From: Buttiauxella agrestis ATCC 33320
GTDB taxonomy: Bacteria; Pseudomonadota; Gammaproteobacteria; Enterobacterales; Enterobacteriaceae
Assembly (NCBI RefSeq): GCF_000735355.1
Contig: NZ_JMPI01000063.1
Location: forward strand, 107,945 to 171,944
DNA: 64,000 nucleotides
Direction: 5' to 3'
Each line of letters opens with the position of its first letter. Within the stretch, counting starts at the first letter, position 1. The notes under the pieces are model-generated. The model did no database searches, was not told where the DNA came from, and worked only from the letters and a program-made list of their open reading frames with translations. This document shows, in pieces, positions 1 to 64,000 of the stretch. The position numbers and the translations under genes were made by a program.

Positions 1-768
1 GGCTTCGGCAACATCGCCATTCCGCGCGTCGGCCAGGAAGTGATTGTCGATTTCCTCAACGGCGACCCGGACCAGCCCATCATTACCGGGCGAACCTATC
101 ACGCCGCTAACCGCTCCCCGGGCGACCTGCCGGGGACTAAAACCCAGATGGCGATACGCTCGCAGACGTATAAGGGTAATGGCTACAACGAATTAATGTT
201 TGACGACCAGACCGGCCAGGAACTGCTGTCGATGCATGCCCAGAAGGACATGAGTCGGATAGTCAATAATCGAGATGCTTTCTGGGTAGGTGAAAATCAG
301 CTGATGCATATCAAAGGCGAAAATCATTTACGAGTTGAAAGCGAAAAACGTGATTTAGTTAAAGAAGATTACTCACTCACTGTTTCACAGACTCTTCATA
401 TTAAAACTGAAGAAAATATGCTGATAGTAAATGGCAGTGAATATCACGTCAAAGCAGGCAGTAAAGTCACACTTGATGCAGGATGCGAGTTAACACTACA
501 AGCCGGTGGTAACTTTATAAAAATTGACGCCAGCGGCATCCAAACCAGTGCAATTGTAAATATGGGGATGGGTTCTCCGGGTAAGGGTACTGAATGGAAT
601 GGGCAACTCCCGGATGAACTCACGCCTTCTCAGGGAAAATTAACATTGGGAAAAAATAAGGCCGAATCGTCTGATATGACGGTTCGGCCTGAACTCGAAG
701 AAGATATATGCCTGGAATGCATGATGAATTCAATGCGTGAAGATTCGGCAATAGTGGGTGGAAACTAA
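1..768 (+). CDS. vgrG: VgrG, type VI secretion spike protein (3' part)
   Basis: The frame is open from the first base and encodes 255 residues, so the 5' part of the gene lies outside the window. The visible part starts in the gp5-like OB-fold region, with the typical VgrG signature around VGQEVIVDFLNGDPDQP and GRTYHA at residues 11–36. The needle-like repeat region follows (DDQTGQELLSMHAQKD). The last 50 residues are polar and end in a short CLECM tail; there is no extra C-terminal effector domain. VgrG trimers cap the Hcp tube and carry effectors out of the cell. The genes downstream (adaptor, immunity-like genes, Tle1-like protein, PAAR) form its cargo module. Identification as VgrG is firm; the subtype cannot be judged from a fragment. 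Confidence 0.93.
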   Translation, partial: GFGNIAIPRVGQEVIVDFLNGDPDQPIITGRTYHAANRSPGDLPGTKTQMAIRSQTYKGNGYNELMFDDQTGQELLSMHAQKDMSRIVNNRDAFWVGENQLMHIKGENHLRVESEKRDLVKEDYSLTVSQTLHIKTEENMLIVNGSEYHVKAGSKVTLDAGCELTLQAGGNFIKIDASGIQTSAIVNMGMGSPGKGTEWNGQLPDELTPSQGKLTLGKNKAESSDMTVRPELEEDICLECMMNSMREDSAIVGGN

Positions 769-772
769 CATA

Positions 773-1606
773 ATGATACTGTCTGAATTACTCATTGTCA
801 GCCATATGGCTAAAGAGGCTACTGCTTCATCGTATGCATTATTTGAAGCTGGATTAGTTGAAAATAAAGTGCTGCGAGAAATATGCGCATCTGCGAGTGA
901 CCGAATGAGATCTCTCTTTATTCACCCACAACTTGAATCATTAGTGTCCGTTGGTCCATGGCTTATAAAGATTACTGACCTGAATGACACTATTCCAGAC
1001 GTTCTGGATAAACAAGGTGCGCTGAGAGGGATCATCATTTCCAGCCTTGCGTTACCACAACTGGCAGAGCAATTATCCTGGGGATGTATCGTAAAATCTC
1101 CTGATGATAAAGGTCTGTTGTTGCGATTCTATACGCCTTATGTATTACAGCATTTATCGCAACGTAACGATTTAAATGGATATTCGGCTCTTTTTAACGG
1201 GATCGATAAATGGTTTGTTCCCAATATGGATCAACAATGGTGGCCATTATCTTTAACACCAGCTTTAAACACCGAATATGATAAGACCCACAAAACCATT
1301 GAACTCGATCAAGCTCTTTGGGAATTATTAAACGGTGACACCGACGTCAGCGCCTTGTTAAGAATCTGGATACAACAACCACAGAGTAAACATTTCCCAG
1401 CATGTATTCAGCGTGCAATGGTTCATAAGGCGCTCAATAAAGCTCAACAAGCGGGGTTATCACGACCCATTGATAAAAAAATATACGCCCTGCATTACTT
1501 GAGCGGCGGAAATAAAGAAATTCAATCATCTGATATGACTCGAGCACTCGAAAAAGTTACAGCGGGAAATATCACTCTCACCGAAGCACTGCTTCAGGAG
1601 ACTTAA
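773..1606 (+). CDS. DUF4123-type T6SS effector adaptor (Tap/TEC-like)
   Basis: A 277-residue soluble protein directly after vgrG. Its N-terminal half has the look of the DUF4123 family (SHMAKEATASSYALFEAGL at the start; GPWLIKI, a segment ending WGCIVKSPDDKGLLLRFYTPYVLQHL, then the WFVPNMDQQWWPL stretch). Proteins of this family act as chaperones or adaptors that load a specific effector onto the VgrG tip. The position between vgrG and the Tle1-like gene fits that job. I chose the ATG at 773, which has GGTGGA about ten bases upstream. A GTG at 758 would add five residues and overlap the vgrG stop. The family call rests on recognising sequence character, not on a profile search. Confidence 0.72.
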   Translation: MILSELLIVSHMAKEATASSYALFEAGLVENKVLREICASASDRMRSLFIHPQLESLVSVGPWLIKITDLNDTIPDVLDKQGALRGIIISSLALPQLAEQLSWGCIVKSPDDKGLLLRFYTPYVLQHLSQRNDLNGYSALFNGIDKWFVPNMDQQWWPLSLTPALNTEYDKTHKTIELDQALWELLNGDTDVSALLRIWIQQPQSKHFPACIQRAMVHKALNKAQQAGLSRPIDKKIYALHYLSGGNKEIQSSDMTRALEKVTAGNITLTEALLQET

Positions 1607-1608
1607 CT

Positions 1609-2112
1609 ATGAGTCTACTTTCTCGACTGGAAAAAATAGATGCTTCATTAAATCGTTTCTGGGCTCGCTGGAGTCGCTGGTTACGCAGAGGGTTAATTCT
1701 TCTGGTTGTCATCTGGGGGGGTAATCTTGCCTGGGCGGTATTTTTTGGTCCACCGACTGGAGGTGTTGCACTGATCATTCATAGTGAGATAGATCGTCCT
1801 ATTCTTGGTTTTAGCGTTAATGGTGTCGCGGGGGGAAATGCTTTTGCACATGGGGGAGGTGCTCTTACATGCTGCGGAACAATTGAAGGTGATACTGCTG
1901 AAGTTATATGGACACTGGATATAACTCATTCTCAATATTTACAAGGAATGCGACTGGAAAAACGCCTTAAAACTCTGCCATTGCCGGAAAGAAAATGGGG
2001 AGAAGACAATTTGCATGTTCATTTCCTGCCAAATGATCAGGTCAAACTGGGGTGGAGTCGTGATGCATGGTCACCCTTTGAAATACGGCCCGAAATAAAG
2101 ACTAAGAAATAA
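1609..2112 (+). CDS. DUF3304-type membrane-anchored protein, first copy (putative T6SS immunity protein)
   Basis: A 167-residue protein starting two bases after the adaptor stop, with GGAGA upstream. Residues about 27–47 form one hydrophobic helix preceded by Arg-rich sequence (ARWSRWLRR), so the rest is probably periplasmic. The body has DUF3304-like features: FSVNGVAGGNAFAHGGG, a Cys-Cys-Gly motif (LTCCG) and a Trp-rich end (VKLGWSRDAWSPFE). DUF3304 genes often sit beside T6SS lipase genes, and periplasmic immunity proteins protect against Tle-type effectors; the immunity role here is inferred from that context. It is a close paralogue of the next gene, almost identical in the middle and different in one short patch (see findings). 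Confidence 0.7.
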   Translation: MSLLSRLEKIDASLNRFWARWSRWLRRGLILLVVIWGGNLAWAVFFGPPTGGVALIIHSEIDRPILGFSVNGVAGGNAFAHGGGALTCCGTIEGDTAEVIWTLDITHSQYLQGMRLEKRLKTLPLPERKWGEDNLHVHFLPNDQVKLGWSRDAWSPFEIRPEIKTKK

Positions 2113-2455
2113 ATAAAGGACAGAGTGATATTAAGGATCTCAAAAATATGAATTTACTTTCCCGACTAGAAAAAATAGATGCGGCGCTGCATCGCTTTTG
2201 GGCACGCTGGAGCCGCTGGATGTGCAGAGGGTTAATTCTACTGATAATAATCTGGGGTCTGAACCTTGCCTGGGATGTCTTTTTTGGGCCACCGACTGGA
2301 GGTGTTGCACTGATCATTCATAGTGAGATAGATCGTCCTATTCTTGGTTTTAGCGTTAATGGTGTCGCGGGTGGAAATGCTTTTGCACATGGGGGAGGTG
2401 CTCTTACATGCTGCGGAACAATTGAAGGGGATACAGCTGAAGTTATATGGACACT
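1741..2455 (+). repeat. Tandem direct repeat covering the core of the two DUF3304 genes
   Basis: Bases 1741–1916 and 2280–2455 align without gaps at an offset of 539 and differ at about four of 176 positions by eye. A second similar block follows (1968–2090 with 2507–2629). Between them lies a divergent patch of about 51 bases (1917–1967 against 2456–2506). The 5' ends of the genes are clearly less alike at the DNA level. This is a mosaic of duplication plus local replacement. Confidence 0.9.
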
Positions 2456-2666
2456 AAGTACTACACGCACACAATATGATGCTGGTTTGCGTAAAGAAAC
2501 CCGCCACAAAACTCTGCCATTGCCAGAAAGAAAATGGGGGGAAGACAATTTGCATGTTCATTTCCTGCCAAATAATCAGGTCAAACTGGGGTGGAGTAGT
2601 GATGCGTGGTCACCCTTTGAAAAGCGGCCAGAAAACAGGAATAAAAAAGGGAATAATACTAAATGA
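2148..2666 (+). CDS. DUF3304-type membrane-anchored protein, second copy (putative T6SS immunity protein)
   Basis: A 172-residue paralogue of the preceding gene, with the same layout: a short basic N-terminus, one membrane helix at about residues 27–47, then the FSVNGVAGGN and LTCCG motifs and the WGEDNLHVHFLPNNQVKLGW segment. A weak Shine-Dalgarno (AAGGA) precedes the ATG. The stop overlaps the start of the Tle1-like gene by four bases (ATGA), which suggests translational coupling with it. This copy, rather than the first, may therefore be the cognate partner of the present effector. Function is inferred from family and neighbourhood only. Confidence 0.7.
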   Translation: MNLLSRLEKIDAALHRFWARWSRWMCRGLILLIIIWGLNLAWDVFFGPPTGGVALIIHSEIDRPILGFSVNGVAGGNAFAHGGGALTCCGTIEGDTAEVIWTLSTTRTQYDAGLRKETRHKTLPLPERKWGEDNLHVHFLPNNQVKLGWSSDAWSPFEKRPENRNKKGNNTK

Positions 2667-4501
2667 ACAAGGAACAAATGATTGCGAGTGCCAACCGGGC
2701 GCAACAGAATGAAGATAGCCATTCAAACTCTTGTGGCCGTACCTGGCACCTGGGGTTATTTTTTGATGGTGTGGAACGTAATATTGAACAAGATGCAATA
2801 GAACATCGACTCAGTAATGTTGCACGTCTTTTTCGGGCATACCCGGATAGCAGCTCAAATACGAACAATTCCTGCTTTGATAAATTTTATTTTTCAGGTC
2901 TGGGTACTCCTTTCAAAGAGGAACTTTCTGCAAAACTACATGCAGCAATGGATGTTAGTATTGATAAATTTATTGATGAAGTTAAAAGCATTCCAAAAGA
3001 TGCTATTGAGGACTCAGCCAAAGAAGTATTAAGCAAATCCTGGTATGAAATCCTGGATAATCAATTTAAGAAACTTTGTAACCCTTTCGAATGGAAAAAG
3101 GTCACTACCGCTGCAATGGGTAAGATCATGACTAAAGTTAGCATTGAGTCAACACCATGGTTACGAGATAGCAAAATTATGTCAACTATGTTTCTAACAG
3201 GTGTTGACACCAGAGTTTCATCAGCGAAAACTCGTTTTGAAAATTTCTTTAAAAAAATCAACAGTAATAGCGCACTCCCTATAAAAAACATTTCCATTTC
3301 CATTTTTGGTTTTGATCTTGGTGCTACCCTCGCGCGAAAATTCATCGATGATCTACTTAAAGATATTTGCCAAAAAGAAGTGACAAAAGATGTACCAGTA
3401 AAATATTTATATAACAAAGTTCCAGTAGATATAATATTTGCTGGTTTTTTTGATTGCTCACGCCATAGCCCTGCTAGTAGCAATAATGGGTTGGATTATT
3501 ATGTCGCTTTGCTGGGTACTCCAGGAAAAAGCGTAAGTCTTTTTATGGGAGATAAATCTATCGACCAGGATACTCCCTTACCTTCGATGGTGCGCAATGC
3601 TCTACATTTGGTTGCTGCGCATGAGCGTCGCCCATGGCGTGGAATCTATTCTTTGGGTAAGGGGAACTGGCAAGAAATATTGCTACCCGGAAGTAGTGAA
3701 GATATTGGTGGCGGATTACTGCCTGATGAACAAAAACCCAGTGCTGAATTATGCAGGGTGGCCCTGCATCAAATGTACCGTACCGCATATATGGCTGGCG
3801 TACCTTTCCCTGATTATCAAACTTTGCCCGAGCTATCAGCGACGGTTGCAAATTATTTTTATATGAACGACACCATTGAAGGCCGTTCGGCACAATACTG
3901 GGCAAAACGCTATCAGTCTATCATCGGCTACCAAACACTCAGTACTCATGCCCAAAATGCTCATCTTGACAGCTATTTTAACTGGCTTAGTCAACAGTAC
4001 TATTTGTATTGCACAGAGCTGCAAAGAATAGATGCGGAAAAAGCAGACATTATGAGCACCATAACATTATCGACAGAAGACCCCGAATTACGGAAAAAAA
4101 TAGCAGACAATCATCTTGCCAGAGAAACGCTGAAAAACAATTGGGGTTGGCTGGATGATGTTAAAGATCAGGCGCGCTGGTTTATTAATAGTGTGATGAC
4201 AAACCCTAATGAGACACGAATGCGAGTGGCCCCAAAGATTTATATTCCTGCATTCAGGCGGGCAAAAAAATTTCTGGAATACAGCGTTTGTGCTTATCAG
4301 CAAAAACCTATGCCTGCCTCAACAGATAACGCCCCAGAGGAAATTTTTACTTGGCTGGTTCACGATATTCAAAAAGTTGATCCGGCCTCCTCAATTAGTG
4401 TGGATTTCCTGGCTATTCGCTCATTCGAAGTACCTGAAGCAGAAGAAGACGAACCAGAAGCCGAGTCTCCAGCTGAAAACTCAACACCCGCCAATGCCTA
4501 A
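2663..4501 (+). CDS. Tle1/DUF2235-like T6SS phospholipase-family protein with altered catalytic residues
   Basis: A 612-residue protein with the layout of the DUF2235/Tle1 alpha/beta-hydrolase family. LFFDGVERN (residues 32–40) matches the FFDGTxNN start. SNVARLF (51–57) and FSGLGTPF (77–84) match the family N-domain. IFGFDLGA (214–221) sits at the nucleophile elbow, GFFDCS (261–266) at the acidic residue, AAHERR (318–323) is typical, and PGSSEDIGGG (342–351) sits at the usual PGxHxDIGGG. The nucleophile elbow of Tle1 lipases is GxSxG, but here position 218 is Asp. The usual His of PGxHxD is Ser345. The tail is acidic and Pro-rich. Family Tle1 enzymes cleave phospholipids of rival cells. Without the Ser and His this one may be inactive or use another chemistry. 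It follows the DUF3304 gene with a 4-base overlap and precedes PAAR. Confidence 0.75.
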   Translation: MNKEQMIASANRAQQNEDSHSNSCGRTWHLGLFFDGVERNIEQDAIEHRLSNVARLFRAYPDSSSNTNNSCFDKFYFSGLGTPFKEELSAKLHAAMDVSIDKFIDEVKSIPKDAIEDSAKEVLSKSWYEILDNQFKKLCNPFEWKKVTTAAMGKIMTKVSIESTPWLRDSKIMSTMFLTGVDTRVSSAKTRFENFFKKINSNSALPIKNISISIFGFDLGATLARKFIDDLLKDICQKEVTKDVPVKYLYNKVPVDIIFAGFFDCSRHSPASSNNGLDYYVALLGTPGKSVSLFMGDKSIDQDTPLPSMVRNALHLVAAHERRPWRGIYSLGKGNWQEILLPGSSEDIGGGLLPDEQKPSAELCRVALHQMYRTAYMAGVPFPDYQTLPELSATVANYFYMNDTIEGRSAQYWAKRYQSIIGYQTLSTHAQNAHLDSYFNWLSQQYYLYCTELQRIDAEKADIMSTITLSTEDPELRKKIADNHLARETLKNNWGWLDDVKDQARWFINSVMTNPNETRMRVAPKIYIPAFRRAKKFLEYSVCAYQQKPMPASTDNAPEEIFTWLVHDIQKVDPASSISVDFLAIRSFEVPEAEEDEPEAESPAENSTPANA

Positions 4502-4523
4502 GAAAATAATTCAGGAATAAACA

Positions 4524-4802
4524 ATGAGAGCAATGATGACTCAAACCTGCCCAACAACAACGGGCGGGAAAATACTTGAAGGTGTTCCGACGATCACCAT
4601 CGCAGGATTACCGGTTGCACTGATCGGAATGAAAGCTTCCTGCCAGGTTTGTAAAGGAGTCGGGGCAATCACCCCCTTGGGTCCGCATCTGCAGACATTC
4701 AACGATATCCCCGTAGCTCTTCAGGGGGATATCGTTACTTGTGCTTGTCCTAAAGGGAGTAATACTCTTTTGCCACTGGTGCCAACGGTAACGGTTTTAT
4801 AG
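4524..4802 (+). CDS. PAAR-domain T6SS spike-tip protein
   Basis: A 92-residue protein made of a single PAAR domain: repeated short beta segments with TTTGGKILEGVPTITIAGLPVALIG, CQVCKG, a GPHLQTF stretch with its His, and CACPKGSNTLLPLVPTVTV. PAAR proteins bind zinc and sharpen the VgrG trimer while carrying effectors. The start at 4524 has AGGAA eleven bases upstream; a further ATG pair at 4533/4536 could also serve. It closes the cargo module and converges on mtgA, with only nine bases between the two stops and no obvious terminator. Confidence 0.85.
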   Translation: MRAMMTQTCPTTTGGKILEGVPTITIAGLPVALIGMKASCQVCKGVGAITPLGPHLQTFNDIPVALQGDIVTCACPKGSNTLLPLVPTVTVL

Positions 4803-4811
4803 TTGTCTAAC

Positions 4812-5540
4812 TCACTTCAATTCATGCTGCGCCATAAACGATTCGCCACCTAGCTGGCGCATCTGGCGCAAAATCCATTGCTGGCGCTGCCGAACATAAC
4901 CTGAAGGTGCATTCGCTTTAAAGCGAATGGGATTAGGTAATACTGCGGCAAGCAAAGCAGCTTCCGAGGCCGTCAGGCGACTTGCTGGTTTATGGAAGTA
5001 ACGCTGCGAAGCTTCTTCCACGCCAAAAATTCCGTCACCAAATTCTGCGATATTCAGATACACCGTGAGAATGCGGCGTTTCGTCCACACCACTTCCATA
5101 CCGAGCGTTATTCCCGCCTCCAGGCCTTTGCGAACATAGCTCCGTCCATCCCATAAAAACAAGTTTTTCGCCGTTTGCTGGGAAAGCGTTGACGCACCGC
5201 GAACGCGATTTTCATTGCGTTCATTGTGTGCAATGGCTTTTTCAATCGCGGAAACATCAAACCCCCAATGGTCCGGGAATTTCTGATCTTCTGCCGCAAT
5301 AACTGCAAGCCCCATCCACGGTGAGATTTCGTCCATGCTGACCCAATCTGAATGCGCCACGTAACCAAAATCACCTGAGAACCAGGCGCTGAATTGCCGT
5401 TCGACCATGACTGCCGAAAACGGTACCGGCATAAAGCTGAACAGGATTATCCCTACCAACCAAACTCCCACCAGCGCCAGCGCAAAGCGTAATAGCCAAC
5501 GCTTGAGGGTGGATAAGAGCGCAACACGCCCTTTCTTCAT
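4812..5540 (-). CDS. mtgA: Monofunctional biosynthetic peptidoglycan transglycosylase
   Basis: A 242-residue GT51-family enzyme, the usual MtgA length. One membrane helix at about residues 13–33 anchors it in the inner membrane. The periplasmic domain carries the lipid-II polymerising motifs [14 protein letters not shown] (catalytic Glu), [16 protein letters not shown] and [25 protein letters not shown]. It makes glycan strands without a transpeptidase domain. It is translated after elbB with a four-base overlap, as in E. coli. Confidence 0.96.
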
Positions 5541-6190
5541 GCAATCATACTCACAACGCGAGCCACCAGTTTTTCTATACCTAATGCCGCTTCATCAATG
5601 CGTGTGGCCAACATATAAGCAGGCGTCGTCACCACTTTGTGTTCTTCATCAACCACGATGTCGTCAACCGGACATGGAACATGTTCAGCCCCCATCTCTT
5701 CAACAATTTCTGCCGTATCAATATCAGTGCCGATGGTCAAACGCACCGGAACATCGAGAATTTTTGGCAGCATCACCGGGGCAATACAGATAAAGCCAAG
5801 CGGTTTACCCTGTGCATGGCAATCGCGAGCCAGACGACGTAAATCAATATCCACCACGCACTCGCTGCCGAGACTTGCAAAATTGCACAGGTTTTTCGCT
5901 GCCCCAAAACCACCAGGAACGATCAGCGCATCCAATTCGCTGGCATCGGCCTGAACCAATGGCGTCACCACTCCACGGGTGATTCGAGCCGCCTCAACAA
6001 GCACATTTCGATGCTCTAAAGACTCATTATTAGCGAGGTGATTAATAACATCTGCTTGAGGTTTGTCGGGTGCAAAGCAAACAGCTTCAGCGCCAGAGCG
6101 AGCGATTGCTAACAGGGTAATAACAGCTTCCTGAATTTCGCTTCCGTCGTAGACCCCGCAACCACTGAGCACCACACCAATCTTCTTCAT
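5537..6190 (-). CDS. elbB: ElbB, DJ-1/PfpI-superfamily glyoxalase-like protein
   Basis: A 217-residue protein beginning [21 protein letters not shown], full length for ElbB. It has the class I amidotransferase-like fold of the DJ-1/PfpI group, with the segment [17 protein letters not shown] carrying the nucleophile-elbow Cys. E. coli ElbB has been described as having glyoxalase activity and was linked to isoprenoid synthesis in early work; its physiological role is uncertain. It lies upstream of and overlaps mtgA by four bases. The small RNA arcZ lies between it and arcB. Confidence 0.93.
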
Positions 6191-6294
6191 TCAGCTATTC
6201 CTTTTCATCACGCGACTTCCATCATTAGTTATGACGATTTGATCGCTATGCTTCACACATTTTACTGTTTCATGTAACAAACTATTTAAGATTT

Positions 6295-6302
6295 GCTATC
6301 TT
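6295..6302 (+). promoter_or_regulatory. Extended −10 element of the arcZ promoter
   Basis: TGCTATCTT matches an extended −10 (TGn then TATCTT at 6297–6302), about seven bases before the likely arcZ start. No good −35 is visible, which fits an extended −10 promoter. Confidence 0.55.
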
Positions 6303-6308
6303 AATGCC

Positions 6309-6434
6309 TGAGCAGCACACGAGATTATCGGCTGCGCCATTTGGATAAAGACTTATAACTCAACGGCGCAGCCTACTTTTTCCCTGGTGTTGGCGCAGAA
6401 TTCGCGCACCCCGGTTTATCCGGGGTCATTTTTT
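6309..6434 (+). ncRNA. arcZ: ArcZ small regulatory RNA
   Basis: The segment between elbB and arcB matches E. coli ArcZ in position, strand and sequence. The conserved 3' part runs from about 6380 (CCCTGGTGTTGGCGCAG) through TTCGCGCACCCCGG to a terminator hairpin ending in six T at 6434. An extended −10 (TGCTATCTT, 6295–6302) sets the 5' end near 6309, giving about 126 nt; E. coli ArcZ is 121 nt. A nine-base-pair stem (GGCTGCGCC 6330–6338 with GGCGCAGCC 6365–6373) precedes the region where processing releases the short active form. ArcZ is an Hfq-dependent sRNA that activates rpoS and represses motility genes; in E. coli it is repressed by ArcA and base-pairs with arcB mRNA. Confidence 0.93.
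6410..6434 (+). terminator. arcZ terminator, overlapping the arcB stop codon
   Basis: ACCCCGG–TTTAT–CCGGGGT followed by CA and six T. The 3' end of arcB, on the other strand, ends at 6426 inside this structure. Confidence 0.9.
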
Positions 6435-8774
6435 GGGAGCGTTTGCAACCCAAGCTTTCAGAACGTCAACATCGTGCTGCCATTCTTGTTTCAACTCTTC
6501 AATCCATTCACCCACGTTTTCCGACCAGGCAGGTAAATCCGGTGACTGAATTTGCTGGGCAACTTGCTGCAAATGGCGCAACCCTACAGAACCCGCAGCG
6601 CCTTTAATCTTATGCCCCTCTTCCACAACCCCTTTCTGGTCGCGAGCCGTCATGTTGGAGTCCAGCACACTCAGGTAGCCCGGCATCATTTTTTCAAACA
6701 TCGCCAGCCCATCAGTAATCAGTTTTGGCCCGACAAGCTCCATATACTGCTCAAGCATCGGGATATCGAGCAATGCTTGCTGTTTTTCGCTATTAACTTG
6801 AGGCACTTGAGACTCCTTCTTAGACTCTGACTGTTGGTTGTCCCAGAATTTTTGGATCATCGCCATTAACGCCGGAACCGAGAGGGGTTTGCTCAGCACA
6901 TCGTCCATGCCGGCATCCAGATACTCTTTTTTATCTTTCAATACGTTAGCAGTCAATGCCACCAGCGGTGGTAAATCTTCACGCGCATAACGCGTGGTCA
7001 GTTGCCGGGAAATATCCAGCCCAGTCATATCAGGTAACTGAATGTCTAAAAGCACCAGGTCATACTCACCTGGGGTGAATTTTTCCAGCGCCTCTTTACC
7101 TGTCATCGCAACATCTACGCTGTTGCCAAGTTTCTCGAGCACCGAACGCGCAACAATCACGTTGAGTTCAATATCTTCCACCAGCAGAACGTGCAATGCA
7201 GGCAGAGGCATTTCGTCATCGTCGAGCGTGTCTTCGATTTCATCCGCCACGCGAGGAGCCTGGATGGTCAAAGTAAATAGCGAGCCTTCACCCGGCTTAC
7301 TGCTGACGGTAATATCACCGCCCATACTCTTCGCCAGGCGGCGCGACACCGCCAAACCAATCCCGGTACCCGTTGCCGGTTTACCACCGTGGCTATCTTT
7401 CACCTGATAGTACATGGCGAAGATTTTGTCCTGCTCATCCTGCGGGATGCCAATGCCAGAATCCTGGACTTCAAAGCGTAAGGTATTTTCTTCTTCATAA
7501 CGCACGCGCACCGAAACCAGGCCGCCTTTTGGCGTAAATTTCACGGCGTTGCTGATGAGATTCCAGAGGATCTGGCGCAGGCGCGTACCGTCCGTCACCA
7601 CTTTATGTGGCAGCGGCAATGTCGGGTTCATTTCCAGCTTCAGTCCTTTTTGCTGCGCCTGCAAACCAGAAAGGTTTTCCAGGTCAGCAAGGAAACTGGT
7701 GAAATCGATTGGCTGGTTATCAAGCTGAACCTTGCGGCGTTCAAGCTTATCCATATCAATGATATCGTTGAAAATATTACCCAGAGTTATCGCTGAAATA
7801 TGAATCGTTTTGAGGTAATTGGTCTGTTCCGGGTTAAGCTCAGTATCAAGCAATATGCGGCTTAAGCCGACGATACCGTTTAGCGGTGTACGCAGTTCAT
7901 GGCTGATCGTCGAAATGAATGTGGTTTTATCACGGCTGGCGCGTTCAAGCGCATCCTGGTAACGCTTACGCTCGGTAATGTCGCGGCCAAAGCCCATTAA
8001 ACCATGGCGTTTGCCGACCCGGTCGTAGTAGGGAACTTTACGGATTTCAAAACACGCCTTACGGCCATCCGGATAATCCAGCCATTGTTCGTAGGTTAGC
8101 GACACATTATGACGGAACACTTTCTCGTCGGTTTCGATAACCTTCTGCGCCGCTTCTGGCGAATAGACATCTTCCGGTTTCAGGCTTATCAGCTGCTTCT
8201 CACTCTTACCGGTCAACAGTTCCATCGCACGGTTACAGCCTGAGAACTCTTTGTCTTCGTTACGATAGAAAACCAAATCTGGAGAGGCATCGAGGAATGA
8301 ACGTAAAAATGAAGATTGTTGCTCAAGCTGGATTTGCGTCTCTTCGCGTTCCTGCATCTCAACTTTGAGCTGCTCAAGCATCGTCTGACGTTCGTCTTCC
8401 GCTTTCACACGGTCAGCAATTTCCTGGTTCAATTGCGCGATATTGTCTTTGAGCTGCACATTGAGTTTCAGATCTCGCTCGCGCATCTCTTCGAGTTTTT
8501 GCACCAGTTTTGACAGCCGCTGCCTCGACTCTTCAAGTTGTTCAACGACCACAGAAAGGAAATAGACGGCCCATGGCGTAATTAACAGGCCAAAAAAGAT
8601 GGAGCGCACAACATCAATGCTTTCAACCTGGCCGCGCAACAGCATCGTCACGGCCATTTGCACCACAATAGCCAGCACCACCAGGGCGGAGGCCAGCAAC
8701 AAAGAGAAGCGCACTAATCCGAGCTTCACCATCAAATCAACGTAATATTGTGCCAGTAACCGGATTTGCTTCAT
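6426..8774 (-). CDS. arcB: Aerobic respiration control sensor histidine kinase ArcB
   Basis: A 782-residue hybrid kinase; E. coli ArcB has 778. Two membrane helices (about 22–44 and 58–77) are joined by a very short periplasmic loop. A coiled coil follows (about 78–150), then a PAS domain (about 155–275). The transmitter has SHELRTPLN with the first phospho-His near 292 and the ATP-binding GTGIGLAVSRRLAKSMGG. The receiver has LVLLDIQLPDMTG. The C-terminal HPt has EEGHKIKGAAGS. ArcB senses quinone redox state and phosphorylates ArcA under low oxygen. The arcZ sRNA is encoded antisense at its 3' end. All phosphorelay residues are present. Confidence 0.97.
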   Translation of the reverse strand: MKQIRLLAQYYVDLMVKLGLVRFSLLLASALVVLAIVVQMAVTMLLRGQVESIDVVRSIFFGLLITPWAVYFLSVVVEQLEESRQRLSKLVQKLEEMRERDLKLNVQLKDNIAQLNQEIADRVKAEDERQTMLEQLKVEMQEREETQIQLEQQSSFLRSFLDASPDLVFYRNEDKEFSGCNRAMELLTGKSEKQLISLKPEDVYSPEAAQKVIETDEKVFRHNVSLTYEQWLDYPDGRKACFEIRKVPYYDRVGKRHGLMGFGRDITERKRYQDALERASRDKTTFISTISHELRTPLNGIVGLSRILLDTELNPEQTNYLKTIHISAITLGNIFNDIIDMDKLERRKVQLDNQPIDFTSFLADLENLSGLQAQQKGLKLEMNPTLPLPHKVVTDGTRLRQILWNLISNAVKFTPKGGLVSVRVRYEEENTLRFEVQDSGIGIPQDEQDKIFAMYYQVKDSHGGKPATGTGIGLAVSRRLAKSMGGDITVSSKPGEGSLFTLTIQAPRVADEIEDTLDDDEMPLPALHVLLVEDIELNVIVARSVLEKLGNSVDVAMTGKEALEKFTPGEYDLVLLDIQLPDMTGLDISRQLTTRYAREDLPPLVALTANVLKDKKEYLDAGMDDVLSKPLSVPALMAMIQKFWDNQQSESKKESQVPQVNSEKQQALLDIPMLEQYMELVGPKLITDGLAMFEKMMPGYLSVLDSNMTARDQKGVVEEGHKIKGAAGSVGLRHLQQVAQQIQSPDLPAWSENVGEWIEELKQEWQHDVDVLKAWVANAPKK

Positions 8775-8835
8775 GGAACGTTTCCCTCGCCTTCAATCTG
8801 CTAAATATACCGCAAAAAGATCTCACGCTCAGGAT

Positions 8836-9768
8836 TTACAACAGAATTGTCGGGTTCCACGGGGTACCGAGTGCCGAGCCTTGCGTACCGTGCTCATTCA
8901 GATAGCTGTCAATCGCCCCCATTCCGCTCCAGCGGTTCTCACACCACAGCGGTGCCAGCAACGTGGGTCGGCGGGCATTAGCCGAAATACGATGGAAGAC
9001 GACATCAAGCGGAGTATGGCGAATCATCTCACCGGCAGTTGTCGCATACTCTTCTAATTCAATCGCCTGTAAGCGCCCTACCTGCCAGCTTTTAGCCATC
9101 GTGCTGCCACTCACTATGTGCAGAGGGTGGAGCTTGATGCCATCAACGCCGGTTTCGACCACTTTCTCCAGCGTCTCCATGCAGTGCTCCTGCCCTTCAC
9201 CCGGCAGGCCGACAATCAGATGGCTACAGACTTTCAGGCCACGTGCACGAGCACGGCGAGTGGTTTCCTGGTAACAGGCAAAATCATGCCCGCGATTGAT
9301 ACGATGCAGCGTTTTATCATGTGCCGTTTGCAGTCCCAGTTCTAACCAAACCTCATAGCCTTTTTCATGATATTCACTGAGCAAATCCAGCACGCTATCC
9401 GGTACGCAATCCGGGCGCGTCCCGACGCATAACCCCACAATGCTCGCCTGGCTGACAGCCTGTTGATACATCGAGCGCAGCACCTGCACTTCGGCCCATG
9501 TGCTGGTGTATGCCTGGAAATAGGCAAGGTAGTGTTGAGCGCGATTGACGAGTTGCGACTGGCGCTCGAGTTGGTCGGCGATAGAGTGGTTTTGTTGGGC
9601 TTCATCGGCAAATGACGCAACATTGCAGAACGTACAACCGCCACGACCAATTGTGCCATCACGATTTGGGCAGCTAAAACCGCCGTGCAGCGTGAGTTTA
9701 TGGACTTTATGACCATACCGACGCTGAAGATCGCCACCAAACATATTGACTAATTTTTGTAACTGCAT
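8836..9768 (-). CDS. yhcC: Radical SAM protein YhcC
   Basis: A 310-residue radical-SAM protein. The cluster-binding cysteines are in the segment CPNRDGTIGRGGCTFC near residues 33–48, in the widely spaced form typical of the YhcC family. LIVGLPGEGQEHCMETL and VDGIKLHPLHIVSGSTM are further family hallmarks. It is expected to bind a 4Fe-4S cluster and cleave S-adenosylmethionine. The substrate is not established, though the E. coli gene has long been annotated as a putative Fe-S oxidoreductase. It lies 61 bases downstream of arcB and is divergent from gltB. Confidence 0.92.
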   Translation of the reverse strand: MQLQKLVNMFGGDLQRRYGHKVHKLTLHGGFSCPNRDGTIGRGGCTFCNVASFADEAQQNHSIADQLERQSQLVNRAQHYLAYFQAYTSTWAEVQVLRSMYQQAVSQASIVGLCVGTRPDCVPDSVLDLLSEYHEKGYEVWLELGLQTAHDKTLHRINRGHDFACYQETTRRARARGLKVCSHLIVGLPGEGQEHCMETLEKVVETGVDGIKLHPLHIVSGSTMAKSWQVGRLQAIELEEYATTAGEMIRHTPLDVVFHRISANARRPTLLAPLWCENRWSGMGAIDSYLNEHGTQGSALGTPWNPTILL

Positions 9769-10448
9769 AATCTGATGGGCCGCCCTGTAAAAGGGACGTA
9801 GCCTGCCATTATCTGCCCAATTTAGCGATGACCTGGATCAATCGCTCTGGCGCAGCTTTATCCATTGAATATAAATTCACAATTAGTGCAATTTTACGCA
9901 TCTAAAAGATGATTACTTTTCCTTATGTTGACCCGCTATTTTTAAAGAATATGTGCCCTTGTGAAAAACAGTGTCATACAACACGCGAAACCGCGTTGTT
10001 AGCATAAGATCCTGCCAATAACATCATTGCCAGCATGGTCTGGAATTTTGCAGCCTCTCATACAGTGAGAGAGATCACATAACCCAAGCGATTCCCTTGC
10101 CGTTTAAATACGATAAAAATGATAATAAAATGTTTAATTTCATAACGTTAAATGTCATTTAGCACATATTTGTATAAATAAGAATGCCATTTGACCTGTG
10201 TGCGCTTTCCCGATAACTTGGAAATCCGCTGGAAGCTTTCTGGATGGGTTCTGTGCCCATCATATTTATGCAGTAATTAAGATTCCCTCTAAAGCAAGTC
10301 CTCAATACTTGTGCAACCGGATGCGTTAGACATAAAGAGGGCGACACGCGAGGTAAGCGTAGATGCGCAAACCCCGTCGCCATGCCCTTGCTGCGTCTGG
10401 ACGCAAACGGTATCGGGAATCACGTAGAGCCTGGGGAGGTTCACTGAT
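9769..10448. other. 680-base divergent intergenic region upstream of gltB
   Basis: This gap holds the yhcC promoter on one side and the gltBD control region on the other. The middle (9880–10180) is very AT-rich with several A/T tracts, as expected of Lrp and IHF targets; in E. coli gltBDF is strongly activated by Lrp. A CRP-like site lies at 10064–10079 and a small leader ORF begins at 10363. Minus-strand ORFs here have no recognisable product and look like chance. Confidence 0.7.
10064..10079. promoter_or_regulatory. CRP-like site upstream of gltB
   Basis: AGTGA–GAGAGA–TCACA matches the TGTGA-N6-TCACA consensus at nine of ten half-site positions. CRP is reported to affect gltBDF in E. coli. 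It lies about 385 bases before the GltB start, so its target transcript is uncertain. Confidence 0.5.
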
Positions 10449-10497
10449 ATGTTGTACGATAAATCCCTTGAGAAGGATAACTGTGGTTTCGGCCTGA
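10363..10497 (+). CDS. Small leader ORF overlapping the gltB start, resembling the E. coli GltB propeptide N-terminus
   Basis: A 44-codon ORF starting MRKPRRHAL, close to the [10 protein letters not shown] that begins the longer E. coli GltB precursor. Here it is out of frame with gltB: the gltB frame is closed upstream by a TAG at about 10424, and the leader frame runs 49 bases into gltB before a TGA. Beyond the first nine residues the peptide ([11 protein letters not shown]) no longer resembles E. coli. It may be a true upstream ORF coupled to gltB, or the relic of an extended start inactivated by an indel. Translation is not proven. Confidence 0.4.
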
Positions 10498-13400
10498 TCG
10501 CCCACATAGAAGGCGAACCTAGCCACAAGGTAGTGCGTACTGCTATTCACGCACTGGCCCGAATGCAACACCGTGGAGCAATCCTCGCCGATGGTAAAAC
10601 CGGTGATGGTTGTGGCCTGCTGTTGCAAAAGCCTGACCGTTTCTTCCGAATCGTTGCGGAAGAGCGTGGCTGGCGTTTGGCAAAAAATTATGCCGTCGGC
10701 ATGATTTTCTTAAATAAAGACGACGCTCTGGCGAGCGCAAGCCGCCGCATCGTTGAAGAAGAGTTGCAAAACGAAACCCTGTCGATTGTTGGCTGGCGCG
10801 AAGTGCCAACCAATGAAGACGTACTCGGTGAAATCGCCCTCTCCTCAAAGCCTCGCATCGAACAAATTTTTGTTAATGCCCCGGCTGGCTGGCGTCCACG
10901 TGATATGGAACGTCGCCTGTTCATTGCTCGCCGTCGCATTGAGAAACGTATTCAGGACAAAGACTTCTACGTATGTAGTCTTTCAAACCTGGTCAATATC
11001 TATAAAGGTCTGTGTATGCCGGCAGATTTGCCGCGCTTTTACCTGGACCTGGCGGACTTACGTCTGGAATCAGCAATTTGCCTGTTCCACCAGCGTTTCT
11101 CCACCAACACCGTGCCACGCTGGCCGCTGGCTCAACCGTTCCGCTATCTGGCACACAACGGTGAAATTAACACCATCACCGGTAACCGCCAGTGGGCGCG
11201 TGCGCGTACCTATAAATTCCAGACTCCACTGATCCCGGATTTGCATGACGCAGCGCCATTCGTGAACGAAACGGGTTCCGACTCAAGCTCCATGGACAAC
11301 ATGCTGGAACTGCTGCTAGCAGGCGGTATGGATATCGTTCGTGCGATGCGTTTGCTGGTGCCGCCAGCCTGGCAGAACAACCCGAACATGGACCCAGAAC
11401 TGCGTGCGTTCTTTGACTTTAACTCCATGCACATGGAGCCATGGGATGGTCCGGCCGGTATCGTTATGTCCGATGGGCGCTACGCCGCCTGTAACCTGGA
11501 CCGTAACGGCCTGCGTCCGGCGCGCTACGTCATCACTAAAGACAAGCTGATTACTTGTGCTTCTGAAGTTGGGATCTGGGATTACCAGCCTGATGAAGTG
11601 GTGGAAAAAGGCCGCGTCGGCCCTGGCGAGTTGATGGTTATCGACACGCGTATTGGTCGCATCCTGCATTCAGCTGAAACCGATGCCGATTTAAAAAGCC
11701 GCCACCCGTATAAAGAGTGGATGGAGAACAACGTTCGCCGCCTGGTGCCGTTTGAAGATTTGCCAGACGAAGAAGTTGGCTCGCGCGAAATGGATGACGA
11801 TACACTCGCAAGCTACCAAAAACAGTTTAACTACAGCAGCGAAGAGCTGGATTCTGTCATTCGCGTGTTGGGTGAAAATGGCCAGGAAGCGGTCGGTTCA
11901 ATGGGTGATGATACCCCATTTGCCGTGCTCTCCAGCCAGCCACGTATTATTTACGACTACTTCCGCCAGCAGTTTGCGCAGGTGACAAACCCGCCAATCG
12001 ATCCGCTGCGTGAAGCACACGTAATGTCTCTGGCGACAAGCATTGGCCGTGAAATGAACGTCTTCTGTGAAGCAGAAGGCCAGGCCCACCGCCTGAGCTT
12101 CAAATCGCCAATTCTGCTGTGGTCTGATTTCCAACAGCTGACCTCCCTTGAAGAACAGCACTATCGCGCAGACACGCTGGACATCACTTACGATGCTTCT
12201 GCTCAATCACTGCACGAAACAGTTTCCGCACTGTGCGATGAAGCTGAGCGTATGGTACGCAACGGCACGGTTCTGTTGGTGCTGTCTGACCGTAATATCG
12301 CGAAAGATCGCCTGCCGGTTCCAGCGCCAATGGCGGTAGGTGCGATTCAGACTCGCCTGGTCGAGAAGAATCTGCGTTGCGATGCCAACATCATCGTTGA
12401 AACCGCAAGTGCACGTGACCCGCACCACTTCGCTGTTCTGCTTGGCTTTGGCGCGACGGCAATCTACCCGTACCTCGCCTACGAAACGCTGGCGAAACTG
12501 GTTGATAACGGCGCGATTGAAAAATCTTACCGCGCAGTGATGCAGAACTACCGCAACGGCATCAACAAAGGGCTGTACAAGATCATGTCCAAAATGGGCA
12601 TCTCGACTATCGCCTCTTATCGTTGCTCGAAGCTGTTTGAAGCGGTTGGCCTGCATAAAGAAGTTTCTGAGCTGTGCTTCCAGGGCGTTGTTAGCCGTAT
12701 TGGTGGTGCAGGCTTCAACGACTTCCAACAAGATTTGCTGAACCTGTCTAAACGCGCATGGCTCGCACGCAAGCCGTTGGATCAGGGTGGTCAGCTGAAA
12801 TACGTTCACGGTGGCGAATATCACGCTTACAACCCTGACGTGGTTCAGACGCTGCAAAAAGCAGTGAACAGCGGCGAGTACAAAGATTATCAGGAGTACG
12901 CGAAGCTGGTGAACGAGCGCCCGGTGGCAACACTGCGCGATATGCTCGCACTCGATCCGCAAGGTGAAACAGTCAGAATCGAAGACGTGGAGCCAGCCAC
13001 TGAGCTGTACAAGCGCTTTGACACTGCGGCGATGTCTATCGGCGCATTAAGCCCGGAAGCACACGAATCCCTGGCAGAAGCAATGAACAGCATTGGCGGG
13101 AATTCTAACTCCGGCGAAGGCGGTGAAGATCCTGCGCGTTACGGCACCAATAAGGTGTCCCGTATCAAACAGGTCGCGTCTGGTCGTTTCGGCGTCACCC
13201 CGGCTTACCTGGTGAATGCTGATGTCATCCAGATTAAAGTCGCGCAAGGTGCAAAACCAGGCGAAGGCGGCCAGCTACCGGGTGATAAAGTCACGCCGTA
13301 TATCGCGAAACTGCGTTATTCCGTGCCTGGCGTTACGCTGATTTCACCACCGCCGCATCACGATATTTACTCTATCGAGGATTTGGCGCAGCTGATTTTC

Positions 13401-14906
13401 GACCTTAAGCAGGTCAACCCGAAAGCGATGATTTCCGTCAAACTGGTTTCCGAACCAGGCGTTGGCACCATCGCGACCGGCGTGGCTAAAGCTTATGCCG
13501 ACCTGATTACTATCGCCGGGTACGACGGTGGTACAGGTGCAAGCCCGCTGTCATCCGTGAAATATGCCGGCTGCCCGTGGGAACTGGGTCTGGTGGAAAC
13601 ACAGCAGGCACTGGTGGCGAATGGCCTGCGTCACAAGATTCGTCTGCAAGTTGATGGCGGTCTGAAAACGGGCTTAGACATCATCAAAGCCGCGATTCTT
13701 GGTGCAGAAAGCTTCGGTTTTGGTACCGGACCAATGGTCGCATTAGGTTGTAAATATCTGCGTATTTGCCACCTGAACAACTGCGCAACCGGTGTTGCAA
13801 CTCAGGATGAAAAACTGCGTAAGAACCACTATCACGGCCTGCCGTTCAAAGTGACTAACTACTTTGAATTCATTGCTCGTGAAACCCGTGAGTTGATGGC
13901 GCAGTTAGGCGTGAAGCGCCTGGTCGACCTGATTGGCCGTACCGATCTGCTCAAAGAGTTGGATGGTTTCACTGCGAAACAGCAAAACCTTGATCTGTCG
14001 AACCTGTTAAAAACAGCCGAACCTATGCCGGGCAAAGCGGTGTTCTGCACCGAGAATAACCCGCCATTTGATAAAGGCGACCTGAACGCGCAACTGCTCG
14101 CTCAAGCGAAACAGTATGTCGACGACAAACAGAGCAAAACGTTCTGGTTTGATATCCGCAACACTGACCGTTCAGTGGGTGCCACGCTGTCAGGTTATAT
14201 CGCGACGCATAATGGCGATCAGGGTCTGGCAGCCGATCCGATTAAAGCGCATTTCAGCGGCACCGCCGGGCAAAGCTTCGGTGTGTGGAACGCAGGTGGT
14301 GTTGAATTGCATCTGACTGGCGATGCTAACGACTATGTTGGCAAAGGTATGGCAGGCGGTCTGATTTCCTTGCGTCCTCCGGTTGGCTCGGCCTTCCGTA
14401 GCCATGAAGCGACCATCATCGGTAACACCTGTTTGTACGGTGCAACCGGCGGCAAACTTTATGCTGCTGGCCGCGCGGGTGAGCGTTTCGCCGTGCGTAA
14501 CTCCGGAGCCATTACCGTGGTTGAAGGCATTGGCGATAACGGTTGTGAATACATGACTGGCGGTATTGTCTGCATCATCGGCAAAACAGGCGTGAACTTC
14601 GGTGCAGGTATGACCGGTGGTTTCGCTTATGTGCTCGATGAGGACGGCGATTTCCGTAAGCGTGTTAACCCTGAGCTGGTTGAGCTTATCAATGTTGAAG
14701 AACTGGCCATCCACGAAGAACATCTGCGCGGTATGATTACCGAGCATGTGCAACTGACGGGTTCCCAGCGCGGTGAAGAAATTCTGGCAAACTGGCCGGC
14801 ATTTGCCTCTAAATTCACGTTGGTTAAACCGAAGTCCAGTGATGTCAAAGCATTGTTGGGTCACCGTAGTCGTTCCGCAGCTGAGCTGCGGGTGCAGGCG
14901 CAGTAA
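10449..14906 (+). CDS. gltB: Glutamate synthase (NADPH) large subunit
   Basis: A 1485-residue protein, full length. After the short propeptide [11 protein letters not shown] comes Cys12 (CGFGLIAH), the catalytic N-terminal nucleophile of the class II glutaminase domain (about 12–420). The FMN-binding synthase barrel follows (about 800–1200; [16 protein letters not shown] and [17 protein letters not shown]). The cysteines [12 protein letters not shown] bind the 3Fe-4S cluster, and the GxGxG beta-helix domain forms the C-terminus. It transfers the amide of glutamine to 2-oxoglutarate with GltD as electron entry. The start used is the ATG after GGGGAGG; the longer E. coli start is not available in frame here. 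It is followed by gltD after nine bases. Confidence 0.97.
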
Positions 14907-16334
<1,428 letters not shown>

Positions 16335-16347
16335 CGAAGTGAAATGC

Positions 16348-16386
16348 AAAAAAGCCCGGCGATAGTAAAGTCACCGGGCTTTTTTA
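16348..16386. terminator. Bidirectional terminator between gltD and nanT
   Basis: AAAAAAGCCCGGCGA and its complement TCACCGGGCTTTTTT form a strong stem with A and T tracts on the two sides, so it can serve both converging genes. Confidence 0.92.
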
Positions 16387-16393
16387 TGCTCTG

Positions 16394-17887
16394 TTATTTG
16401 ACCGCTTTTTGCATGACCCGACTTTTAGCCGCGCCCATCTTTACGGCCCCACTAAATGGTTTACCATCAATGGCATCGTGCGTTCGCACCGCATTTGGAT
16501 GAATCCAGCGCTGAACGCGCGATGGCATATCCAGACCAATCAACAAAATAACCACAAATGTCAGGCTAAACGAAAGCGATGCCAGTGCAGTCCCTAAATC
16601 AAGACGTTGCGCAATAGTGGCCCCAATAATCGGAGCGAGTGCCCCGCCTAATGCACCAACGTTATAGGTAAAACCAAGTCCCGCAGCACGCTGTTCAGTA
16701 TCAAAGTAACCGCCAATCAACTTAGGCAAAATCCCTGAAATTCCCTGGCCTAACATCTGTTGGAAGAACAGCAGTAAACCCAGAACCCAGATATTTCCGC
16801 CGCCGATGGCGAAGACAGGAATGATCAGTAGTTGAGACACCAGCAGGCTACAGACATAGGCTTTACGTGTGCCTAACCAATCCCCCAGGAATCCTCCCAC
16901 GCAACAGCCGACAGCGGCACCAAATCCGCTAAAGAACAGAACATGCGCCACGGTTGTTGGGTTGTAGGCCAGTTCCGTTTTCAGATAGGTGGGTAGCAAC
17001 GCCTGAATCGGCCAGGAGTAGAGGAAGGCAAAGAAAACGACGACCATTAAGGTCACACCGGTCGGCCAGCGTTTGCCGCTGCTTTGCACCATGAAGCTAA
17101 TGAATATGGCGGCGCAGATTAAACCCAATACTGCGACAAGTACCGCATTGCCCAGATTACCGGCAAAGCAGAAATACAGCGCTGTTGCGACGACAATCGT
17201 CAGGCCAATGTTAATAAACCGATGTTCGCCACGGTACAAAATGTCCACCATGGTTTTGGTCGGTTTTGTATCAGCAAACTTCTCTTTCCAGTCCTCAGCC
17301 TCAGGGATGTTTTTACGCAGCCATAACGCGAAAATAATGGGCAAAATACCGATGAAAAACAGCGCGCGCCAACCCCATGCTGGAACCACAACGCTATAGA
17401 CCTGAGCGGCAATCACTGCGCCGACAGAAAAGCCAGATATCAAAAAGCCACTCGCTTTATTACGCAGATGTTTCGGCCAGCTTTCAATCACATAGGTCGC
17501 GCTGGAACCGTATTCACCCGCCATCCCCATGCCAATCAGTAGCCGGGCCAGGAACATAGTGGTAAAACCAGGTGCAAAACCACACGCTAACGTCCCGAAA
17601 GAAAACAACACGATACTGGTTATCATGGCGAGTTTGCGGCCATAACGATCGCCCATCGCGCCTAATACCAGCCCACCAAACCAGCGCGAAATAAACGCCG
17701 CTGAGATAAGACTCGCCGCCTGAACAGTCGTCAGGCCAAATTCACTTTGAATTTCAGTCAGTACTAACGCTATCAAGACAAAATCAAAACCATCCAATAA
17801 GTAGCCAATCCATGCTGCTGAAAATGCTTTCCATTGCGGCTTAGTTAAATGGCGGTACCACGGGATCTGTTGGGCAGTGTTATTCAT
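16394..17887 (-). CDS. nanT: Sialic acid:H+ symporter NanT
   Basis: A 497-residue major facilitator transporter; E. coli NanT has 496. The N-terminus [22 protein letters not shown] and the family loop [12 protein letters not shown] between helices 2 and 3 are typical, and about 14 hydrophobic segments can be drawn, as in NanT. It imports N-acetylneuraminate across the inner membrane. It lies 90 bases downstream of nanA in the same direction. The gene ends at the gltD terminator, so nanE, nanK and yhcH, which follow nanT in E. coli, are not at this locus. Confidence 0.94.
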
Positions 17888-17977
17888 AAAGCACTCCCGG
17901 TGCGAGTTCGCAAAAACCCGCCCTCTGGTTAGGTCTGATTAGGTATGGTCTACGGCACCACGGTTTGCATATGCCAT

Positions 17978-18877
17978 TCAGAGCGCGGCGCGTTCTTTCT
18001 GAAGCTGCGCCGCGAGTGCTTTAAGTTCAGGCAGATATTGCTCCTCAACCGATGCAAAAGGTTTGCGACAAAGCGGCACTGCCAGCACATCCATATAATG
18101 CAGAATTGTTTTCAGCCCGCGGAAAACACCGACTTTAATCAGCAAATCAATGACCTTGTTGCATTCACTTTGAAGCTGTCTGGCTCGTTGAACATCTCCT
18201 TCCTGTACGGCATTTTTAATTGCCATATATCGCCAGCCCATTACGTTGTAAGTGCTGCCAATACCGCCGTCAGCCCCTGCCAACAGACCAGAAGCGAAGA
18301 TCTCGTCATAACCGTTATAGAGCACAAGATCCGGATGAGCACGACGGATCTGCTCCATCTGATAGAGATCACCCGAGGTTTGCTTTAACGCCCCGACGCC
18401 CGGCAAGCTGATTAAGGTATCAATCTGTTCAAGCGAGAGCTTCACACCGCTAAGAGCCGGAATGTTGTAAACCACCATCGGCAACCCACCAGACGAATCA
18501 ATAACTGCGCGATAGTGGTCACAGTGTTCGTTGAAGCTGAACGGATAGTAAAACGGCGTGACCGCTGAAACGGCATCGAATCCATAACGGTGTGCTGCAC
18601 TCGCCAGAGTCTGACTCTCATGGGTGCTGATACCACCCACATGTGCAATTAATGTCACCTTGCCTTTCGCTTCTTCGGCGACAATTTCCAGCACTTGCTC
18701 ACGTTCTTGCGTGGTCTGCAAAAATGCTTCGCCAGTGGAACCACCGACATAAAGGCCATCAATGCCCTGCTCAATATTGAAACGAACCAGACGGCGCAAA
18801 CTGTCGGTGTCGATCTGTTGTTGCGGGTTAAACGGAGTAAGCAATGCGGGCATCACACCGCGAAGATTCTGTGCCAT
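17978..18877 (-). CDS. nanA: N-acetylneuraminate lyase
   Basis: A 299-residue TIM-barrel lyase of the DHDPS/NAL family; E. coli NanA has 297. Visible hallmarks are [10 protein letters not shown] (carboxylate binding, near residue 46), [10 protein letters not shown] with the catalytic Tyr near 136, and GALKQTSGD with the Schiff-base Lys near 164. It splits sialic acid into N-acetylmannosamine and pyruvate. Three NanR half-operators lie just upstream, so it is probably induced by sialic acid together with nanT. Confidence 0.95.
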
Positions 18878-18914
18878 AAACGCCTCTTTGTTGTCTGATA
18901 TTCAAATGATAAGG

Positions 18915-18937
18915 GATACCTTTATACCTGTTATACC
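18915..18937 (-). promoter_or_regulatory. NanR operator: three GGTATA-type repeats
   Basis: Read on the minus strand the sequence is GGTATA–ACA–GGTATA–AA–GGTATC. NanR of E. coli binds tandem GGTATA repeats upstream of nanA, and the number and direction of repeats fit. Confidence 0.88.
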
Positions 18938-19057
18938 AGATCAAAAAGTAAACACCACATATCGAAGAGGTCAGGATGAGATCTGGCTCATATGAAATAA
19001 TGATGGGTGATCAGAAATTACTTACGTAGAAGTGGGGAGGATCTCAAATTAGCGCAG

Positions 19058-19840
19058 CTATTTTTTTGCGGTGCGTTTACGGGGCGTGGGGTAATAGGAG
19101 GCGAAAACGCTTTTCAGATGAGCCTTTAATGCGCTGTCAGCAGCATCGGGATCGCGTGCAAGGATCGCATTATAAATTTCAATATGCTGCTGATAACTCA
19201 CATTATTGTGGGCATGCAAAATATCCTGAGCAACCGTTGGCCGCGCGGCAATCAACCAGTCGAGCAAGGCAACGTGCACGGCCATGAAGATCGGATTATC
19301 AGGGATCTCTGCCAGTTCACGGTGGAATTCGATGTCGGATCGAATAAAGAGTTCGTTATCATCCAGAGCCTGATTATTCAGCTCAAGCGCTTTTGCAAGG
19401 CGGGCTATTTGTTCATCTGTCGCGAATTCAGCGGCATAGCGGACCAGGCTGGATTCAAAGAACATACGTAGCTGTTCGAAATGAGCAATGCCACCTGGCC
19501 GCGAAAGGAAATCTTTTGCCACGCCAGATAACTCACCAATAATGGTATCTGCTGAAGGGCGAGATACGCGAGCGCGCTCGCCATTACTGATTTGCACCAA
19601 ACCTTTTCGTTTTAGTGCTGCCAGGGCTTCACGCACTGAAGGGCGTCCAACATTAAAAAATGCCATCAGCTCACGTTCAGACGGTAATTGCTCACCCTCT
19701 GCAAACTCACGTCTGCGAATCATCTGCTCAAGTTCTTCTTCCACCATTTCCGAGAGTTTTTTACGCGCAAGAGGACGACGGCGCATCGTATGCCCGATGG
19801 TTTCTGTCATCTCAGATGGTTGCTCGTCAAATGTGCTCAT
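19058..19840 (-). CDS. nanR: Transcriptional repressor NanR (GntR/FadR subfamily)
   Basis: A 260-residue regulator; E. coli NanR has 263. A short N-terminal extension is followed by the GntR winged helix ([44 protein letters not shown], about residues 35–78). The C-terminal FCD ligand-binding domain follows (about 100–245), with the metal-binding Asp and His residues of the family (SDIEFHREL). It represses nanAT in the absence of N-acetylneuraminate. It is transcribed in the same direction as nanA, with a 180-base gap that holds the operator. Confidence 0.94.
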
Positions 19841-19955
19841 AGCGTCGGGATTTGGCCGTTTTAGGGAAGAAGCATGGCAAATAGTATTGTCGAATCATAA
19901 CACAGCAAATCTTGGCTTACGTAAAGATGCAGTTGCCAGGTTTATTTAAGGCAAT

Positions 19956-19980
19956 AAAAAGCCAGTCCTGAGACTGGCTT
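19956..19980 (-). terminator. Terminator of sspAB
   Basis: AAGCCAGTC–CTGA–GACTGGCTT stem; on the minus strand it is followed by a T tract. It lies 46 bases after the sspB stop. Confidence 0.85.
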
Positions 19981-20025
19981 CGATTTGCATTTTTACTGGC
20001 AAGCTACGCGGATAATATCTTTGAA

Positions 20026-20523
20026 TTACTTCACTACGCGCAACGCCGGACGACCACCACGCGGAGGTGGCTCGTTATCCGGGTCGTTGTCATCTTCATC
20101 GTGATCGGGGCGTGAGCCATCAATCACTTGCATGACCATTTCTGAATCAGACGACAACTGCTCGTTATCATTATGACTTTCAACATCTTCGTCATAACTG
20201 GCTTCTGGTTCGAACATTGTACCAGCGCCGTTTTCACGAGCATAAATAGCCAGAACCGCGGCCATAGGAACAAATACCTGGCGTGGCACACCACCGAAGC
20301 GCGCGTTAAAACGCACATCACCGTTGGCCAATTCCAGGTTTCCTACTGCACGTGGTGCAATATTCAGGACAATTTGCCCGTCGCGAGCATATTCCATAGG
20401 AACATGTACGCCAGGCAATGTCACATCCACCACCAGATGCGGTGTGAGCTGGTTATCCAGCAGCCACTCGTAAAAAGCACGAAGTAGATACGGACGACGT
20501 GGTGACAATTGTGACATATCCAT
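20026..20523 (-). CDS. sspB: ClpXP adaptor SspB (stringent starvation protein B)
   Basis: A 165-residue adaptor. The N-terminal SspB fold (about 1–115; YLLRAFYEWLLDNQLTPHLVVD) binds ssrA-tagged peptides. An acidic, low-complexity linker (about 116–152) connects it to the C-terminal ClpX-binding tail GGRPALRVVK. It delivers ssrA-tagged proteins to ClpXP. The ATG at 20523 gives MDMSQL, matching the E. coli start; a TTG one codon earlier is not needed. It follows sspA after three bases. Confidence 0.96.
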   Translation of the reverse strand: MDMSQLSPRRPYLLRAFYEWLLDNQLTPHLVVDVTLPGVHVPMEYARDGQIVLNIAPRAVGNLELANGDVRFNARFGGVPRQVFVPMAAVLAIYARENGAGTMFEPEASYDEDVESHNDNEQLSSDSEMVMQVIDGSRPDHDEDDNDPDNEPPPRGGRPALRVVK

Positions 20524-20526
20524 CAA

Positions 20527-21168
20527 TTAGCCCCGGGTTTGCAGACGCATTTCGCGCTCAGGCTCGGTCAGAGAAGCGAGGAATGAATCACGCTCAAATA
20601 CGCGAGTCATATAACCTTTCATCTCTTTAGAACCTGCGCCTGTCAGCTCAATACCCATCTGCGGCAAACGCCACAGCAGTGGTGCCAGGTAGCAATCTAC
20701 CAGACTGAACTCATCACTCAGGAAGAAAGGTTTCTGAGTAAATACAGGTGCGATTGCCAGCAATTCTTCACGTAATTGCTTGCGTGCAGCATCAGCTTCT
20801 TGAGCAGAACCGTTCATCACGATGTGCATCAGGGAATACCAGTCTTTCTGGATACGATGCATGTACAGGCGACTTTCACCACGTGCAACCGGGTAAACCG
20901 GCATTAATGGTGGGTGCGGGAAACGCTCATCAAGATATTCCATGATGATGCGGGATTCCCACAGAGTAAGTTCGCGGTCAACCAGGGTCGGTACGCTGTG
21001 ATTTGGGTTGAGGTCAATCAGATCCTGAGGCAGGTTATCCGTTTCCACATGCTCAATTTCAACGCTAACACCTTTTTCAGCCAGGACGATACGTACCTGG
21101 TGGCTATAGATGTCAGTAGGACCGGAAAACAGCGTCATCACCGAACGTTTGTTGGCAGCGACAGCCAT
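20527..21168 (-). CDS. sspA: Stringent starvation protein A
   Basis: A 213-residue protein with a glutathione-S-transferase fold: an N-terminal thioredoxin-like half (TLFSGPTDIYSHQVRIVLAEKG) and a helical C-terminal half. SspA is not a transferase; it binds RNA polymerase and affects stationary-phase and acid-stress transcription. The start MAVAANKRS at 21168 has GGAGG eight bases upstream; an upstream in-frame TTG is not used. It is first gene of the sspAB pair. Confidence 0.96.
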   Translation of the reverse strand: MAVAANKRSVMTLFSGPTDIYSHQVRIVLAEKGVSVEIEHVETDNLPQDLIDLNPNHSVPTLVDRELTLWESRIIMEYLDERFPHPPLMPVYPVARGESRLYMHRIQKDWYSLMHIVMNGSAQEADAARKQLREELLAIAPVFTQKPFFLSDEFSLVDCYLAPLLWRLPQMGIELTGAGSKEMKGYMTRVFERDSFLASLTEPEREMRLQTRG

Positions 21169-21491
21169 GAAAACCTCCAAGTTTATTCAGAAAATTACTG
21201 CTAATGGCCGCAGTAAGCGGCAACTAACCTGACCGTTTGATACCCAGATACGCCGGAAAACCACCAGTCGCCAGAAAACAAGGCGAAAACAACCGGATGC
21301 CGACCTTTGGGCAGAAAATTGGTTGATAGTTTACCAGATTTTACGGGTTTTGTGGGGAATGGATCTGGAATTCGTCTGAAACACATTCAACATCAAATAG
21401 TTAGCAACGCTAAATATAATTTTCAGGCATAAAAAAACCCGGTACAAGACCGGGCTTTTCGCGAATTGTATTCTGCAAAAGCAGAGGACAA
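21169..21491. other. Intergenic region between rpsI and sspA
   Basis: About 320 bases without a supported gene. It holds the rpsI terminator at one end and must hold the sspA promoter at the other. I see no further structure. Confidence 0.6.
21431..21459 (-). terminator. Terminator of rplM-rpsI
   Basis: AAAAAAACCCGGT–ACAA–GACCGGGCTTTT; on the minus strand a GC-rich stem is followed by seven T. Confidence 0.9.
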
Positions 21492-22480
<989 letters not shown>

Positions 22481-22575
22481 TGGGGTCGCAAGATTATAGG
22501 GAAGTCGCCCCTAAAGGTCGAACCTTTTTGTAGTTTTTGTCACACTTTATGGTCACTCTGCGTTCAAACTGCGGT

Positions 22576-23694
22576 TCACGGCATGTGCGACAAGCGTAAA
22601 TACTCTTCACTTTGCATTTCTTGCAGACGCGACAGACAGCGCTGGAATTCAAAGCGCAATCTCTCCCCCTGGTAAATCTCGAACAGCGGAACCTGCGCTG
22701 AAACCACCAATTTGACGTGACGTTCGTAAAACTCGTCCACCAACGCAATGAACCGCCGCGCTTCATTTTCGTTACGGGTGTTCATCACGGGCACATTAAA
22801 TAGCATCACAGTGTGGAAGAGACGTGAGAGCGCGATGTAGTCATGCTGACTCCGGGCGTCAACGCATAGCGTATTGAAATCTACCGCCAGTGTCTGATTC
22901 GCCAAACCTAACGTGGCTAACGGACGGTGGTTGATTTCGAGCACCGGTTCCCCTTCCCTCGCCGTACCTGCTAACGCGGCATAGAGTTTTTCCATCTGCT
23001 GCGCGGTTTCGTCGTTCAACGGGGAAAGCCAGAGATGGGCCTGAGTCAGCGTTCGCAGTCGGTAATCAATACCGGCATCGACATTCATCACTTCACAGTG
23101 CCGTTTAATCGCATCAATCGCAGGGATGAAGCGCGGGCGCTGCAAGCCGTTACGGTACAATTCATCAGGTGGAATATTAGATGTAGCCACCAGCGTGATC
23201 CCACGCGCGAACAAAGCTTGCATCAGCGTGCCAAGCAGCATGGCATCTGTAATGTCAGAGACAAAAAATTCATCGAAGCATAGAACGTCTGTTTCTGCTT
23301 TAAAGCGGTCAGCAATCACTTCCAGGGGATCGGTTTGCCCCTGAAGCGCCGCCAACTCTTCATGGACACGCAGCATAAAACGGTGGAAATGCAGCCGTAA
23401 CTTGCGTTCGCCAGGTAGACTCTGAAAAAACATATCCATGAGCCAGGTTTTCCCACGCCCTACTCCGCCCCACATATACAGCCCGCGAACCGATTCCTGA
23501 CTCACCGCGACATTACGTTTGCCAAAGAGTTTGCCAAAGAAACCACCATTCACAGGCTCAGTCGGCTTTTGCTCGCTCAAAGCCTGCCAGATAGCGTCCA
23601 ACCGGGTTACGGCCTCACGCTGAACATCATCAGGTTGGTAGCTGCCCTCATTCAGGGCTTGTTGGTAGCGCGATGCTGGGGAGAGATTTTGCAT
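22576..23694 (-). CDS. zapE: Cell division AAA ATPase ZapE
   Basis: A 372-residue AFG1-family ATPase. The Walker A motif GGVGRGKTWLMD lies near residue 75, Walker B LCFDEFFVSD near 140, and the sensor stretch LVATSNIPPDELY near 170. ZapE associates with the Z ring late in division and destabilises FtsZ polymers in an ATP-dependent manner; it matters under low oxygen and heat. The residues between 38 and 65 differ most from E. coli. It is divergent from zapG. Confidence 0.95.
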   Translation of the reverse strand: MQNLSPASRYQQALNEGSYQPDDVQREAVTRLDAIWQALSEQKPTEPVNGGFFGKLFGKRNVAVSQESVRGLYMWGGVGRGKTWLMDMFFQSLPGERKLRLHFHRFMLRVHEELAALQGQTDPLEVIADRFKAETDVLCFDEFFVSDITDAMLLGTLMQALFARGITLVATSNIPPDELYRNGLQRPRFIPAIDAIKRHCEVMNVDAGIDYRLRTLTQAHLWLSPLNDETAQQMEKLYAALAGTAREGEPVLEINHRPLATLGLANQTLAVDFNTLCVDARSQHDYIALSRLFHTVMLFNVPVMNTRNENEARRFIALVDEFYERHVKLVVSAQVPLFEIYQGERLRFEFQRCLSRLQEMQSEEYLRLSHMP

Positions 23695-23873
23695 GGTATT
23701 ATGGTATTTCCTTAAAAATCGGATTGCCGTTTACTTAATGCTCAAAAAGGGACGGTTGTCGAAAAAAGGCCGTTCTACCCTAAGCGATGCTGCGTCAGGA
23801 TTCCACTTCTCTTAGGTTAACGGTTATAGTGGCTACATTACCCTACGGAAACACAAGACAACGGGAGAAGTTC

Positions 23874-24275
23874 ATGACCTGGGAATATGCGCTAATTGGG
23901 TTAGTTGTTGGCATCATCGTTGGTGCAGTTGCTATGCGTTTTGGCAACCGCAAGCTGCGTCAGCAGCAGGCAATGCAGTACGAGATTGAGAAAAACAAAG
24001 CAGAACTTGAAGAGTATCGCGAAGAGTTAGTCAGCCACTTTGCCCGCAGCGCCGAGTTGCTGGACAACATGGCACATGATTATCGCCAGCTTTATCAACA
24101 CATGGCAAAAAGCTCCAGCAGCCTGCTGCCTGAAATGTCAGCCGAAGAGAATCCATTCCGCAATCGCCTTGCTGAGTCTGAAGCCAGCAACGATCAGGCA
24201 CCGGTGCAGATGCCGCGTGACTACTCTGATGGCGCATCCGGTTTGCTGCGTACCGAACGCGCAAAACGCGATTAA
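23874..24275 (+). CDS. zapG: Division and envelope protein ZapG (YhcB, DUF1043)
   Basis: A 133-residue inner-membrane protein. One helix at residues about 4–22 (WEYALIGLVVGIIVGAVAM) is followed by a long coiled coil (about 30–80; KLRQQQAMQYEIEKNKAELEEYREELVSHF) and a disordered tail. In E. coli it links division and elongation machineries. The start MTWEYALIG at 23874 has GGGAGAAG upstream; the longer upstream reading has no family support. Confidence 0.95.
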   Translation: MTWEYALIGLVVGIIVGAVAMRFGNRKLRQQQAMQYEIEKNKAELEEYREELVSHFARSAELLDNMAHDYRQLYQHMAKSSSSLLPEMSAEENPFRNRLAESEASNDQAPVQMPRDYSDGASGLLRTERAKRD

Positions 24276-24296
24276 TCACAAATCCAGAATATTTTC

Positions 24297-24321
24297 TTGG
24301 GGTACCGCTTTCGTACCCCAA
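24297..24321. terminator. Hairpin after zapG
   Basis: TTGGGGTAC and GTACCCCAA form a perfect nine-base-pair stem, but only a TCTCTCTCC run follows, so termination efficiency is uncertain. Confidence 0.45.
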
Positions 24322-24458
24322 TCTCTCTCCAGCACAGCTATCATTTACTTGTGTTACTTCACTCTATAACAGCATTGTTACCCGGCTGATATTTCAATAA
24401 CATCGGAGTGTTATCGGGTTTTCCTTTTCCAGGTTCAGGTCACGAGAGCAAGCCATCA

Positions 24459-25829
24459 ATGAAGAAACAAACACTGTTGTTGAGTGCCTTAGCGTTAAGC
24501 GTCGGACTGACGTTCGGTGTGACATCTCAGGTGAATGCGGCGTTGCCAGCACAAATTCCGGGTCAACCGGCTTTGCCAAGCCTTGCACCAATGCTGGAAA
24601 AAGTTTTACCTGCCGTGGTGAGTGTTCAGGTAGAAGGGACAGCGGCAGCGCCTGCCCAGAAAGTCCCGGAAGAGTTTAAGAAATTCTTTGGCGATGATAT
24701 GCCTCCTTCGGAAGCCCAGCCTTTTGAGGGTTTGGGTTCAGGCGTGATTATTAATGCCGAAAAAGGTTATGTGCTGACTAACAATCACGTCATCAATCAT
24801 GCCGAAAAAATCAGCGTGCAGCTCAATGATGGGCGTGAATTTGATGCCAAACTGATTGGTGGCGATGACCAAAGTGATATCGCGCTGATTCAAATTCAGA
24901 ACGCAAGTGGCCTGACTCAAATCGCCGTTGCCGACTCCGATAAGCTGCGCGTCGGTGATTTTGCCGTTGCGGTCGGCAACCCATTCGGTCTGGGGCAAAC
25001 GGCAACATCAGGGATTGTTTCGGCTTTAGGTCGTAGCGGTCTGAACCTGGAAGGGCTGGAAAACTTTATCCAGACCGATGCCTCTATTAACCGTGGTAAT
25101 TCCGGCGGCGCATTGCTGAATTTGAACGGCGAACTTATTGGTATTAACACCGCTATCCTCGCACCAAGCGGTGGCAGCGTCGGTATCGGCTTTGCTATCC
25201 CAAGCAATATGGCGCAGACCCTGGCCAAACAGTTGATGCAATTTGGCGAGATCAAGCGTGGCTTGCTTGGTATTAAAGGCACCGAGATGAGTGCTGATAT
25301 TGCCAAAGCATTCAACCTGACCACCCAACGTGGCGCATTTGTCAGCGAAGTCTTACCGCAATCGGGTTCGGCAAAAGCGGGTGTGAAAGCGGGTGATGTG
25401 ATTACCAGCCTGAATGGTAAAACCATCAGCAGTTTTGCCGAATTGCGCGCAAAAATTGCCACTACTGAGCCTGGAACCGTAGTGAAACTAGGCTTGCTGC
25501 GCGACGGCAAACCGCTGGAAGTGAGCGTTACGCTTGATAAGAGCACCGCCTCATCTGCGAACGCCGAGCTAATTATGCCAGCCTTGCAGGGCGCGACATT
25601 AAGCGATGGTCAGCTCAAAGATGGTACTAAAGGCGTCAAACTCGACAGCGTTGAGAAAGGCACGCCAGCGGCACAAGCGGGCCTGCACAAAGACGATTTC
25701 ATCATTGGTGTAAACCGCGAACGAGTTTCAAGCATTGCGGAGATGCGTAAGGTTCTGGAAACTAAACCCGACGTTATTGCTTTGCATGTGGCTCGCGGCG
25801 AAGAAAGTATCTATCTCTTAGTACGCTAA
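24459..25829 (+). CDS. degQ: Periplasmic serine endoprotease DegQ
   Basis: A 456-residue HtrA protease. A Sec signal peptide ends near residue 28 (VNAALPAQ). The protease domain has the triad His (TNNHVINHAEK), Asp (DDQSDIALIQI) and Ser (INRGNSGGALLN). Two PDZ domains follow (about 255–350 and 365–455). DegQ degrades and refolds misfolded periplasmic proteins as oligomeric cages. The start MKKQTLLLS at 24459 was chosen because it gives a normal signal peptide. degS follows after 86 bases. Confidence 0.97.
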   Translation: MKKQTLLLSALALSVGLTFGVTSQVNAALPAQIPGQPALPSLAPMLEKVLPAVVSVQVEGTAAAPAQKVPEEFKKFFGDDMPPSEAQPFEGLGSGVIINAEKGYVLTNNHVINHAEKISVQLNDGREFDAKLIGGDDQSDIALIQIQNASGLTQIAVADSDKLRVGDFAVAVGNPFGLGQTATSGIVSALGRSGLNLEGLENFIQTDASINRGNSGGALLNLNGELIGINTAILAPSGGSVGIGFAIPSNMAQTLAKQLMQFGEIKRGLLGIKGTEMSADIAKAFNLTTQRGAFVSEVLPQSGSAKAGVKAGDVITSLNGKTISSFAELRAKIATTEPGTVVKLGLLRDGKPLEVSVTLDKSTASSANAELIMPALQGATLSDGQLKDGTKGVKLDSVEKGTPAAQAGLHKDDFIIGVNRERVSSIAEMRKVLETKPDVIALHVARGEESIYLLVR

Positions 25830-25840
25830 TCTGCTCAGTA

Positions 25841-25869
25841 ATCGGACATCTCTATACGATGTCCGATTA
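25841..25869. terminator. Perfect 11-bp hairpin between degQ and degS
   Basis: AATCGGACATC–TCTATAC–GATGTCCGATT. There is no T tract after it. It may act as an attenuator or mRNA-end stabiliser between the two protease genes. Confidence 0.55.
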
Positions 25870-25915
25870 ACTCATGCTATTCTGCTCCCGGCTTATTATT
25901 AACTAATACAAATCC

Positions 25916-26983
25916 ATGTTTCTGAAGATATTACGCTCGGTGGTGATTGGCCTGATTGTGGCTGGCATATTGTTGGTATCGTTACCTTCACTGCGCCAAA
26001 AAATCATCCCCTTAGCACCCTCGAAGTTTGACAGTGCCGATGAAACTCCGCTGAGCTACAACACTGCGGTGCGACGCGCTGCGCCTGCTGTGGTCAACGT
26101 TTACAACCGCAGTGTCGGCAACAACTCACAAAATCAGTTAGAAATTAAAACCCTCGGCTCTGGCGTCATCATGGATGAACGCGGCTACATCATTACTAAC
26201 AAACACGTCATTAATGATGCCGAGCAAATCATCGTTGCTCTGCAAGATGGCCGAGTGTTTGAAGCTTTATTGGTTGGCTCAGATAGCCTGACTGATTTAG
26301 CGGTGCTGAAAATTAACGCCACCAATCTCCCTGTCATCCCTATCAATAATAAGCGCATGCCGCATATTGGCGATGTTGTGATGGCGATTGGTAACCCGTA
26401 TAACCTCGGGCAAACCATTACGCAGGGGATTATTAGTGCAACCGGCCGTATTGGCCTTAGCCCTTCTGGCCGCCAGTCTTTCCTGCAAACGGACGCTTCA
26501 ATTAACCATGGTAACTCCGGTGGTGCGCTGGTCAATTCCCTCGGCGAGCTGATGGGCATCAATACATTATCGTTTGATAAAAGTAACGATGGCGAAACCC
26601 CTGAAGGTATCGGCTTTGCGATCCCGACTCAGCTTTCGACAAAAATCATGGATAAGCTGATCCGCGATGGACGCGTAATTCGTGGCTATATTGGTATTGG
26701 CGGTCGTGAGATTACGCCATTGCATGGCCCGGCAACGGGTATCGATCAAATTCAAGGGATCATCGTTAATGAAGTTACCCCTGATGGCCCGGCAGCAAAA
26801 GCAGGTCTTTTGGTTAATGACGTGATTATCTCCGTGAACCATAAACCGGCCATATCCGCATTGGGGACAATGGACCAGGTAGCGGAGATTCGCCCAGGCT
26901 CAGTCATTCCTGTTGAAGTGATGCGTGAAGATAAAAAGCTGACGTTGCAGGTAACGATTCAGGAATATCCCGCCACTAACTAA
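25916..26983 (+). CDS. degS: Regulatory serine protease DegS
   Basis: 355 residues, identical in length to E. coli DegS. An N-terminal membrane helix (about 5–25) is not cleaved. The protease domain has triad residues in TNKHVINDAE, DSLTDLAVLKI and INHGNSGGALVN, followed by one PDZ domain (about 255–350). Unassembled outer-membrane porin tails bind the PDZ, and DegS then makes the first cut in RseA, starting the sigma-E response. It has no further downstream partner; a terminator follows. Confidence 0.97.
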   Translation: MFLKILRSVVIGLIVAGILLVSLPSLRQKIIPLAPSKFDSADETPLSYNTAVRRAAPAVVNVYNRSVGNNSQNQLEIKTLGSGVIMDERGYIITNKHVINDAEQIIVALQDGRVFEALLVGSDSLTDLAVLKINATNLPVIPINNKRMPHIGDVVMAIGNPYNLGQTITQGIISATGRIGLSPSGRQSFLQTDASINHGNSGGALVNSLGELMGINTLSFDKSNDGETPEGIGFAIPTQLSTKIMDKLIRDGRVIRGYIGIGGREITPLHGPATGIDQIQGIIVNEVTPDGPAAKAGLLVNDVIISVNHKPAISALGTMDQVAEIRPGSVIPVEVMREDKKLTLQVTIQEYPATN

Positions 26984-27005
26984 TAAGCAGTGAACTCCAG
27001 GCAAT

Positions 27006-27037
27006 AAAAAACCGGAAGCAATGTTCCGGTTTTTTTC
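27006..27037. terminator. Bidirectional terminator between degS and mdh
   Basis: AAAAAACCGGAA–GCAATG–TTCCGGTTTTTTT, with A and T tracts on the two sides, serving both convergent genes. Confidence 0.92.
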
Positions 27038-27052
27038 GCTTAAGCGCAGGGT

Positions 27053-28895
<1,843 letters not shown>

Positions 28896-28909
28896 GCGTT
28901 AATACTCCA

Positions 28910-28935
28910 TTCCCGTTGTGAATGAACAACGGGAA
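28910..28935 (+). terminator. Hairpin after argR
   Basis: TTCCCGTTGT–GAATGA–ACAACGGGAA is a perfect ten-base-pair stem 15 bases after the argR stop, but without a T tract. Confidence 0.55.
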
Positions 28936-29188
28936 CAACACTTCCGTAACAATCCCCCTGCTCACATCCATTGTCAGTAAATCCCGGTTTTACCTTCTTT
29001 CTAAGCCTAAATCTCGCTTGCATCAGCCAGTTATGTGATAAACCGCACAAAAAATCAAAATCTGGCATCTCATTGTTTTTACTTATATTTAACACAAAAA
29101 TAGCAATATACATCCATTTTTAATAACTTTACGTAATAACCAAAGCCTCTATTATTGTAAAGTTTCATAGAGAATAATTAGCAGGGTA

Positions 29189-29216
29189 TTAATTTTGTGA
29201 GTTATTAGTGTATACT
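29189..29216 (+). promoter_or_regulatory. Candidate promoter of the yhcN-type genes
   Basis: TTAATT (29189–29194) and TATACT (29211–29216) with a 16-base spacer; the start would be near 29223, about 57 bases before the first ATG. Confidence 0.45.
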
Positions 29217-29279
29217 TGATTTTGTGATGAGGGTCACGAAATGAAGACCCAAATAAAAGAATACGACGAGGTAAAAACC

Positions 29280-29543
29280 ATGAACATGAAATCAACAGTA
29301 GTAGCCGCTAGCCTGCTTTCAATGCTGTCATTTGGTGCATTCGCAGCCACTTCTATCAACGCTGAACAAGCGCAGAACCTTCAGTCAATGGGTTCCGTTT
29401 CTGTAAGCCAGGTAGGTAGCGCACCAATGGATATGCACCAGATGTTGAATAAAAAAGCTGAAGAGCAAGGTGCTTCTTCTTACCGTATCACCGAAGCACG
29501 TTCTGGCGATGCATGGCACGCAACTGCTGAGCTGTACAAATAA
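29280..29543 (+). CDS. yhcN: YhcN family stress-response periplasmic protein, first copy (DUF1471)
   Basis: 87 residues, as E. coli YhcN. A signal peptide ends at AFAA (about residue 22). The mature part is one small DUF1471/BhsA-like domain with VSVSQVGSAPMDMHQML and EEQGASSYRITEARSGDAWHATAELYK. Family members are exported, acid- or peroxide-induced proteins without known enzymatic activity. The ATG at 29280 was chosen because GAGGT lies upstream and the length fits; an upstream ATG at 29241 would spoil the signal peptide. A second copy follows. Confidence 0.9.
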   Translation: MNMKSTVVAASLLSMLSFGAFAATSINAEQAQNLQSMGSVSVSQVGSAPMDMHQMLNKKAEEQGASSYRITEARSGDAWHATAELYK

Positions 29544-29673
29544 CAGTCGTTAGCCATAAGAAGTTAGCCATAAATAATAGTGATATACCGTTTAAACAAA
29601 ATGACGACCCCAAGAACAATAAATGCAGTTAAGCCCTTCCGGTCGTTGAAAAACTTATTCAGGAGTAGACATC

Positions 29674-29940
29674 ATGAAAACCAAATTAACCATCGCAGCA
29701 CTTAGCCTTTTCTCCGTGATCTCTTTCGGCGCTAATGCAGCCGCGCATCAGGTCACTAACGAACAAGCTCAAAACATGCAGTCCATGGGCAGTATTTCAG
29801 TAAGCCAGGTGGGTAGCGCGCCAATGGATATGCGTCATGAATTATCACAGAAAGCAACTCAGGAAGGTGCCTCAGCTTATCGCATTACCGAAGCACGTTC
29901 GGGCGATACCTGGCACGCCACCGCTGAACTGTATAAATAA
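29674..29940 (+). CDS. YhcN family stress-response periplasmic protein, second copy (DUF1471)
   Basis: 88 residues, paralogous to the previous gene: signal peptide to about residue 22 (FGANAA), then ISVSQVGSAPMDMRHELSQKATQEGASAYRITEARSGDTWHATAELYK. AGGAG precedes the ATG. The spacing of 130 bases has no clear terminator, so both may share the upstream promoter, while the one terminator lies after this copy. The tandem arrangement points to local duplication. Confidence 0.88.
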   Translation: MKTKLTIAALSLFSVISFGANAAAHQVTNEQAQNMQSMGSISVSQVGSAPMDMRHELSQKATQEGASAYRITEARSGDTWHATAELYK

Positions 29941-29967
29941 ACCCTCGTCGTCAAATCTGGCGACTTT

Positions 29968-29991
29968 GCCCCCGCTCGCGGGGGCTTTTTT
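29968..29991. terminator. Terminator after the yhcN pair
   Basis: GCCCCCGC–TC–GCGGGGGC followed by six T. It points toward the plus strand. Confidence 0.92.
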
Positions 29992-30008
29992 ATGGGTTTA
30001 AATCAGCG

Positions 30009-30281
30009 TTAGCCACGCACGTTAAACCGCAATTGCCCTTCCAGCTCCTCTTCCGCTTCGTCAAAAAGCAAAATCAAAGCGCCATACCGCCGCCTTTGCA
30101 TTTCTGGTAGATGAACAAATTCAATCTCTACCGGGAGCGGCAAAATATCCCCAACGACGACATCCCACAAACTATCGAGATCGTGAACCTGTTTTTTCTC
30201 AAGTTGAAAAACCTGGATAAAGTGGCGATAGAATCCCGGCTGATCTTCTATCTGACTAAAATCAAAGGTGTATTTTTTCAT
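30009..30281 (-). CDS. yhcO: Barstar family protein YhcO
   Basis: 90 residues, beginning [21 protein letters not shown], with the barstar-fold pattern of a short strand, a helix containing the [12 protein letters not shown] motif, and a closing strand. Barstar is the inhibitor of the RNase barnase in Bacillus; YhcO is a predicted RNase inhibitor, but no RNase partner is known or seen here. It converges with the yhcN genes. Confidence 0.92.
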
Positions 30282-30314
30282 AGATTGCCACCTAACCCAT
30301 TAGCATTGTGGTGA

Positions 30315-31768
30315 CTATAGCCCGCCAATATGCAAGGTTTTGACTTCCAGAAACTCATCCAGACCTAACACGGAACCTTCCCGACCCAGTCCGGATTCTT
30401 TCACACCACCAAACGGCCCCAGCTCGGTCGAAACGGCGCATTCGTTGATACCAATCATCCCGCTTTCAATCGCTTGCGAGACGCGGAATACGCGGGCCAG
30501 ATTCTGAGTATAGAAGTAGGCCGCTAAACCAAATAGTGTGTTATTCGCTCGCTCAATCACTTCCTCTTCCGTTTTGAAACTGAAGCAGGCGGCCAACGGG
30601 CCAAAGGTTTCTTCCTGCGCGAGTTTCATATCATCGGTGGCATCCACTATCACCGTTGGTTGCCAGAAGTTGCCACCCAATTCATGACTCTTCCCGCCTA
30701 CCAGCACTTTTCCGCCCTTCGCCTGCGCATCTTCAACATGTTCACGGACTTTATCGACCGCAGATTTTTCAATTAATGGCCCTACAACAACGCCTTCTTC
30801 AAGACCATTACCCACTTTCAGGGCTTTAACGGCATCCGCGAGTGTGTTGACGAACTGGTCGTAGACCTTTTCCTGAATAAAGAAACGGTTAACGCTAACG
30901 CAGACCTGGCCTGCATTACGGAATTTATTCGCGACAGCCCCCTTCACGGCTTCGTCAATATCAGCATCTTCAAAGACGATATACGGCGCATTGCCGCCAA
31001 GTTCCATCGACACCTTTTTCATTGTTTCAGCCGCATTACGCACCAGGGTTTTACCCACTGCAGTGGAACCGGTGAATGATATTTTGCGAACGTCGCGGCT
31101 GGCCATAATTGCATCGCTAATTTCTTGCGTATTCCCCGCCACGGCGTTGAGTACACCATCCGGGACACCGGCTTTCTTCGCCAGAGCCAGCAATGCAAAT
31201 GCAGACAGCGGAGTGTTATTAGCAGGTTTAATCACGCCGGTACAACCCGCTGCAAGCGCCGGGCCGAGCTTGCGAGTCAGCATTGCCATCGGGAAGTTCC
31301 ACGGCGTGATAGCCGCAACTACGCCGATAGGCTCCCGGGTGGCTAAAATTCGTGAACCGGGTTCGCCGGAGGAATAATTTCACCATTTGCACGCTTGGCT
31401 TGCTCGGCAAACCACTGGATAAAGCTTGCGGCATACTCGACTTCGCCTTCCGCCTCTTTCAACGGTTTGCCTTGTTCTGTGGTCATTAAGCGCCCGAGCC
31501 AGGCTTTGTTCTCAATAATTAACTGGAACCACTTATAGAGAATCGTGGAACGTTCTTTGGCGGTTTTTGCACGCCATGCAGGGAAAGCTTTAGCCGCAGC
31601 GGCAATCGCTTCTTCCGCCTCTTTTTTACCGGCTTTTGCCACTTTCGCGACAACTTCGCCGGTAGCCGGGTTGAGAACGTCAAAGGTTGCGCTGAGTTTG
31701 CGCCATTCACCATTGACCAGATAACCGGTGTTAAATAATTCACTGTCCTGGAGTGCCTGATTTGTCAT
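30315..31768 (-). pseudogene. gabD: Succinate-semialdehyde dehydrogenase gabD, split by a frameshift
   Basis: Two adjoining frames together read as a 484-residue aldehyde dehydrogenase, the GabD length. The first (31768–31343) runs from MTNQALQDSELFN to NPVHEF and hits TAG. In the next frame the protein continues at once ([24 protein letters not shown]), then [10 protein letters not shown], the catalytic Glu in [16 protein letters not shown], and the Cys in [14 protein letters not shown], to the normal C-terminus. One base is missing in 31346–31365, with no long homopolymer there. All catalytic residues lie in the second half, so a sequencing or assembly error is possible. No gabT or gabP is beside it. 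If real, the gene is recently inactivated. Confidence 0.88.
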
Positions 31769-31812
31769 AGTTTTCTCCTGTTATGAATTGGGCATCTGGT
31801 AAGTATAGATAC

Positions 31813-31839
31813 AAAAAAGCCGACGCATGGCGTCGGCTC
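31813..31839 (-). terminator. Terminator of aaeXAB
   Basis: AGCCGACGC–CAT–GCGTCGGCT on the minus strand, followed by six T, right after the aaeB stop. Confidence 0.9.
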
Positions 31840-31842
31840 GGG

Positions 31843-33804
31843 TCAGGCAGTGATGAATGCGTGCTGGTATTTATGCAGCACCTCGGCTAATCGCCGTACC
31901 GGCTCGGTGACCTGTAATGGCGCCTCCCAGATACGCAATTTTTCCTGGTAGATGTCCAGTTCCTCCAGCAATTGCTTGAAGTAACGCTGCTTTTTGTCAT
32001 CGCTGGAGGCCGAAGTCACTTTGTCTGCTGTCTTGCGCAGTTGGCGATGGAATGCCGAAAGATCGTCGTTCACCGGTATCGGTGCATCACGCAGACGCTG
32101 GTGCGCAATGATTAATGTCAGCGCCAGGCGATAACGCGGGATATCACCCGGGAACATATTCAGCAGTAAGAAAAGCTGCTGATACAGCGCGGGCAGATGG
32201 TTTTCTTTGCGGCGAGCCTTGTTGGTTGTTAATGCGGAAACTGCCGCAGAGACAATCTGGTTCAACAGCGTGCGACCCGTTCGGGCTTTCGAATTATCAC
32301 GGATGATGAGTATCACCATCAATGCCACGAAACAGCCAATAATTTGCCCCAACGCGCCATCCAAAAATGTATTGAAGTGAAACGTCATGGGGTTATCTAA
32401 CACGATAACGTTAATTGTCCCGGCCAGCGCCCCCATCGAACCCAACCGCCGTTTCTGTACTTCGATACCAATAAAGAACGCCAGTAACGCAAGGCTAATA
32501 GAAAGCAGCACCATACTTTGCTGTGTCGCGGGAATGATGACCAGAAAATAGAGTCCCCCCAGCGGCAACGCCACCAGCATTCCGTAGAGAAAATCTAACG
32601 CCACCATGCGAGGGTTCGGCAAACGCATAGCGAGCGATGTGACCACCGCGATCATGACCATGGCACCGCTACCGGATGTCCAACCGGTAGCAAGCCAGAA
32701 CAAGCAGCCCAACAGGCAAGAAATGGCGGTACGCCAGAAGTTGATCATCGCGTGGTGGCCTTCAGCTGATTGCACTTTTACCACCACTTCCTGGGTTAAA
32801 ATCTCTTCTTCAATCGCATTGATACGAGTATTGCTGATAACACCCCGTTTCAGCACTAAATAGCGCGTCGCCTCGTTAACCCAACTACGGATGGTGACAG
32901 GGGTATATTTCTCACCAGCGAAAGATACGACTTTGCGGATAACTTTCAACTGCTGATGCACATCCGCAGCTGTTTCTACCGGCGTTTCAAATAACTCGCG
33001 AAATTCAGGGGTGACAAATTCAGGGCGCGTATTTTGAATCAGGAAGGTTTCACACGCCTGAGTAATCAAGGCCAGAGAAACCGCATTCAGTGCTTTCAGG
33101 CGGCGGTTCGCACGTCCCCAACGAGCAGATTCAATCTTCAGGTTATCGCGCATTCCCTCAATCACAGTGGTGCGCTGAACCAGGCTTGCCCAGGCCTTAT
33201 CGACCTGTTCTTTATCGCCATGCGCAATACACAACTGCATCAGGCGGTAATGATCCACTAGCAAGCTATCAAGTTGACGATCGATTTCTTTTTTAATCGA
33301 ACGCGGGGAGAAAATTAAGTCGGCAATAATGGCGCAAACAATACCAATGACAATTTCACTGCATCGCTCAACGGCAAACTGCGGTGCCACCAGAGGATTG
33401 GCTTGAATGGTGACAATAATAATCAGCGTGGTGTAGCCCGCAAGACCCCAGGCATAAGAGTTTTCGACTTTAACTAGCGACGAAATCCAGGTGCAAAATC
33501 CGGCCCAGATACAGCACACCAGCAACATAACGACCGGGGCACGAATCAGTGTGGTGATGATGAATAACGCGGCGAAACAACCAATAAATGTGCCTACAAT
33601 ACGCAGCATTCCGCGATAGCGAATCGCTCCAGAATAGGGTTCACCGCCCGCCGCAAAAGCAGGCCCCGCGGCGACCAACACGGACGTCAGCACCGCCCAG
33701 CGCGGGGTTTCCAGTTCAAAATGAAACCCTACCCATAGCGCCAGCACGATGGCAAAAGCCAATTTGAAGGCGAAGCGCAAATGTAACCGCGAAATATAAT
33801 ACAT
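31843..33804 (-). CDS. aaeB: Aromatic carboxylic acid efflux pump subunit AaeB
   Basis: A 653-residue FUSC-family inner-membrane protein; E. coli AaeB has 655. Two blocks of membrane helices (about 12–160 and 360–500) alternate with two soluble domains, the family arrangement. With AaeA it exports p-hydroxybenzoate and related acids. It begins 12 bases after aaeA and ends at a terminator. Confidence 0.95.
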
Positions 33805-33816
33805 ATCGACCTACGC

Positions 33817-34749
33817 TTAACCGAACTCACGCAAACGATGCATGAGTTTAATGAATACCGATTCGTGGTCAGTATTTCTGTCTTTATCCCCTGTTACCAC
33901 GACGGTTGCCGTTGTCCCGGCGGGATAGAGATTTGCCTGTTGCTCATCAAGGTGAATGCGTACCGGCACACGTTGCGCCAGGCGCACCCATTCGAGATTG
34001 GAATCAACAGTCGCCATACCTTTACTGTCTCTGGTGCTACTGGCATTCGTCACCCCGGCCGAAAGGCTATCGACCGTTCCACGTAATATACGATTACTGC
34101 CAAGCGGTGTAATTTGCACCCGGTATCCTGGGCGAATACCGTCAAGCTTGGTTTCTTCCATGTAGGCAAGAATGTAGAAAGAGCCACGTTTGACCAGCGC
34201 CACAGCGGTTGAGCCACGGGTAATAAACTCACCGGTATACACATTCAGGTTAGTTACCCAACCTTCTGCTGGTGCGCGAATGATGGTACGTTGCAAGTCC
34301 AGTTCGGCTAAATCACGGGTTGCTTCAGCTTTGGCTAACTGATGCAAAACCGTCTGAAGCACATTGTTGGACTGTTCGATTTCTTCACGCGACATTGCCT
34401 GCGTGCCTAATGAATTACGACGCCCGGCTTCACGGCGTTTCTCGCCAGCTAAAACCTGGTAGTAGGAAACATCGGCTTGGGCTTGTTCTAAAGCTTTCTG
34501 ATAACGAGGCTGATCGATAGTGAAGAGAATCTGATCTTTCTTCACCAATTGGTTGTCGTGGACCTTCACATCGGTAATTAAGCCGGAGACATCGGGTGCA
34601 ATCGCGACAACGTCTGCGGTAAAGCGGGCGTCACGCGTCCACGGTGATTCGGTATAAAACACCCAGGCGCGGTAGATAGCGATGAAAGCCAGCAGCACCA
34701 GAATTAGTGTGATGGCAGTGCGGATCATTTTTGTTGTAAGTGCTTTCAC
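33817..34749 (-). CDS. aaeA: Aromatic carboxylic acid efflux pump, membrane fusion subunit AaeA
   Basis: A 310-residue HlyD/EmrA-type membrane fusion protein: N-terminal anchor (about 11–30), a lipoyl-like half ([26 protein letters not shown]), a coiled-coil hairpin (about 85–145), the second lipoyl half and a beta barrel with [16 protein letters not shown]. It links AaeB to an outer-membrane channel. I start it at the GTG at 34749, which has GAGG upstream and gives exactly the E. coli length; the ATG five codons earlier is unlikely. Confidence 0.95.
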
Positions 34750-34756
34750 ATCAACC

Positions 34757-34960
34757 TCAAACAAACAGGCGCGAGATCAGATAAAACAGGCAGCAATAAA
34801 GCGCTGTGTTAAATAATGCCGGGTGCCAGACAAAATCATAAATTCCCGTCGGAGTCAGCAGACGGCGAACCAACCAGAACAACGCCAGCGATAAAATCAG
34901 CTCGAAGAATATCGGCGGAAAAGAAAGACCGAATATCACGATAACGGGAAATAGACTCAT
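34757..34960 (-). CDS. aaeX: AaeX, DUF1656 small membrane protein
   Basis: 67 residues, [22 protein letters not shown], with two membrane helices (about 5–28 and 45–65). Same size as E. coli AaeX. It is the first gene of aaeXAB and divergent from aaeR; its exact function is unknown. AAGG precedes the start at 34960; an upstream in-frame ATG is rejected on length. Confidence 0.94.
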
Positions 34961-35119
34961 GTTAACCTTGCAGAAAATACAGAAGACACAAACCCTGGGA
35001 CAGCCAGGAATGCTGAGCAAACGAATGATACGGGTCGTGTTGTTAATAATATATTACCGCAATAGTTAGCCCGTTATCTATAATCTGTGATCTAAATCAC
35101 TTTTCACTCAGAGTGAACA

Positions 35120-36061
35120 ATGGAAAGACTTAAGCGCATGTCGGTTTTCGCCAAAGTTGTCGAACTTGGCTCTTTTACCGCCGCGGCCAGACAGCTTGAA
35201 ATGAGCGTGTCGTCCATCAGCCAAACGGTTTCAAAACTCGAAGACGAGTTGCAAGTTAAGTTGCTAAACCGCAGCACACGCAGCATTGGGCTAACCGAGG
35301 CCGGTAAAATATACTTTCTTGGCTGCCGTAAAATGCTGCATGAAGCGCAAGCAGTACATGAGCAGCTTTATGCTTTCAACAACACGCCCATCGGAACGCT
35401 ACGTATCGGCAGTTCTTCAACTATGGCACAAAATGTCCTCGCGTCCATGACCGCAGACATGCTCAAAGAATACCCGGAATTGACGGTAAACCTGGTGACG
35501 GGAATCCCAGCGCCGGACCTGATTGCCGATGGCCTGGACGTGGTTATTCGTGTCGGTGCTTTGCAGGATTCAAGCCTGTTCTCCACACGCCTCGGATCGA
35601 TGCCGATGGTAATTTGTGCCGCTAAAAGTTATCTGCAACAAAACGGCACGCCAGAAAAGCCCGCCGATCTTGCCAGTCATTCCTGGCTTGAATACAGCAT
35701 TCGCCCGCACAATGAATTCGAGTTGATCGCGCCCGAAGGGCTTACCACGAAGATGATCCCGCAAGGGCGATTCGTCACCAACGATCCCATGACGTTAAGC
35801 CGTTGGTTAAAAATAGGTGCCGGGATCGCTTACGTTCCGCTGATGTGGGTGATCGATGAGATCAATGAAGGGACGCTTGAGATCTTAATGCCGAGCTATC
35901 AATCCGATCCTCGTCCGGTGTACGCACTGTATACCGAAAAAGATAAGCTGCCTCTGAAAGTACAAGTTTGTATTAACTACCTGACCGAGTATTTCGTGAA
36001 GGTTTCGCATCTTTATCAAGGGGTACGCGACAACAAAGGACGCGGTAAAGACGTGGGGTAA
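35120..36061 (+). CDS. aaeR: LysR-type regulator AaeR
   Basis: A 313-residue LysR protein with the winged helix at residues about 5–62 (FAKVVELGSFTAAARQLEMSVSSISQTVSKLEDELQVKLLNRSTRSIGLTEAG segment) and a C-terminal effector-binding domain. In E. coli AaeR activates aaeXAB in response to aromatic carboxylic acids. The 159-base divergent gap to aaeX is where its operator should be. The start is the ATG at 35120. Confidence 0.94.
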   Translation: MERLKRMSVFAKVVELGSFTAAARQLEMSVSSISQTVSKLEDELQVKLLNRSTRSIGLTEAGKIYFLGCRKMLHEAQAVHEQLYAFNNTPIGTLRIGSSSTMAQNVLASMTADMLKEYPELTVNLVTGIPAPDLIADGLDVVIRVGALQDSSLFSTRLGSMPMVICAAKSYLQQNGTPEKPADLASHSWLEYSIRPHNEFELIAPEGLTTKMIPQGRFVTNDPMTLSRWLKIGAGIAYVPLMWVIDEINEGTLEILMPSYQSDPRPVYALYTEKDKLPLKVQVCINYLTEYFVKVSHLYQGVRDNKGRGKDVG

Positions 36062-36079
36062 AATGGGCAGTATTGAAAA

Positions 36080-36109
36080 TAAAACTGCCGGGATTAACCC
36101 GGCAGTTTA
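36080..36109. terminator. Bidirectional terminator between aaeR and tldD
   Basis: TAAAACTGCCGGG–ATTAA–CCCGGCAGTTTA; symmetrical, placed between convergent genes. Confidence 0.85.
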
Positions 36110-36129
36110 TGACTATCGAAAGTAGAGTA

Positions 36130-37596
<1,467 letters not shown>

Positions 37597-37649
37597 CTAT
37601 CAATTGGAGATATCTATTGAGCTTGCGGCAATTAATGTTCCGCGTCAAA

Positions 37650-40600
37650 TCACTTAGCGTCATTAACCCTTGGCTGGCGAAGCACTTCATTGATTTGCGG
37701 TTGGTCTACTGGACCGGTGATGTGGTAGCGCAGCACGGAGATTTTGCTCCACAGCGGCCCCAACACTTTACTGGCAGCAAACACAGCAGCCCCGATAATT
37801 GGGTTAACCACAAAGGCAGTCGCAACGCCGACAGTCGCGGAAATTTCAGGTGCCACAACCGCTTCGACATCAAGACGTCGTCGAACCAAATCCACGGAAC
37901 CTTTCAAGCCGATATCCGCTTCCAGGCCATCCACCAGCGTATCGTCGCTGTGTAACTGACCGTCTTTAATCCACGCCGTGCTGCGAATCGAGTCGAAGTA
38001 GAAGCCATCTCCGAAAGTATCGCTGAAGTCAAAACGCAGCTTGCGCATCAACGCATCGACACTGACCAGACGCAATAATTGCCCGGCATGCCCCGTGCCG
38101 AGATCTGCAATCTGACCCTTGCCTAATTTGGCGTGCAGGATACCGTTTAATGTCGCCACATCTGGCTGCCAGGGTTTATCGCGCCAGTGCAAATCATAAT
38201 CGACGTCGAACGACGAACCTTGAATCGGTGTTTTAACGCCGAAGAAGTTAGTCGCTGCATCCAGTTTGCCGCCATGAAGTTTACCTTTTATAGAGGTACG
38301 TTCTTCAGCCGGGCTATTAACCCATTGCCCGGAGCCGGTTAGCCTCGCAAATCCCGTATCCACTAAACCATTATCTAATTCCAGGGTGTTTCCTTTGAAC
38401 GCAAAGTCAGCTTCCATGCGTCCAAATTTTTGCCCCATTAACCAGCATTCAGCGCAACGCAGTTGCACATCAGGCCAGGACCGGAAATCAATTGAACCAC
38501 GTTCATCAAGGAGTGGATGGCTGGCTGATTTGGTGGAGCCGCTATTCCAGTCAGGGTTGAAATAGAGATACTTGATAGCTGCGCGCCACGGTGCATTATC
38601 TTGCATCGTCAGAGAGCCATTCACTTCGCGGCCTTGCGCTTCAACACGCGTGCCGCCCGGTATTGCATGGGAAACCAGACTCAGGTTGTTCCACTGCTGG
38701 CCGCCAAGCGTCAAAGACGGGGTTCGCAAGGTGACATTCGTCGGGAATGAGGCTGAATTACCGACGCTATCAGCGGCTCCCTGGCTAAACAGCGCCAGCC
38801 ACTGCGCACCGTTCATTGCAGGGAGATCGAGTTCCAACCCCGAGTTCTCAGGCAAAGGCGGAGTGGTCTGGCTATTTGAAGCCCAAATAGCCCGATCAAG
38901 CGTGAGCTTTTTATTGAGTAACCAACGGCTGGAAAAATGATTTTTTGCACCAGCACTACCAGTCAGATTAAAGCTATTCAGGTCACCTTTTACCGCGACT
39001 TTCAACGGCTGGGGCTGACCCGCTGCTTTATCGACAGGTGCAGGTAAGTGACTACTTACATTTTTCAGATCCGCATCGACATTGACCTGATAAGTTGCCT
39101 GACCACGGTAAGGGAGTTTTATCGCAACATCACCTTTCCATGGAATGTTACCGCTCAACTCTTTATTGATAGGCTCAGGCAAAATGCCCATTTTTGTTGG
39201 CTGCCAGTCGCCCAGCAAATTAACCCCAATCTGGTAATCCTTGTCACCAGTTTTGGTATTAAAATCAATGGTTATAGGCTGATTAAACCACGTTGCTTTC
39301 AGCGGTTCACTGTTCAGGTCGCCATTCACAAAGCTGAACTTGCCCGTCAGATTACTCAGGGTGCTGGATAGCGGTTTTATCAACAAAGTATTGTTGTTGA
39401 GCTGAACATCGCCTTTTGCCGTTGTCATGGTGCCATCAAGCGGAATATCCAGATGTAAGCGAGCATTCACATCGCCTCCAATCTGGAGCTCATCAAGAGC
39501 GGCTGATAACGAATCTTTAAGAGGCGTGTCTTTGAAGTACGGGCCAACCGCACTCCCTGGGCCGCTGATATCAGAATCAATCAACAGCTTTTCTTTAGAG
39601 TAATCCGGGATAATCGCCGTAAGGTTACGCCCGGTCACGCCGCCCAGTTTCACTTCATCAGATTTCATCCACAGACCGTCGTTAATGAAATCGAGAGTAA
39701 TATTCAGGTTTTCTAATGCAGGCCAGTCCGGCTGGAAGGCAAACTTTGCATTACGCAGTGGAACGTAGACTTCAAACTGGCCTTCGTTGTGCAGGTAAGG
39801 GAAAAGATGCGGGTTGCCGCCGTAGACCAGCGTCGCATTATCCGCCTCGCCCCCCTGAATCGCGCCGCTGAGGTAATCCACCAGCTCTTTGCCCATCAGG
39901 TTTTCAGGGAAATAACGCCAGGCATCTGCGCCATTATGCGTGCTAATTCCAGCCAGAATGCCTAACCAAGGATCGCCATCCTTCGGCTGGTAATAACGGA
40001 AATCACCCGCAGCCCAAACCGAGCGTGCTTTAACATCAAGGTTTTTACCATCAAGCTGAAAACCTTCGGCATTTTTCTGCCATTCAAGGGTTGCGACACC
40101 GCGTTCAATTTCCAGCGGTGCACGGAACACACCTTCATAAGGCATTTTGGCATCCAGAACCTGCGCATTCAGTTGCCCATGACCAACACTTCCTGTAATC
40201 GAGCCAGAGAAATGCTCAACGCCCGGTAACATCTTCCATTGATTCCAACTGACCTCTTTCCAGCGCCCTTGCATACGCGTGTTTTCGGTTTGCTGGAGAG
40301 GAATATCAACCGCCAGCACGTCTATATGTCCGCGCGGTTTCAGAGTGGTCCAAATCTCGCCCAGGTCTGGTGAAATTTTCTCAGCGATAGGCAGCAAGCC
40401 GGTGAAACTTTCCAGCTCCATGTTTGTTGCACGAATGCGCAATTCGTCACTGCGAGTGCTTTCTTTCCCGCCGACATTTTGTGGAGCAATCCACGCCAGG
40501 GCGAGCGAGCCTTTTGGCCAGGTTTTGCCATCAAGCGTGATATTGGTGGAAGGAACAGCAAGGTTCCAGCCCGCGTCAGAACGATTAACGTGGGCCATTA

Positions 40601-41450
40601 AATTATCAACAGACAACTGATGCGAAGTGCTTTTCCCCGCCCAACTTGCGCCGCCTTGTTTCAGCCAGACGTTGCCCCCGGAAATGTCTCCATCTTTGAT
40701 ATCCATCCAGGCTTCAAGAGTGAATTCAGCGGTTTGCAAATCGACATTATCTTTCATCCAGCGGCCAAGCCACGGTTTCACATCGACGTTATCAGCCTGC
40801 AACCAGACCTTGCCAATATTCAGCAAACCGTTTTCGTCACGCAAATCCATGCGCACTTTTGCCAGGCCATGTTGACCGGTAAAGCTCGACAAGCTCACAA
40901 GCCCTTCTGCGCGGTGGCGATTTTTTGTGTTGAGCCAGGTGAGTTGTGGAATTGCGAGTTCGGCGCGTTGGCCGGAAAGGGTCAAGAAACTCAGCGAGCT
41001 GTCACGCAGATCAAAGTGATCGAACTGGCGTAAAAAGAGATCGCTGATTTGGCCTGGTTCGAATTTACTGTCGCTTTTGTTTTGGCTCAGCGGCGTGTTG
41101 GTGCGCAGCTGCAATTGATAAAAAGTGAGATCGCGAAATTGCCAACGCGCATGCAGCAGGCTTTGCCAGAGATCGAGCGCTAACGTGACGCGTTTTACGC
41201 TCATTTCGCCGCCGTCTTTCAGGCCCGCTTTGATATCGCGCACATCGAGCGTCGGGCCGTAATTCTCCCAGCTTGCTTTTATCTGGCTGGCATCGACAGG
41301 CGTGCCTGTCATGGCTTCGATTTTATCGAGTAGCGCTGGCCGCCAGGCATCGAGATGCGGCAAAACCAGCCGCAGACCACTCACCAGCAGTGCGACGATA
41401 ACGATAAGCGTAGCGCCAGTGAATAGCAAAATGCCGGGCAGTCGCCTCAC
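37650..41450 (-). CDS. yhdP: YhdP, AsmA-like envelope protein for phospholipid transport
   Basis: A 1266-residue protein, equal to E. coli. It has one N-terminal membrane helix (about 5–28), then a very long beta-rich AsmA/DUF3971-type periplasmic body forming a bridge-like groove, and a C-terminal part with SATVGVATAFVVNPIIGAAVFAASKVLGPLWSKI. YhdP, TamB and YdbH act in moving phospholipids to the outer membrane. The GTG at 41450 was chosen: it has a strong AAGGAG site and gives the exact E. coli start VRRLPGIL; the longer ATG reading is rejected. Confidence 0.96.
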   Translation of the reverse strand: MRRLPGILLFTGATLIVIVALLVSGLRLVLPHLDAWRPALLDKIEAMTGTPVDASQIKASWENYGPTLDVRDIKAGLKDGGEMSVKRVTLALDLWQSLLHARWQFRDLTFYQLQLRTNTPLSQNKSDSKFEPGQISDLFLRQFDHFDLRDSSLSFLTLSGQRAELAIPQLTWLNTKNRHRAEGLVSLSSFTGQHGLAKVRMDLRDENGLLNIGKVWLQADNVDVKPWLGRWMKDNVDLQTAEFTLEAWMDIKDGDISGGNVWLKQGGASWAGKSTSHQLSVDNLMAHVNRSDAGWNLAVPSTNITLDGKTWPKGSLALAWIAPQNVGGKESTRSDELRIRATNMELESFTGLLPIAEKISPDLGEIWTTLKPRGHIDVLAVDIPLQQTENTRMQGRWKEVSWNQWKMLPGVEHFSGSITGSVGHGQLNAQVLDAKMPYEGVFRAPLEIERGVATLEWQKNAEGFQLDGKNLDVKARSVWAAGDFRYYQPKDGDPWLGILAGISTHNGADAWRYFPENLMGKELVDYLSGAIQGGEADNATLVYGGNPHLFPYLHNEGQFEVYVPLRNAKFAFQPDWPALENLNITLDFINDGLWMKSDEVKLGGVTGRNLTAIIPDYSKEKLLIDSDISGPGSAVGPYFKDTPLKDSLSAALDELQIGGDVNARLHLDIPLDGTMTTAKGDVQLNNNTLLIKPLSSTLSNLTGKFSFVNGDLNSEPLKATWFNQPITIDFNTKTGDKDYQIGVNLLGDWQPTKMGILPEPINKELSGNIPWKGDVAIKLPYRGQATYQVNVDADLKNVSSHLPAPVDKAAGQPQPLKVAVKGDLNSFNLTGSAGAKNHFSSRWLLNKKLTLDRAIWASNSQTTPPLPENSGLELDLPAMNGAQWLALFSQGAADSVGNSASFPTNVTLRTPSLTLGGQQWNNLSLVSHAIPGGTRVEAQGREVNGSLTMQDNAPWRAAIKYLYFNPDWNSGSTKSASHPLLDERGSIDFRSWPDVQLRCAECWLMGQKFGRMEADFAFKGNTLELDNGLVDTGFARLTGSGQWVNSPAEERTSIKGKLHGGKLDAATNFFGVKTPIQGSSFDVDYDLHWRDKPWQPDVATLNGILHAKLGKGQIADLGTGHAGQLLRLVSVDALMRKLRFDFSDTFGDGFYFDSIRSTAWIKDGQLHSDDTLVDGLEADIGLKGSVDLVRRRLDVEAVVAPEISATVGVATAFVVNPIIGAAVFAASKVLGPLWSKISVLRYHITGPVDQPQINEVLRQPRVNDAK

Positions 41451-41509
41451 GTATATCTCCTTATCTACCGCCGGGGCGGAACTCAAAACTGCACTATCCG
41501 TGCAGCGAG

Positions 41510-42979
41510 TTACATCATAACAACGTCGAACTGCTCCTGATTATAGAGCGGCTCGATCTGCACTTTGACTTGTTTACCGACAAAAATTTCCACTTCTGCC
41601 AGCGAATGGGACTCTTCGCTTTTCAGCGCTTCCCCTACGGCAGGTGATGCATAAACCAGGAAACGATCGGAATCATAAGCATGATGCACACGCACGATTT
41701 CACGCATAATTTCATAGCAGACTGTCTCGACCGTTTTCACGGTGCCGCGCCCATGACAGGTTGGACAGTCATTGCAAAGCACATGTTCAACGCTTTCACG
41801 AGTACGTTTGCGCGTCATTTCAACCAGACCAAGCTGTGAGAAACCATTGATACTGGTTTTGACCCGGTCTTTACTCAGCGCCTGTTCGAGCGAATGCAGC
41901 ACACGTCGGCGATGGTCTTCATTACTCATATCAATGAAATCAATAATGATAATGCCGCCCAGATTACGCAAACGTAACTGGCGGGCAATCGCCTGAGTCG
42001 CTTCGATGTTGGTGTTGAAAATAGTATCGTCAAGATTGCGATGGCCGACAAAAGCACCGGTGTTGATATCAACGGTGGTCATCGCTTCCGTTTGATCAAT
42101 CACTAAATAGCCGCCAGATTTCAGCTCGACCTTACGTTCCAGCGCGCGCTGAATTTCGTTCTCAACGTCAAACAAGTCAAAAATAGGCTGACGACCGCTG
42201 TAGTGTTCAATTTTTTCGTGCATTTCCGGCATGTATTCTGCGGTGAATTCCAGCAGCATGTCGTAAGTCAGACGGGAATCGACGCGAATACGGTCGAGTG
42301 CCGCATCGGCAAAATCACGCAGCACACGCTGTGCCAGCGCCAATTCACCGTAAAGCTGGCAGCGGGTTTTGTTACGCTTTTTGCGCTCGCTGACTTTCGT
42401 CCAGACACGCTTTAAATATGCCGCATCTGACGCTAAATCGTCTTCACAGACGCCTTCAGCCGCGGTACGAATAATGAACCCGCCTTGTTCGTCACAATAG
42501 GCATTAACGACGCGCTTCAGGCGCTCACGTTCGGCTTCGCTTTCAATACGCTGAGAAACACCCACGTGCGAAGCGCCCGGCATAAAGACCAAATAGCGGG
42601 AAGGCAGCGTGATGTCAGTTGTCAGACGTGCACCTTTGGTGCCCAGCGGGTCTTTCACCACTTGCACCATTAAATCCTGGCCCTGACGAACTAATTCTGA
42701 GATGTCACGTACTGTGAAGTTTTTTCGCTCTTCACCTGCCACACATTCGGTATGCGGCATGATGTCAGAAGCGTGGAGAAACGCTGCCTTATCAAGGCCA
42801 ATATCTACAAATGCCGCCTGCATACCCGGAAGCACCCGGCTAACACGACCTTTGTAGATATTCCCTACGATCCCGCGACGTGCTTCGCGTTCAATATGAA
42901 TCTCTTGCAGTATTCCACCATCAATGTAAGCCACCCGAGTTTCCGATGGGGTCACGTTGACTAATAATTCAGCCGTCAT
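41510..42979 (-). CDS. rng: Ribonuclease G
   Basis: 489 residues, same as E. coli. An N-terminal S1-type RNA-binding domain (about 35–125) is followed by the catalytic domain with [15 protein letters not shown] and IIIIDFIDM carrying the metal-binding Asp residues, and the zinc-link [11 protein letters not shown]. It matures 16S rRNA 5' ends and degrades mRNAs such as adhE. Its start overlaps the end of yhdE by 11 bases, so the two are translated together. Confidence 0.97.
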
Positions 42980-43562
42980 GTTTTCCTCGTCCATCACGCA
43001 ATGCGTGAAAATTACTCAGCAATTCATAGGTTTCAACTAGCGGTAAACCGACTACTGCATGATAGCTGCCATTAATCTTCCTGACAAAACAGCCACCAAG
43101 CCCTTGAATACCGTATGCACCTGCTTTATCCATAGGTTCACCGCTGGCAACGTAACCGGCGATATCTTGTTCTGATAATGCACGAAATGTCACTTCAGTC
43201 GTCACCAGACAATCCAGCAACGATTCACTATCTGCCAGCGCTACCGCCGTCATGACTTGATGCTGGTTGCCGGACAACATTCGCAGCATTGCAACTGCAT
43301 GTTGTTCATCTTTAGGCTTTTCCAGCACGTTGCCGTTGTAGATAACAATAGTATCTGCACCCAAAACAGGTAAATCGCGGGGTACAAGCGCCACGCCCGC
43401 ACGCGCTTTATCACGCGCCAGGCGTACAACATATTGTTGCGCGCTTTCATGATTAAGTCGTTGTTCTTCAACATCGGTAATAATGCGCTCAAATGAGACG
43501 CCCAACTGCGTCAGAAGCTCCTGACGACGTGGGGAACCCGATGCAAGATACAAAGATGTCAT
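42969..43562 (-). CDS. yhdE: Maf-like nucleoside triphosphate pyrophosphatase YhdE
   Basis: A 197-residue Maf protein: [10 protein letters not shown] near the N-terminus, the phosphate-binding loop region, and [26 protein letters not shown] near the C-terminus. E. coli YhdE hydrolyses dTTP and UTP and modified pyrimidine nucleotides. It lies between mreD and rng, as in E. coli. Confidence 0.95.
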
Positions 43563-43570
43563 GTTAAATC

Positions 43571-44059
43571 CTATTGCACAGCAAATTGTTGGCGAATTTT
43601 ACGCATCAGCAAGAAAATCCATGGCCAGAGCACGCCATTCACGACGCTACTCCAGAAGATTTCCGGACGGAAAGAGACGTTGATGACTAAAAACTCAGAC
43701 CAGAAAACAATGACATCCGTCATCAGCGACAACAGCATAACGACCAGAGCCTGTTGCCAAAGCGCCAGATTACGGAATAGCTGATATTTCAACGCCACCA
43801 GATAAGCAACGATGCTCAGAGACAACGCCCGCACGCCAAGGGTGGAACCACTGATCAGATCCAGTATGGCACCCACCACAAAACCTGTGCCCACATTTAC
43901 GCGGTGCGGCAATGCCAATATCCAGTACAGCAGGATCAGTAAAACCCAGTCCGGACGATAGACTTTCAAATCGTCAGGCCAGGGCATTACTTGTAATAGC
44001 AAGGCGATAAGGAAAGAGAGCCAGATTACCCAACGCCCCTGGCTACGATAACTTCCCAC
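43571..44059 (-). CDS. mreD: Rod shape-determining protein MreD
   Basis: 162 residues, as E. coli, with five or six predicted membrane helices and little else. It partners MreC in the elongation complex. It begins at the last base of mreC, an overlap of one base, which implies coupled translation. Confidence 0.95.
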
Positions 44060-45084
44060 TACTCCCCTCCCTGGGTCGCAGGAGCAGGAGAACCGGAGTT
44101 CACCGCAGGAGTCTGTACCACTCCCGTTGCCGGAGGTGGTACAGGAGCCGGAGCTGGCGGGCCAACAGAATCAGCCGGAGGTAAAACCTGCGGCATCATT
44201 TGCATCAAACGCTCATTGGCAACACGATGCACTTCATCCGGTGGCATCGGGGTTTTCCCTTCGCGATCCGCGCCCCATAACAGCAACAGATAACGCAGAC
44301 GTTGCAAGCCAGCGGTTGGGCGTGCCTGAATCACGGTGTAAGCACGTTGAGTATCCAGTTTCACCGAAGAAACGACACCCACAGGGTAACCTTCCGGGAA
44401 ACGACCACCCAAGCCCGACGTCACCAACACATCGCCTACGCGGATGTCAGTGTTAGCCGGCAAATGTTCCAGTTGCAGATCGTCAGTGCAGCCATTACCC
44501 GCCGCAATAATACGAATATCATTACGCAGAACCTGAATAGGCAGCGCATGGGTCGCATCGCAGATCAGCAAAACGCGGCTAGTGAGTTTCGCTACCGCGA
44601 CAACCTGCCCAACAACCCCTTTATCACTAATGACAGGCTGGCCTTCATAAACTCCGTTGACGCTGCCTTTATCAATAACCACCTGGTCACTGTAAGGATC
44701 GTTAACGGTTGAAATAACCTGTGTCACCATTTTTTGCTCGTCTTGACGCAACGGTGAGCCAAGCAGTTCGCGCAGGCGTGCGTTTTCCTGACGATATTGA
44801 CCCATCATCAGTAATTCGCTGTTTTTCAGGATCAACTCCTGACGCAGTGCACGATTTTCGAGTTCTAGCTGGTCGCGTGATGCCAGTGTTTGCGAGACGC
44901 TGTCGAGCAATTCACGGGGACCATTTGAGACAAAATAGAAAGGGCTGACGGCAGTATCCATATACGTTCGAATCTGACTGAACGTACCCAGGCGACTATC
45001 GGCAATCATTACACCAATCGCCACCAGCACCGCCAAAATCAGGCGAAACTGTAACGAAGGGCCACGGCTAAAAATTGGCTTCAT
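44059..45084 (-). CDS. mreC: Rod shape-determining protein MreC
   Basis: 341 residues against 367 in E. coli; the difference is in the Pro-rich, probably disordered tail ([12 protein letters not shown]). One membrane helix at about 11–29, a coiled coil (about 70–110), then the two beta-barrel domains ([38 protein letters not shown]). It links MreB to the PBP2/RodA machinery. Confidence 0.95.
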
Positions 45085-45151
45085 AGGCTATGCGTATTCC
45101 AGGGCCAGCAAGAAAGGGCAGTCTTAATGACTGCCCCTTACGTGCGGCTGA

Positions 45152-46503
<1,352 letters not shown>

Positions 46504-48444
46504 TTAAACCGAATATCTTTGCGAATATTTTTTCACGTTGCTATCGAGGGGTTGTGAGGCGGCAAATAAATCGCCCTGAGCACCCGTCACGCCTTTCTCC
46601 ACCAGTGTCTGCCATTCACTTCGAGTTCTTACTCCCACCGCAAAAACTTGCGTCTGAGTCCCGTTACATGCTTCAACCAGGCTTTGAACAAACAGCTGAT
46701 TTTCGGCTCGTTTCTCAATGTTTCGCACAAGCCCTGGGTGCAGTTTTATCAACTCAACATCCAACTCTTTAATATAAGACGTACCGACTACGGTCAAACC
46801 GGCCTGAGACACAGCAATTCTGGCTCCCAGCGCTTTGATTAAACGAACCACAGGTTGTAAACGGCTGATGTGTTGACAAACATCTGCCTCTGCAAGTTCA
46901 AAAAGAATACGTCGGCGTAAAGATTTTTCTGACTGCATCAGTGCATCACGCAGCCAACGCTGGAAGGGTACGCGAATTAATGATTCGACAGAGACCTGAA
47001 TTGCCAGCGTTTCCTCTGGCCAGAAACCGACTAACGGTAACAAACGTGCAATGGTTTGTCGGTCATATTGCTCCGATAAACCAAACTGTTTCACCATCGG
47101 CAAATATTCCGCCGCCAGCACTTCTTGCTCGCCGTCGAAAATTCGACACATGATTTCACGGTGGTGCACATAGCCATCGCGCTTAACCGACGGCTTTTGA
47201 TAAAATCGTGGGCCACCACGCTGCAAGACTTGCTCAATGAGCGTACGCCATTTAACGTTGCCGCGCCCTTTTTCAGGCAAAGTATCGTCATACACCGACC
47301 AACCGTTGGTTCCCTGCAAGGAAGCGTTTCGCGTCGCCACCTCTGCATTCTCCATCACTTGTTCTTTGGTTTGCCCACTACGCCAGGCGCAAATACCGAT
47401 GTGCATCATGTCATTACGGTCGAGCATCCGTGTCGGCGGTAACGAATCAACGGCTTTTAATAGCTGACTGGCGATGCTATCGGCTTCTTTTAATGTGCGA
47501 TGCGGTAACAGAACGGCAAAATCGCTGCGGAAGTAGCGTGCCAGCAAAGCACCCGGATAGCGCATCACAAATGTCGATAGCATATTAATAATGGTAAACA
47601 AATATTCTTCTACTGCACTTCGCCCCCACGTTTCATGCAAGGTATCAAAGTCCGGCAAACGAATGATCATCACCACCCCGTGCGCACCAACTTGTTCTTG
47701 CTCATCAAGTAAAGTGGCCAGTTGGTTATCAAAAAACAGACGATTGTTCAGGCCAGTTTTCGCATCCTGGGCGGCGAAAGCACGAATTAACGTATCCATT
47801 CTGCTCCGTTGATCGCTGGCATTCTGTAGATCGGATAGCAGCAAATCGAGTGCGCTGCTGGCTTGAGGCGGCCATTCCAGCACCGAACCACGCGCCCCAA
47901 CGCCGCGCTCACCGTTGAGGATACGGCGTGCCCTATCCTCCAGTAACTCTTGCCCGGCGAGTTGCTTTTTCATCCAGCGAATAGCAAAGAACAGCACGAT
48001 TAGCATGAAGCCGACCGTGATAGAAAGGGGGACTGTCGTGAATAAAGAGTTGTAGTAATTCGCCACCGGATCGCGATATGTCAGGCTCAGAAACGTCCCT
48101 GGATGCTTCATTAGCTCAACGGTCACGGTGCGAAAACTGTAGCTGTTTCCCAACAAGCTATAGGTTTGGGCCAGTTGATGTTGATAAACGGTGTTATCGC
48201 CTATTTTGAAATCGACCTCGGTGATATCAATGGGGACCATCACTTCGTTGAGGCGTTTGATCAAATCTTGCGGGGAACTTGAAACCAGTTCGTTATCAAT
48301 AATGGTGGCAACCGCAACCACGCGTTGATGAACTTTAAAGTGCATCGCATTGAAGAAGCTTAATGAACAACCGACGAGCGTCACAAAAATCGCGAGGCCG
48401 GTCAGTAGTGTCATAAAAGCAGAAAGTTTCGTCGTTAATCGCAT
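46504..48444 (-). CDS. csrD: CsrD, regulator of CsrB/CsrC sRNA decay
   Basis: 646 residues, as E. coli. Two N-terminal membrane helices (about 10–30 and 135–155) flank a periplasmic domain; a degenerate GGDEF domain (about 220–380) and a degenerate EAL domain (about 400–640) follow. Neither makes nor breaks cyclic-di-GMP; CsrD instead promotes RNase E cleavage of CsrB and CsrC. The start at MRLTTKLSAF (48444) matches E. coli; the much longer upstream reading is rejected. Confidence 0.95.
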   Translation of the reverse strand: MRLTTKLSAFMTLLTGLAIFVTLVGCSLSFFNAMHFKVHQRVVAVATIIDNELVSSSPQDLIKRLNEVMVPIDITEVDFKIGDNTVYQHQLAQTYSLLGNSYSFRTVTVELMKHPGTFLSLTYRDPVANYYNSLFTTVPLSITVGFMLIVLFFAIRWMKKQLAGQELLEDRARRILNGERGVGARGSVLEWPPQASSALDLLLSDLQNASDQRSRMDTLIRAFAAQDAKTGLNNRLFFDNQLATLLDEQEQVGAHGVVMIIRLPDFDTLHETWGRSAVEEYLFTIINMLSTFVMRYPGALLARYFRSDFAVLLPHRTLKEADSIASQLLKAVDSLPPTRMLDRNDMMHIGICAWRSGQTKEQVMENAEVATRNASLQGTNGWSVYDDTLPEKGRGNVKWRTLIEQVLQRGGPRFYQKPSVKRDGYVHHREIMCRIFDGEQEVLAAEYLPMVKQFGLSEQYDRQTIARLLPLVGFWPEETLAIQVSVESLIRVPFQRWLRDALMQSEKSLRRRILFELAEADVCQHISRLQPVVRLIKALGARIAVSQAGLTVVGTSYIKELDVELIKLHPGLVRNIEKRAENQLFVQSLVEACNGTQTQVFAVGVRTRSEWQTLVEKGVTGAQGDLFAASQPLDSNVKKYSQRYSV

Positions 48445-48742
48445 CCTTGTGTTAACTCCGTTTGGTGAAGATATACTGCCAAAACACCCTAAGGCCTCAT
48501 CTGATGCGGCATTACATAGCAAAAGCGCTGGCCTGGCAAACGCAGTGAACAGATTTTCACCCTTTGTTTCACCCGGCATTCTTTACACACCAGATTTCAA
48601 GTATAGCCTTCAGCCATTTTTTTCCCATGAACGTGATTCCAGCGTTGCCTGAGAGCGTCTAATTTTCAATTTTTTGTGACATATTCGCAGGGTTGTTCGT
48701 TCTCCGTCATGCTTAACGTATTAAGCAACGCAGGAGTTTAAG
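48445..48742. other. Divergent csrD/msrP region
   Basis: 298 bases that hold both promoters. The two genes point apart. I see no HprR-type palindrome here, though msrPQ in E. coli is under HprRS control. Confidence 0.5.
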
Positions 48743-49747
48743 ATGAAGAAGGTCACGCGCTTTACCGAAGCAGATGTCACAGCCGAATCCGTTTTTATGA
48801 TGAAACGCCGTCAGGTACTGAAAGCGCTGGGGATCAGTGCCGCCGCTCTCTCCATTCCTCAAACGACACATGCCGATATTCTTTCCTGGTTTAAAGGCAA
48901 TGACAGGCCACCGGCACCGTCGGGCAAACCGCTGCAATTTAGCCAACCCGAGCAGTGGCAATCAAAACTTGCCATGACACCAGAAGACAAAGTCACCGGA
49001 TACAATAACTTTTATGAGTTCGGGTTAGATAAAGCCGACCCCGCAGCCAACGCCGGTAGCCTCAAAACCGATCCGTGGAAAATCACTATCAGCGGCGAAG
49101 TGGCAAAACCCCAAACTCTCGATCTGGACGATCTGTATAAGAAATTCCCGCTGGAGCAGCGAATCTATCGCATGCGTTGTGTTGAAGCCTGGTCGATGGT
49201 GGTGCCGTGGATTGGTTTCCCATTGAGCAAGTTGCTGGCGATGGTTGAACCCACCAGCAAGGCGAAATATGTCGCCTTTGAAACCCTTTATGATCCGGAA
49301 CAAATGCCGGGGCAAAAAGACCGCTTTATTGGCGGCGGGTTAAAATATCCCTACGTGGAGGGTCTGCGTCTCGATGAAGCCATGAATCCTTTAACGTTGC
49401 TCACGGTCGGTGTTTATGGCAAAGCCCTCCCGCCACAAAACGGGGCTCCAATTCGACTCACCGTGCCGTGGAAATATGGTTTCAAAGGGATTAAGTCGAT
49501 TGTCAGCATTAAATTAGTCAGCGAATTACCGCCCACGACCTGGAATATGGCCGCTCCCAACGAATACGGATTTTATGCCAACGTTAACCCGAACGTAGAG
49601 CACCCGCGCTGGTCGCAAGCAAGCGAAAGATTCATTGGTTCTGGTGGTGTGCTCGATGTGAAACGTCAGCCGACGCTGCTGTTTAATGGCTATGCCGATC
49701 AGGTCGCTTCGTTGTATCGCGGCTTAAATCTGAAGGAGAACTTCTAA
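48743..49747 (+). CDS. msrP: Periplasmic protein-methionine-sulfoxide reductase, catalytic subunit MsrP
   Basis: 334 residues, as E. coli (formerly YedY). A twin-arginine signal ([20 protein letters not shown], residues about 20–40) exports the folded molybdoenzyme. The molybdenum-binding Cys is in [16 protein letters not shown]. It repairs oxidised Met residues in periplasmic proteins using electrons from MsrQ. CAGGAG precedes the ATG. It is not accompanied by hprRS here, unlike E. coli. Confidence 0.96.
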
Positions 49748-49748
49748 C

Positions 49749-50348
49749 GTGAGACTCACGGCGAAGCAAATTACCTGGCTTAAAGTGGTGCTGCATCTCG
49801 CCGCCTTCTTGCCGTTCTTGTGGCTATTTTATGCGGCAAGCCAGGGGCTTTTAAGCGCCGATCCGGCAAAAGATATCCAACATTTTACTGGCAGAATGGC
49901 ACTAAAATTGTTGCTGGCAACGCTCCTGGTCACACCGCTGGCCCGCTACGGAAAACAACCGCTACTGATTCGCACCCGTCGCCTGTTGGGATTATGGTGC
50001 TTTGCCTGGGCGACGCTTCATTTAATCAGTTACGCGATGCTGGAGTTGGGCATTAGCAATTTGTCGCTGCTTGGAAGAGAACTGGTGACGCGCCCGTATT
50101 TAACTTTAGGAATAATCAGTTGGTTAGTGCTGTTATCATTGGCGGCAACGTCGACCCAATCATTGCAACGAAAGTTAGGTCCGCGCTGGCAAAAACTGCA
50201 CAACCTCGTCTATCTTGTCGCTATCCTCGCACCTGTTCATTATCTTTGGTCGGTGAAGGTTATTTCCCCGCAACCACTGCTGTATGCTCTGGGCGCATTC
50301 ATTCTGCTGGCCTTGCGCTACAAGAAATTCAGACAGTGGCGGCGATAA
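49749..50348 (+). CDS. msrQ: Membrane heme-binding subunit MsrQ
   Basis: A 199-residue membrane protein of the ferric-reductase-like family (formerly YedZ; E. coli 211), with six predicted membrane helices and conserved heme His residues in [46 protein letters not shown]. The GTG start lies one base after the msrP stop, with AAGGAG overlapping the msrP end. It supplies electrons from the quinone pool or flavin reductase to MsrP. Confidence 0.95.
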
Positions 50349-50532
50349 CTCCAGATATGTGCTCATCCGTGCAAAAAAGTGATCAACCCGTCCATGAAAA
50401 AGGATATGAGTTGATCATCTTCCCTGATAAGACCAGTATTTAGCTGCCAATTGCTACGAAATCGTTATAATGTGCGACTTTGGTTTTTCTGACAGGCCAT
50501 TTTCTGGCTCTGAAGGTGACAACCGAGCAACT

Positions 50533-50556
50533 TAGGTATATTTTGTAAAATACCTA
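50533..50556. promoter_or_regulatory. Palindrome upstream of aroQ
   Basis: TAGGTA with an AT-rich centre and TACCTA 12 bases on (TAGGTATATTTTG… AATACCTA), about 25 bases before the aroQ start and close to its ribosome binding site. It might be an operator or a weak mRNA hairpin; no family consensus is recognised. Confidence 0.35.
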
Positions 50557-50580
50557 CAAATTGCAGGAGATGGCAGCACG

Positions 50581-51033
50581 ATGTCGGCTAATTTTCACAT
50601 TTTGCTTTTGAACGGTCCGAATCTTAACATGCTGGGTACACGTGAGCCTGAGAAGTACGGCACGCTGACTTTAGCTCAAATTGTTAACTCGCTCGAAGAC
50701 GAAGCGAAAACGTTAAATGTCTCGTTCAGCCACCTGCAATCTAATGCGGAATATGAGTTGATCGACCGAATTCATCAGGCTAAAGACACTGTCGATTTTA
50801 TTCTGATTAATCCGGCCGCGTTTACGCATACGAGCGTTGCGCTGCGTGATGCCTTGCTGGCCGTGGATATCCCGTTTATCGAGATCCACCTCAGTAATGT
50901 TCATGCACGCGAGCCGTTCCGCCATCATTCGTATCTTTCTGATAAAGCGGTTGGTGTCATCTGCGGATTAGGCGCTGACGGCTATTCATATGCACTACAG
51001 ACGGCGGTAAAACGCTTGTCAAAATCCATCTAA
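50581..51033 (+). CDS. aroQ: Type II 3-dehydroquinate dehydratase
   Basis: 150 residues, with the N-terminal [19 protein letters not shown] (catalytic Tyr in YG) and [17 protein letters not shown] with the catalytic His. It catalyses the third step of the shikimate pathway through a trans-type elimination, forming dodecamers. AGGAGA lies upstream. accB follows after 21 bases, so the three genes may share a transcript. Confidence 0.97.
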
Positions 51034-51054
51034 ACAAGAGTACGGAACCCACTC

Positions 51055-51528
51055 ATGGATATTCGTAAGATTAAAAAACTGATCGAGCTGGTTGAAGAAT
51101 CAGGCATCTCCGAACTGGAAATTTCTGAAGGCGAAGAGTCTGTTCGCATCAGTCGCGCACCGGCAAACGCTGGTTTCCCGATGATGCAACAGGCTTATGC
51201 AGCTCCAATGTACCAGCCGCAGCCAACTCTGGCTGGCGCTGTTGCTCCTGCCGCAACACCGGTAATGGAAGCGCCAGCGGCTGCTGAAGTCAGTGGTCAC
51301 ATCGTGCGTTCCCCAATGGTCGGTACTTTCTACCGCACCCCAAGCCCGGATGCTAAATCATTTGTTGAAGTTGGCCAGAAAGTTAACGTTGGCGACACGC
51401 TTTGCATCGTTGAAGCGATGAAAATGATGAACCAGATCGAAGCTGATAAAGCCGGTGTGGTGAAAGCCATCCTGGTTGAAAATGGTCAACCGGTTGAATT
51501 TGACGAGCCGCTGGTCGTCATCGAGTAA
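51055..51528 (+). CDS. accB: Biotin carboxyl carrier protein of acetyl-CoA carboxylase
   Basis: 157 residues. The N-terminal part (about 1–35) is followed by a Pro/Ala linker (about 40–75) and the biotinyl domain with [14 protein letters not shown], Lys near 123 being the biotinylated residue. It carries CO2 between AccC and the carboxyltransferase. accC begins ten bases later, so accBC is one operon. Confidence 0.98.
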
Positions 51529-51538
51529 CGAGGCGAAC

Positions 51539-52885
51539 ATGCTGGATAAAATTGTCATCGCAAACCGTGGCGAGATTGCCCTGCGTATTCTTCGTGCCTG
51601 CAAAGAGCTGGGCATCAAGACTGTCGCTGTGCATTCCACTGCGGATCGCGATTTAAAACACGTTTTGCTGGCGGATGAAACCGTTTGTATCGGTCCTGCT
51701 CCGTCCGTAAAAAGCTATCTGAATATCCCGGCAATCATCTCTGCGGCAGAAATTACTGGCGCGGTGGCGATTCACCCGGGTTACGGCTTCCTGTCTGAAA
51801 ACGCCAACTTTGCTGAACAAGTTGAGCGTTCAGGCTTTATCTTCATTGGCCCGCGTGCTGATACTATCCGCCTGATGGGCGATAAAGTTTCTGCAATCAA
51901 TGCAATGAAGAAAGCTGGCGTACCTTGCGTACCAGGATCTGACGGCCCACTGGACGGCGATATGGATAAAAACCGTGCCCATGCGAAACGCATCGGCTAC
52001 CCGGTTATTATCAAAGCGTCTGGCGGCGGCGGCGGTCGTGGTATGCGCGTTGTACGTGGCGATGCAGACCTGGAACAATCCATTAATATGACCCGTGCGG
52101 AAGCAAAAGCTGCTTTCAACAACGATATGGTCTATATGGAGAAGTACCTCGAAAACCCACGCCACATCGAGATTCAAGTTCTCGCTGATGGTCAGGGTAA
52201 CGCGATTTATCTGGCTGAACGTGACTGCTCTATGCAGCGTCGTCACCAGAAAGTTGTTGAAGAAGCGCCAGCACCAGGCATCACGCCTGAGCTGCGTAAA
52301 TTCATCGGTGAGCGCTGCTCTAAAGCGTGTATCGATATCAACTATCGCGGCGCGGGTACTTTCGAGTTCCTGTTCGAAAACGGTGAGTTCTACTTTATCG
52401 AGATGAACACCCGTATTCAGGTTGAGCACCCGGTAACAGAAATGATCACCGGCGTTGACTTGATTAAAGAACAGCTTCGCATTGCAGCTGGGCAGCCATT
52501 GTCTATCAAGCAAGAAGATGTTCAGGTTCGTGGCCATGCGGTTGAATGCCGTATCAACGCCGAAGACCCGAATACCTTCCTGCCAAGCCCTGGTAAAATT
52601 ACTCGTTGCCACGTGCCGGGTGGTTTTGGTGTACGTTGGGAATCGCATATCTATTCCGGCTACACCGTTCCTCCATACTACGATTCAATGATCGCGAAGC
52701 TCATCTGTTACGGTGAAACTCGTGAAGTGGCGATTGCGCGTATGAAGAACGCCCTGGCGGAACTGATCATAGATGGCATTAAAACCAACGTTGATTTGCA
52801 GACCCGCATCATGAACGATGAAAACTTCCAGCACGGTGGGACGAACATCCACTATCTGGAGAAAAAACTGGGTCTTCAGGACTAA
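51539..52885 (+). CDS. accC: Biotin carboxylase of acetyl-CoA carboxylase
   Basis: 448 residues, with the N-terminal fold [35 protein letters not shown], the glycine-rich ATP-grasp loop [12 protein letters not shown], and [21 protein letters not shown]. It carboxylates biotin on AccB with ATP and bicarbonate, the first committed step of fatty-acid synthesis. The start [11 protein letters not shown] at 51539 has GAGG upstream; a longer reading through accB is rejected. Confidence 0.98.
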
Positions 52886-52909
52886 GTTTTCTTAAGTAGT
52901 TACATCGTT

Positions 52910-52940
52910 AAAAGGCCGGTTATCCGGCCTTTTTCTTTTT
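52910..52940 (+). terminator. Terminator of accBC
   Basis: AAAAGGCCGG–TTAT–CCGGCCTTTTTCTTTTTT; short strong stem with a long T-rich run. Confidence 0.9.
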
Positions 52941-53001
52941 TGATCCTCAATTTGACGCTATGCGTTACAATCGCCGCTTTCCGCCAACTCAAGGGACAAT
53001 A

Positions 53002-53244
53002 ATGGACGCGCGTTTTGTTCAGGCCCATAAAGAAGCCCGCTGGGCGCTTTGGCTCACCCTTCTCTACCTTGCAGCATGGTTAGTGGCTGCTTACTTACCT
53101 GATAACGAAATCGGCCCAACCGGTCTCCCGCACTGGTTTGAAATGGCATGCTTGCTGGTACCGCTGCTGTTTATTTTGCTGTGCTGGGCGATGGTGAAGT
53201 TTATCTTCCGTGATATTCCATTGGAGGATGATCATGCAGCTTGA
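53002..53244 (+). CDS. yhdT: YhdT, DUF997 small membrane protein
   Basis: 80 residues with two membrane helices (about 15–35 and 47–70), starting MDARFVQAHKEARWAL. It sits before panF in the E. coli order and is often called the small partner of this sodium:solute symporter; its role is not proven. It overlaps panF by 11 bases. Confidence 0.93.
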   Translation: MDARFVQAHKEARWALWLTLLYLAAWLVAAYLPDNEIGPTGLPHWFEMACLLVPLLFILLCWAMVKFIFRDIPLEDDHAA

Positions 53245-54688
53245 AGTCATTTTGCCGCTAGTGGCGTATTTACTGGTGGTTTTTGGCATTTCTCTGTACG
53301 CCATGAAACGCCGCACTACGGGTAATTTCCTCAACGAATATTTCCTCGGCAGCCGTTCGATGGGTGGGTTCGTATTAGCGATGACGCTCACCGCAACCTA
53401 TATCAGCGCCAGCTCCTTTATTGGCGGGCCAGGAGCGGCTTATAAGTACGGTCTTGGTTGGGTACTACTTGCGATGATTCAGCTCCCGGCGGTGTGGTTA
53501 TCATTGGGGATTCTGGGTAAAAAGTTTGCCATTCTTGCGCGTCGCTATAATGCCGTAACCCTGAACGACATGCTGTACGCTCGCTACCAAAGCCGTCTGT
53601 TGGTATGGCTGGCAAGTATTAGCCTGCTGGTGGCCTTTGTCGGAGCCATGACCGTTCAATTCATCGGCGGTGCGCGTTTACTGGAAACCGCTGCGGGGAT
53701 TCCTTACGAAACGGGATTGCTGATTTTTGGCATCAGTATCGCCCTTTACACCGCTTTTGGTGGCTTCCGCGCCAGCGTTCTCAACGATGCGATGCAAGGC
53801 ATGGTGATGCTGATTGGAACGATTTTGCTGTTGGTTGGCATCGTTCACGCGGCAGGTGGCTTGCATAACGCGGTTGATACGCTCCAGCGTATCGATCCGA
53901 AACTTGTTTCACCGCAGGGGGCTGATGACATCCTGTCTCCAACTTTTATGACATCGTTCTGGGTACTGGTTTGTTTCGGGGTGATAGGCTTGCCGCACAC
54001 GGCAGTACGTTGCATCTCTTATAAAGACAGCAAAGCCGTACACCGCGGCATTATTCTCGGCACGATTGTTGTGGCGATTTTGATGTTTGGTATGCATTTG
54101 GCGGGTGCGTTAGGCCGTGCAGTGATACCGGATTTGAAAGTACCGGATTTAGTTATCCCAACGTTAATGGTCACAGTTCTACCGCCGTTTGCGGCGGGGA
54201 TTTTCCTCGCGGCACCGATGGCGGCAATCATGTCGACAATTAATGCCCAATTGCTGCAATCATCCGCTACGATCGTCAAAGATCTTTATCTCAATATGCG
54301 CCCGGAGCAAATCCACAACGAGACGCGCCTGAAAAGAATGTCTTCGGTGATCACGCTGATCCTCGGTGTGCTGTTGTTGCTTGCGGCGTGGCGTCCGCCA
54401 GAGATGATCATCTGGCTGAATTTACTGGCGTTTGGTGGGCTCGAAGCTGTGTTCCTGTGGCCGCTGGTTTTGGGCCTCTATTGGGAGCGTGCTAATGCAG
54501 CCGGCGCACTGAGCGCGATGATTATTGGCGGTGGGCTTTATGCCGTGCTGGCGAGTTTCAAAATCCAGCTATTTGGCTTCCACCCAATTGTGCCATCCTT
54601 ATTACTAAGTTTGCTGGCGTTCCTGGTAGGCAACCGTTTCGGTCAGCCACTGCCCGCCCCAGCACTCGTTCCAACTACTGATAAATAA
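53234..54688 (+). CDS. panF: Sodium/pantothenate symporter
   Basis: A 484-residue SSS-family transporter with about 13 membrane helices; hallmarks include [39 protein letters not shown] and the [14 protein letters not shown] segment. It takes up pantothenate with sodium. The start [10 protein letters not shown] at 53234 lies inside the yhdT end, with a GGAGG just upstream. Confidence 0.96.
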
Positions 54689-54699
54689 AGAGTTTCGCT

Positions 54700-55581
54700 A
54701 TGCCATGGATTCAACTGAAAATTAATACCACCGGCGCAACCGCTGAAGAGCTCGGCGATGCACTGATCGAAAGCGGCGCAGTATCCGTGACCTTTCAGGA
54801 TACCCATGACACACCAGTATTCGAGCCATTACCTGGCGAAACCCGTTTATGGGGCGATACCGATGTGATCGGTTTGTACGACGCTGAAGCTGACATGAAC
54901 GAAGTGGTCGCCATTCTCGAAAGCTGCCCACTGCTGAGCGTTGGTTTCCACCATAAAATCGAGCAAATCGAAGACAAAGACTGGGAACGTGAATGGATGG
55001 ATAACTTCCACCCAATGCGTTTTGGCCAGCGCCTGTGGATTTGCCCAAGCTGGCGTGATGTGCCCGATGCCAACGCTGTAAATGTCATGCTCGACCCAGG
55101 TCTGGCGTTCGGTACAGGCACGCACCCAACAACGTCGTTGTGCCTTGAGTGGCTTGATAGCTTAGATTTAGCAGGCAAAACCGTGATTGATTTCGGTTGT
55201 GGCTCCGGCATTCTTGCCATCGCAGCACTGAAATTGGGTGCAGCGCATGCGATTGGTATCGACATCGATCCACAAGCGATTCAAGCCAGCCGTGACAATG
55301 CGGAACGCAACGGTGTTTCTGAGCGTCTGGAACTGTATCTGCCGAAGGACCAACCAGAAGCCATGAGCGCCGACGTAGTGGTCGCTAACATCCTGGCAGG
55401 GCCATTACGTGAGTTAGCACCATTAATCAGCGTGCTCCCGGTTCAGGGCGGTTTCCTTGGGCTTTCTGGAGTTCTGGCAAGCCAGGCTGAAAGTGTCTGC
55501 GAAGCGTATCAGGATAAATTCACTCTCGACCCTGTTGCTGAAAAAGAAGAATGGTGCCGAATTACCGGCTTCAAACGCTAA
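54700..55581 (+). CDS. prmA: Ribosomal protein L11 methyltransferase
   Basis: 293 residues, equal to E. coli. The N-terminal substrate-recognition domain (about 1–55) binds L11; the C-terminal methyltransferase has the AdoMet motifs [33 protein letters not shown] and [12 protein letters not shown]. It trimethylates L11 at three sites. Confidence 0.97.
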
Positions 55582-55589
55582 GTCCTCTT

Positions 55590-55613
55590 AAAAGTGGCCA
55601 ATTGGCCACTTTT
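55590..55613. terminator. Terminator of prmA
   Basis: AAAAGTGGCC–AATT–GGCCACTTTT, a perfect palindrome nine bases after the prmA stop. Confidence 0.85.
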
Positions 55614-55749
55614 GCTGCTGACTTATTCCTAAATGTAACGCCCCCGCCATTTTTGCCCCTGCCTTCTGAAAGCCGAGTTTTATAATGCGCCGTTTCAAAT
55701 GTGTCAGTTAAACGACGTTATTTAGTAAAATTTATCAGGGAATGAATTA

Positions 55750-56490
55750 ATGAAAACCACTTTGCGCACTCTGGCAGTTCTCACAATGGGAATGCTGCCC
55801 GCTTTAGCAATGGCCTCTCACTGGAGTTATGAAGGTGAAGGTTCGCCAGAGCACTGGAGCGAAATCAGCCCAGAGAACCAAATGTGCAAGCAGGGTATGA
55901 ATCAATCACCAATTGATATCGACAATACGCTTAAAGCGCACGTTAACCCGCTTAAAACCCGCTACGTTGACTCTCCGGCCACCATCATTAACAACGGTCA
56001 TACGGTGCAGGCAGGTTTTACAGCCAATGCGAAAGATAGCGTGATGATTGATGGCGTCTCTTTCCAGCTCCAGCAGCTCCATTTCCATGCGCCAAGCGAG
56101 AACACGCTTCATGGCAAACATTACGATATGGAAATGCATCTGGTGCACAAGAATGCCGACGGGGAACTCGCTGTGGTTGCAGTCATGTTCGAAACCGGAG
56201 CGGCAAACAGCGAATTGAGTAAGCTTTGGCAGGCGATGCCAGCGAAGGCAGAAGAGTCTAGCCAACTCACCCAGAAAATCGATATCAACAAACTGTTACC
56301 CTCTGACTTGAGCCACTATCGTTTCAGTGGATCGCTGACAACGCCGCCGTGTTCAGAAGGTGTCCGTTGGCTGGTGATGAAACACCCTGTGACGCTGTCT
56401 GAGCAACAACTGAAACAATTCACCTCAGTGATGCATCATGATAATAACCGCCCTGTACAGCCTTTACATGGCCGCGTAGTTGTTGAATAG
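55750..56490 (+). CDS. cah: Periplasmic alpha-type carbonic anhydrase
   Basis: 246 residues with a signal peptide ending at MAS (about residue 22). The mature enzyme is an alpha-carbonic anhydrase: HWSYEGEGSPEHWSE start, QSPIDID, the zinc His pair in LHFHAPSE and the third in MEMHLVHK, and GSLTTPPCSEGVRWLV. It interconverts CO2 and bicarbonate in the periplasm. E. coli K-12 has no gene here. AGGGAAT precedes the ATG, and it has its own terminator, so it is a single gene. Confidence 0.95.
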   Translation: MKTTLRTLAVLTMGMLPALAMASHWSYEGEGSPEHWSEISPENQMCKQGMNQSPIDIDNTLKAHVNPLKTRYVDSPATIINNGHTVQAGFTANAKDSVMIDGVSFQLQQLHFHAPSENTLHGKHYDMEMHLVHKNADGELAVVAVMFETGAANSELSKLWQAMPAKAEESSQLTQKIDINKLLPSDLSHYRFSGSLTTPPCSEGVRWLVMKHPVTLSEQQLKQFTSVMHHDNNRPVQPLHGRVVVE

Positions 56491-56500
56491 ATAGTCTATT

Positions 56501-56524
56501 AACGGGGTTTTTTACCCCGTTTTC
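56501..56524 (+). terminator. Terminator of the carbonic anhydrase gene
   Basis: AACGGGGT–TTTTT–ACCCCGTT followed by TTC; it lies just after the stop. Confidence 0.8.
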
Positions 56525-56864
56525 ATTTACTTTTCTCCCGCCTGACGTTAGCGTTTTCGTGCAAAAAAACGAGATTTCACTCACATAAAAATGCATAAAT
56601 TGGTGAACAAAGCAGCAGTTTATAGGGTGATAGCGGTCAAAATTGGTGAAGATTGCCTCCCGGTTTCACAAAAATCAAAAAGAGCATAAATAAACCAAAT
56701 CAAATTAACTTACTGATAATTATAATTAATTTGTTTTGTCTGTTATTCCATATGCGGATTCATTGATCTACGACAGCTGATTGTTCAAAGTTTGGCCTTT
56801 CATCTCAGGCTAAAAATGCGTAATATACGCCGCCTTGCAGGCAAGTATGGTCATTTCTTAACTC
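56525..56864. other. Control region of dusB-fis
   Basis: 340 bases without a gene. It carries the dusB-fis promoter at 56798–56833. The upstream AT-rich part (56680–56760) would hold the Fis and IHF sites known in E. coli; I cannot place individual Fis sites with confidence. Confidence 0.6.
56798..56833 (+). promoter_or_regulatory. dusB-fis promoter
   Basis: −35 TTTCAT, 17-base spacer, −10 TAATAT, and a GC-rich discriminator (ACGCCGCC) at the start, the mark of stringently controlled promoters. The sequence around it is almost the E. coli fis promoter. Confidence 0.85.
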
Positions 56865-57830
56865 ATGCGCATTGGACACCACCAGCTCAGGAATCGACTG
56901 ATTGCAGCACCGATGGCTGGCATTACCGACAGACCATTCAGGACGCTGTGTTACGAGATGGGGGCGGGGCTTACTGTTTCGGAGATGATGTCATCTAACC
57001 CAGAAGTTTGGGCGAGCGACAAATCACGTTTACGGATGGTGCACGTGAATGAACCAGGTATTCGCACCGTGCAAATTGCCGGTAGTGATCCTGATGAGAT
57101 GGCAGAGGCCGCACGCATTAACGTGGCTAATGGCGCCCAGATTATTGATATCAATATGGGATGCCCAGCGAAAAAAGTGAATCGCAAGCTCGCGGGTTCC
57201 GCTCTGCTGCAATACCCAAGTCTGGTGAAGTCTATCCTGACGACGGTAATTAACGCAGTTGATGTACCTGTGACGTTGAAGATTCGCACAGGCTGGGATA
57301 CGGCGCACCGTAACTGTGAAGAGATTGCCCAACTGGCTGAAGACTGTGGCATTCAGGCTCTGACAATTCATGGACGCACCCGCGCCTGTTTATTTCAGGG
57401 AGATGCTGAATACGACAGCATTCGGGCAGTTAAGCAGAAAGTTTCCATTCCGGTAATCGCGAATGGTGACATTACTGACCCGCTTAAAGCCAGAGCTGTG
57501 CTCGACTACACAGGGGCTGATGCTCTTATGATAGGACGTGCAGCTCAGGGAAGACCCTGGATCTTTCGGGAAATCCAGTATTATCTGGACACTGGAGAGC
57601 TGCTTCCTCCCCTGCCTCTGGCAGAGGTGAAGCGCTTACTTTGCGGGCATATTCGCGAACTTCATGACTTTTATGGTCATGCAAAGGGATACCGGATTGC
57701 TCGCAAACACGTTTCCTGGTACCTACAGGAACACGCTCCAAATGACCAGTTTCGGCGCACATTCAACGCCATTGAGGATGCAAGCGAACAGCTTGAGGCG
57801 TTGGAGGCATACTTCGAAAATCTTGCGTAA
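56865..57830 (+). CDS. dusB: tRNA-dihydrouridine synthase B
   Basis: 321 residues, FMN-dependent TIM barrel with [14 protein letters not shown], the catalytic Cys in [13 protein letters not shown], and LTIHGRTR. It reduces U17 in tRNA D-loops. It starts the dusB-fis operon; fis follows after 25 bases. Confidence 0.97.
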
Positions 57831-57855
57831 TTAGAAATAAAGAGCTGACAGAACT

Positions 57856-58152
57856 ATGTTCGAACAACGCGTAAATTCTGACGTACTAACCGTTTCAACC
57901 GTTAACTCACAGGATCAGGTTACCCAAAAACCTCTGCGTGACTCCGTGAAACAGGCACTGAAGAACTATTTTGCTCAACTGAATGGTCAAGATGTTAGTG
58001 ATCTGTATGAGCTGGTATTGGCTGAAGTAGAGCAGCCATTGTTGGACATGGTGATGCAATACACCCGTGGCAACCAAACCCGCGCTGCCCTGATGATGGG
58101 CATCAACCGTGGCACGCTGCGTAAGAAATTGAAAAAATACGGCATGAACTGA
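57856..58152 (+). CDS. fis: DNA-binding protein Fis
   Basis: 98 residues, as in E. coli. The N-terminal beta-hairpin arms serve Hin/Gin-type recombination; the C-terminal helix-turn-helix is [27 protein letters not shown]. It bends DNA and activates stable RNA promoters in early growth. Confidence 0.99.
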
Positions 58153-58176
58153 TATTAATCAGTTAAGTTGTTGTTT

Positions 58177-58213
58177 AAAAAGGCGCTACTCGGCATGGGG
58201 AAGCGCCTTTTTT
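58177..58213 (+). terminator. Terminator of dusB-fis
   Basis: AAAAAGGCGCT … AGCGCCTTTTTT with a 14-base loop. Confidence 0.85.
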
Positions 58214-58241
58214 AATTTTGGTGATGCGCGTGTGTAGAAAC

Positions 58242-58541
58242 TCACACTAGCGCTCTGAGTTCTTCCCGCATATAGGAAGAAAAGTATTCAGGGTTTTTAA
58301 TAACAATACGATTTTCGGACTCAACTTTTTCAGCCCAACCGGCCACCTTTTTCGTGAACTCAGTATTCCATCCCTCCTGATCACCGCGAGCCGTCACATC
58401 GGCAGCACTAACCGGTACGCCCAACTCTTTCAGATACTTAAAAATTCCTTTAGTTGTACTTTCGTCCATAGAATCTGGCGTTGATGCGGATGTATTCATA
58501 CCGCCAATGTAGTCCAATGCTTTTTCAATGACAGTTGGCAT
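58242..58541 (-). CDS. yoaC: YoaC-like DUF1889 family protein
   Basis: 99 residues, as E. coli YoaC, with very close wording: KALDYIGGM, STPDSMDESTTKGIFKYLKELGVPVSAADVTARGDQEGWN, VIKNPEYFSSYMREELRALV. DUF1889 is a small helical family of unknown function. In E. coli yoaC is at a different place; here it lies between fis and yhdV, where E. coli has yhdJ-acrSEF. The start MPTVIEKAL at 58541 has AAGGA upstream; an ATG eight codons earlier is less likely. Confidence 0.88.
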   Translation of the reverse strand: MPTVIEKALDYIGGMNTSASTPDSMDESTTKGIFKYLKELGVPVSAADVTARGDQEGWNTEFTKKVAGWAEKVESENRIVIKNPEYFSSYMREELRALV

Positions 58542-59046
58542 ATTCTTGTCCTTAAAATTGTCCATGTTTTAAACGAGTCGGTGCATGCACCGACTCCCTC
58601 AGTTAACCATATGATTTAAAAGGTTACCATTATGGGTGAGCACCCTTTTAAATAGTTGTGACACACTGAACGCTTCCTGAGGAAATGGTCACTTTTAAAT
58701 CTGAAAAGTGGTTGCTGCTGGTGCAAGAACGAGCATGGCTGGAAGCGTTGCCTGTTGAATTATAGGCACGCCTTGAGAAGCACTGTGTGAACCACGATAA
58801 CTTTACTTTGCTATGCCGGATTAAAATCCGAAAATGCTCAAATTCATTTTCTCTCCACATTTATTTGCTTTTGCCCCCTTCTCTCCACTTTGTTTACACA
58901 GCACATGAATTGCAATTATTCCCTTCTCTCGCAAGGGTGATGACGGTGATAAAATCACCATATTCACGCCGGTTCAGGTTTGTAGATTTCCCGTAGCCCA
59001 CAGCGCGAGTTATCCCTCACCGGGGTTTGCTTCAATGAGGTTCCAA
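58542..59046. other. Intergenic region between yoaC-like gene and yhdV
   Basis: 505 bases. It must hold the yoaC promoter and the yhdV promoter. A 26-codon ORF with a GAGGA site is at 58685–58765 but is without known family. Repeats of GAAGCGTTGCC/GAACGCTTCC-like words hint at decay of a former gene; nothing can be named. Confidence 0.45.
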
Positions 59047-59268
59047 ATGAAAAAGCTAATTGCTGCTGCGTTGCTTTCAACACTTCTGGCAGGTTGTGCA
59101 ACCGAGTCACCTTGCGTGCCTGTTTATGATGATCAGGGTCGCCTGGTGCACACCAATACCTGCATGAAAGGGACGACTCAGGATAACTGGGAAACCGCAG
59201 GCGCAATCGCCGGTGGTGCCGCTGCGATTGCAGGCTTAACGCTTGGTATCGTTGCATTAACTAAATAA
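59047..59268 (+). CDS. yhdV: YhdV outer-membrane lipoprotein
   Basis: 73 residues, as in E. coli. A lipoprotein signal peptide ends in LAGC (Cys at about 18). The mature part has SPCVPVYDDQGRLVHTNTCMKGTTQDNWETAGAIAGG and a glycine-rich hydrophobic end. Function is unknown. The start MKKLIAAAL at 59047 was chosen over an ATG four codons earlier. It ends at its own terminator. Confidence 0.93.
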   Translation: MKKLIAAALLSTLLAGCATESPCVPVYDDQGRLVHTNTCMKGTTQDNWETAGAIAGGAAAIAGLTLGIVALTK

Positions 59269-59286
59269 GCATTCCGTTCGAATTAC

Positions 59287-59318
59287 AAAAAGCGCGCCCA
59301 ATCAGGGCGCGCTTTTTT
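59287..59318. terminator. Terminator of yhdV
   Basis: AAAAAGCGCGCCC–AATCA–GGGCGCGCTTTTTT, a strong symmetrical stem. Confidence 0.92.
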
Positions 59319-59546
59319 ATTGAGAAAATCCCTCTGCATCTTTTAAGTGCAAGCAAAGATACCCCCTTCCTTTTTAGGTCGCCCCTGCAGCCCTTTTAGC
59401 GTGAAACGAATCACTCAGTTTCGTGCTTTTTTGTTTTGTTGCATCAAGAGCCGTGATGCTTCTCACACCCCAGCATTAATAGCACCCAAGCTAATATTAA
59501 CGTCAGAAACTACTTCTTTTCATATGATCTAAAACTGAAACTTTTT

Positions 59547-59593
59547 TGTGCTGAAATGTGGCGTAGGTTTCATTTTTGCACCGTTTCAGGGCG
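59547..59593. promoter_or_regulatory. Two NtrC-like enhancer sites
   Basis: TGCACCGTTTCAGGGCG (59577–59593) matches the TGCACYA-N3-TRGTGCA consensus at about 10 of 14 positions; a weaker one is TGTGCTGAAATGTGGCG (59547–59563). Centres are about 30 bases apart and lie about 108 and 138 bases before the predicted start, the spacing used at glnAp2. Confidence 0.5.
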
Positions 59594-59666
59594 CTACGAG
59601 CGATTTTTCCTGTCTACACTCAGCTAACTGCGACGCGTGGTACACGCATACCGCGACTCGCAATCT

Positions 59667-59682
59667 TGGCACTCCCTTTGCT
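59667..59682 (+). promoter_or_regulatory. Sigma-54 promoter of yhdWXYZ
   Basis: TGGCAC–TCCCT–TTGCT, a full match to the −24/−12 consensus TGGCAC-N5-TTGC. The start would be near 59692, about 80 bases before yhdW. In E. coli yhdWXYZ is reported as an NtrC-regulated operon. Confidence 0.88.
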
Positions 59683-59772
59683 TTAACAAGACTGGCAGAT
59701 GCCACAGACAGGAAAACGGCGCCACGCAAGCGCCAATACTTATAACGATAATTTCGCCACACAGGATGCATT

Positions 59773-60798
59773 ATGAAAAAGACGCTACTCTCCACTCTGG
59801 TCGCAGCCGGTGCATTATTCGCAATCGTCGGCCATGCTCACGCAGGGACCACGTTTGAAGCGGTAAAAAAGAAAGGTTTTGTGCAATGCGGGATTAGCGA
59901 TGGCCTGCCAGGTTTTTCCTATGCTGATGCCAACGGGAAGTTTACCGGCATTGATGTAGACGTTTGTCGCGGTGTTGCTGCTGCGGTATTTGGGGATGCC
60001 TCGAAAGTTAAATACACCCCGCTGACAGCAAAAGAGCGTTTCACCGCCCTCCAGTCTGGCGAAGTGGACATTCTGTCGCGTAATACCACCTGGACGTCCT
60101 CTCGTGATGCTGGCATGGGCATGATGTTTACTGGCGTCACTTATTACGATGGTATCGGCTTCCTGACGCACAACAAAGCAGGTCTGAAGAGTGCGAAAGA
60201 GCTGGATGGCGCAACAGTTTGTATTCAGGCTGGGACAGACACTGAGTTGAACGTGGCTGACTACTTCAAAGCCAACAACATGAAGTACACCCCAGTGACC
60301 TTCGACCGTTCTGATGAATCAGCCAAAGCGCTAGAATCAGGCCGTTGCGATACGCTGGCTTCTGATCAGTCTCAGCTTTACGCCCTCCGTATCAAATTGA
60401 GTACGCCAGGCGAGTGGCTCGTTCTTCCTGAAGTCATCTCCAAAGAACCTCTTGGCCCGGTAGTTCGTCGCGGTGATGAAGATTGGTTCTCCATCGTACG
60501 CTGGACGCTGTTCGCTATGCTGAATGCCGAAGAAATGGGCGTTGACTCGAAAAACGTCGACCAGATGGCCGCTAACCCGACAACACCCGATATGGCGCAT
60601 CTGTTAGGCAAAGAAGGCGATTTCGGTAAAGACCTCAAGCTCGATAACAAATGGGCTTATAACATCGTTAAGCAAGTGGGTAACTACGCTGAAATCTTTG
60701 AGCATAACGTGGGTTCTGATAGCCCACTAAAGATTAAGCGCGGGCAAAATAATCTGTGGAATAAAGGTGGCATTCAGTACGCACCACCGGTTCGCTAA
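59773..60798 (+). CDS. yhdW: Amino-acid ABC transporter substrate-binding protein YhdW
   Basis: 341 residues with a signal peptide ending at AHA (about residue 24). The mature protein is a polar amino-acid binding protein (VKKKGFVQCGISDGLPGFSYADANGKFTGIDVDVCRGVAAAVFGD). It is the AapJ type, longer than the HisJ type. In E. coli K-12 yhdW has been annotated as a pseudogene; here it is intact. First gene of yhdWXYZ. Confidence 0.95.
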   Translation: MKKTLLSTLVAAGALFAIVGHAHAGTTFEAVKKKGFVQCGISDGLPGFSYADANGKFTGIDVDVCRGVAAAVFGDASKVKYTPLTAKERFTALQSGEVDILSRNTTWTSSRDAGMGMMFTGVTYYDGIGFLTHNKAGLKSAKELDGATVCIQAGTDTELNVADYFKANNMKYTPVTFDRSDESAKALESGRCDTLASDQSQLYALRIKLSTPGEWLVLPEVISKEPLGPVVRRGDEDWFSIVRWTLFAMLNAEEMGVDSKNVDQMAANPTTPDMAHLLGKEGDFGKDLKLDNKWAYNIVKQVGNYAEIFEHNVGSDSPLKIKRGQNNLWNKGGIQYAPPVR

Positions 60799-60867
60799 GC
60801 GAGACGTCAAAATGGGCACTGCCGCGGTAGTGCCCAGGGTTTGAGTTCATGTTATTGAGGTTCGCTT

Positions 60868-62049
60868 ATGTCCCATCGCCGCCCACTCCTAAAAGGAGAT
60901 ATCTCCTTTTCAAATCCTGCGGTTCGTGCGTGGCTGTATCAGATTATTGCGGTCATCATAGTCGCTGGCATTGCCATTTACCTGATACACAACACCGTCA
61001 CCAACCTTAGCAATCGTGGCATTACCTCCGGTTTTGCATTCCTGGATCGCAGCGCAGGCTTCGGTATTGTCCAGCATCTCATTGATTATGAGCAGGGTGA
61101 TACTTATGGCCGGGTGTTTGTGGTCGGCCTGCTGAATACCCTTTTGGTTTCTGCGTTATGCATCGTGTTTGCTTCATTTATCGGCTTCTTCCTCGGTTTA
61201 GCCCGTCTTTCCGATAACTGGCTTCTACGCAAACTTTCTACTTTTTATATCGAGACGTTCCGCAATATCCCTCCTTTATTGCAGATTTTCTTCTGGTATT
61301 TTGCAGTACTGCGCAACTTACCCGGCCCCCGTCAGGCGGTTAATGCCTTTGATCTTCTCTTTCTGAGCAACCGTGGGCTTTACATCCCTTCTCCGCAAAT
61401 AGGTGAAGGAATACTGGCCTTTATTGCTGCTATTGCGGCTGCATTGATCATTTCTGCGGGCCTGTTTCGCTACAACAAAATGCACCAGATAAAAACTGGG
61501 CAATTGCGCCGTACATGGCCCTTTGCTTTGTGTTTATTGATATTGCTGCCGATTGCTGCTCAATGGGTTTTCGGCGCGGCACTGCACTGGGATGTCCCAG
61601 CTTTACGTGGGTTCAACTTCCGCGGAGGTATGGTGCTTATTCCTGAGCTTGCGGCATTAACTCTCGCATTGTCGGTTTATACCTCCGCTTTTATTGCCGA
61701 AATTATTCGTGCCGGAATCCAGTCAGTTCCTTATGGCCAGCACGAAGCGGCGCGCTCATTAGGCATACCTAACCCGGTCACATTGCGCCAGGTCATCATT
61801 CCTCAGGCAATGCGCGTCATCATTCCACCGCTTACCAGTCAGTATCTCAATATCGTGAAAAACTCCTCTCTGGCGGCCGCTATTGGCTATCCGGATATGG
61901 TTTCTTTATTTGCCGGAACGGTGCTGAATCAGACGGGTCAAGCCATTGAAACTATTGCCATAACGATGTCGGTATATCTGATTATCAGCCTGACAATATC
62001 ACTCTTGATGAATATCTATAATCGGCGAATAGCCCTGATTGAGCGCTAA
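60868..62049 (+). CDS. yhdX: Amino-acid ABC transporter permease YhdX
   Basis: 393 residues, same as E. coli; a HisM-type permease with an added N-terminal part and about eight membrane helices. The EAA loop, contact for the ATPase, is GQHEAARSLGIPNPVTLRQVIIPQAMRVIIPP. It pairs with YhdY in the membrane. Confidence 0.95.
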   Translation: MSHRRPLLKGDISFSNPAVRAWLYQIIAVIIVAGIAIYLIHNTVTNLSNRGITSGFAFLDRSAGFGIVQHLIDYEQGDTYGRVFVVGLLNTLLVSALCIVFASFIGFFLGLARLSDNWLLRKLSTFYIETFRNIPPLLQIFFWYFAVLRNLPGPRQAVNAFDLLFLSNRGLYIPSPQIGEGILAFIAAIAAALIISAGLFRYNKMHQIKTGQLRRTWPFALCLLILLPIAAQWVFGAALHWDVPALRGFNFRGGMVLIPELAALTLALSVYTSAFIAEIIRAGIQSVPYGQHEAARSLGIPNPVTLRQVIIPQAMRVIIPPLTSQYLNIVKNSSLAAAIGYPDMVSLFAGTVLNQTGQAIETIAITMSVYLIISLTISLLMNIYNRRIALIER

Positions 62050-62058
62050 GGAACCACG

Positions 62059-63159
62059 ATGACAAAAGTATTGATGTCACATCACACGCGCCCAAAAGCT
62101 GTTCGGTCCGGAGCTGTGCAGTGGGCACGCAAGAATCTCTTTTCAAGCTGGTCTAATAGCTTACTGACTATTTTCTGTTTGTGGATGATGTGGGAGCTGA
62201 TCCCGCCATTGCTAAACTGGACGATTTTCCAGGCGAACTGGATAGGTGATAGCCGTGCTGATTGCACCAAAGAAGGTGCTTGTTGGGTGTTTATCCATGC
62301 ACGTTTTGGGCAATTTATGTACGGACTTTATCCTCATGATCAACGCTGGCGTATCAACCTGGCGCTTTTGATTGGCCTGGCTTCCATCATTCCTATGTTC
62401 TGGAATGCGATGCCGCGCCGGGGGCGTTATATCGCGGTGTGGGCTGTCGTCTATCCATTAGTTGTTTGGGGTTTATTGTACGGTGGGTTTTTAGGGTTGG
62501 ATCGTGTCGAAACACGTCAGTGGGGAGGGTTAACTTTAACGTTAATCATTGCATCCGTTGGGATCGCCGGAGCATTGCCGCTGGGGATCTTATTGGCATT
62601 AGGCCGCCGTTCAACAATGCCTGTCGTCAGAATTTTGTCGGTGGTGTTTATTGAATTCTGGCGCGGTGTGCCGCTAATCACCGTATTGTTTATGTCATCC
62701 GTCATGCTGCCGTTATTTCTATCCGAAGGGACAAGCATTGATAAATTGATCCGCGCATTGGTTGGCGTGATTTTGTTCCAGTCGGCCTATGTGGCAGAAG
62801 TCGTACGTGGCGGCTTACAGGCGCTACCAAAAGGGCAGTATGAAGCGGCGGAATCTCTGGCGCTAGGATACTGGAAAACACAGGGGCTGGTTATCTTACC
62901 TCAAGCCCTAAAAATGGTCATTCCAGGCCTGGTTAATACCATTATCGCCCTATTCAAAGACACCAGTCTGGTGATCATTATTGGCTTGTTTGATCTCTTC
63001 AGTAGCGTGCAACAAGCCACGGTTGATCCCGCCTGGCTAGGCATGTCGACCGAAGGATATGTTTTTGCCGCGCTTATCTACTGGATTTTCTGCTTCAGTA
63101 TGTCGCGCTACAGCCAGCATCTTGAAAAACGTTTTAACACCGGAAGAGCACCGCACTGA
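62059..63159 (+). CDS. yhdY: Amino-acid ABC transporter permease YhdY
   Basis: 366 residues with about eight membrane helices; its EAA loop is GQYEAAESLALGYWKTQGLVILPQALKMVIPG. It begins nine bases after yhdX and is its AapM-type partner. Confidence 0.95.
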   Translation: MTKVLMSHHTRPKAVRSGAVQWARKNLFSSWSNSLLTIFCLWMMWELIPPLLNWTIFQANWIGDSRADCTKEGACWVFIHARFGQFMYGLYPHDQRWRINLALLIGLASIIPMFWNAMPRRGRYIAVWAVVYPLVVWGLLYGGFLGLDRVETRQWGGLTLTLIIASVGIAGALPLGILLALGRRSTMPVVRILSVVFIEFWRGVPLITVLFMSSVMLPLFLSEGTSIDKLIRALVGVILFQSAYVAEVVRGGLQALPKGQYEAAESLALGYWKTQGLVILPQALKMVIPGLVNTIIALFKDTSLVIIIGLFDLFSSVQQATVDPAWLGMSTEGYVFAALIYWIFCFSMSRYSQHLEKRFNTGRAPH

Positions 63160-63169
63160 GGATGAATAA

Positions 63170-63928
63170 ATGAGCCAAATGACTATGCAACCCGCTGATG
63201 CGATGATCATGCTGGAGAATGTTAATAAGTGGTACGGGCAATTTCACGTACTGAAAGATATTAATCTGAAGGTCAAACAAGGTGAACGTATTGTTCTATG
63301 CGGCCCTTCCGGTTCAGGTAAATCAACAACAATTCGTTGTATAAACCACCTGGAAGAGCATCAACAAGGGCGTATTGTCGTTGATGGAACCGAGCTGAAT
63401 GATGATTTGCGCAATATTGAGAAAGTGCGGACTGAGGTTGGCATGGTATTTCAGCACTTTAACCTTTTCCCACATCTGACCGTACTGCAAAACTGCACGC
63501 TTGCCCCGATTTGGGTGCGCAAAATGCCCAAGAAAGAGGCCGAAGCACTCGCAATGCATTACCTGGAACGCGTGCGAATTGCCGAGCACGCGCATAAATT
63601 CCCAGGACAAATCTCTGGTGGGCAACAGCAGCGCGTGGCGATTGCTCGCTCGTTATGTATGAAGCCCAAGATCATGCTGTTTGATGAACCCACTTCTGCA
63701 CTCGATCCTGAGATGGTTAAAGAAGTGCTTGATACGATGATTGGCCTGGCAGAATCTGGCATGACGATGTTGTGTGTAACGCACGAAATGGGCTTTGCAC
63801 GAACGGTAGCTGATAGAGTTATCTTTATGGATCGAGGGGAAATTGTTGAACAAGCGCCCCCCGATGAGTTCTTTGCACATCCGAAGTCAGAGCGCACCAG
63901 AGCTTTCTTGTCGCAGGTTATTCATTGA
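63170..63928 (+). CDS. yhdZ: Amino-acid ABC transporter ATP-binding protein YhdZ
   Basis: 252 residues. Walker [10 protein letters not shown] (near residue 46), Q-loop [13 protein letters not shown], signature [12 protein letters not shown], Walker [12 protein letters not shown] and the switch His in CVTHEMGF. It powers the YhdXY permease. The gene closes the operon. Confidence 0.97.
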
Positions 63929-63940
63929 TATTCAAAGATA

Positions 63941-63965
63941 AAGGCCACAATAGTGGCCTTATTTT
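63941..63965 (+). terminator. Terminator of yhdWXYZ
   Basis: AAGGCCAC–AATA–GTGGCCTT then ATTTT. Confidence 0.8.
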
Positions 63966-63984
63966 CCTGACAAAAGTCCATAAC

Positions 63985-64000
63985 AAAAAGGCCATCCTTT
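63985..64000 (-). terminator. Partial terminator of a minus-strand transcript beyond the window
   Basis: AAAAAGGCCATCCTTT at the very end: on the minus strand AAAGGATGGCC then five T. It looks like the second arm and T tract of an rRNA-operon terminator; in E. coli an rrn operon follows yhdZ in this direction. The first arm is outside the window. Confidence 0.45.

What the first reader, a model, noticed from the sequence alone, without database searches (positions are those of the whole stretch)
2663..4501. Tle1-like T6SS protein without the catalytic Ser and His
The protein keeps the DUF2235 framework (FFDG start, GxxxG elbow, FFD, HERR, DIGGG), but the nucleophile elbow GxSxG is GFDLG (Asp218) and the usual PGxHxD is PGSSED (Ser345). 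Seen directly: the substitutions. Known: Tle1 uses a Ser–Asp–His triad. Inference: a catalytically dead or re-purposed effector, perhaps with a different substrate or a structural role. An intact frame and conserved neighbours argue it is not simply decaying.
Basis: partly seen in the sequence, partly recalled or inferred. Interest (0 to 1): 0.78.

Follow-up and report, generated by a model that had tools for sequence, protein, structure and literature searches.

The report
Bacterial toxin with rebuilt active site
This bacterium, likely a Buttiauxella, carries an intact gene for a relative of the bacteria-killing Tle1 lipases in which, as in all 280 sequences of its branch that were compared, an aspartate stands where those lipases have their catalytic serine and the catalytic histidine is gone; the protein likely still poisons rival bacteria, by a predicted rebuilt active site that remains to be tested.

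The parts
1..768 (+). C-terminal part of VgrG (spike protein); the gene begins upstream of the window
   Evidence: Pfam Gp5_trimer_C over cut-off; NCBIfam TIGR03361/TIGR01646 E 2e-32/2e-21 but below their cut-offs, as expected for a cut piece; full ORF of 685 codons in L092 at 16656-18710, which ends at window position 765
758..1606 (+). DUF4123 adaptor (effector loading), 282 aa
   Evidence: PF13503 3.5e-16
1609..2112 (+). DUF3304 (Tli1a-like) immunity protein, copy 1, 167 aa, N-terminal hydrophobic helix about 29-47
   Evidence: PF11745 6.2e-6, over cut-off; NF053804 Tli1a family far below cut-off; hydropathy 2.08
2148..2666 (+). DUF3304 (Tli1a-like) immunity protein, copy 2, 172 aa, 85% identical to copy 1
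   Evidence: PF11745 2.8e-6, over cut-off; identity; hydropathy 2.05
2663..4501 (+). Asp-type Tle1/DUF2235 effector, 612 aa
3314..3316 (+). codon GAT, Asp218, at the predicted nucleophile elbow (Ser in classical Tle1)
   Evidence: strand 207-217, Asp218, helix 219-235 in the model; 280/280 Asp
3452..3454 (+). codon GAT, Asp264, triad acid after strand 253-263, kept
   Evidence: 280/280 Asp; Asp in 21/21 Ser-type
3620..3622 (+). codon CAT, His320, after strand 312-318, candidate replacement base
   Evidence: 278/280 His; Asp in 16 and His in 2 of 21 Ser-type
3695..3697 (+). codon AGT, Ser345, where classical Tle1 has the catalytic His
   Evidence: Ser 186, Ala 93, Thr 1 of 280; His in 21/21 Ser-type
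3962..3964 (+). codon CAT, His434, in the C-terminal helical domain, second candidate base
   Evidence: 275/280 His
4524..4802 (+). PAAR spike-tip protein, 92 aa
   Evidence: PF05488 4.4e-14

Best explanation
This gene encodes a type VI secretion effector-type protein of a Tle1-derived branch that has Asp at the nucleophile position in all 280 branch sequences compared and no His at the catalytic His position, and it likely kills competing bacteria as a working envelope hydrolase with a predicted rebuilt active site. Proposed steps. (1) Delivery (inferred from the operon): the effector is loaded with the DUF4123 adaptor on VgrG/PAAR and fired into a neighbour's periplasm. (2) Chemistry (inferred): Asp218 acts as nucleophile or general base, Asp264 keeps its acid role, and His320 from the loop after strand 7, or His434 from the helical domain, takes over from the lost His; position 345 is kept small (Ser/Ala) to leave room. 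(3) Target (inferred): an ester or related bond of membrane lipids or another envelope molecule. (4) Self-protection (inferred from the membrane-anchored look of the DUF3304 copies): the two immunity proteins guard the producer from the periplasmic side. Shown here: the substitutions, their conservation, the separate branch, the operon and purifying selection; the fold is predicted with good confidence.
Against: No activity was measured by any search, and no model coordinates were available, so the His320-Asp218 distance is unmeasured. Glu321, Glu338 and Asp347 are also conserved in Ser-type proteins (19, 20 and 21 of 21), so their conservation may be inherited fold need; the branch-specific points are Asp218, the small 345 and His320. 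TleB also has a His at the 320 position yet H347A abolished lecithin hydrolysis, so His320 is no automatic substitute. His320 is Gln or Asn in 2 of 280. A superfamily review calls the His after strand 8 totally conserved, so its loss usually argues against catalysis. TleV1 was not aligned here (not fetched): its place in this branch rests on the printed motif and layout. Foldseek's whole-chain TM-scores are modest (0.46-0.48 to 9j3f and 4o5p, 0.25-0.28 to 6ski and 6sjl). The window's own genome showed no TssB, TssC or TssK, so this copy may not be deliverable there.
Confidence: 0.5

Rival explanations
1. Pseudoenzyme toxin: the hydrolase fold is a binding scaffold and killing comes from membrane insertion or permeabilisation without bond cleavage.
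For: Both the Ser and the His of the triad are gone; Tle1KP S248A and H375A still inhibited growth; a review lists alpha/beta-hydrolase families without catalytic residues that are judged non-enzymatic.
Against: Asp218 and Asp264 are absolutely conserved at strand ends and those loops have low entropy, more than a scaffold would seem to need.
Confidence: 0.22
2. Histidine-free carboxylate pair: Asp218 and Asp264, freed of the His between them, activate water or bind a metal ion, like an aspartic hydrolase or a two-carboxylate glycosidase.
For: Both Asp residues are 280/280 and residue 345 is always small; in Tle1KP only the Asp mutant had an impaired effect.
Against: His320 and His434 are nearly invariant, which this reading does not need; no metal or distance data.
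Confidence: 0.2
3. Non-toxic structural or decoy cargo: the branch only plugs or shapes the spike, or keeps immunity genes alive.
For: The window's genome has no detected TssB, TssC or TssK yet keeps the island intact.
Against: Immunity-like genes upstream in all 39 loci where that DNA is visible and published killing by TleV1 of the same motif and layout.
Confidence: 0.05

Closest known systems
TleV1-4 with TliV1a/TliV1b, V. cholerae Aux 5 (PMC6691524, 2019; passages read)
   Same: GXDLG in place of GXSXG (window: GFDLG); DUF2235; two DUF3304 genes upstream of the effector; vgrG and a DUF4123 gene in the cluster
   Different: No ORF directly downstream of TleV, whereas a PAAR gene follows here; a word search of the main text found no histidine, triad, serine or aspart (its supplementary alignments were not seen); sequences not compared here
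Classical Tle1: P. aeruginosa Tle1 (4o5p), EAEC Tle1 (6sjl/6ski), Xanthomonas TleB (9j3f, PMC12421835, passages read)
   Same: Fold, FFDG, GxFD Asp, PGxxxD and GGG frame; DUF4123/VgrG partners and DUF3304 immunity in P. aeruginosa (PMC13133936, passages)
   Different: They have Ser and His; TleB S240A and H347A failed to hydrolyse lecithin. Here Asp and Ser.
Epoxide hydrolases and other Asp-nucleophile alpha/beta hydrolases (PMC11878206, section 2.7 read)
   Same: Asp at the nucleophile elbow, Asp/Glu acid
   Different: Described as D-D/E-H with the His reaching in after strand 8; this branch has no His there
Tle1KP, K. pneumoniae HS11286 (PMC5649205, one section and passages read)
   Same: DUF2235 effector with a tandem array of four immunity genes; the triad Asp was the only one of three residues whose mutation impaired the effect
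   Different: Reported as S248-D297-H375, that is, Ser-type

Membership tests
Tle1 phospholipases (PF09994) | Profile score over the curated cut-off | tested here: met
   30.6 bits, cut-off 27; but the whole-genome searches with the same family did not report this gene
Tle1 phospholipases (PF09994) | Tle1 alpha/beta-hydrolase fold | tested here: met
Tle1 phospholipases (PF09994) | GxSxG nucleophile motif | tested here: not met
   GFDLG; Asp in 280/280 of the branch
Tle1 phospholipases (PF09994) | Ser-Asp-His triad with His after strand 8 | tested here: not met
   Asp218-Asp264-Ser345
Tle1 phospholipases (PF09994) | Phospholipase A1/A2 activity | not testable with these tools
   needs purified protein
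TleV1-type (GXDLG) effectors | GXDLG elbow motif | tested here: met
   GFDLG at 216-220; motif named in PMC6691524
TleV1-type (GXDLG) effectors | Two DUF3304 immunity genes upstream of the effector | tested here: met
TleV1-type (GXDLG) effectors | Sequence relation to TleV1 itself | not tested
   V. cholerae effector deliberately not fetched
TleV1-type (GXDLG) effectors | Kills in the periplasm, neutralised by its DUF3304 partner | not testable with these tools
   shown in print for TleV1/TliV1a only
Epoxide hydrolase-type Asp nucleophile enzymes | D-D/E-H triad with His after strand 8 | tested here: not met
   residue 345 is never His in 280; definition from PMC11878206

The most novel reading that the evidence does not exclude
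A whole branch of type VI toxins has turned a Ser-His-Asp alpha/beta-hydrolase into a histidine-free Asp-Asp enzyme: a new catalytic plan for one of the commonest enzyme folds, in which the His called totally conserved across the superfamily has been dropped and the enzyme still kills.
Probability: 0.2. Interest if true: 0.85.

Novelty: new variant of a known kind. Interest (0 to 1): 0.6.

Why it matters
Some database records name these proteins 'phospholipase effector Tle1 domain-containing protein' (names seen), yet both residues that make Tle1 a phospholipase are replaced in every branch member compared. Either the activity is different, or the alpha/beta-hydrolase fold can work without its most conserved residue, or hydrolase-fold toxins can kill without catalysis. 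A few point variants in a laboratory E. coli would decide between these.

Tried and rejected
Rejected: simple decay (pN/pS 0.24; separate 100/99 branch). Rejected: Glu346 as the new catalytic residue; it was invariant in the first 121 sequences but is Glu in only 240 of 280. Rejected: ordinary epoxide-hydrolase triad (no His after strand 8). Rejected: the second PF09994 gene of the genome (L001) as a paralogue of this kind; it is a 440-codon DUF2235 protein with GFSHG and PGIHHDVGG beside an ABC-transporter-like gene.

Led nowhere: first AF2 job with 28 close relatives (pLDDT 51.3); the search for related loci with the single protein (nothing); paper search for S197/H310 (none). 'TleV1' is held by 3 papers, of which I read passages of one and only the listing of two. 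In the GXDLG/GxDxG search only PMC6691524 of the 28 listed holds GXDLG and none holds GxDxG. The statement that I found no mention of the His loss rests on the eight paper searches, on the word search and on passages or sections of nine papers; supplements were not available. VIA-align listed no epoxide hydrolase or dehalogenase among the 50 rows shown; that excludes nothing.

Limits: model coordinates are not given by the tools, so no pocket distances; parts of the model around residues 91-160 and 271-300 have low confidence. Protein lists show only the best 120 of 475 and 120 of 444 matches, so they cannot contain the Ser-type border; the profile searches were used for that, and those score at most four first-look candidates a genome. 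The loci came from patterns that include PG[CS][SA]ED, a bias towards this branch at 344-347. The 280 rows include some proteins twice (a P id and its locus). A2 has 123 of the 124 representatives kept at under 85% identity and at least 540 aa (P0238 dropped). Loci L007 and L035 (frame broken) and L042, L043 (cut by the contig end) were left out of the residue counts. The loop set was chosen after seeing the data. Ser-type frames were picked by a GxSxGA motif: 35 of the 45 loci L045-L089 gave one, and one search used the 21 of L069-L089, which is all of those 21 loci; the 14 others, from strong PF09994 matches of shorter DUF2235 proteins, were not used. The 21 Ser-type rows of the tree are a different set: 13 of those plus 8; L111 there is called Ser-type from its PGVHSD alone, because its elbow was not in the frame read. 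The tree is rooted at the midpoint for drawing only. The 30 Asp-type rows and the 29 were hand-picked representatives.

Full report
What is there. The ORF at 2663-4501 (+) is intact and 612 aa long. It sits in a compact island: VgrG (C-terminal part at 1-768), DUF4123 adaptor (758-1606), two DUF3304 proteins (1609-2112, 2148-2666), the effector, and a PAAR protein (4524-4802). The genus is judged from the source name Buttiauxella on the nearest named proteins. The effector is accessory: 2 of 12 genomes of the genus, the window's own included, have it.

The substitutions. Profile alignment with solved Tle1 structures (9j3f E 4e-28, 4o5p 1.6e-14, 6sjl 5e-4) puts Asp218 on the catalytic Ser, Asp264 on the triad Asp and Ser345 on the catalytic His. 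In TleB these are Ser240, Asp280 and His347, and the S240A and H347A variants failed to hydrolyse lecithin (PMC12421835, passages). The EAEC numbering S197/D245/H310 is recalled; counting agrees with it.

A conserved branch, not decay. In 280 sequences (window, 240 proteins from two searches, 39 of 43 loci): Asp218 280, Asp264 280, His315 280, Glu321 280, Glu338 280, Asp347 279, His320 278; position 345 Ser 186, Ala 93, Thr 1; position 346 Glu only 240. In 21 Ser-type proteins from Enterobacterales loci (frames picked by a GxSxGA motif), position 345 is His in 21 and position 320 is Asp in 16 and His in 2; Glu321, Glu338 and Asp347 are shared (19, 20 and 21 of 21), so the branch-specific points are 218, 345 and 320. 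A tree of 29 Asp-type and 21 Ser-type rows, built without the diagnostic columns, needs one change and sets the Asp type on one side of a 100/99 branch of length 1.56; it is rooted at the midpoint only. Named hosts of the loci include Enterobacterales, Aeromonas, Halomonas, Marinobacter, Pseudomonas and Stutzerimonas; one record titled Paceibacterota falls among the Enterobacterales rows and may be a mis-binned contig.

There is a gap between the types. In 295 genomes of the family, 64 match at E 1e-8 and 12 of them (own included) match strongly (517-794 bits); below these come a fragment in G729 (158 bits, stops inside) and then matches of 87.6 bits or less, among them a fragment in G776. Of the loci read, 11 of 11 strong ones are GxDxG with PGxxED, and 7 of 7 weak ones are GFSRGA with PGMHSD; the other weak matches were not read. 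In 321 genomes spread over the class, 11 match and only the window's own genome strongly; of the 10 others eight show GFSRGA, L111's elbow was not in the frame read, and L107 has lost the elbow segment. Three strong genomes (G728, G798, G625) also carry a short N-terminal effector fragment 600-800 bases upstream of the effector; the TleV1 paper reports a vestigial effector piece between the two immunity genes.

Constraint. Against G200 the effector is 70% identical with pN/pS 0.24 (dS saturated at 2.87, so rough). The DUF3304 genes give 0.23 and 0.16, DUF4123 0.37, PAAR 0.23, VgrG 0.27 and the mtgA-like gene 0.10. The four strand-end loops have mean entropy 0.70 bits against 1.85 in the rest of the catalytic domain and 2.27 in the C-terminal domain; 9 of 31 invariant columns fall in these 32 positions, 1.6 expected (the loop set was chosen after seeing the data).

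It looks like a toxin locus. Of 44 loci (43 plus the window) 39 show more than 700 bases upstream of the effector, and all 39 carry immunity-like genes there: one copy in 19, two in 10, three in 6, four in 3, five in 1. Assignment was by iterated profiles from the window's own genes; of six such genes from distant loci scanned against Pfam, five are DUF3304 over the cut-off and one (L020) has no match. Of 80 immunity-like genes 71 have a strongly hydrophobic N-terminal helix, with basic residues ahead of it in the window's two, which suggests a periplasmic DUF3304 domain. P. aeruginosa Tli1a, also DUF3304, is an outer-membrane lipoprotein placed to neutralise periplasmic Tle1 (PMC13133936, passages).

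Published killing. V. cholerae TleV1 is said to lack GXSXG 'but contain a GXDLG motif', with two DUF3304 genes upstream of the effector; it is most toxic in the E. coli periplasm, kills by almost five orders of magnitude in a T6SS-dependent way with propidium-positive targets, and TliV1a but not TliV1b protects (PMC6691524, passages). A word search of its main text finds no 'histidine', 'triad', 'serine' or 'aspart', and the passages seen hold no lipase assay or point mutant. I did not fetch TleV1, so its place in this branch rests on the printed motif and layout. Separately, in Tle1KP only D297A, not S248A or H375A, had an impaired effect (PMC5649205, section read), which that paper itself contrasts with P. 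aeruginosa Tle1, where all three mattered.

How it most likely works. The simplest reading is a working envelope toxin whose triad was rebuilt around two aspartates, with His320 or His434 as candidate base; besides His315, which lies within strand 312-318 and is also in 19 of 21 Ser-type proteins, these are the histidines conserved in over 95% of the branch (His369 is His in 253 of 280). Against it: TleB has a His at the 320 place and still needs His347. The main rivals are a histidine-free carboxylate pair and a non-enzymatic toxin.

A caveat on this strain. The window's genome gave no match to TssC, TssK or TssB, although 10 of 12 genomes of the genus have TssC and eight Hcp-like stretches are present. 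The island may be an orphan here, unless the sheath genes are missing from the assembly or withheld from the copy searched.

Noticed in passing
whole genome G000 (93 contigs): No TssB, TssC or TssK match although an intact vgrG-effector-PAAR island and eight Hcp-like stretches are present; 10 of 12 genomes of the genus have TssC.
   Followed up: partly
L107 (G481:C4, minus strand): A Tle1-like frame of 593 codons in which the nucleophile-elbow segment is absent while PGVHS is kept; possibly a dead Tle1. Described only.
   Followed up: no
L001 (G000:C6:113184-114083): Second DUF2235 gene of the genome, 440 codons, with GFSHG and PGIHHDVGG intact, next to an ABC-transporter-like ATPase gene.
   Followed up: partly
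L131 (G729) and G776:C5:421767-422279: Pieces of the Asp-type effector with stops in frame, suggesting loss of the gene in some Enterobacteriaceae.
   Followed up: no
G798:C1:2732938-2733081, G625:C1:2811158-2811346, G728:C1:2710440-2710571: Short N-terminal effector fragments 600-800 bases upstream of the full effector gene, reminiscent of the vestigial tleV piece reported between the two immunity genes of V. cholerae Aux 5.
   Followed up: no
L011, L013, L018, L027: Four to five DUF3304-like immunity genes ahead of one effector.
   Followed up: partly
L015 (contig titled Candidatus Paceibacterota MAG): An Asp-type effector that groups with Enterobacterales rows in the tree, so the contig is probably mis-binned.
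   Followed up: no
G112 and G188 (same family): Genomes that carry both Ser-type and Asp-type effectors; the Asp-type ones read have Aeromonas-like GADLG and PGISEDVTGG motifs.
   Followed up: no
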